From a virus: 27,620 bases of DNA. Numbering within the stretch: position 1 is the stretch's first letter; every line of letters starts with the position of its first letter. Positions 1 to 27,620 of this stretch are shown piece by piece. The notes under the pieces are model-generated. The model made no database searches. It had not been told where the DNA came from and was given only the letters and a program-made list of their open reading frames with translations. The stretch lies in the IMG/VR virus record IMGVR_UViG_3300035698_013766, positions 1 through 27,620 of that record; one strand, given 5' to 3'. Position numbers and translations under genes: made by a program.

Positions 1-69
1 AGCCAAGAAAAATACCTGCGGCACTAATTAAGCCGAGGGTACGATGAGTATATAAAGGTTGATGGATTT

Positions 70-489
70 ATGAAAGACCACAATCTAAGCCTAAGCGAAG
101 CCCTTATATGGATCGTAAGCAAAGAGTCTACGCGCGGAATATTCAACGAGGGAAAATGTAGCTTTTCTATTGATGCTAGCACTTTAGACGCGCTTCTTCA
201 TTGCCGTGAGCTTGGCCGCTTTATGGTAGAAAACAAAAAACTTCGACCTACCCAGATCAAAAATAAGGCGTTTACGAGAGCATGTAAAATCTTCTTCAAA
301 TCTCCAATTGTGGATTCAGTCTATTTCATAGAAAAAAAGGTAATGGACTATGGAGGGGCTAAGTTGCATAGGGAGTTTTCAAGCCAGGGTTATTTGAAAA
401 TGTTCATGGAACTTTACAATTACAATCGCCGATCAGCAAAAATCAGAATCAGCGAAAATTCTAGACGAACAACTTTAGAGCTGGACTAG
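70..489 (+). CDS. Hypothetical protein, 139 aa
   Basis: I do not recognise this family. The protein is basic, mixed helical, with no signal peptide, membrane segment or cysteine cluster. The ATG at 70 is preceded by AAAGG about ten bases upstream, and there is only short untranslated sequence before it. It is the first complete gene of a rightward run of small accessory genes. The next gene starts nine bases after its stop, so the two are probably co-transcribed. Confidence is for it being a real gene, based on length, spacing and operon position, not for any function. Confidence 0.7.
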   Translation: MKDHNLSLSEALIWIVSKESTRGIFNEGKCSFSIDASTLDALLHCRELGRFMVENKKLRPTQIKNKAFTRACKIFFKSPIVDSVYFIEKKVMDYGGAKLHREFSSQGYLKMFMELYNYNRRSAKIRISENSRRTTLELD

Positions 490-498
490 TGAAAAATT

Positions 499-828
499 AT
501 GGTGGATTGGAAATGGATAATACAGAAAATCCGAGAAGAGATAGACGAGAATGACGTTGAAACAGAAACTATTCTCTCGATGATTACGCTAGCCGAAGGG
601 ATCGAAAAGAAGTTCGAGGTTAAAGAAAAAAAGCCGAAGGCTCCTAAGCCTCCTCCTTGCGATATATGCCGAGATCTTTATTCAGTGTTCGATCAAATCT
701 ACAAAAAGATTAACTACGTGAAACAATTTATAACTAGCGATCAGATAAACCAAAAGCTAGATGAAATTCAGAATACAGTTAATCAGTCTATTAGTCTCCT
801 ATCGAGCAGACACGACAAAAAGAAGTGA
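499..828 (+). CDS. Hypothetical protein with proline/lysine linker, 109 aa
   Basis: Unrecognised. Residues 1-45 are acidic and helical. A Lys/Pro-rich linker (about 43-53) leads into a Cys-Asp-Ile-Cys pair near residues 54-57 and then a heptad-like amphipathic helix (about 60-105) that could oligomerise. The Shine-Dalgarno is weak (GTGAAAAATT before the ATG), which fits translational coupling to the preceding gene nine bases upstream. Its 3' end abuts the strong ribosome binding site of the RNA ligase gene. The two-cysteine motif alone is too little for a zinc site. Confidence 0.65.
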   Translation: MVDWKWIIQKIREEIDENDVETETILSMITLAEGIEKKFEVKEKKPKAPKPPPCDICRDLYSVFDQIYKKINYVKQFITSDQINQKLDEIQNTVNQSISLLSSRHDKKK

Positions 829-835
829 GGAAAAA

Positions 836-1822
836 ATGCAGTGCGGTATATGCGGAAGCACAAGTATTGAAAGAATAAAAATCAGTATTAATAAAGCGGT
901 AGGATTCCATACTTTTAGATGTCATTCATGTGAAAATTGGGCAGTGGATCTAGAAGCCCTAAAAGAATTGATAGATCCGAAAGTTCCTATAGAAACCATT
1001 GTCGACTTCCCTAAGCTCCAATGTCCTTTCATACGTGAAAAGATCAATGGTAAGTATTTAGCTACGGTATCGGTAAACCCTGGCTATGAATGGGTATTTG
1101 AAGAGGCCGGAGTAATAGCAGCGGACAAGCTTCACGGAACTAATCTTTGCGTCAGCATTGAGGATGGAAAGATAGCCTACATAGATAATCGAGAGAACCG
1201 AATATTTGATAGGTCCCTCCCTAATATGATGAATGGTGGAACGGCTACATTAATCGAGGGGGTCATTAAATCTATTGGAAGGAAGTACCTTAAAGAGGAA
1301 ACCGGAAAGGTATATGGGGAGCTAATAGGCCCCTCTATCAACGGTAATCTTCATGATGTGAAAGCACCAATATTCATACCCTTTAGCTACCTAAAGGAAA
1401 AGTGCTGCGATGTAGATTGGGGATGGGGAAAAGTTCCGAGGAACTATGAAGGATTTAGAACATGGATGGCCGAATATAGATCTAGATTTTCCAAGCGCAT
1501 TCATGATGGCAACGGAGACTGGAAAGGAGAAGGCGTTGTCTTCTATCGGTCTAATGGAGATATGGCAAAACTACGCTGCGACATGTTTCCGGAGTTTTGG
1601 GAAAAAAAAAAGCCAGATTTCTACGAGTCTAAAGCCTGCGAGCCTTACCCAACTTATATTGAATGTGGCCCCGGAGAAGGGAAATCCTGCTTAGAGCTAG
1701 AGGAAAAGCCAGATAAGCTTTTTATAATCGAACGTGTAGAGTTGCCAGAATCTGGAATATTAGATGAATACATTAACAAAATACGGGGAAGGAAAAACAA
1801 TGGATATAGAGCCAATAGCTAA
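836..1822 (+). CDS. RNA ligase-like nucleotidyltransferase with N-terminal zinc ribbon
   Basis: Predicted ATP-dependent polynucleotide ligase, 328 aa. The nucleotidyltransferase motifs appear in order: motif I K-L-H-G-T-N at 98-103 (Lys98 would carry AMP), the Ia-like N-R-E-N-R-I-F at 118-124, motif III V-Y-G-E-L-I-G at 159-165, motif IV E-G-V-V-F-Y at 232-237 and motif V A-K-L-R at 244-247. Cys3, Cys6, Cys29 and Cys32 form a C-x2-C...C-x2-C zinc ribbon ahead of the ligase core. The family joins RNA ends, in phages often to repair host-cleaved tRNA. Whether this one acts on RNA or DNA cannot be told, and RNA is favoured by the small size and absence of an OB-fold signature. The ATG at 836 is chosen over an upstream in-frame ATG (761) because GTGAGG lies just before it and 761 falls deep inside the previous gene. 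No kinase/phosphatase partner is adjacent. Confidence 0.8.
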   Translation: MQCGICGSTSIERIKISINKAVGFHTFRCHSCENWAVDLEALKELIDPKVPIETIVDFPKLQCPFIREKINGKYLATVSVNPGYEWVFEEAGVIAADKLHGTNLCVSIEDGKIAYIDNRENRIFDRSLPNMMNGGTATLIEGVIKSIGRKYLKEETGKVYGELIGPSINGNLHDVKAPIFIPFSYLKEKCCDVDWGWGKVPRNYEGFRTWMAEYRSRFSKRIHDGNGDWKGEGVVFYRSNGDMAKLRCDMFPEFWEKKKPDFYESKACEPYPTYIECGPGEGKSCLELEEKPDKLFIIERVELPESGILDEYINKIRGRKNNGYRANS

Positions 1823-2225
1823 AGCCTGTCACGAAGTCAATAGAGCCTATTGCGCGGCAATCGGGGACCATTCGCAAGATCACTGGGAAGAAGCCTCAGA
1901 GCACCAGCGCCAAAGCTGCCTAGAGGGTGTGAAAAACGTCCTCAGGAATACTAGTGTAACTCCGGAGGATAGTCATAAGTCTTGGATGAAGGCAAAAGAA
2001 GCGGACGGGTGGAAATACGGATCTGTTAAAGATGCCGAGACGAAAGAGCATCCTTGTATTGTGCCTTACCAGGAACTTCCGCAAGAGCAAAGAGTCAAAG
2101 ATTACATTTTTCTAGCCGTAGTCGAGCAGATGTATAAATTACTTGATGAGATGGGTACTACCGATAGAGATATCGAAAATCTCAAAAAAAGACTAAGAAA
2201 AATGACGGAATCTAAAAATGACTAA
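1800..2225 (+). CDS. RyR-domain protein
   Basis: 141 aa. Residues about 3-105 match the small RyR (ryanodine receptor repeat) domain seen in bacterial and phage proteins: an I-A-x-x-C-H-E-V-N-R-A-Y-C start, then a W-E-x-A...Q-R-Q-S-C helix, then T-P-E-D-S-H-x-S-W, a G-W-x-Y-G loop and a K-E-H-P-C-x-V-P-Y-x-E-L-P end. The biochemical role in phages is unknown. In other proteins this fold can bind small ligands, including nucleotides. The ATG at 1800 follows GGGGAAGGA at 1785-1793 and overlaps the last 23 bases of the ligase gene. An upstream in-frame ATG at 1764 lacks a good Shine-Dalgarno. Overlaps on both sides put it in one operon with the ligase and the Tad2-like gene. Confidence 0.8.
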   Translation: MDIEPIAKACHEVNRAYCAAIGDHSQDHWEEASEHQRQSCLEGVKNVLRNTSVTPEDSHKSWMKAKEADGWKYGSVKDAETKEHPCIVPYQELPQEQRVKDYIFLAVVEQMYKLLDEMGTTDRDIENLKKRLRKMTESKND

Positions 2226-2427
2226 AGACTCTCGGGATTTTGGGTGGGCGCTCAAAGAACTCAAAATCGGCAAGTACTTGTCTAGGGAATCCTGGGATCC
2301 TAAGAAATACCTGGAACTTCATAAGGAGTTTAACTCTCCTCCTGAAAAGGTGGATGGTAAAATGGTGAGGATAAGTAATGAAGACCTGCACAGAATGCAA
2401 ACGCGAACTAGAACGCGGATACGTTAG
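2218..2427 (+). CDS. Tad2/DUF2829-like small protein, C-terminally short
   Basis: 69 aa. The N-terminus reads D-F-G-W-A-L-K-E-L-K-x-G-K-Y-L-S-R-E-S-W then K-Y-L-E-L. This is the opening of the DUF2829 family, which includes the Thoeris anti-defence protein Tad2, a sponge for cyclic ADP-ribose-type signals. The C-terminal part (D-G-K-M-V-R-I-S-N-E-D-L) fits the family's last strand. The usual Ala-Glu-Asp-Trp ending is missing, replaced by an Arg/Thr-rich tail encoded in the overlap with the next gene. It starts inside the previous stop region (8-base overlap). Activity against Thoeris is inference only, since many DUF2829 proteins are uncharacterised and the truncation may abolish binding. Confidence 0.5.
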   Translation: MTKDSRDFGWALKELKIGKYLSRESWDPKKYLELHKEFNSPPEKVDGKMVRISNEDLHRMQTRTRTRIR

Positions 2428-2560
2428 CCTAGACATGCATTTTAGCGGTCCGGAAGAAGTGCTCTCCCCAGAGCTAAAGCTTAGGCATGTAATATTCTGT
2501 GCTTACCCCTGCGTGTACAAATGGCTAGCAAAGAGAGGTTTTACGATTCAGAGCTTCTAA
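2378..2560 (+). CDS. Small Cys-rich protein, 60 aa
   Basis: Unrecognised. A C-x2-C pair at residues 4-7 is followed by a second pair (Cys-Ala-Tyr-Pro-Cys) near residues 41-45, spaced like a treble-clef or zinc-ribbon fold, so metal binding is plausible. GTGAGG lies about six bases before the ATG. The first 50 bases overlap the end of the Tad2-like gene in another frame, which is typical of the dense packing here. Confidence 0.6.
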   Translation: MKTCTECKRELERGYVSLDMHFSGPEEVLSPELKLRHVIFCAYPCVYKWLAKRGFTIQSF

Positions 2561-2623
2561 AAAGAGCGAAGCCCTTTCTTATTCATAGGGAATTTTTTAA
2601 TAAGTGAAGCGGAGATACCAATT

Positions 2624-2851
2624 ATGAAAGAAGATTTGGAACAACAAAATATTATGTTTGAATCGGGCCGGAAACTTGGCGAGTCAGTCCAAATGCTAGA
2701 ACAAGTAAAAACCTTATGTAGCAAGCTCATTATGAAAAGCAAGAGAGACCCTTTAGCGATGATAAGCGAATTAGAACTCGAATTAGCACACAGTATTTTA
2801 GAATTGTGCCGAGATCCGATGTTCCTTTTGGATCTGTCGAAAGATGCCTGA
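2624..2851 (+). CDS. Hypothetical helical protein, 75 aa
   Basis: Unrecognised acidic, all-helical small protein without cysteine pairs or membrane segments. A CGGAG stretch lies before the ATG. The preceding 63-base gap holds only a weak C-C-C-T/A-G-G-G hairpin followed by Ts, too short to call a terminator with confidence. The stop overlaps the ATG of the next gene (2844) by eight bases, implying translational coupling. Confidence 0.55.
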   Translation: MKEDLEQQNIMFESGRKLGESVQMLEQVKTLCSKLIMKSKRDPLAMISELELELAHSILELCRDPMFLLDLSKDA

Positions 2852-3035
2852 CACTGTAAAGCTACCGAGCATAAAGAGCCTGAAATTCAATGACCGGCGA
2901 CATATCTTAGGACCCGATTTCTTTCACCAAGTGGGAGATTTAAATCCTCAAGACTATAGCGATGACCCAGAAACTTTAGCGGCCATAAGGTATGCGGTAG
3001 AGATTATGATTATCTGCGAAGACAAGGACGGTTAA
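2844..3035 (+). CDS. Duplicated small phage protein, copy 1 (63 aa)
   Basis: Function unknown. It shares a clear template with the gene at 3263-3484: M-x-D-T-V-x-L-P-S-x-K-S-L-K-F at the N-terminus and Y/F-S-D-D-P-E-T-x-x-A-I-x-Y-A-x-x-x...C-E-D-K at the C-terminus, with an unrelated middle. The nucleotide sequence is also similar over the first 40 bases. The pair therefore looks like a local duplication with the gene at 3066 between them. Its ATG lies within the end of the preceding gene. Confidence 0.65.
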   Translation: MPDTVKLPSIKSLKFNDRRHILGPDFFHQVGDLNPQDYSDDPETLAAIRYAVEIMIICEDKDG

Positions 3036-3050
3036 AGGATGAGCGAGAAA

Positions 3051-3070
3051 AAAAGGAATCCAAGGATGAG
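3051..3070 (+). repeat. 20-bp direct repeat carrying ribosome binding site and start codon (copy 1)
   Basis: The 20 bases AAAAGGAATCCAAGGATGAG occur here and again, identically, at 3248-3267. Each copy supplies the Shine-Dalgarno (AAAGGA) and the ATG of a gene (3066 and 3263). The repeat argues that 3066, not the upstream ATG at 3039, is the start of the first gene, and marks a boundary of the local duplication. Confidence 0.8.
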
Positions 3071-3266
3071 TAAATGCACTTCATGTGGCCAAGAGCTAAT
3101 AAAATGGACTAGAGAACATAATTGTAATCCTGAATTCAAGGTTATAGTAGAAGCCTGGTGGTGTTGTGAGAATGTCTCATGTGAAAAGCATCAACATGAC
3201 GTAGTTCCAGAGATTATTCTCCATGAAGAGCAGAAAACTGGAGAACCAAAAGGAATCCAAGGATGA
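3066..3266 (+). CDS. Small zinc-ribbon-like protein, 66 aa
   Basis: Unrecognised. A C-x2-C pair at residues 4-7 (C-T-S-C) is followed by W-W-C-C and a further Cys near residue 39, so a metal-binding site is likely. An upstream in-frame ATG at 3039 has its only AAAGG directly touching the ATG, which is unfavourable. The ATG at 3066 sits in the same 20-bp start-site repeat used by the next gene and is preferred. Its stop overlaps the next ATG as ATGA. Confidence 0.6.
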   Translation: MSKCTSCGQELIKWTREHNCNPEFKVIVEAWWCCENVSCEKHQHDVVPEIILHEEQKTGEPKGIQG

Positions 3267-3267
3267 G
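3248..3267 (+). repeat. 20-bp direct repeat carrying ribosome binding site and start codon (copy 2)
   Basis: Second identical copy of the repeat at 3051-3070. It provides the Shine-Dalgarno and ATG for the second member of the duplicated gene pair (3263). Confidence 0.8.
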
Positions 3268-3484
3268 TGACACTGTAGAGCTCCCGAGCTTAAAAAGCCT
3301 GAAATTCAAGGAAGGCAAAGAGTTAATGTGCTCCAATGTTAAAGAAGCAATTGTTGATACTGAGTCTCTTACTGAAAGATCCTTTTCAGATGATCCTGAA
3401 ACAATCAAGGCTATAAAGTATGCTTGTCAAGTTATTGATTTATGCGAAGACAAATGTGATATGTGGGTAGACAATTGGGCTTAG
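3263..3484 (+). CDS. Duplicated small phage protein, copy 2 (73 aa)
   Basis: Paralogue of 2844-3035, with the same N-terminal M-S-D-T-V-E-L-P-S-L-K-S-L-K-F and the C-terminal S-D-D-P-E-T block. It is ten residues longer, ending in a Trp-rich tail after C-E-D-K-C. No function is known. It starts at an ATGA overlap with the previous gene. About 110 bases without a convincing gene follow before the next start. Confidence 0.65.
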   Translation: MSDTVELPSLKSLKFKEGKELMCSNVKEAIVDTESLTERSFSDDPETIKAIKYACQVIDLCEDKCDMWVDNWA

Positions 3485-3596
3485 AGAAGTAAAGAGTTTA
3501 TAGTCCGATAATGAACATTATGTTAACTGGAATAAGTTTTAGTACTTAACAACAAAAGAAGAATGCCCAATGAGAATAACGAATAAAGGAATCATT

Positions 3597-3791
3597 ATGG
3601 ATGAATCCGAGAGCATTACTTGTTCTAATTGCGGAAAATCCATTGTTAATTTTGAATTAACTGAAAATAAAGAGTCGTCCGGATCGTCATTAAACTGTTC
3701 ATGTGGGAAAAGTAAAATTAAATTTGTGAAACAAGGTACAGAGGACAAAGTCGAATCCTTGGAGATAAAGCAAGGGACTGAGAATGGTTAG
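3597..3791 (+). CDS. Small zinc-ribbon-like protein, 64 aa
   Basis: Unrecognised. Two Cys pairs (C-S-N-C near residue 9-12 and C-S-C near 34-36) fit a minimal zinc ribbon. The ATG at 3597 follows AAAGGAATC with good spacing. An upstream in-frame ATG at 3570 has a poorer site, so the shorter form is chosen. Preceded by about 110 bases that hold a short AACATTATGTT palindrome but no recognisable promoter. Confidence 0.55.
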   Translation: MDESESITCSNCGKSIVNFELTENKESSGSSLNCSCGKSKIKFVKQGTEDKVESLEIKQGTENG

Positions 3792-3810
3792 AGGCTATTA
3801 AGGGGTGGAA

Positions 3811-4197
3811 ATGGAATTAGAATTAAAAGTTAGCTTTGACGGAGAAAATTACAAGGACCCTAAGAAATGCGAGGTTTGCGGATTTGTAATGGCCATCAGG
3901 ATGGGGAAAAAAGAGACCTCTTATTTTTGCTCCAATTGCTCGTTGAAGGATCATAAAGATGTTTTAGAAACAAAAGACTTGCGCGCATCGTTCGGATCCT
4001 CTGGAAGTATTTCCTTTATTAATTCATGTCCTAAAGCAAACCCAATGACTAAAACTATTTACTCTCTTTATGTAGAAACGGGAGTATTTGAGGACGAAAT
4101 GCACTTTCCAATTCTTTGTTTTGAGAGCGAGGAAGACTTTAAGGACTACAGAGCTTGGAATAAACAGAGAAAGTGGGTTTACAAATGTAAGTTATGA
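3811..4197 (+). CDS. Hypothetical protein with N-terminal zinc ribbon, 128 aa
   Basis: Residues 18-45 carry C-E-V-C and C-S-N-C pairs, a classical C-x2-C...C-x2-C knuckle. The rest is unrecognised. AGGGGTGG lies just upstream. A GTG two codons earlier (3805) overlaps the Shine-Dalgarno itself, so the ATG at 3811 is preferred. It continues the theme of small metal-binding proteins in this block, which in phages often modify host processes, but nothing here shows which one. Confidence 0.6.
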   Translation: MELELKVSFDGENYKDPKKCEVCGFVMAIRMGKKETSYFCSNCSLKDHKDVLETKDLRASFGSSGSISFINSCPKANPMTKTIYSLYVETGVFEDEMHFPILCFESEEDFKDYRAWNKQRKWVYKCKL

Positions 4198-4219
4198 AGA
4201 TAGAAGAATAAAAAGCCAG

Positions 4220-4354
4220 ATGCTGCGAGATAGCTTTCGAGGTCTAGAGATCCCAGACAGTGAGTCTGACGGAATAATTTTTTATGTTAGAGAAATGTAC
4301 CTAGTAAAAGAGCTCCCGCGTGTCGAAGGATGGCGACTAAGTGAAGACTCCTAG
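4220..4354 (+). CDS. Possible small ORF, 44 aa
   Basis: The frame is open from inside the previous gene to a stop at 4352-4354. The first ATG lying mostly outside that gene is at 4220. No good Shine-Dalgarno is visible and the family is not recognised. It fills the gap between two genes and ends 14 bases inside the next one, like its neighbours, which is the only support. Confidence 0.35.
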   Translation: MLRDSFRGLEIPDSESDGIIFYVREMYLVKELPRVEGWRLSEDS

Positions 4355-4562
4355 ACACAAAGAAATCTTAGCTCTAGTCACGGAAGCGCTCCGCAAAGAG
4401 GAGCCTATGAGCATTCCCCTTATGATCCGACGATTTAGAATTACATACGCTCTAGCAGCTCGCATAATGCAGCTCGCTAAAGAAGCTAATCGCCCTCTTT
4501 CTGTTTTAAAAACTCATCGGCGGCTATCAACTTTCGAGCATGATCGACAGCCCATTCGATAG
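4341..4562 (+). CDS. Standalone FtsK-gamma-like winged-helix protein
   Basis: 73 aa. Residues about 6-55 match the gamma domain found at the C-terminus of FtsK/SpoIIIE DNA translocases: a leading helix, then S-I-P-L-M-I-R-R-F-R-I-T-Y-A-L-A-A-R-I-M, where FtsK has S-x-S-L-L-Q-R-R-F-R-I-G-Y-N-R-A-A-R. That domain reads polar chromosomal sites (KOPS). No motor domain is present, so this should be a small sequence-specific DNA-binding protein. It starts at GTG (4341) with GAAGGATGG upstream. The last 77 bases overlap, tail to tail, the convergent gene at 4486-4752, and the C-terminal 20 residues beyond the domain may be non-homologous. Confidence 0.65.
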   Translation: MKTPRHKEILALVTEALRKEEPMSIPLMIRRFRITYALAARIMQLAKEANRPLSVLKTHRRLSTFEHDRQPIR

Positions 4563-4752
4563 CCTCGTCTCGATCTTCAAACCAAACCAAATGAGTGCAA
4601 TAGGCTCCTAATCTGAACACGTTGTAGCCTATTCCAGCGTATAGAACTGCTACCACTACATCAAACTCCTCTTCATCAATATGCTCGATCCAACCAAGCT
4701 CCTTAGAGTACACAGTCATAGTTTCAATCGCGTCCTCGGGTATCAGATCCAT
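4486..4752 (-). CDS. Hypothetical acidic protein, 88 aa
   Basis: Unrecognised. Strongly acidic, with a predicted alpha/beta layout (hydrophobic strand around F-D-V-V-V-A-V-L-Y) and a C-terminal helix rich in Trp and Asp. It lies downstream of and overlaps (29 bases) the SpoVG-like gene on the same strand. Its 3' end overlaps the rightward FtsK-gamma-like gene. Two leftward genes between rightward blocks suggest a separate early or regulatory transcript. Confidence 0.6.
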   Translation of the reverse strand: MDLIPEDAIETMTVYSKELGWIEHIDEEEFDVVVAVLYAGIGYNVFRLGAYCTHLVWFEDRDEAIEWAVDHARKLIAADEFLKQKEGD

Positions 4753-5014
4753 TGCGTTTCTCCTCGATATAAGCCTCTATCGACTTTCTAGCAGATTCAT
4801 CAAATCTTTCCTGCGCTGCCTTATCGAATCTGAAATAGGGATCGTAAATCCCTCCGTCTGTTTTCCTCGCAGGAGCTGCCACAAACCAGCCACCTTTTTT
4901 GCTTTTTATAACTTTGCATTGGCAAAGGTGAAGTTTCCATTCGGGAATATAGAAATCGACAAATGCAGCTATCGAAGTTCCTTCAGGACCAGGGACATAT
5001 TTTATTACTTTCAT
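4724..5014 (-). CDS. SpoVG-like protein
   Basis: 96 aa. The sequence pattern (A-F-V-D-F-Y-I-P-E-W-K-L-H-L-C-Q-C-K-V-I then K-K-G-G-W-F-V-A-A-P-A-R-K then a charged helix) resembles the SpoVG fold, in which strands lead to a G-x-F-V-x-x-P-x-x-K loop. SpoVG-family proteins bind nucleic acid and regulate gene expression. Phage members are mostly uncharacterised. The ATG at 5014 is preferred to a TTG four codons upstream. Confidence in the family is moderate, from pattern only. Confidence 0.5.
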   Translation of the reverse strand: MKVIKYVPGPEGTSIAAFVDFYIPEWKLHLCQCKVIKSKKGGWFVAAPARKTDGGIYDPYFRFDKAAQERFDESARKSIEAYIEEKRNGSDTRGRD

Positions 5015-5026
5015 TTTGAGTACCAA

Positions 5027-5169
5027 CGACTAAGATAACCTAGACTATAAAGTAAAATTTTTACTATATTAAGGTAAAATCATTCGCCGCCCTGCGTTAC
5101 GGGTTCTGTTCACAGATTGATTTTTAAAATGCTGTACGGCCCTCGCAAGCCAAACATTTAAAGGAAGTT
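5027..5169. promoter_or_regulatory. Divergent intergenic region, probable promoters
   Basis: This 143-base gap separates the leftward SpoVG-like pair from the rightward capsid cassette, so transcripts for both must start in or cross it. It contains an A/T-rich near-palindrome (AGTAAAATTTTTACT, about 5050-5064) and, on the minus strand, a TATAGT that could be a -10. No convincing -35 could be paired with it. AAAGGAAG precedes the ATG at 5170. Confidence 0.4.
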
Positions 5170-5967
5170 ATGCAAGAAGCAGAAAATTCAGGCGTAAATT
5201 CGGAGGTCGCCCCTCCCGAAGCTAATGCACCGGAAGAAAGTCAAGATTACGCCCAAGAGATTGCACCACCAGAAGTGGTACAGGAAGAACAGATCTCCGA
5301 TAAAGAGCTGAATTTCCGAAATCTTAGGGAAAATTACGACCAGTTACGCAAAGAAAGACAGCAGGACTTGGAAGAAAGAGCTCAAGAAAGAGCTCAGATG
5401 TTCAAGCTCCAAGAGCAGATGTTAAGCGAGAGGCAAGCGCCTTTAGCCGAAGAGCCAGAGATTGACGAGCTAGAAGACTTAGGCGCGGAAGATTGGATTA
5501 CTAGAGAAAAAGGCGAAAAGCTTTTTGCTCGAATAGCCAAGAAAGCCGCATCGGATGCCCTTTCTAAAGATAGAGCAGAGCGAGCCGAAGCAAAATCTAA
5601 GCGAAGTCAAGAAGAGGCCCCAAGCCGCTTAACAGAACGTTTTAAGGATTTCGAAAGTGTAGTGACTCCGGAAACCGTTGAAAAATTGCGAGCTCTAGAG
5701 CCGGAGTTAGCGTATGGTTTAAGTCTGATTACTGACTTAGAGAAACGCGGAGTAGCAGCTTACAAAGCGATAGCTAAATTTGTTCCACAAGTTCAGCAAA
5801 ATCAAGCTACACGACAGCGACTCGAAGAAAATGCTAGTCAGCCGAAAAGCTTAAGTTCAGCCTCGGGTAAAAGCCCGTTAACACAAGCTTCGAGCTTCGA
5901 GGGTCGAATGACTCCAGAACTTCAAAAGCAATTGTGGTCTGAGATTACACGCGATTCCCGGGGATAA
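5170..5967 (+). CDS. Probable capsid scaffolding protein
   Basis: 265 aa, highly charged and Glu/Gln/Lys-rich. A disordered acidic N-terminus (1-45) is followed by a long coiled-coil segment (about 50-90) and further helices (about 100-220). The C-terminal tail is basic-acidic and ends in S-R-G. This composition and its position directly before the major capsid gene (27 bases) are typical of scaffold proteins, which guide procapsid assembly and leave or are cleaved before DNA packaging. No protease domain is seen. Alternative: another internal head protein. Portal and terminase genes, usually just upstream, are not present. Confidence 0.7.
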   Translation: MQEAENSGVNSEVAPPEANAPEESQDYAQEIAPPEVVQEEQISDKELNFRNLRENYDQLRKERQQDLEERAQERAQMFKLQEQMLSERQAPLAEEPEIDELEDLGAEDWITREKGEKLFARIAKKAASDALSKDRAERAEAKSKRSQEEAPSRLTERFKDFESVVTPETVEKLRALEPELAYGLSLITDLEKRGVAAYKAIAKFVPQVQQNQATRQRLEENASQPKSLSSASGKSPLTQASSFEGRMTPELQKQLWSEITRDSRG

Positions 5968-5994
5968 AGTTCGCTCCAACTTTTGGGAGCAAAC

Positions 5995-6264
5995 ATGTCT
6001 ATTACAACTAGTCCAGTTCTTCCAGCGCCAGTGCAGCAAAGCTTCAGTATGAAACTTCTTGCTGTGCCAACTCCGTACATGATCCATAAAATTCCTGCGA
6101 CATACGATAGTATGCCTCGGAACGGTGGAACAACTCTAAGGAGACGGCGCTATAATGCCCTAGCTACTGCTACAGTACCTTTAGGCAACTCGGGAATTTA
6201 TCCTCCTGCACAACAGCTAACCGCTGTTGATATTGATGCTACGATGTCTTTTTACGGTTTCAAG
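5995..6264 (+). CDS. Major capsid protein (N4-gp56 family), segment 1
   Basis: Codes for the first 88-90 residues of the HK97-fold coat protein. Family features include a basic T-L-R-R-R-R-Y-N-A-L stretch at 47-56, P-L-G-N-S-G-I-Y-P-P and D-I-D-A-T-M-S-F-Y-G at 79-88. The ATG at 5995 has GGGAG upstream and is preferred over a TTG at 5983. After Gly88 (GGT, ending 6258) the frame reads F-K-E-A-A and stops at TAA 6274-6276. The next expected residues (T-Y-V-V-L-N-E-Q-V) appear 53 bases further on in another frame (6312), and the remainder lies beyond a group I intron. The end at 6264 assumes hopping from AAG at 6262-6264; if the gap is removed exactly, this segment ends at 6258. Confidence 0.8.
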
Positions 6265-6311
6265 GAGGCTGCGTAAGCAGTTAGGTGCCGTAATGTTGAG
6301 TATTCTCCAAG
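6265..6311 (+). other. Candidate translational bypass (coding gap) element in the capsid gene
   Basis: Between the Phe-Tyr-Gly and Thr-Tyr-Val codons of the capsid gene lies non-coding sequence with a TAA stop (6274) and a net frame change. AAG at 6262-6264 and AAG at 6309-6311 could be take-off and landing codons giving a 47-nt gap. TTC at 6259 and 6303 is a second matched pair (44 nt). The region folds as a 7-bp helix (6252-6258 with 6287-6293), an inner CTGC-GTAA-GCAG hairpin (6269-6280) and an 8-bp helix (6295-6302 with 6322-6329) whose loop holds the landing site. A perfect AAGGAGG overlaps the take-off codon, and GAG lies eight bases before the landing AAG. T4 gene 60 has an analogous 50-nt gap. 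No start codon exists in the resuming frame, so re-initiation is unlikely. Confidence 0.6.
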
Positions 6312-6337
6312 ACCTATGTTGTACTCAACGAGCAGGT
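6312..6337 (+). CDS. Major capsid protein, segment 2 (nine-codon island)
   Basis: Encodes T-Y-V-V-L-N-E-Q plus the first two bases of a Val codon. It fits the N4-gp56 coat pattern in which Y-G-x-Y-V-x-x-x-E-Q-V-T-L-Q-N-Q-D-P-V-L-N is continuous. It is bounded on the left by the coding gap and on the right by the group I intron, with AGCAGGT (6331-6337) serving as the 5' strand of intron helix P1. Its frame differs from segment 1 and continues into 7146 after splicing. Confidence 0.75.
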
Positions 6338-7145
6338 AAATTAATGCTGCCTGCTTTAAACCGCCTCTGAATACCGGGGAACCCTAAGGGAGAAATCCTA
6401 TGGCAACCCGAGGCAAGCTTTAATGGTTTTTATAGGACCAAGTACGAATATGAAGAGAACGCATTTCATCCATGAACTTAGCTCTTTGCTTAAGGAGATC
6501 CTCATCAAGAGGAGTCGTTCCTTGAGTACCTGGGAGCGATCGTGGTCGTTCAAATGTAGCTCTCATCTTAAGCATAATCTCGCATTGACGAGTTTTGCAA
6601 ATAAGATAGGGCAAAATACATTCACAGAGATGCGTAAGTCGTTCACCGCTCACAGTCCAGACATAAGCCTGTTTACGGCTATTGGCTGCATGTTGTTTTG
6701 GTGTACGCTTGTTTTTAAGTCCGCCAAATTTATTTATGAGCCAGTCAATAAGTGGCTCATCGGTGTTGGTGACCTGCATATTCGTTTGATAGTATTTTGT
6801 GCCAGTTTTCGGATTACAGCTAAAATTACCAATATATATAGATCCCTCTCCATCAATAATTCCGGCGAGGTAAGCAAGATCTATATTCCGGTACTCGATC
6901 CGCTCGTAATTTTGTTTAACCATGTTGTGCTCCTATTTAGTAGTACAGGTACAATACAATACGACTATAAAAATTTCCACATTAAATTGCAGCCGCAACG
7001 ACTGAGCGAGGTGGATGCCCTAGCGGCATAAGCGACAGTCTGTTCTTGCAAGAAATTGTAAGAGGGATCTCCGAAGAGGGAACCCCGCCTAAAGTATAAA
7101 AGCTTGGGTCATAAGGTGAGCGATCACCTAAGTAACAGTTAAAAG
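6338..7145 (+). ncRNA. Group I intron in the major capsid gene
   Basis: 808-nt self-splicing intron inserted after the second base of a Val codon. P1 pairs AGCAGGT (6331-6337) with GCCTGCT (6349-6355), leaving the conserved U-G wobble at the splice site. P3 pairs 6361-6367 with 7008-7014, P7 pairs GACTG (7000-7004) with CAGTC (7036-7040), P8 is ATGCC/GGCAT (7015-7019, 7025-7029), and P9-region hairpins include 7043-7054 and 7115-7128. The 3' end is G7145. P10 pairs exon bases CATTA (7148-7152) with TAATG (6342-6346). Splicing gives E-Q-V-T-L-Q-N-Q-D-P-V-L-N in frame. P4-P6 are less clear because an endonuclease gene sits in the P6 loop on the opposite strand. Confidence 0.85.
6420..6923 (-). 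CDS. LAGLIDADG homing endonuclease, antisense within the intron
   Basis: 167 aa. One LAGLIDADG helix is visible, L-A-Y-L-A-G-I-I-D-G-E-G-S at about 16-28, with the acidic residue in place, so the enzyme should act as a homodimer. The following Y-x-T-N-M-Q-V-T-N-T-D-E-P-L-I and W-L-I-N-K-F-G-G patterns match the family. AGGAG lies seven bases before the ATG on the minus strand. The gene lies entirely inside the group I intron but reads opposite to the capsid gene, so it needs its own leftward promoter. Expected role: cutting intron-lacking capsid alleles so the intron is copied across. Maturase activity is possible but not indicated. Confidence 0.85.
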   Translation of the reverse strand: MVKQNYERIEYRNIDLAYLAGIIDGEGSIYIGNFSCNPKTGTKYYQTNMQVTNTDEPLIDWLINKFGGLKNKRTPKQHAANSRKQAYVWTVSGERLTHLCECILPYLICKTRQCEIMLKMRATFERPRSLPGTQGTTPLDEDLLKQRAKFMDEMRSLHIRTWSYKNH

Positions 7146-7809
7146 AACATTACAGAATCAAGACCCGGTCTTGAATCAGGCAGTTAAGCGCTTAGGCGTT
7201 TCGCTTCGTCAGACTGAAGACGAACTTACTCGAAATATGCTCGCTTCTACGGCTTCGCAAATTAATTGCTCGGGCGGTACTAACGGGGATAATCCTTCAG
7301 ACCTAGCACGAGCTGACATTGATGATGTTGTAGAGGCTCTAGTTTCGGCTGATGCTTACACAATTTCAGACGTTATCGAGGGACAAGATAAGTTCGGAAC
7401 CGGACCTGTCAGAGATGCTTTTTTTGTCATGGCAAGCACTAAAGTTCTTAAGAGTTTGGAGCAAGTTTCTGGATTTATTCCAAAAGCTCAGTACCCATCA
7501 CCAATGGAAGCGCTTCGCCCTGAATGGGGATCCGTTTCTAATACTCGATGGCTCCTAAGCTCGATTGGTTCGGTGTCTGCTAACGCGTCTGGTGTTGCTG
7601 GTGCTGACGTTTATAACTGCTTTGTCGCAGCTATGGAGTCTTATTCTTGCATCGAGCAGGACGGCTACAGCGCTCAATTCATCTACCGACCACCGATCTA
7701 TAACGGCCCTCTCGCTCTCAACGCGGAAGTTGGCTACAAGTTCGCGGAAGTTCCTACCATTGATAACGATCAGTGGATTCTAAATCTAAGATGCACACTA
7801 CCCGTATAA
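7146..7809 (+). CDS. Major capsid protein (N4-gp56 family), segment 3 (3' exon)
   Basis: Starts with the last base of the split Val codon and continues T-L-Q-N-Q-D-P-V-L-N-Q-A-V-K-R-L-G, the most recognisable motif of this coat family, then R-Q-T-E-D-E-L-T-R-N-M-L, and ends T-I-D-N-D-Q-W-I-L-N-L-R-C. With segments 1 and 2 the full protein would be about 317-319 residues, a normal size. There is no start codon in a sensible context at the exon edge (the first candidate in frame is a TTG at 7171 without Shine-Dalgarno), which supports splicing rather than a separate gene. Confidence 0.85.
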
Positions 7810-7821
7810 AGGAGGTAAATC

Positions 7822-8796
7822 ATGGCTAGCGAACAAGTAGTAGCGAGCGGTTCTTTTACTGCCGACGGATCCGCTAAGGATATCGTGTTGCGTTCTGATT
7901 TCGATATTTTCAGAACTTTGAACTATACGCAAATGGCAACCACACAAAACCCTGGACGCGCTGTAAGAAACGAATGGTTTCGCGGTTTTGCGGACGGAGT
8001 AGCTGCGAGAGTTCACAAAACTAACTCTACAGACGCTTTGAATGGCGATATTAATACCGTCGCCGAAGGTGGATTTTGTCGTATTGACCAGGGAAACCAG
8101 TCAGTGGGTGCCGAGCAAGATATGAGCGGTACAGAGGTTTCTAAGTCGGATTCTGTCGTTACTGTTACAGGTCACGGCTATAGCATTGGGGATCGTGTCC
8201 GTGTTTACGGAACGACTGCAATGCTACAGATCGGGGGCTACGAGGCTACGATTACAGCAGTTCCAGACGCGAATTCGTTCACACTCGGATATATTGATAT
8301 GTCCGGTTTTGCCGCTGATGCTACAGCCGGAAAAGTTAGGAAACTTCCTGACAATCCCCTCTATGCGCCACGGCTTAACTTCATCACATCCATTTCAAAA
8401 GCTGCGTCAGCAGTAGTTGTTTTGTCTGTGACTCACGGCCTTTCCATTGGTCAAATTGTTCGACTTCATGTTTCCGCTGATTACGGAATGATTGAAGCGG
8501 ACGGCCTAAAAGGAGAGATTACGGCAATCAATACGTCTACTAATGCAGTGACTCTGAATATTGATTCTTCAGCATTTTCTACGTTCGCTTTTCCAACAAG
8601 CGCAGTAGCCGCGCTAGGTGTTTCGCCTGCACAGCTCGCGCCTTTCGGAGATGCGGGGCAAGTTCTTGCGGGAGCCGTAGAAAACCAGGCTAAGATTCTC
8701 ATGAGACTATCAGCCGGAATACTTGCACCAGCAGGTTCTAGTTCCGATGTAATCTATTGGGAAGCTCTAGCAAGCCAGCTTAGAAACAACGAATAA
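7822..8796 (+). CDS. Head/virion protein with two FCCH-like repeats
   Basis: 324 aa, expressed from a strong AAGGAGGT site 12 bases after the capsid stop. Residues about 104-173 and 187-257 are two copies of a 70-residue beta module (V-x-V-T-x-x-H-G-x-S-I-G...V-x-x, then I-T-A-V or I-T-A-I, then T-L-x-I-D-S-S-A-F). It resembles the small FCCH-type barrel domain that recurs in phage structural proteins. The N- and C-terminal parts look like one domain split by the repeats (D-F-D-I-F-R-T-L-N-Y-T-Q-M at 26-38; I-Y-W-E-A-L-A-S-Q-L at 311-320). Position right after the coat gene suggests a decoration or minor head protein. A rho-independent terminator follows. Confidence 0.65.
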   Translation: MASEQVVASGSFTADGSAKDIVLRSDFDIFRTLNYTQMATTQNPGRAVRNEWFRGFADGVAARVHKTNSTDALNGDINTVAEGGFCRIDQGNQSVGAEQDMSGTEVSKSDSVVTVTGHGYSIGDRVRVYGTTAMLQIGGYEATITAVPDANSFTLGYIDMSGFAADATAGKVRKLPDNPLYAPRLNFITSISKAASAVVVLSVTHGLSIGQIVRLHVSADYGMIEADGLKGEITAINTSTNAVTLNIDSSAFSTFAFPTSAVAALGVSPAQLAPFGDAGQVLAGAVENQAKILMRLSAGILAPAGSSSDVIYWEALASQLRNNE

Positions 8797-8801
8797 TCAC
8801 A

Positions 8802-8827
8802 GAGGGGGCTTCGGCTCCCTCTTTTTT
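8802..8827 (+). terminator. Rho-independent terminator after the capsid cassette
   Basis: GAGGGGGC-TTCG-GCTCCCTC forms an 8-bp stem (one G-U pair) with a stable TTCG tetraloop, followed directly by six Ts. It lies six bases after the stop of the head protein and just before the ribosome binding site of the next gene, so it probably attenuates rather than fully separates capsid and tail expression. Confidence 0.9.
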
Positions 8828-8837
8828 GGAGAAAGAA

Positions 8838-9410
8838 ATGGCAAGAGGCAGACCTAAAAAAGTTAAGGAACCGGAAATGGAAGCAGCTATGGCAACTACT
8901 GAAGAATCCAAAGAGCTGATTAAAGCAGTAGTAGAAGAGCACAAAGAAGATATCGAAGCGGCTAACGCCTCTGAGTCTGTAAAAGTTCTAAGCGAAGAAG
9001 AACTGAAAGAAGAGATGAAAGAATTCTCAGAGTATCAGGCTATGAAAGCGGCCTCGAAAGCTAAGGCCGCAAGGGTAGGCACTCCGGACGAAAGTTCCGA
9101 AGAAAAGATTCATAGAATGTGGAAGGCAGACAGCAAAAAAGTGAAAGGTATCTTTAGATGCCACGATCCAAAAGGCGGCCAGGTCGCATTTTTCTTTAAA
9201 GGCTACCCTCAAGATAAAGTAGTTTCTTACTCCATGGTAGATGGCGAAGAATACAATATTCCCCTAGGCGTAGCCAAGCACCTAAACCAGAATTGCAACT
9301 CCTACCAGCACGGACGAATCTTAGACGGTCAAGGAAATCCTATCGTCAATCAAAAGGCTAAAATGAATAGCCGAATGAATTTTGAGAGCTTGGAATTTGC
9401 AGTAGGTTAG
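8838..9410 (+). CDS. Hypothetical virion-region protein with AT-hook-like N-terminus
   Basis: 190 aa. Residues 2-7 (A-R-G-R-P-K-K) look like an AT-hook, followed by a long charged helical region (about 10-85). A compact C-terminal domain (about 95-185) contains F-R-C-H-D-P-K-G-G and a Y-N-I-P-L-G-V-A-K-H-L-N pattern common in uncharacterised phage proteins of this neighbourhood. The ATG at 8838 follows GGAG; a TTG four codons earlier overlaps the terminator T-run and is rejected. Likely expressed with the head genes. DNA binding is only suggested by the RGRPKK motif. Confidence 0.6.
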   Translation: MARGRPKKVKEPEMEAAMATTEESKELIKAVVEEHKEDIEAANASESVKVLSEEELKEEMKEFSEYQAMKAASKAKAARVGTPDESSEEKIHRMWKADSKKVKGIFRCHDPKGGQVAFFFKGYPQDKVVSYSMVDGEEYNIPLGVAKHLNQNCNSYQHGRILDGQGNPIVNQKAKMNSRMNFESLEFAVG

Positions 9411-9465
9411 TAGAAATTACTGTAATATGTGGGAAGGTGTCCGTATTCATAAGTGGAGGGGGTAA

Positions 9466-10446
9466 ATGTCAGATTCTACGCTAGCAGCTATCAAGAAAAA
9501 GGTGCGTAGGCTTACAGCTTCCCCTTCGATCAATCAGTTAAGCGATGCAGATCTTGAAGAGTATATAAATACTTTTTACGAGCAAGACCTGCCATCGGAT
9601 CAAAAGCTATGGAATCTCCACGATAAATATGATTTCTATACCCAAGCCAATGAAGATAAATACGATTTTGACACCACCACCTATCACTCTGTTGTAAAGC
9701 CGGTTTATGTTGATGGATATGAAGCTCGTCTTTCTCAATCACGATCTGAATTTTTTAACGTTTGGCCAAATTTCACAACTCAAGCCAATATTCCTAGCGG
9801 AGATGGTACAGCGGGACCCTACAGCTACACACTGGCTAATCTTCCGATTCTTAAGAGAGACGTAACGGTTTCTGCGGTTGATAGCTCTGGTAATACTCAA
9901 GTAGTCTATGACGTTCCACAAGTAGCCTCTGAGACAGTAGGAAACCTGATTGATAACGTTGATAAAACGACTGTTAGAGGCACAATTAATTACGTTACCG
10001 GAGCCGTTAGCGTAACTTTCTCCAACACTATTCCAACGACTGAAACAATAGATACTTCTTACGTTCGCTACTCTGCTAGCCGGCCTACCTCGATCCTGTT
10101 CTTTAATAACTACTTCATCCTTCGGCCAGTTCCCGACAAAGTTTATAAGATAACGGTGGAAGTTTTCAGGACTCCTAGCCAGCTCCTTAGTGCTGACAAT
10201 AACGACCCTACAAATACACCAGACGTAAACCAGTGGTGGCAGTATATCGCTTTCGGAGCTGCTATTAAAGTTCTCCAAGACCGACAAGATATGGAAAGCA
10301 TACAAAATATTATGCCGTTCTTCAGGGAACAAAAGAACTTACTCATTTATAGAACAGCGGTACAGCAAGAGAACGAGCGTACCGCGACTATTTACACCGA
10401 GCAAACCGATATTTCCCCAGGAAATAGATTCTTCGGAGGCTATTAA
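9466..10446 (+). CDS. Probable head-tail connector/tail structural protein
   Basis: 326 aa. The N-terminus (L-A-A-I-K-K-K-V-R-R-L-T-A-S-P-S then L-S-D-A-D-L-E-E-Y-I-N) matches a conserved start of podovirus virion proteins. The middle is beta-rich with F-Y-T-Q-A-N and R-D-V-T-V-S strands. The C-terminus has a helix (W-W-Q-Y-I-A-F-G-A-A-I-K) and F-F-R-E-Q-K-N-L-L-I-Y-R-T-A. Such proteins are usually annotated as hypothetical or adaptor proteins. GGAGGGGG precedes the ATG. The stop overlaps the next ATG by one base. Exact position in the virion is inference. Confidence 0.6.
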   Translation: MSDSTLAAIKKKVRRLTASPSINQLSDADLEEYINTFYEQDLPSDQKLWNLHDKYDFYTQANEDKYDFDTTTYHSVVKPVYVDGYEARLSQSRSEFFNVWPNFTTQANIPSGDGTAGPYSYTLANLPILKRDVTVSAVDSSGNTQVVYDVPQVASETVGNLIDNVDKTTVRGTINYVTGAVSVTFSNTIPTTETIDTSYVRYSASRPTSILFFNNYFILRPVPDKVYKITVEVFRTPSQLLSADNNDPTNTPDVNQWWQYIAFGAAIKVLQDRQDMESIQNIMPFFREQKNLLIYRTAVQQENERTATIYTEQTDISPGNRFFGGY

Positions 10447-11177
10447 TGGTTTATCGTCCTTCAATTCCTGCTTCTAGCGACTTTATTTCTAAAAGTCAGA
10501 AAGAGATGAAAAATAACTTCGCTGACACGGATACAATTTGGGGTAAAGAAGACGTAAATATAGGGGACCATGTAGACCTTCAAGACCCGGACGAGGACAA
10601 CAGGGGGGGGCACAAAAAGCTTAGTCTAATTCAACAAGGCGCAGCTCCTGCACCGTCAGCAAACCAATCCGATCTATACGCCGAGAGTGTTAACAGTGCG
10701 CCAGAGCCTCACTATATTAGAAATGGTGATGCTTCAGGACTGCAAATAATGTCCGATGGAAAGATAAACGCTAATGGCCTCCTTCTACAAGCCTACGTAA
10801 TTTTTGACGGAAACGGAAATATTATCGAGTACGAAAAAGTCGATGAAGATGGAGTAATTACGAAAGAAGATATGGCTCTGAATATTTCGGGTATCGTTCA
10901 AAATACAGCGGATCGAGGCGACTACACAATTAGTTTTACGACTGCAATTCCTACAGCAAATTACTTCTGGAATTATGTTGGATGGTCTACAGCTCCCGTA
11001 GGTCCAGGAGATCTTTTCGGAGTGATTGCCCAGCCTATGAATTCCGCGAGCTATGGTTCAGTAGTAACGACCACAAGTTTCAGAGCATTTAGCTATACGA
11101 CCGGAAGTAATAGCACCGGACCTGTTTTTAAGAGATTCCAAAGATTAATGTTTCAAGCTTGGACGGTGACACCATGA
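10446..11177 (+). CDS. Virion protein, paralogue 1 of a tandem pair
   Basis: 243 aa. The first 95 residues share a template with the next protein: Y-x-P-x-I-P-x-x-x-D-x-x-S-x-S-Q, then N-F, G-x-H-x-K-x-x-x-x-Q, Y-A-E-S and E-P-H-Y-I-R. The C-terminal half is a beta-rich domain like small tail or neck fibres. TAATG coupling to the gene before and ATGA coupling to the one after imply stoichiometric expression in one operon. Role as a tail appendage or neck protein is inferred from context. Confidence 0.6.
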   Translation: MVYRPSIPASSDFISKSQKEMKNNFADTDTIWGKEDVNIGDHVDLQDPDEDNRGGHKKLSLIQQGAAPAPSANQSDLYAESVNSAPEPHYIRNGDASGLQIMSDGKINANGLLLQAYVIFDGNGNIIEYEKVDEDGVITKEDMALNISGIVQNTADRGDYTISFTTAIPTANYFWNYVGWSTAPVGPGDLFGVIAQPMNSASYGSVVTTTSFRAFSYTTGSNSTGPVFKRFQRLMFQAWTVTP

Positions 11178-11794
11178 CCTATAACCCCGCGATCCCACAG
11201 GCGAACGATGATCTTAGCGTTAGCCAAGGGGAATTACTTACTAATTTCACACAGCTTAATACCCAATTCGGAGTGAATCACGTCCCTTTTGACGATGCTT
11301 CTGGAGACAAGGGAAAACATACGAAGGTAACGTTTGTAGAGCAGGCTAGCGACCCTGAAACTTCAGTAGATCAATACGCGATCTATGCAAAAGACGATGG
11401 AACAAATACAGAGATTTACGCGCGTCCCCAGAATAATGCTTCAGCCTTTCAGATGACAAAGGGCGGTGAGTTGTTTATGGGGATGATGCCCTATGCAGCC
11501 GTGAATTTTGATAATGCTGGGACTACCTCAGCCGTGCAAAGGGTGACGACTGTTACACCGCAGGGAGGGGGAGGCTTTCTTTTAGATTTTACTCCAGCTC
11601 TCCCAGACAATAATTATTTTGTCTATGCCTCCGGTTTTGACTCTTCTTCTACCATGGTAAATGGTCAGATTACTCCGGACTCAGTTTGGGATGATGTAGT
11701 TAAGACCAATCAAGTTTACGTCTCTTTTCTCAAGAGAGACGGTAGCGATGCGACAATTACACGGGCTACCGTAATGATCTGGAGATATCAATAA
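11174..11794 (+). CDS. Virion protein, paralogue 2 of a tandem pair
   Basis: 206 aa. Same N-terminal template as the preceding protein (Y-N-P-A-I-P-Q-A-N-D-D-L-S-V-S-Q then N-F-T-Q and G-x-H-V-P-F-D-D). A beta-sandwich-like C-terminus ends in A-T-V-M-I-W-R-Y-Q. The ATG at 11174 overlaps the previous stop as ATGA, and a TTG at 11159 in frame is rejected for lack of a binding site. Tandem divergence suggests two related appendage or adaptor proteins. Confidence 0.6.
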   Translation: MTYNPAIPQANDDLSVSQGELLTNFTQLNTQFGVNHVPFDDASGDKGKHTKVTFVEQASDPETSVDQYAIYAKDDGTNTEIYARPQNNASAFQMTKGGELFMGMMPYAAVNFDNAGTTSAVQRVTTVTPQGGGGFLLDFTPALPDNNYFVYASGFDSSSTMVNGQITPDSVWDDVVKTNQVYVSFLKRDGSDATITRATVMIWRYQ

Positions 11795-11795
11795 G

Positions 11796-14582
11796 ATGGC
11801 TAAATACATTCCGACTACGATTACATATCAGAACAGCGGCCTAGTAAAAGACCGCGATGCCTTCGTATTGTCGGATGATGCCTATCAGACTCTAGAGAAT
11901 ATCTATCAATGGAGAGGAAGGCTTAAGAGAAGACAAGGCTATAGTCTCCTAGGAAGACTTAGGAGAGATCTTACAGTCATAGCCCAAACGGCGGCAGACG
12001 GAAACAACGACTATAATATAGCGGACATATTAACCGGATTTCGATCTAACGAAGCTAGCGCTTCTCTAGCTAAAGGCAGCGTAGTAATCAGAGTCGAAGC
12101 CGGAACGGGAAACCAAACCGAATTCACCGATAATGGAAGCGCCTTATTCACTCGAACATCCGGAACCGTCTATAACATTGATACGACTAGAACCATTATC
12201 GGAATAACCGCCGCCTCTAGTGCAGTAATCGAGTTTTCAGCGGCTCATTCTTTCGTGAATACGAACAAGGTCTACATTTTTGGCGTTGTCGGGATGACGG
12301 AAATAAATAACACCGTTGGGACTGTGACGGCCACCACAGCGACAACTATCACCGTCAATATCAACAGCGCCGCTTTCACTGCCTACGGGTCAGGCGGATC
12401 TGGTACAGGTTCCTTTGTGAACTATGAAACAGGAGAAATAAACCTTACTTGGCTCACAGGTGCGGTTCCTCCTAATACGACCCCAGTCGCCGCCGATTAC
12501 TCTTATTATCCTGGCCTGCCAGTCATGGGCCTGCCCAATAGAGAAATCAATACGATCAATGCCGAGCAGACGATCGCGTTCGATACTATCTACTCCTATA
12601 GCTACAGCAATACTACAAGCAGATTTCAGGAACTCCCTTCTACTGCTGCCACAACATGGACCGGAACGGATAGCAATTTCTTTTGGGGAACAAATTATTG
12701 GCAGACCGCAGACAACGAGCAGTATTACTGGGTAACGAATTTTAGCGGAACGTCAGGGGATCCTATTCGTGTTTATGACGGTACAAAATGGTTTGACTTT
12801 TTGCCGACGACGAACGGAACGAACGAGATGCATCAATGCCTAATGCTCATTCCGTATAAGGGCCGTTTTGTGGCGCTAAATACGTTTGAAGGCCCCGCGA
12901 TTGGTACAAGTCTACAGTACCCACAACGTGCGCGATGGTCCCAAAATGGTGCTCCTCTCTCTAGTGTGAATGCGGGAACTTCAGCAACGGCGGCCGTGCA
13001 ATGGCTCGATGACGCTAAGGGAAGAGGCGGTTACGTAGATTGTCCGACAAACGAGCATATTGTAAGCGCGGAATTCTATAGGGACTTACTCATAATTGGG
13101 TTTGAAAGAAGCACTTGGGCGCTTAGGTATACAGGTAACGAACTCTTGCCGTTTGTCTGGGACCGTATTAGTCGAGAGCTTGGAACCGAAAGCACATTTA
13201 GCACGATAGCATTCGATGACGGGGTTTTATCGGTAGGAAGCCGAGCAATCCAGAATTGCAATGGAACCTCGGTCCAAAGAATCGACGACAAAATACCTGA
13301 TGAAGTTTTCAATATTCAAAATAGCGTTCTTCCTTCTTCGGAAGTGGGCGATAGTCTTAAGCGCGTCCACGGAATCAGGGACTTTCAAGAGCGCCTGGTG
13401 TACTGGACTTATCCCCAGGCTGAGGCAGATTTAAAGTTCCCGAACAAGGTATTAGTACTCAATTATCAGAATTTATCTTGGGCCGAGTTTACCGACTGCT
13501 TCACTACGTTCGGAGAGTTCTACCGATTCAACGATATCACTTGGGCTGACTTAGTGGATAAGTCTTGGGACCAAGCCAACTTTTCGTGGGTAAGCGCAAA
13601 GCTCCAAAGCCAGTTTCCAAACTTGATTGCTGGAAACCAACAGGGCTACGTACAGATTCTTAGTCAGAAGGTCTCTAATGATGCGAGCTTGTTTATTACA
13701 GCCGTCACAGGAGGCACCGGATCCGTCCGCTTGACAGTTCCGGACCATACGCTAATTTCAAGTGTTTCGAGCTCTGACGAGCCAACAGAATACGTTCAAG
13801 TTTCTGGCATAATCGGAACAGGTGCCGACGAGTTAAACGGTCGGTATTTTGAAGTGAACGTTATCGACACTAACAACTTTGATCTATACGAGAAGCCACG
13901 GACGGCAATCAGCGCGATAACTGTAGCTAGTCAAGCCGTTGTCACAGCCGTAGGACATAATTTTTCAGTCGGAAATCATTGGCATATTGATAATATCACA
14001 GCCGGAATGGTGAAAATTAGCGGCCTAAATGGGATCGTTACAGCCGTCTCGGGGAACAATGTCACACTAGACTTAGACTCAAGCACATTCTCTGCTTACA
14101 CCACAGGCGGGAGCCTTCAAAATATGGATCTTCCTGTAGTCCCAGCGGTCGTGCAGACTAAAACTTATATGGGTTGCGGCCAAATAACTAGAGTTATGAG
14201 CTTTTCAGCTCGAAGTAAGAAATTCAATCTCCTTGAAAAAGGAAGAAAGACATTCTTAGGACAGATAGATTTCCTTTGCAATAGCACAAGTGAAGGAGAA
14301 TTTAGCTGTGATATTTATACAGATTACGCAGACGATGAAGCGGTAAATTCGGTAGCCGACGATTTCTTTAACCGCACGATTAGCACGCAAGTAGAGCAGT
14401 TTAGTCAGACCGGAAAAAGCAAGGAATGGCATAGATTCTATTGTCCGACTGATGCCCAGTTTTTTGAATACAATCTAAACTATGACGAACGCCAGTCACT
14501 TACGCCCAATATAGTAAACTCCGAGTTCCAGACTGATGCCATTATTCTTTGGTCGGAGGGTGGCGGGCGCTTGATTGATTAG
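11796..14582 (+). CDS. Large virion protein (possible tail nozzle/propeller) with FCCH-like repeats
   Basis: 928 aa, the largest structural protein here. The N-terminus (G-L-V-K-D-R-D-A-F-V-L-S-D-D-A-Y then L-E-N-I-Y-Q-W-R-G-R-L-K-R-R) is a recurring phage virion motif. Residues about 260-600 show repeating Trp/Tyr-rich beta blades (F-W-G-T-N-Y-W; R-F-V-A-L-N-T-F; R-D-L-L-I-I-G-F-E; D-G-V-L-S-V-G; E-R-L-V-Y-W-T-Y), suggesting a beta-propeller as in tail-nozzle proteins. FCCH-like modules occur at about 134-201, 632-703 and 704-773, and appear inserted before and after the propeller. The C-terminus (about 790-928) is another beta domain. A nozzle role is inference from architecture and position. 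Confidence 0.6.
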   Translation: MAKYIPTTITYQNSGLVKDRDAFVLSDDAYQTLENIYQWRGRLKRRQGYSLLGRLRRDLTVIAQTAADGNNDYNIADILTGFRSNEASASLAKGSVVIRVEAGTGNQTEFTDNGSALFTRTSGTVYNIDTTRTIIGITAASSAVIEFSAAHSFVNTNKVYIFGVVGMTEINNTVGTVTATTATTITVNINSAAFTAYGSGGSGTGSFVNYETGEINLTWLTGAVPPNTTPVAADYSYYPGLPVMGLPNREINTINAEQTIAFDTIYSYSYSNTTSRFQELPSTAATTWTGTDSNFFWGTNYWQTADNEQYYWVTNFSGTSGDPIRVYDGTKWFDFLPTTNGTNEMHQCLMLIPYKGRFVALNTFEGPAIGTSLQYPQRARWSQNGAPLSSVNAGTSATAAVQWLDDAKGRGGYVDCPTNEHIVSAEFYRDLLIIGFERSTWALRYTGNELLPFVWDRISRELGTESTFSTIAFDDGVLSVGSRAIQNCNGTSVQRIDDKIPDEVFNIQNSVLPSSEVGDSLKRVHGIRDFQERLVYWTYPQAEADLKFPNKVLVLNYQNLSWAEFTDCFTTFGEFYRFNDITWADLVDKSWDQANFSWVSAKLQSQFPNLIAGNQQGYVQILSQKVSNDASLFITAVTGGTGSVRLTVPDHTLISSVSSSDEPTEYVQVSGIIGTGADELNGRYFEVNVIDTNNFDLYEKPRTAISAITVASQAVVTAVGHNFSVGNHWHIDNITAGMVKISGLNGIVTAVSGNNVTLDLDSSTFSAYTTGGSLQNMDLPVVPAVVQTKTYMGCGQITRVMSFSARSKKFNLLEKGRKTFLGQIDFLCNSTSEGEFSCDIYTDYADDEAVNSVADDFFNRTISTQVEQFSQTGKSKEWHRFYCPTDAQFFEYNLNYDERQSLTPNIVNSEFQTDAIILWSEGGGRLID

Positions 14583-14595
14583 GAAAAGGTAGAAT

Positions 14596-15144
14596 ATGAG
14601 CTTTTCACCATCCGAAACCAGAGACCAGCACCTTTCGCCAAGTGTAACTATTCCTAAAGAATGGGAAGAAGCTCGGTTCTTTTTAGAGCAGTATTTGCTT
14701 AGGACTGCGGAAATGGTCAATATCCGTGAAATTGCCCAGTACCAAGACGTTTCACTTGCCTCGGGTGTTAATATTTCGGAGACTATCACAGGTCAGGCTT
14801 GGTTCACTCCAGGAGATCCTAATAAGTTCCGATACGGAAGCCGGACGGTAATCAACATTACCGGAGGCTTAAACGATAACGGGGGCGGTATTGCTACACA
14901 GACGCAAGCACACGGTATCACGACTACGGCTAACACTCGCTTAACCAGAATTTACGGAGCAGCTACAGACCCAGGCGCTTCTTCGCTTACTTCAGCTCTT
15001 CCTATTCCGTATACAGATGTAGACGCAATAGCGGGAGGCATAGAGCTTTTCGTAGATGCTACGAATGTGAATCTAAGATACGGAGTCGATTATTCAGCAT
15101 ATACCGAGGCTTATGTGGTGCTAGAATGGCTGGAAAATCTGTGA
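14596..15144 (+). CDS. Virion structural protein, 182 aa
   Basis: Two parts: an N-terminal helical stretch (residues 1-60, with E-W-E-E-A-R-F-F-L-E-Q-Y-L) and a beta domain (62-180) containing F-R-Y-G-S-R-T-V-I-N-I-T-G-G-L and ending A-Y-V-V-L-E-W-L. This pattern is known from uncharacterised podovirus virion proteins. AGGAAAAGG lies upstream of the ATG, 13 bases after the large protein's stop. Function is not known. Confidence 0.55.
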   Translation: MSFSPSETRDQHLSPSVTIPKEWEEARFFLEQYLLRTAEMVNIREIAQYQDVSLASGVNISETITGQAWFTPGDPNKFRYGSRTVINITGGLNDNGGGIATQTQAHGITTTANTRLTRIYGAATDPGASSLTSALPIPYTDVDAIAGGIELFVDATNVNLRYGVDYSAYTEAYVVLEWLENL

Positions 15145-15175
15145 TACAATTAAAATTATAACATGAGGTGTATCT

Positions 15176-15742
15176 ATGGACCCAATGACCCTTTTCGCGA
15201 TCTCTTCTGCACTCGGGAGCGTATTATCTGGATTAGGAGCTAACAAAGACCAAGGCTCTTTTGAACAGATTAGCACTTTGCTTCCCGAGCAACAAAGCGC
15301 CTTGCAAAATCTTCTCGGTGGTTTAGGTGGTGCTCAAAATTCGGGTATGGATCTAATTAGCCAACTTCTTTCGGGAGATGATAACGCTTTTTCAAAGTTT
15401 GAAGCTCCCTTTCAGAGACAGTTCCAACAAGAAACTGTACCAGGTATAGCGGAAAGATTCGCGGGTGCAGGTTCTCACGGTTCTATGAGTAGCAGCGGAC
15501 TTAATCAGAGCTTGGGACAATCGGGACGAGAGCTTAGTGAGCAACTTGCCTCTTTGCGCGGCGGCCTTCAGCAGAACGCCCTTAGCCAGCTTCAGGGGCT
15601 CATGGGCCAAGGCCAGCAATCCGCATTTGAAAACGTTTACAGACAGCCACAAGCCGGGTTCTTAGGCGGTCTGAGTTCAGGACTAGGACAAGGAGCTAGT
15701 GGTTTGGCATCTATGGCAGCACTTCAGGGATTAGGGGGTTAA
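15176..15742 (+). CDS. Probable internal/ejection protein, Gly/Gln-rich, 188 aa
   Basis: An N-terminal hydrophobic small-residue helix (I-S-S-A-L-G-S-V-L-S-G-L-G-A) is followed by Gln/Leu-rich helices. A conserved core, F-Q-R-Q-F...T-V-P-G-I-A-E-R-F-A-G-A-G, leads to S-S-S-G-L-N-Q and an alternating Gly-Leu C-terminus. Proteins of this type sit before large internal virion proteins in podoviruses and are likely ejected with DNA. GAGGTG precedes the ATG. The 31-base gap before it is A/T-rich (ATACAATTAAAATTATAAC) and could hold a promoter -10, though no -35 is clear. Confidence 0.6.
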   Translation: MDPMTLFAISSALGSVLSGLGANKDQGSFEQISTLLPEQQSALQNLLGGLGGAQNSGMDLISQLLSGDDNAFSKFEAPFQRQFQQETVPGIAERFAGAGSHGSMSSSGLNQSLGQSGRELSEQLASLRGGLQQNALSQLQGLMGQGQQSAFENVYRQPQAGFLGGLSSGLGQGASGLASMAALQGLGG

Positions 15743-15743
15743 A

Positions 15744-17189
15744 ATGGTTCAAATTCTACCGCAATTCGATCCTGGTAAAGAAGCTGGTCAGGCTTTTGGC
15801 TCGGGTATTGGCGACGTTCTCAAGATGCTCGGTCAGCAGGAAATGGTTAAAAAAGGATTTAAGGCTCTTGATGATCTTCCGGATAATGCTTCAGCAAAAG
15901 ATTTATTTAAAGCTACTCAAATAGCGTATTCGACTTTACCCCCGAATTTACAACGCAATGCCGGACAAGCTTACGATGTTCTTTTACGTGAAAAAAAACT
16001 AAAAGCACGGACTGATGCAGCAAAAGAAGAAGCTAGAGCAATTCAGGAAGGGACCAAATCCCAATCTAATGATTTAACCCAAGGCCAAGGACAAGACCTA
16101 GAGCAAAATCAACAAGTAGAGACAGGACAATATCAAGGTCTTGAAAAACAGCCGATTGCAGAAGGTAAAAATAGAGACCTGCGTCGACCTCCTAGATTAG
16201 AAGATAGCACACCTAAAAGATACCTTCCGGATCCTGAGGAAATTGCTCGGATAAGGGGCCATTTTGAAGATAGTTCCGATCCTGAGGGGGCTGATATAGC
16301 CGAACAGAGATATAGAGACGATTTACTTCGTAAATTTGATCTTGAAATAAAAGAGCAAGAAATAGCTTATAAAATCCAACAGCAAGAGAGAAATCTTGAA
16401 ACAGAGCTGGCTAGAGATGTCCGAAGCAAAACTGAGGATCTATTAGTTAAAAATGGAATCGTTAAGACGGATCCGAAAACGGGAAAAATCACGATTCCTG
16501 AGGAATGGAATAGACTTACCTCAAATCTTTTTGAATCAGAAAGAGCTATTGAAAAAAATAAAGATAAACCAGATCACCTTCTATGGAATAATGTCAGTCG
16601 AAAACTTGACAGAAAAATTAATGACATTGCTACAGCTATGCCGAAACATGTTCGCCAAGTTCTAGGCATAAATCAAAAAAGAAAGGCGCAACAATCCCAA
16701 AAATGGGCGCAAGATCATTTAGCGGCTCACGGAAACTCGCAGGAAAGCCGAGATCTTTTGAAAACACTTTTTATGGAGAACAATTGGTCTAGAGAAGAAG
16801 CGACAGCAATGGTCCAGCCGATAAGACAAGAGATTAAGAATATTTTCAAAGAATTTAAGCCAGTTGAAAATATATATACAGAAGGAAGAAAAGATCCTGA
16901 AACGGTAGCAAAGATTAAAAAAGAACTTCCCGAAAAATTAGCTAAAGCTATTAAAGACGATGATTCTATATTACTTTTTAAAAATTATTTGGTTAGAGAA
17001 CAGAATCTTACGGATGATGATGCGATAGGTATAATTGAAGATATGATTTCTATTAAAAAAGGAAGATTATCGAATGGTCAAACTACCGAAAGAGCATTTA
17101 TAGGAAGAAATACGATTCCCTCGATATATGAAATTTTCTCGACTGATGCGAAGTTTGTAGAAAAACTATTCAAACCTTTGGTGAATTAA
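15744..17189 (+). CDS. Probable internal virion/ejection protein, coiled-coil rich
   Basis: 481 aa. A Gly-containing N-terminus (F-G-S-G-I-G-D-V-L-K-M-L-G) leads to a charged, Gln/Glu/Lys-rich coiled-coil core (about 85-260), including Q-G-Q-G-Q repeats near 111-118, and to helical bundles to the end. Membrane segments are absent. The gene is one base after the 188-aa protein and shares TAATG with the next, a three-gene unit like the ejection-protein operons of P22-like phages. No enzymatic motif was seen. The identity is by context. Confidence 0.55.
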   Translation: MVQILPQFDPGKEAGQAFGSGIGDVLKMLGQQEMVKKGFKALDDLPDNASAKDLFKATQIAYSTLPPNLQRNAGQAYDVLLREKKLKARTDAAKEEARAIQEGTKSQSNDLTQGQGQDLEQNQQVETGQYQGLEKQPIAEGKNRDLRRPPRLEDSTPKRYLPDPEEIARIRGHFEDSSDPEGADIAEQRYRDDLLRKFDLEIKEQEIAYKIQQQERNLETELARDVRSKTEDLLVKNGIVKTDPKTGKITIPEEWNRLTSNLFESERAIEKNKDKPDHLLWNNVSRKLDRKINDIATAMPKHVRQVLGINQKRKAQQSQKWAQDHLAAHGNSQESRDLLKTLFMENNWSREEATAMVQPIRQEIKNIFKEFKPVENIYTEGRKDPETVAKIKKELPEKLAKAIKDDDSILLFKNYLVREQNLTDDDAIGIIEDMISIKKGRLSNGQTTERAFIGRNTIPSIYEIFSTDAKFVEKLFKPLVN

Positions 17190-18895
17190 TGAATCCATTT
17201 GCAGTAGCCCAGGGTGTTGGCCACAGTGTAGAACAGATGCTAAAATTCTTCAGATCTTCAAGCCCAAAAATGGCTGGAAAGATTGAAAAAGCTATCTCTC
17301 TTGGATATACCGCGGAAGAAATAATTTCATATCTAGGAAAGGCTTTTGACGGAACTGCTTCTCAAGCTCCTACAAAATCTAATCGTCCGACTTATGAAAA
17401 GACTCTTCAGCTCATGGGTGAATCACTTCCCGAGGGAACAAAGCAGCAAAGAGCCGAGGAAGAAGATAGCGTACTAGAACAAGTTCTAGACCCAGGGAGA
17501 GCAGTTTCAGCCCTTGGAGGCGCGGCGGTTGGTGGACTTACAGGAGGGCCAGCGGGAGCTATTTCAGGAGCTTTCGGAGGTGCCGCAGGATATCAAGATC
17601 TTCTTAAGCGATACGAGCAGCATAAACAAAAAGGCGGCTCTCTTAGTCTTGGGGATTATCTTAAAAGCTTAATGAAGGGAGTAGGAGGGGCTGCTATAGC
17701 TAGTCAAGCCGCTCAAATGCTATCGGCTTTACAGTCCAAAGGCGATACTGCTCCTTTAGAAACGGAAGGCCCTGCTTCATTAGAAGAAGCAAGCGCGAAC
17801 TTAGCGAAGCCTACAGAAAAGCCCGAGGCGGTAGCAGAGGTAACTGGGAGCGGCCCAGCGGAAAGTTTCGCTCTTTTAGAAAAGAAAGGTTACGGGGATC
17901 TATTCAAGCGCATAGCACAAAGTGCCGAGAGCCCAGGCGATGCAATAGGCGTTATGCGACAGCTTTACAAGGGATTATTGCCGGAGCTTAAAAGAGAGAG
18001 CGGAAGAGCTCCTGAAGAGGTCATTGGAGAAGCCTTTGAGTTTGTGAAAACTCAGATGGAACCACAAGGGCAACAAGAGCAAGGTTTACAAGAGGCAGGA
18101 TCCCCAGAAGCAGTTAGTGCCGTAGCTCCTGAGACAGGACCCGAAGCCGCCGAGCAGTTTCAAGGATCCCAGGAAGCCCCTGTAGTAGATGAAAGTCTCG
18201 ATGTAAACCAGGTTTACAATGAGCAGTTGGGCAACGTAAAGCAGCTTGACCAAGAAGAGGATGCAGTAGCGTCCTCGTTCGCTAATGTCTTTAAGCCAAG
18301 AGATGTAAAGCCAAGCGATCATAAGATTGAGCCTATGGAAAACGCTCTAAAAAGCTCCAATGTGCGGGGGGCGTTTTACAACGAGGGAACGGGTAAAATG
18401 CGAGCCGTTTTTGCACCTAAAAAAGGAAGAAAAGGCGGCACTGTCTACAGTTATAAGAATATCTCAAAAGAAGATTTTAATAATCTCGTAGATGGAAAAG
18501 CCAAGCCAGTTACCGAGGGTAGTAATGAATTTGGAATTTGGTTCCAGGGAAAAAACCGAAGCATTGGAGCCTCTTTTCATAAAAATATTAAGAGTAATCC
18601 AGACAAATACCCGCACACACAACAAGAATCGGATGCTTACCGAGTAGAAGAGAAACAGATCATCGAGTCAGATAGAACCCATCTAGCTACCTACCTTTTT
18701 GAACCATTTTTAGACGCTAGAGAAAAAGGTCGTAAAACTGAAACCGGAAAAGTTCTTAGAGATAAAATTGATAGTCTGAAAGATACGGATGATGAATTTA
18801 TGGCTGATTTAGTGAGCTATCTAGAAGAAGAAGCAGGTCTTAAGAATCCTCCTACACTCAAGAGACTCGAAAAAGATTTTAGGAAGAGGTTTTAA
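17189..18895 (+). CDS. Probable ejection protein with hydrophobic Gly/Ala segments and KTSC-like domain
   Basis: 568 aa. Residues about 105-135 and 163-180 are Gly/Ala-rich, glycine-zipper-like stretches (A-L-G-G-A-A-V-G-G-L; G-A-I-S-G-A-F-G-G-A-A) able to enter membranes, as in pore-forming ejection proteins. A Pro/Glu/Gln-rich linker spans about 185-370. Residues about 388-468 fit a KTSC domain (N-V-R-G-A-F-Y-N-E-G-T-G-K-M, then V-Y-S-Y-K-N-I-S-K-E-D-F, then G-A-S-F-H-K-N-I). The C-terminus is acidic-basic helical. Starts at TAATG overlap. The role, carrying DNA across the envelope, is inferred from architecture and order. Confidence 0.55.
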   Translation: MNPFAVAQGVGHSVEQMLKFFRSSSPKMAGKIEKAISLGYTAEEIISYLGKAFDGTASQAPTKSNRPTYEKTLQLMGESLPEGTKQQRAEEEDSVLEQVLDPGRAVSALGGAAVGGLTGGPAGAISGAFGGAAGYQDLLKRYEQHKQKGGSLSLGDYLKSLMKGVGGAAIASQAAQMLSALQSKGDTAPLETEGPASLEEASANLAKPTEKPEAVAEVTGSGPAESFALLEKKGYGDLFKRIAQSAESPGDAIGVMRQLYKGLLPELKRESGRAPEEVIGEAFEFVKTQMEPQGQQEQGLQEAGSPEAVSAVAPETGPEAAEQFQGSQEAPVVDESLDVNQVYNEQLGNVKQLDQEEDAVASSFANVFKPRDVKPSDHKIEPMENALKSSNVRGAFYNEGTGKMRAVFAPKKGRKGGTVYSYKNISKEDFNNLVDGKAKPVTEGSNEFGIWFQGKNRSIGASFHKNIKSNPDKYPHTQQESDAYRVEEKQIIESDRTHLATYLFEPFLDAREKGRKTETGKVLRDKIDSLKDTDDEFMADLVSYLEEEAGLKNPPTLKRLEKDFRKRF

Positions 18896-18897
18896 CC

Positions 18898-19044
18898 ATG
18901 GCTCTAGATGAAAAAATGCGTAAACACCTCGACGGATTAGTAAAAAAGCTAAGTGCTGAAGAGAAAAAGCTACTCTTAGAAGCCATGAGGCAAGAGCAGA
19001 AGAGACGCAAGCGCTCTAAGAAAAAGGCCAAATCTAAAAAATAG
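18898..19044 (+). CDS. Small lysine-rich protein, 48 aa
   Basis: A short ORF fills the gap after the 568-aa protein. AGGAAGAGG lies eight bases before the ATG. The first 30 residues form an amphipathic helix (L-D-G-L-V-K-K-L-S-A-E-E-K-K-L-L-L-E-A-M), and the last 18 are almost all Lys and Arg. It could bind nucleic acid or act as a small virion packing protein. Nothing in the sequence decides this. No homologous family recognised. Confidence 0.6.
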   Translation: MALDEKMRKHLDGLVKKLSAEEKKLLLEAMRQEQKRRKRSKKKAKSKK

Positions 19045-19051
19045 ATTAGTA

Positions 19052-19109
19052 CCTACAAATGTGTTATTTTGGAATTGAATCAAATAACCATTGTAGGAGT
19101 CGTCCAATG
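19052..19109 (+). promoter_or_regulatory. Inverted repeat sequestering a Shine-Dalgarno
   Basis: CCTACAA at 19052-19058 pairs with TTGTAGG at 19091-19097, extended by ATG/CA(T) with a one-base bulge. The 3' arm contains TAGG of the TAGGAG ribosome binding site for the ATG at 19107. The A/T-rich loop (about 32 bases) also contains a TGTGTTATTTT stretch that might be an extended -10. It could limit translation of the fibre gene until a shorter transcript is made. Confidence 0.4.
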
Positions 19110-19673
19110 GCAAATCAAAATGGCCAAGATCCTTTAAACTATTTGCTACCTAGCAAGAAGTTACAACCGAAAAATATTCTAGCCGCTCGCGATCCAGGAA
19201 CCGGAGATAGACGCTATCCCATCGGTCAAAAATGGATTAACAAAAGCGGAGATTCTTCTTGGGAGCTAGTAAGTATAGCCGGAAGTTCCGCGAGCTGGAA
19301 AAAATCAGGTGGTGACGCTCAAATTTTAAGTTCTATTACAGCTCCAGATGGTACTTTATCCGTAGCCGGAAATCTTTCTCTTTCTTCTGTAGCTACACAG
19401 CTTCAAATGAAAGGTGGTGCTGTAACGGACTTCATCGGTCAAGCAACATTAGTTTTAGGAACCGTAACGGTTCTAAATACTAATATCGCAGCAGGAGATA
19501 AGATATTCCTTCAGCGACAGGGTGCGGCATCTTCTACAGCTCTAGGGGTTTTGGACGTGGGAATCACTGCATCAACTTCCTTCGTAATTACAGCGTTACA
19601 GCAAGCTACGCCAGGAAACACTCAGACGGGCGATTTATCAATTATTGATTATTTGATCGTGAGACAAACTTAA
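19107..19673 (+). CDS. Tail fibre/virion protein, 188 aa
   Basis: The N-terminus is a virion-attachment-like region (Q-D-P-L-N-Y-L-L-P-S-K-K, then Y-P-I-G-Q-K-W-I-N-K-S-G). The C-terminus is a beta domain (about 105-188) with G-Q-A-T-L-V-L-G-T-V-T-V, D-K-I-F-L-Q-R and D-Y-L-I-V-R, a pattern seen at the ends of many phage spikes and fibres. The ATG at 19107 follows TAGGAG. An in-frame ATG at 19059 has no binding site and lies inside the inverted repeat. First of a run of fibre-like genes. Confidence 0.65.
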   Translation: MANQNGQDPLNYLLPSKKLQPKNILAARDPGTGDRRYPIGQKWINKSGDSSWELVSIAGSSASWKKSGGDAQILSSITAPDGTLSVAGNLSLSSVATQLQMKGGAVTDFIGQATLVLGTVTVLNTNIAAGDKIFLQRQGAASSTALGVLDVGITASTSFVITALQQATPGNTQTGDLSIIDYLIVRQT

Positions 19674-19705
19674 TCTATAAATCCAAAAAGGATTAAGGGG
19701 TCTTT

Positions 19706-20038
19706 ATGAGCACAGAATCAAAAATTAGCATGCCAGCAGCTCACACATTCGACACGAGCACATTAACTACGTCTTATCAAGCCGTGGATGCTACAGGTTT
19801 TCTAGTCGATCTAGTGAAGTATAAGCTCTATAACAATAGTGCTAATGTGATCGAAATTTCTTATGACGGGGTCACACTTAACGACGTGCTCCCGGCTCAA
19901 GGAACCTTCGTTTTAGATATTTCTACTAGTAAAGACAATAAACCACGTTGGCCAGCTCGAAGAATTTTATACGTAAAATCTTCGGGAACCGACGCAGGCA
20001 CTTTATACGAACTTGGTTATACGCTTGCGAGGTCCTAA
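19706..20038 (+). CDS. Small virion protein, 110 aa
   Basis: Beta-rich with no cysteines. The pattern S-T-L-T-T-S-Y-Q-A-V-D then Y-K-L-Y-N-N-S-A-N-V-I-E-I-S-Y-D-G-V then G-T-x-Y-E-L-G-Y is common in small fibre-associated or tail-tip proteins. AAGGGGT precedes the ATG. The next ORF starts immediately after its stop. Specific role unknown. Confidence 0.6.
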   Translation: MSTESKISMPAAHTFDTSTLTTSYQAVDATGFLVDLVKYKLYNNSANVIEISYDGVTLNDVLPAQGTFVLDISTSKDNKPRWPARRILYVKSSGTDAGTLYELGYTLARS

Positions 20039-20164
20039 ATGAGTCAGTATTTTACAGTCGGAACAACCGGCGGCAGCTCGGGCGATGTGACCGCCGCCGC
20101 TAACCTTGCCGATGAAACGATTATTCGTGGAGATGGTGGAGCTAAAGGGATACAAGATTCTTAA
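20039..20164 (+). pseudogene. Tail fibre N-terminal fragment, 41 aa, frameshifted from the next ORF
   Basis: Reads A-A-A-N-L-A-D-E-T-I-I-R-G-D-G-G-A-K-G-I-Q-D-S then stops at TAA 20162-20164. In intact fibres of this type that stretch continues directly into a G-x-R-F-G-D-G-D-T-G-x-Y motif. That continuation is present in the next frame from TTA at 20161 (L-I-T-I-S-D-A-D-L-M-T-F-P-V-G-S), one base back. The fibre is thus split by a net loss of one base near 20159-20161, either a true mutation, a regulated frameshift or a sequence error. It starts one base after the previous stop. Confidence 0.6.
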
Positions 20165-20853
20165 TTACGATTTCAGATGCTGACTTAATGACTTTTCCCG
20201 TTGGTTCCGCATCTGGGATTCGCTTCGGCGACGGAGATACTGGTTTTTATGAAATTGCCGATGATGGATTAGATTTCATTGCTGCTGGCGTCAATATCAT
20301 GAGAATTAACGGCACTGCGTTAGGAGTCGGTTTTGCCAATAATGCAGGTGGAACACCGTTTATCAATTCTGCTAATTTTTCGACAACGGTTCCGGGCTAT
20401 AGCTTTTTCAACGACTTTGACACTGGAATTGGACTGACCAATTTCGGTGATTTTTACGTCATGGCCAACGGCGTAAAAACCATTACCACGACATCTACAG
20501 CTATAACTGCAAATGTTGGAATTCATCAATCGACAGATGAAGAAACTACAACTTCAGCCGCAATGCTCATTAATACGCATTACGTAGCCAATAACGCATC
20601 TTTAGTTACGCTTACTCTCCCTACTACCGCTGCGGTGGGTGATATAGTTACGGTGACCGGTAAAGGGGCAGGCGGTTGGAAAATAGCGCAGAATGCTAGC
20701 GAGATAATCAATTTTGATTCCTCCGCTACGACTACAGGAACGGGTGGTTCTTTAGCGAGCACAGCGCAATATAATTGCGTTTCTCTCAGATGTATCACAG
20801 CTAATACAGTTTGGGTAGTAACTGGTAATGTCGGAACAATAACAGTGGTGTAG
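20161..20853 (+). CDS. Tail fibre main body (open frame; internal ATG at 20188)
   Basis: From the ATG at 20188 it is 221 aa. The open frame continues upstream to 20161, where it would join the 41-aa fragment. Contains I-R-F-G-D-G-D-T-G-F-Y-E, a fibre shaft repeat, and ends with a domain (A-V-G-D-I-V-T-V-T-G-K-G-A-G-G-W-K-I then Q-Y-N-C-V-S-L-R-C and W-V-V-T-G-N-V-G-T) common at fibre tips. The ATG at 20188 lacks a Shine-Dalgarno, so as an independent gene it would be poorly translated. It probably belongs to a single fibre protein of about 271 aa with 20039-20164. Confidence 0.65.
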   Translation, partial: LITISDADLMTFPVGSASGIRFGDGDTGFYEIADDGLDFIAAGVNIMRINGTALGVGFANNAGGTPFINSANFSTTVPGYSFFNDFDTGIGLTNFGDFYVMANGVKTITTTSTAITANVGIHQSTDEETTTSAAMLINTHYVANNASLVTLTLPTTAAVGDIVTVTGKGAGGWKIAQNASEIINFDSSATTTGTGGSLASTAQYNCVSLRCITANTVWVVTGNVGTITVV

Positions 20854-20860
20854 GTGAATT

Positions 20861-21601
20861 ATGACAGTACAGAATGGAACTGGTGTAGAGGTTTCGGGTT
20901 TCGGGTGCTCACCGTTTTTTGATGGAAGCGTATGGACTGCTAGCGACCCGTTAAATACAGTGACGTTTGTAGAAGATTTTTTATATTCAATCGGAACTTC
21001 AAACAGATGGCAAGAAATCGCTTCAGGAACTGGCGCAAAAACTGAACCAGGACCAGGAGAAGCAGGGCATCCAGGAACTTTGAAAATGGAAGCCGGTACT
21101 ACTACTACCGGACTCGCGATTAATCGAAGTACGCAAGATATGTTGATTCTTGGCGGTGGCGTGATAGTAGTCGATTATGTTGTAAGAATCCCTACTCTTT
21201 CAGATGGAACGGATACATTTACTTCTCTTTTTGGCCTTGGTGATGCCTTCAATAATTTTGGTATCGCAGACGGGATTTATTTCGAGTATACAGATGCAGG
21301 TGGGGCCGCTCCCGATGGAAATTGGGAATTTGTGACTGAAGCCGCTTCTTCAGAAACTACAACAGACACAGCTGTAGTAGTAACTACTGGATGGACTCAT
21401 TTGCAATTTGTTGTTAACGCGGCGGCTTCGAGTATAGAGGCATTTATTGACGGAGTATCAGTAGCAACACACACGCTAACAATTCCTACAGCGGCCACTG
21501 GAATTTGGATGGGTATTCTTAAGTCAGCAGGAACGACAAACCGTTTTCAAGAAATTGACATGTTAAGTTATAGACAGATTCTGACGACTTCGAGGGCCTA
21601 G
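20861..21601 (+). CDS. Fibre/receptor-binding protein with lectin-like jelly roll
   Basis: 246 aa. After a short N-terminus the sequence is a concanavalin-A-like sandwich: D-Y-V-V-R-I-P-T-L-S-D strand, F-G-L-G-D-A-F, I-Y-F-E-Y-T-D, G-W-T-H-L-Q-F-V-V-N then I-E-A-F-I-D-G-V-S-V, ending in I-D-M-L-S-Y-R-Q. Such domains bind polysaccharide or act as trimer heads. AGGTGA precedes the ATG, eight bases after the preceding fibre. Likely host-recognition function, from fold and place. Confidence 0.65.
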   Translation: MTVQNGTGVEVSGFGCSPFFDGSVWTASDPLNTVTFVEDFLYSIGTSNRWQEIASGTGAKTEPGPGEAGHPGTLKMEAGTTTTGLAINRSTQDMLILGGGVIVVDYVVRIPTLSDGTDTFTSLFGLGDAFNNFGIADGIYFEYTDAGGAAPDGNWEFVTEAASSETTTDTAVVVTTGWTHLQFVVNAAASSIEAFIDGVSVATHTLTIPTAATGIWMGILKSAGTTNRFQEIDMLSYRQILTTSRA

Positions 21602-21622
21602 TATTCATATTTTGAGGTATCC

Positions 21623-21916
21623 ATGGGATTCTTAAAAGACGAACGAAAGAAAATATTTGGAAGACGAGGACGAGGATTAGGAAAGACAATTATGCGACTA
21701 GCGATTTTGGCAATTTTATCAGCGGTTTTAACCAATGGTTGCATCTTCATAAATAAGAGCCTCGGGCTCCCGAATGATAATCTTCTTGAAACATATGCAG
21801 AAGAGATAATAGAATCGCAGACCGGACTGGTCATTGACTTAACCCCAAATCATCCTAATGAAGAAGAATGCAGAGATCAAGAATGCTGTAGAATTGACGA
21901 CCGGAGAAAAGATTAA
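21623..21916 (+). CDS. Small membrane/lipoprotein-like protein, 97 aa
   Basis: The N-terminus is basic (1-25). A hydrophobic stretch L-A-I-L-A-I-L-S-A-V-L-T leads to N-G-C (Cys40), resembling a lipoprotein signal, though Thr-Asn-Gly is not a canonical lipobox. The downstream P-N-D-N-L-L-E-T-Y-A-E-E-I-I...D-L-T-P-N motif recurs in small phage proteins next to lysis genes. TGAGG lies before the ATG. The last 20 residues (Glu/Cys/Asp-rich) are encoded in the overlap with the HNH gene and may have been created by its insertion. Possible spanin-like or lysis role. No endolysin or holin is visible. Confidence 0.6.
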   Translation: MGFLKDERKKIFGRRGRGLGKTIMRLAILAILSAVLTNGCIFINKSLGLPNDNLLETYAEEIIESQTGLVIDLTPNHPNEEECRDQECCRIDDRRKD

Positions 21917-22904
21917 CGACTGGACAGTTATCGAGAAAGAAAGTGGAAGGCATTGGGTATGCAAATGCAAATGCGGGGTAAAGAAAAGAGTCAATAAGTA
22001 CACTTTGAAAAATGGCACTTCAAAATGTTGTCGTACTTGTGCCAGTACCGAGATGCCACGCTCTAAGTTTGCCGAAGATCTTTCAGGCAAGATATACGAA
22101 GATTGGACAGTTCTTTCTAAATCCAAATCTAGAAAATATATTCATTACTGGAATTGTAAATGCAGTTGTGGAGCTTTAGGCGAAGTTGAAGGAAGCGCCT
22201 TACGAAAGGGAAAATCTAAAAGGTGTCGCTCTTGTTCCATAAAAAAAAGACCTAGACCGTCCGGGCTAAAATCATCACCAGATCTAAAAGATAAGAAATT
22301 TGGAAAATGGCTAGTAATAGAGAGGTCCCCTAAAAAAAATGGGCGCTCTGCTTGGCTGTGTGAATGTGATTGCGGAGAAAGGTATAGCGTAGTGGCCCAA
22401 ACGCTACTTAATGGGACTTCCTCTAGATGTAGAAAATGCTATATTCCCAAAGGCAATCCTACACACGGCCATTGTAAAGGTGGAAAAATCCCTGAGTATC
22501 ATATATGGAATAGCATGAAAGAAAGATGCAATAATCCAAACACCAAGTGTTATAAAAACTATGGAGGTCGTGGAATTTCGATATGTAAGAATTGGAATGA
22601 TTCCTTCGAGGTATTCTATAAATATATGGGGCCTAAACCGTTTAAAGGAGCTTCAATAGACCGTATTGACAATGAAGGAAATTACGAGCCAGGAAATGTA
22701 AGATGGGCTAATTCAAAACAGCAACTAGCTAATACAAGAAATCAGAAGTACGGAATATGTGTTACGCAGTGGTCAAAAGAAAATAACTTGGATAGATTTC
22801 ATGTTGCCAAACGATTAAAAGAAGGAATGTCTTTGAAAGAAATTAAAGAATCGGTTCAGTTGCCATATAAAGAGTGCGAAGAGGCCGAAGCCCCCTCGAA
22901 TTAA
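21858..22904 (+). CDS. HNH homing endonuclease with three zinc-finger modules
   Basis: 348 aa. Three repeats of a module (D-W-T-V-x-x, then W-x-C-x-C-x-C-G, then L-x-x-G-x-S-x-x-C-R-x-C) occupy about 20-61, 82-126 and 148-194; each should bind zinc. They are followed by an HNH-type nuclease at about 203-296: H-I-W-N-S-M-K-E-R-C-N-N-P, Y-G-G-R-G-I, I-D-R-I-D-N-E-G-N-Y and N-V-R-W-A. Standalone genes of this kind are mobile endonucleases in phages. The first 59 bases overlap the lipoprotein-like gene and no good Shine-Dalgarno is seen, so the start could be internal. Its 3' end overlaps the convergent nuclease gene by four bases. Confidence 0.8.
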   Translation: MKKNAEIKNAVELTTGEKINDWTVIEKESGRHWVCKCKCGVKKRVNKYTLKNGTSKCCRTCASTEMPRSKFAEDLSGKIYEDWTVLSKSKSRKYIHYWNCKCSCGALGEVEGSALRKGKSKRCRSCSIKKRPRPSGLKSSPDLKDKKFGKWLVIERSPKKNGRSAWLCECDCGERYSVVAQTLLNGTSSRCRKCYIPKGNPTHGHCKGGKIPEYHIWNSMKERCNNPNTKCYKNYGGRGISICKNWNDSFEVFYKYMGPKPFKGASIDRIDNEGNYEPGNVRWANSKQQLANTRNQKYGICVTQWSKENNLDRFHVAKRLKEGMSLKEIKESVQLPYKECEEAEAPSN

Positions 22905-23815
22905 GTCTTGTCCTTACTAATCTTCCAGTAGCCGATAGAATCTTTTCTGTATTTCTCAGGTGCCAATTTTTCAGCAATCTCTTTATTTTCTTTTACTAGA
23001 TCAGCATAGAGCGCTTTCCATTCAACAGAGCCATCTCTTTGTATTCGCTTAAGAGTAATGCCGTAGCCCTTGCAGTTTCCATCATCTGTAAATCCGACTA
23101 GCTTATTCTTGTAGTATTTTTCCTTTTCTTGATAGATCCCTAGCATTTCAGCCGCCGCTTTCCATTCTCTGGCGAATTCCTCGAATTCCGGACAGACGAT
23201 CTGCATAAAATCATCATCGGCTTTGGGGGGCTCCTGCATCGTCTTTAAGAATCCCACGAACTCCGAAGCAGCGGGAAGCAGGATCTTAGCTATGTACTCT
23301 TCATCTTTCTCTACGTGTACTAGAGCTAGTCCTCCAGAGTTATAGGAGGCGTAGTAAGCCTGGGATGTATCCGAGCAAAACATTTGCCATTGAACTTGAC
23401 TTTTGTATTTCTCCGGGATATCTCCTCGTTCTGCGTGTTGATGGTCCTCTAGTCCAGGGACCTTAATCTCTAGGACTGCATTCAGGTCTTCATTGTAGCC
23501 GTCAAGTGAAGCAGCGGCCCAATCCAACTCTTCATGAGTACAGACCAGGGGATCAAAAGTTATTGAGTCTTTCCCTAGTCTCTTAGCAATCTCTTCACAA
23601 GCCAGCCCTCGGACGAATGGCTCCAGGTCGCGGCCTCTCTTCATTGCGAAGTTGTCGCCTTGTGCTGGGCTAAATCCTAGCTTCCGACTCCAGAGCAAAT
23701 GAGCAGTGCACCACTTAGAAACTCCGAGGATTATAGCTAATTCGGATGCGCCAATATGTGACTTGCGCCAGTCTAGCCATTGAGAACTTCCCTGCTCTAA
23801 ATCTACTATTTTCAT
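22901..23815 (-). CDS. YqaJ/lambda-exonuclease-family recombination nuclease
   Basis: 304 aa. PD-(D/E)XK nuclease: I-G-A-S-E-L-A-I-I-L-G at 21-31, G-R-D-L-E-P-F-V-R at 61-69, S-L-D-G at 103-106 with Asp105, and L-E-I-K-V-P at 115-120 with Glu116 and Lys118, followed by Y-K-S-Q-V-Q-W-Q-M. This is the YqaJ viral recombinase pattern: a 5'-3' exonuclease that leaves 3' overhangs for the annealase encoded upstream in the same operon. The ATG at 23815 follows GAGGGGG; an upstream ATG ten codons earlier is inside the preceding gene. Last gene of the leftward recombination operon. Confidence 0.85.
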   Translation of the reverse strand: MKIVDLEQGSSQWLDWRKSHIGASELAIILGVSKWCTAHLLWSRKLGFSPAQGDNFAMKRGRDLEPFVRGLACEEIAKRLGKDSITFDPLVCTHEELDWAAASLDGYNEDLNAVLEIKVPGLEDHQHAERGDIPEKYKSQVQWQMFCSDTSQAYYASYNSGGLALVHVEKDEEYIAKILLPAASEFVGFLKTMQEPPKADDDFMQIVCPEFEEFAREWKAAAEMLGIYQEKEKYYKNKLVGFTDDGNCKGYGITLKRIQRDGSVEWKALYADLVKENKEIAEKLAPEKYRKDSIGYWKISKDKT

Positions 23816-24105
23816 TACGCCCCCTCGCAAATCTTGTTTAAGCAATGCTCTTTTAGATCGCTCATTAGAACGAGTGTAGACAAAGACGAAGCAAAGACTA
23901 TTAGCTCTTCTATCATCTCATATGCAAAAAGAACGGCATCTTTCCGACTCTCTAAGCTCGTTAGCTTCTCTGTAATGGAATCTATTCGGAGCCAGACAAC
24001 GAAAGAAGTATCTCCGCTTTCGTTCTTTTCATCACTGACATAGCAATCAAATTTGCAAGCGTTTTCTAAGTTAAAAAAACCGATACCAGTTCTAAGAATC
24101 TTCAT
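23815..24105 (-). CDS. Hypothetical protein, 96 aa
   Basis: Unrecognised. An alpha/beta N-terminus (I-G-F-F-N-L-E, C-Y-V-S-D-E-K, F-V-V-W-L-R-I) is followed by a long amphipathic helix. It has AAAGG before its ATG and shares TAATG with the exonuclease start. Sitting between annealase and exonuclease, it may be a recombination accessory protein, but nothing confirms this. Confidence 0.6.
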   Translation of the reverse strand: MKILRTGIGFFNLENACKFDCYVSDEKNESGDTSFVVWLRIDSITEKLTSLESRKDAVLFAYEMIEELIVFASSLSTLVLMSDLKEHCLNKICEGA

Positions 24106-24307
24106 GGTTTGCCTTTCGTTTAATCAATAGTTTGTTGTAAATTAATTGGTCCCCCTCTTCGACCCGTATCGAAGAAAGGGGATTTAAACACTTTGTGGTG
24201 CTGTTTATCTCGATCGCTTGGCTAGTATCTGTAAGATTTATTAGCCAGGCGTCTTTATCAATCCTGAATCTAAGCAGCTTTTTCAATGGCTCTCTTGATT
24301 TTGACAT
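24092..24307 (-). CDS. Small hypothetical protein, 71 aa
   Basis: Unrecognised basic protein (M-S-K-S-R-E-P-L-K-K-L-L-R-F-R-I). The frame extends to a TTG at 24325, but the ATG at 24307 with TAGGT upstream is better. It starts inside the 3' end of the annealase gene (38-base overlap) and ends 14 bases inside the next gene, so it is probably translated by coupling. Confidence is moderate because it is short and lacks motifs. Confidence 0.5.
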   Translation of the reverse strand: MSKSREPLKKLLRFRIDKDAWLINLTDTSQAIEINSTTKCLNPLSSIRVEEGDQLIYNKLLIKRKANHEDS

Positions 24308-26009
24308 ATGACCTACAGGCTTCAAGTTGTTCGTGATTTATTTTACTCAAATCTGAGACTTTACATATCTTTTTGAGCTCTGTTCTAATTTGCGTATGTC
24401 CGTTAAGATAAGAATCTAGCGCTTCCCACTCCTCTTTGCTAATTACATCTACTGGCTCGATAGTTTCCACTGTCTCAACAGGAACCGAAATAGGCTCCGA
24501 AACCTTCTCCGCTTGGTCCATCTCCTCGGAGCTATAGAGCCCCGATAGTTCCCCAGGGAACGCTCGACGAAGAGCCCGCGCCTCCGCGCAGTTTCCACAA
24601 ATCATAGAAAAACCATTTCGTCTAACGATAATTTTTCCACTTGGAACGGTCACACACCAAACTTTTCCTGATTTATTTGGCTGCTTAATAATTCCAGGAT
24701 TTCCCGATATAGGAGGAACAACTTTTACAGGATCAGGAGAGGAAATTGTATAACAATAGCCTTCCTTAGAAGAAATATCCGACATCCTGTTTTTTCTTGT
24801 CGAAATTGAATAACCTGCTTTACACGCAAGAACTTCAATCACATCGCAGTGAGAAGAACGACTTGTATAAATTCTACGAACGCCCGTTTTTTTATTTGAA
24901 TGTCCATCAAACAACTGCCAGGCATCTATAATTAGCTTGGCTTGTGTCGGAGTTAGTTTACTTAAGGACTCCCAGCAAAATGACTTATCATCAAGAATAC
25001 AAGAACTAATTAAGCCTTCATTTTTAAAAGTGAAAATTCTCTTATCAAAATTTGTCAAAATTATTCTAGATTCTGTATGTGCGACATCTCCGCGGCATCT
25101 TCTTATTCCTGTGAAGGCATTTACATAGTTGTTTAAGGCTTCGATTTTATATTTTCTAGATACCTCTATTTTCCATGATGAGTTACTTACTCTTGTGCCA
25201 TCAGCTAGCAAGTATCCAATTAGCCGGAATTTATCCGCATTAGGCTCTTCAATGCCAGCGGGTTCTGTATGCATTGGAATTTTCCAAGGTCCTCTATTAT
25301 GAGTTGTTTTATACATTGCCCCGGCCTCAACCTTTCCAAAAGTCGTAACCATGTCATGGTTTGGGGTTACTGAAAAATTTAGTCTTTGAGAATTAAACTC
25401 TATCATTTCTCCAGAGTACGACTGAGTAAATGGGGCCGAAGAAACCTGTTCTAGTCTATCATTGTTTACTTGTAGAATCGTTCCTTGGTTGACTTCGCTA
25501 AATCGACGGAATCCATGTATTGTCAATATTTCTGTATCTTCACTAAAACACTTCTCGATCATTACCGACGGCATTGAAATCCAAAGATTTTTCTTGGTGC
25601 TATATTCGTGAATAAAAGCGGTGGCGCTTACTTGATGCCAAGTTCCATCCTTGGTTTGCTTCTTCACGAAAACTTTAGCGCCCATAAGTTTCGTTCCCTT
25701 GCTTCCCTCTTCAAAGAGAAACTCCGTATCTTTCCCTGGGGCATAGCGTCCCGAGCGCTCCGCGATTAGACGGAAGCCGTCTATCGACGTTTGGATTGTC
25801 ATAGAGTTTCCGCGCTTAATCGCGTAGATTTGCTTCTGAATCGGATCAAGATTTTTGTGCTTGCAGATATGAGTAAACAGGTCAAACTCTTCATCTGTCA
25901 GACCCTTGGCTACTGTAGAGATCAGGAGCTCTTTCTTAGAGCTCCAGTCATTTTCTGAAATTGTCAGTTGGTCTGTAAGACAAGAAACTTCGTTTTGTGT
26001 ATCTGTCAT
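24270..26009 (-). CDS. bet: Bet/RecT-type single-strand annealing protein containing an intein
   Basis: 579-aa precursor. Extein: L-T-D-E-E-F-D-L-F-T-H-I-C-K then L-D-P-I-Q-K-Q-I-Y-A-I-K-R-G, T-I-Q-T-S-I-D-G-F-R-L-I-A-E-R-S-G-R-Y and, after the intein, C-A-E-A-R-A-L-R-R-A-F-P-G-E-L-S-G-L-Y. These are hallmarks of the phage lambda Bet family, which anneals single strands made by the partner exonuclease. A 320-aa intein (residues 154-473) sits between Lys153 and Cys474, in the most conserved motif. The mature protein would be 259 aa, normal for Bet, with an acidic C-terminal region. The ATG at 26009 follows AGGAG. It overlaps nothing upstream; the next gene starts inside its 3' end. Confidence 0.88.
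   Translation of the reverse strand: MTDTQNEVSCLTDQLTISENDWSSKKELLISTVAKGLTDEEFDLFTHICKHKNLDPIQKQIYAIKRGNSMTIQTSIDGFRLIAERSGRYAPGKDTEFLFEEGSKGTKLMGAKVFVKKQTKDGTWHQVSATAFIHEYSTKKNLWISMPSVMIEKCFSEDTEILTIHGFRRFSEVNQGTILQVNNDRLEQVSSAPFTQSYSGEMIEFNSQRLNFSVTPNHDMVTTFGKVEAGAMYKTTHNRGPWKIPMHTEPAGIEEPNADKFRLIGYLLADGTRVSNSSWKIEVSRKYKIEALNNYVNAFTGIRRCRGDVAHTESRIILTNFDKRIFTFKNEGLISSCILDDKSFCWESLSKLTPTQAKLIIDAWQLFDGHSNKKTGVRRIYTSRSSHCDVIEVLACKAGYSISTRKNRMSDISSKEGYCYTISSPDPVKVVPPISGNPGIIKQPNKSGKVWCVTVPSGKIIVRRNGFSMICGNCAEARALRRAFPGELSGLYSSEEMDQAEKVSEPISVPVETVETIEPVDVISKEEWEALDSYLNGHTQIRTELKKICKVSDLSKINHEQLEACRSYVKIKRAIEKAA
24591..25550 (-). mobile_element. Intein with LAGLIDADG endonuclease domain in the Bet gene
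   Basis: Codes for 320 residues. Splicing block A is C-F-S-E-D-T-E-I-L (Cys1 nucleophile). Block B contains V-T-P-N-H-D. LAGLIDADG-type helices L-I-G-Y-L-L-A-D-G and I-I-D-A-W-Q-L-F-D-G mark an endonuclease domain with Asp in both. Block F is V-W-C-V-T-V-P-S-G-K-I-I-V-R-R-N-G, and the C-terminal block ends I-C-G-N followed by extein Cys. The penultimate residue is Gly where most inteins have His; Asn is present. Insertion lies at E-K/C-A-E-A-R. Likely a homing intein; splicing competence with Gly is uncertain. Confidence 0.87.
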
Positions 26010-26011
26010 GA

Positions 26012-26254
26012 TTACTCTCCTTGCGCTTGTTTGATTTCGAAATCGTCGTAGTCGAAAGCTACTGCTAGCCACTCATGCTGACAGTCTTCACAGCATACAT
26101 ATTCCCCAGCTCCTTCCATTGGCTCTTGCCAGCAAGTGGAATCTTCGGGGAACTCAAGCTCGCAAATGGGGCATTCTAGTAGGTCCCTTTCAGTGCTAAA
26201 GGTTTCATCATGTAGACACTCGGTTTGTGCTTCGTATGCTGATTCTATGCTCAT
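26012..26254 (-). CDS. Small zinc-finger protein, 80 aa
   Basis: Acidic. C-P-I-C near residues 28-31 and C-C-E-D-C near 54-58 give a C-x2-C...C-x2-C zinc site, embedded in a Trp/Glu-rich sequence. AGGAG lies about six bases before the ATG. It is the first gene of the leftward recombination operon, just two bases before the annealase start. No family recognised. Such small leaders often accompany phage recombination genes. Confidence 0.6.
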   Translation of the reverse strand: MSIESAYEAQTECLHDETFSTERDLLECPICELEFPEDSTCWQEPMEGAGEYVCCEDCQHEWLAVAFDYDDFEIKQAQGE

Positions 26255-26377
26255 TGTTGACTCCTAGCGTTTGTTAAAGTCCCATTATGTAGTACGACCG
26301 AATAAGACGCAAGACAAAAAAATACGTGCGACAAAAACCATCCCCAACTATAGTAGTGTCTTACCAAGGGGTACATT
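26255..26377. promoter_or_regulatory. Divergent promoter/operator region
   Basis: Between the leftward recombination operon and the rightward repressor gene. It contains two 12-bp similar direct repeats, GCAAGACAAAAA (26309-26320) and GTGCGACAAAAA (26326-26337), 17 bp apart, which could be operator half-sites or -35 boxes for leftward transcription (TTGTCT, TTGTCG on that strand). A rightward -10 candidate, TATAGT, is at 26349-26354, and AAGGGG precedes the repressor ATG. The -35 elements are weak, so assignment is tentative. Confidence 0.45.
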
Positions 26378-26605
26378 ATGAAAGAACTTAAAGAATACAT
26401 AGACGATTACGAAGAGTCGGTTAGCGCATTTTCTAGAAAGTGCGGAGTCTCTACGCGCCAGATGTGGCGCTATCTATATGACACAATACCTACACCTACC
26501 GTAGCCGTTAAGATTGAAAAGGGAAGCGGTGGAGCGATTTCAAGAGTAGATCTGATTTGGCCAGGATATGCTTCAGAGCTAAAGCAGGGCCGAAAATGTA
26601 AGTAG
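26378..26605 (+). CDS. Cro/YdaS-like helix-turn-helix regulator
   Basis: 75 aa. V-S-A-F-S-R-K-C-G-V-S-T-R-Q-M-W-R-Y-L is a helix-turn-helix, followed by I-P-T-P-T-V-A-V-K-I-E-K-G-S-G-G-A-I-S-R-V-D-L, the typical end of YdaS/Cro-type regulators. It would bind the divergent region upstream and repress the recombination operon and/or itself, suggesting early/late or lysis-lysogeny control. No CI-type repressor or integrase is visible in this window. AAGGGG is seven bases before the ATG. Confidence 0.8.
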   Translation: MKELKEYIDDYEESVSAFSRKCGVSTRQMWRYLYDTIPTPTVAVKIEKGSGGAISRVDLIWPGYASELKQGRKCK

Positions 26606-26665
26606 GTTTGGATTTTTTTCTTGAATTGCCAGGAAGGGAATTTTCAAATACTCTGCTAAAATAAG

Positions 26666-26692
26666 AAAGCCCATCCAACGGGGATGGGCTTT
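26666..26692 (+). terminator. Perfect 11-bp hairpin, probable terminator
   Basis: AAAGCCCATCC (26666-26676) pairs exactly with GGATGGGCTTT (26682-26692) around a 5-base AACGG loop. The flanking A and T runs make it usable in either direction, though the T-run is only three bases long. It follows the regulator gene by 60 bases, separating it from the replication gene leader. Confidence 0.7.
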
Positions 26693-26715
26693 AACTCAAC
26701 AAAAACTGTGAAAGA

Positions 26716-26811
26716 GCCGGCCTTCGAACTGTCTCTCTCATGATCTAAATATAGCAGATCAGAGAGAAGTGGCCTAGTCCGAATCTTTCCTTTATTCAAA
26801 AAGGACACGGA
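26716..26811 (+). promoter_or_regulatory. Structured leader of the replication gene
   Basis: TCTCTC-TCA-TGATCT (26732-26746) pairs with AGATCA-GAGAGA (26756-26767), a 12-bp stem with a 3-base bulge; GGCC at 26719-26722 and 26771-26774 may close it. Next, TCCTTT (26788-26793) pairs with AAAGGA (26800-26805), burying the AAGGA ribosome binding site, with TCCG/CGGA outside. The leader could hold a translation switch. A TATAGC in the first loop is the only -10-like element. Confidence 0.4.
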
Positions 26812-26815
26812 TTAT

Positions 26816-27620
26816 ATGTCAATTTACAAGCTCTTAAGCTCCGGATCTCACAGAACATATAATTTTCACATAGCGAAAAAGCTAGGTTGTATTCACAGCG
26901 CGATTCTCTTAAGCGACCTGTGCGACTGCTTGGAATATCATAGCGACAGAGGCGAAACTCTGGAAATTGATGGGGAGATTTGGTTTTACTATACCGTAGA
27001 TAAATGCACGAAACGCACGATCATGGGCGCAAAAGTTCAAGCAAAGGCTATGAAAAAACTTATTGAGGTTGGTCTTATCAAACAAAAAAATCGTGGAGTA
27101 CCTCCTAAGCGATATTTTTGTCTAAATGGGCAAAAAATAGTCGAGTTCGCTTTGAATTTAAAAAAAGACTACAAAAACTCCCAAACGGCAGATTTGAATA
27201 TGCTCAAACGGCAGATTCAAATGTGCCCAAAGGGCAGATATATATATGAACCCCACAATGAACCCAATGAAGACAACAACCGAGCGCCTAAGCGCAGAGC
27301 TTGCAAGAAGCCCGTTGTTGTTGTTCCCTCAGAACTTCAAGAATTAGAAATCTCTGAAAAAGATCAGCTCTCAATGGCTAAGAAGCTCCAAAGCCTCAAA
27401 GCCAAACAAGATTGCGATCAAGAACTAGGCAAGGAACGCACTGGAAGCCCTGTATCAGCCGAGCTCTTGGTTAGTCGAGTCAAAGCATGGGAAAGCGCAG
27501 AAAGCCCGCTGAGGGCTTGCTATACGATTCTTGGGGCTTGGGATACCTGGGAAGACGTTCAGAGGCCGGAGGATCGTTCAGAAGAAAACAAAGCACTGGC
27601 TCAGGACATAAAAGACAAGG
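26816..27620 (+). CDS. Phage replication-initiation protein (replisome organiser-like), partial
   Basis: Open from the ATG at 26816 to the window edge (268 codons so far, no stop). Residues about 20-103 look like the winged-helix DNA-binding domain of phage replication proteins: H-S-A-I-L-L-S-D-L, then E-I-W-F-Y-Y-T-V-D-K-C-T-K-R-T-I and A-M-K-K-L-I-E-V-G-L-I-K-Q, ending P-P-K-R-Y-F. A low-complexity linker (about 120-165, basic and Asn-rich) follows, then a C-terminal region starting near V-S-A-E-L-L-V-S-R-V-K-A-W. In such proteins the C-terminal part recruits the helicase or its loader. The initiator binds an origin often located inside its own gene; the linker is the place to look. AAGGA is ten bases before the ATG, inside a hairpin. 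Confidence 0.75.
   Translation, partial: MSIYKLLSSGSHRTYNFHIAKKLGCIHSAILLSDLCDCLEYHSDRGETLEIDGEIWFYYTVDKCTKRTIMGAKVQAKAMKKLIEVGLIKQKNRGVPPKRYFCLNGQKIVEFALNLKKDYKNSQTADLNMLKRQIQMCPKGRYIYEPHNEPNEDNNRAPKRRACKKPVVVVPSELQELEISEKDQLSMAKKLQSLKAKQDCDQELGKERTGSPVSAELLVSRVKAWESAESPLRACYTILGAWDTWEDVQRPEDRSEENKALAQDIKDK

Follow-up and report, generated by a model that had tools for sequence, protein, structure and literature searches.

The window analysed here, that is the whole 27,620-nt stretch of a viral record, carries a capsid gene in which exon 1 is disturbed by a second, core-less intron of 53 nt, in addition to the 808-nt group I intron on which the preliminary description had concentrated; the smaller intron is the main feature of the locus and had been missed. 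Judging from comparison with relatives, the two introns of the capsid pre-mRNA are quite likely served by one group I core, namely that of the downstream 808-nt intron. A little more guardedly, we propose that non-autonomous group I introns, 28-58 nt long and consisting of a guide, a docking helix and a terminal G, have probably evolved in phages and would be cut out by the core of a downstream intron, so that the full intron could not be lost without losing the capsid protein. Group I introns are regarded as self-contained, each with its own core for removal, and in the literature covered, with thin coverage of subscription journals, no core-less group I intron served by a neighbour is described. 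The anatomy of the small intron, its covariation, its dependence on a nearby intron and the restoration of the capsid frame are read directly from the sequences and are presented first.

Two insertions interrupt the capsid gene

A search for intronless alleles had been suggested in the preliminary description, and intronless capsid relatives do exist; in these, the FYG at the end of exon 1 continues directly into TYVVLNEQV. In the window, 53 extra nucleotides (6259-6311) separate these two motifs, the TAA at 6274-6276 terminates the exon-1 capsid frame upstream of the 808-nt intron, and the frame entering EQV/TLQNQ differs from the exon-1 frame. Splicing at T6337/G7145 had been expected to restore the capsid frame, but it proved insufficient when taken alone, as the 53 nt must be removed too. 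With both 6259-6311 and 6338-7145 taken out, the gene gives a 317-aa product with 79% identity to the uninterrupted capsid of locus L003. Skipping of the micro-exon, with direct joining of 6258 to 7146, was rejected as out of frame, and thus two splicing events are needed. Translation of the capsid in two pieces by re-initiation was also considered and rejected, as there is no conserved right-frame start codon after the insert. Among cultured phages no close direct relatives were found, the best showing about 25% identity. The features of the locus are summarized in Table 1.

Table 1. Features of the capsid locus, in order of position in the window.
Feature	Position	Strand	Basis and remarks
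Capsid exon 1	5995..6258	+	M1..FYG, 3' end ...UUACGGU; tblastn to 80 loci, capsid contiguous in intronless relatives
P1' 5' strand, UUACGGU (exon 1)	6252..6258	+	pairs with 6287-6293; U6258-G6287 wobble at splice site
Mini-intron, 53 nt, core-less	6259..6311	+	missing from intronless relatives; 48 distinct relatives; in-frame TAA at 6274, last base G
Optional hairpin in P1' loop, GCUGC-GUAA-GCAG(U)	6267..6282	+	only in long mini-introns; fold, alignment
P10' guide strand, AGGU	6283..6286	+	pairs with 3' exon ACCU 6312-6315; covariation 48/48
P1' 3' strand, internal guide GCCGUAA	6287..6293	+	pairing, fold
Pc 5' strand, in mini-intron	6295..6303	+	pairing, fold
Micro-exon, 26 nt, TYVVLNEQ(V)	6312..6337	+	comparison with capsid of relatives
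Pc 3' strand, exon stretch abutting P1 of full intron	6321..6329	+	pairing, fold
P1	6330-6337 GAGCAGGU (exon) / 6349-6356 GCCUGCUU	+	U6337-G6349 wobble at splice site
Full group I intron, 808 nt	6338..7145	+	alignment with relatives and pair counts; 3' splice site from capsid comparison
P3	6361-6367 / 7008-7014	+	alignment pair counts
LAGLIDADG homing endonuclease gene (predicted), 167 aa	6420..6923	-	Pfam PF00961; AGGAG upstream of ATG
Sense open frame, 202 codons, no stop, in register with antisense gene	6423..7031	+	ORF/stop counts; putative coding role
P7	5' strand 6998..7004 with bulge (A6998, 7000-7004) / 7036-7041	+	alignment pair counts
P8 hairpin	7015..7029 (7015-7019/7025-7029)	+	alignment pair counts
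Capsid exon 3, TLQNQDPV...	7146..7809	+	capsid comparison

The 808-nt insertion is a group I intron

The larger insertion can, beyond reasonable doubt, be assigned to the group I introns, with a P3-P8 core and a P3/P7 pseudoknot. The intron had been claimed earlier with P1, its U-G pair, P3, P7 and P8, all of which could be traced by us as well, and both the U-G pair at the 5' splice site and the terminal G7145 are present. For the analysis of the core, the window intron with the endonuclease gene cut out was aligned with 22 compact introns (about 200 nt) of relatives. In this alignment, 99.5% of the cells of the assumed core (P3, P4, P5, P6, P7, P8) are standard pairs and two-sided changes were found in 20 of the 26 core pairs (0 of 500 shuffles), with a covariation score of 0.651, in comparison to 0.196 in shuffles and at most 0.123 when the pairing was slid. 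The covariance-model search proposed as a check gave a match below threshold: the Rfam group I model RF00028 matched the 808-nt intron on the plus strand with 12.6 bits, the gathering cut-off being 50. The same model equally misses the compact introns of the relatives at gathering scores, thus the low score reflects the reach of the model rather than an absent core, and the failed Rfam scans were replaced by the clade-specific alignment described above, which supports the core.

Group I introns occupy many different sites in the capsid gene of this clade, and a single gene may hold several (L173, L130, L081, L123 and others); many of these introns are ORF-less and about 200 nt long. L116 and L157, which have a mini-intron as well, are examples with a compact full intron of 260-273 nt that lacks an ORF.

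Anatomy of the mini-intron

The 53-nt insert looks like a group I intron reduced to its splice signals, as indicated by a P1 with a U-G pair (P1'), a guide shared between this helix and a P10 (P10'), and G as the last base. A catalytic core of its own (P3-P9) was found in none of the inserts, which are 28-58 nt long and of which the shortest are made up of the guide, the Pc strand and the terminal G; we therefore do not file the mini-intron as an autonomous group I intron. It is located 26 nt upstream of the full intron, and after its removal the junction of exon 1 and the micro-exon is predicted to read TTTTACGGT^ACCTATGTTGTACTCAACGAGCAGG. In Pc, the insert pairs with the exon stretch that immediately precedes P1 of the downstream full intron. 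The minimum-energy fold of the segment 6245-6358 contains P1', Pc and P1 together, with zero bases between Pc and P1. The first eight bases of exon 3 (7146-7153) also match 6290-6297 of the insert; this match is not shared by the relatives, and we regard it as chance.

The insert recurs in related capsid genes and covaries with its exons

In 54 related capsid loci (48 distinct), inserts of 28-58 nt occupy precisely the FYG^T position, and all are followed by a full intron downstream. The loci were collected by a pattern scan of viral contigs and with an exon-1 protein query. As the pattern by which many of them were found contains GTGCCGTAA, the constancy of P1' and of the GT of P10' is in part a product of selection. 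The pattern placed no demand on the variable base of P10', on Pc or on the terminal G, and 16 insert loci came from unbiased searches without it. Three loci with an intron at the window's site (L078, L081 and L087) have inserts of 52, 53 and 31 nt, respectively, at the same place, and a further copy is present in a contig of a Methylococcaceae MAG. The L078 mini-intron (2182-2233) is one base shorter than the near-identical L081 copy and has thereby lost the in-frame stop, which may be either a sequencing error or a real change. The insert lengths span all three frames, and 46 of the 48 distinct inserts contain an in-frame stop while the other two shift the frame, so that none of them can be read through.

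The terminal G is present in all 54 loci and the U-G pair at the mini-intron splice site in 30 of 30 aligned rows. Opposite the variable base of P10' is the wobble position of a threonine codon. This pair is Watson-Crick in 48 of 48 inserts (G-C in 30, C-G in 8, A-T in 5 and T-A in 5), with at least 15 changes each of the exon base and of the insert base on an exon-1 tree built without the P1' bases. In 30 aligned sequences, 95.4% of the cells of P1', P10' and Pc taken together pair, and 43 two-sided changes were counted, in comparison to 12.4 in shuffles. With a strict score required, removal of both introns restored the capsid frame in 36 of the 53 loci; the other loci are cut short, run into one more intron or narrowly miss the threshold. 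Inspection of tblastn gaps revealed no small inserts elsewhere in the capsid gene. We also considered an ssrA-like 'AA' C-terminus of the unspliced products (EAA*, RAA*, KAA*), which was rejected, the C-termini being diverse.

Pc links the mini-intron to the downstream intron

The Pc duplex has a mean energy of -11.5 kcal/mol with its own partners in comparison to -4.5 kcal/mol with swapped ones, and none of 5000 permutations reached the observed energy sum, which holds within the EQV site alone. The distance of the full intron downstream of the insert varies (26, 48, 50, 86 or 278 nt), and the site of the full intron changes at least 13 times on the exon-1 tree. In 41 of 48 loci the stretch adjacent to P1 is the most stable Pc partner within 330 nt; in the remaining seven, including the window (by 0.5 kcal/mol), a slightly more stable partner of the Pc strand is found elsewhere within this distance. 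L123 has an ORF-less intron in between, which Pc skips to pair before the third intron. In two protein-based, unbiased searches, 34 loci had an intron within the first 36 codons downstream of FYG, and the insert was detected in 16 of these; among the 99 loci lacking such an intron it was detected in none (p=1e-11). Introns at the same site are also found without any insert (L083-L085), which indicates that the full intron does not need the mini-intron.

Proposed mechanism and alternative explanations

We infer from the sequences the excision of the insert at the RNA level, the neighbour's core as its agent, the order of events, the docking geometry and any regulation. The inserts of 28 nt leave no room for a core, and its provision by the neighbour is the simplest reading. 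In the proposed mechanism, Pc would join the mini-intron to the exon bases before P1, and P1'-Pc would stand in for the P1-P2 of the full-intron core. The neighbouring core would dock P1' through Pc and first join exon 1 to the 26-nt micro-exon; Pc would then leave with the excised mini-intron, leaving P1 of the full intron free to dock, and the core would subsequently remove its own intron. We know of no direct precedent for the use of a 3' splice site located upstream of the core, inside the loop of Pc.

Alternatively, the mini-intron could be spliced by group I chemistry with a core supplied in trans by a further phage or host intron, or with the aid of a protein, while Pc only regulates the neighbouring intron. 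The gene family has introns at many sites, so other cores are at hand, and group I cores are known to act on distal splice sites, a second core having been proposed to serve a distal 5' splice site in engineered tandem introns (PMC10136302). However, Pc tracks one particular downstream intron over sites 26-278 nt away, in L123 it passes over an intervening intron, and no mini-intron was found without a nearby intron, which makes a core in trans rather improbable.

We regard as very improbable that the insert and Pc form a riboswitch-like regulator of the downstream intron, with no full-length capsid made from this gene copy. A model for such regulation is offered by the c-di-GMP allosteric group I intron of C. 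difficile, in which an aptamer just upstream of the intron shifts the 5' splice site (reviewed in PMC3984707), and a structured element directly upstream with a bearing on 5' splice-site choice is common to both systems. In C. difficile, this element is a ligand aptamer, whereas the element described here brings its own splice-site signals and needs to be excised, and in the 28-nt inserts the guide, the Pc strand and the terminal G leave nothing for an aptamer. Moreover, a stop or frameshift is found in all 48 distinct inserts, the capsid exons on both sides are conserved (79% over 317 aa) and no second capsid gene was seen within the window.

It is even less probable that the insert stays in the mRNA and is bypassed by the ribosome, its hairpins promoting the hop. 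The bypass element of T4 gene 60 (the gene 60 / mobA cassette) is a frame-breaking insert of about 50 nt beside a homing-endonuclease element, and our insert is likewise short, structured, frame-breaking and adjacent to an endonuclease-bearing element. Bypass was nevertheless rejected on the mismatch of take-off and landing codons, as the take-off GGT is never the last triplet of the insert (AAG, TTG, ATG, TAG, GAG, ACG or GTG); group I splice signals are found instead, and the guide for both exons with its U-G at the junction, the covariation of P10' and the tracking of the intron by Pc would be left unexplained. An assembly or sequencing artefact or a decaying gene is refuted for practical purposes: all loci but a few are metagenomic contigs, but the insert is present in 54 loci from many independent samples and shows compensatory changes.

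Relation to known group I introns

Of the known elements, the small degenerate PaSSU group I introns of fungal rDNA come nearest to the mini-introns. They are 56-81 nt long, with a P1 carrying G-U at its splice site, a P10, and a PM helix that pairs mid-intron with the 3' exon; in vitro, about 300 nt of flanking sequence was required for their splicing. An own P7 and a terminal U have been ascribed to them, and they stand alone and were not connected with a neighbouring intron (PMC3160393). The mini-introns share with them the tiny size, P1, P10 and the pairing of mid-intron with the 3' exon (Pc here), but they are 28-58 nt long, all end in G, have no room for P7 (inserts of 28-32 nt), and their Pc tracks P1 of an adjacent intron that is complete. 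Pairs of group I introns around an exon of 23-34 nt, with exon skipping, are known from Twort orf142 (23-nt exon) and Coxiella 23S rRNA, and in such tandem arrangements a distal 5' splice site can be served by the downstream core (PMC10136302). A short exon between two group I introns is common to these cases and ours; however, in Twort and Coxiella both introns have cores, whereas here one intron is core-less and skipping of the micro-exon is out of frame.

The antisense endonuclease gene and the overlapping sense frame

The preliminary description placed a LAGLIDADG gene opposite to the intron, which was borne out by a match of the minus-strand ORF to LAGLIDADG_1 (PF00961; 25.9 bits, cut-off 23.1). 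Its view that antisense intron endonucleases are mainly eukaryotic did not hold. Mycobacteriophage LittleE has an 819-bp capsid-gene intron with a bottom-strand LAGLIDADG frame, the splicing of which was shown by RT-PCR (PMC3706429), and 42 distinct antisense LAGLIDADG genes were counted across the capsid family in comparison to 5 sense ones. LittleE and the window thus share a group I-like intron of about 0.8 kb in the major capsid gene with an antisense LAGLIDADG frame; unlike in the window, no mini-intron has been reported in LittleE. The closest relatives of the endonuclease (59-66% identity) are in introns of the same capsid gene and are antisense as well. The antisense orientation is a habit of this clade and not a single oddity.

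Consensus scans for a leftward promoter of the endonuclease gene gave no more than chance. An inverted repeat, GTACCTGTAC, is located upstream of the antisense gene (6924-6965, minus strand); GTACAGTTACTGTAC in L083 resembles it, and the position is upstream of the gene in L083 and L086. The repeat could possibly be an operator or promoter element.

The sense frame that overlaps the endonuclease gene has counterparts in other loci. In 23 of 38 loci with an antisense endonuclease, the frame of the capsid strand that is in register with the gene has almost no stops (0-2) over 140-307 codons, and the other two frames of these loci contain 5-37 stops; the three frames of the window contain 10, 16 and 0. 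TTA, CTA and TCA codons are avoided, and in eight loci the sense frame continues through the intron in frame into the next capsid exon. The remaining 15 of the 38 loci are without this bias (4-15 stops). Loci named for the sense frame are L209, L115, L139, L180, L083-L085 and L080. Perhaps the stop-free frame keeps ribosomes on the unspliced RNA.

Host hints and other genes of the record

The capsid family is also found in bacterial genomes, namely in three Chlamydiota MAGs (Parachlamydiaceae, Simkaniaceae on a 35.5 kb contig, and Parachlamydia) and in one Methylococcaceae MAG, the copy of which has the mini-intron (loci L241, L243, L244 and L242 in all). The phages may infect environmental chlamydiae, a binning error being possible. 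Elsewhere in the record, a RecT/Bet recombinase gene (24270-26072, minus strand; Bet 83 bits) is interrupted in frame; the interruption looks like an intein, and an intein N-terminal match in this gene is weak and below the cut-off. A 348-aa Cys-rich ORF (21858-22904, plus strand) gave no family match and contains a YGGRGI...IDRIDN-like stretch, which we take to be typical of phage HNH-type proteins.

Implications

The mini-intron would make loss of the full intron costly, as the capsid gene could no longer be joined. If the proposed dependence is true, it suggests that the essential gene is a hostage of the mobile intron, which would thereby be stabilised. For group I introns, nature appears to have parted the splice signals from the core, in parallel to the step that has been proposed to lead from group II introns to spliceosomal introns. 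The mini-introns would then be very small natural group I substrates, and they would indicate a route by which a self-splicing intron becomes dependent on another.
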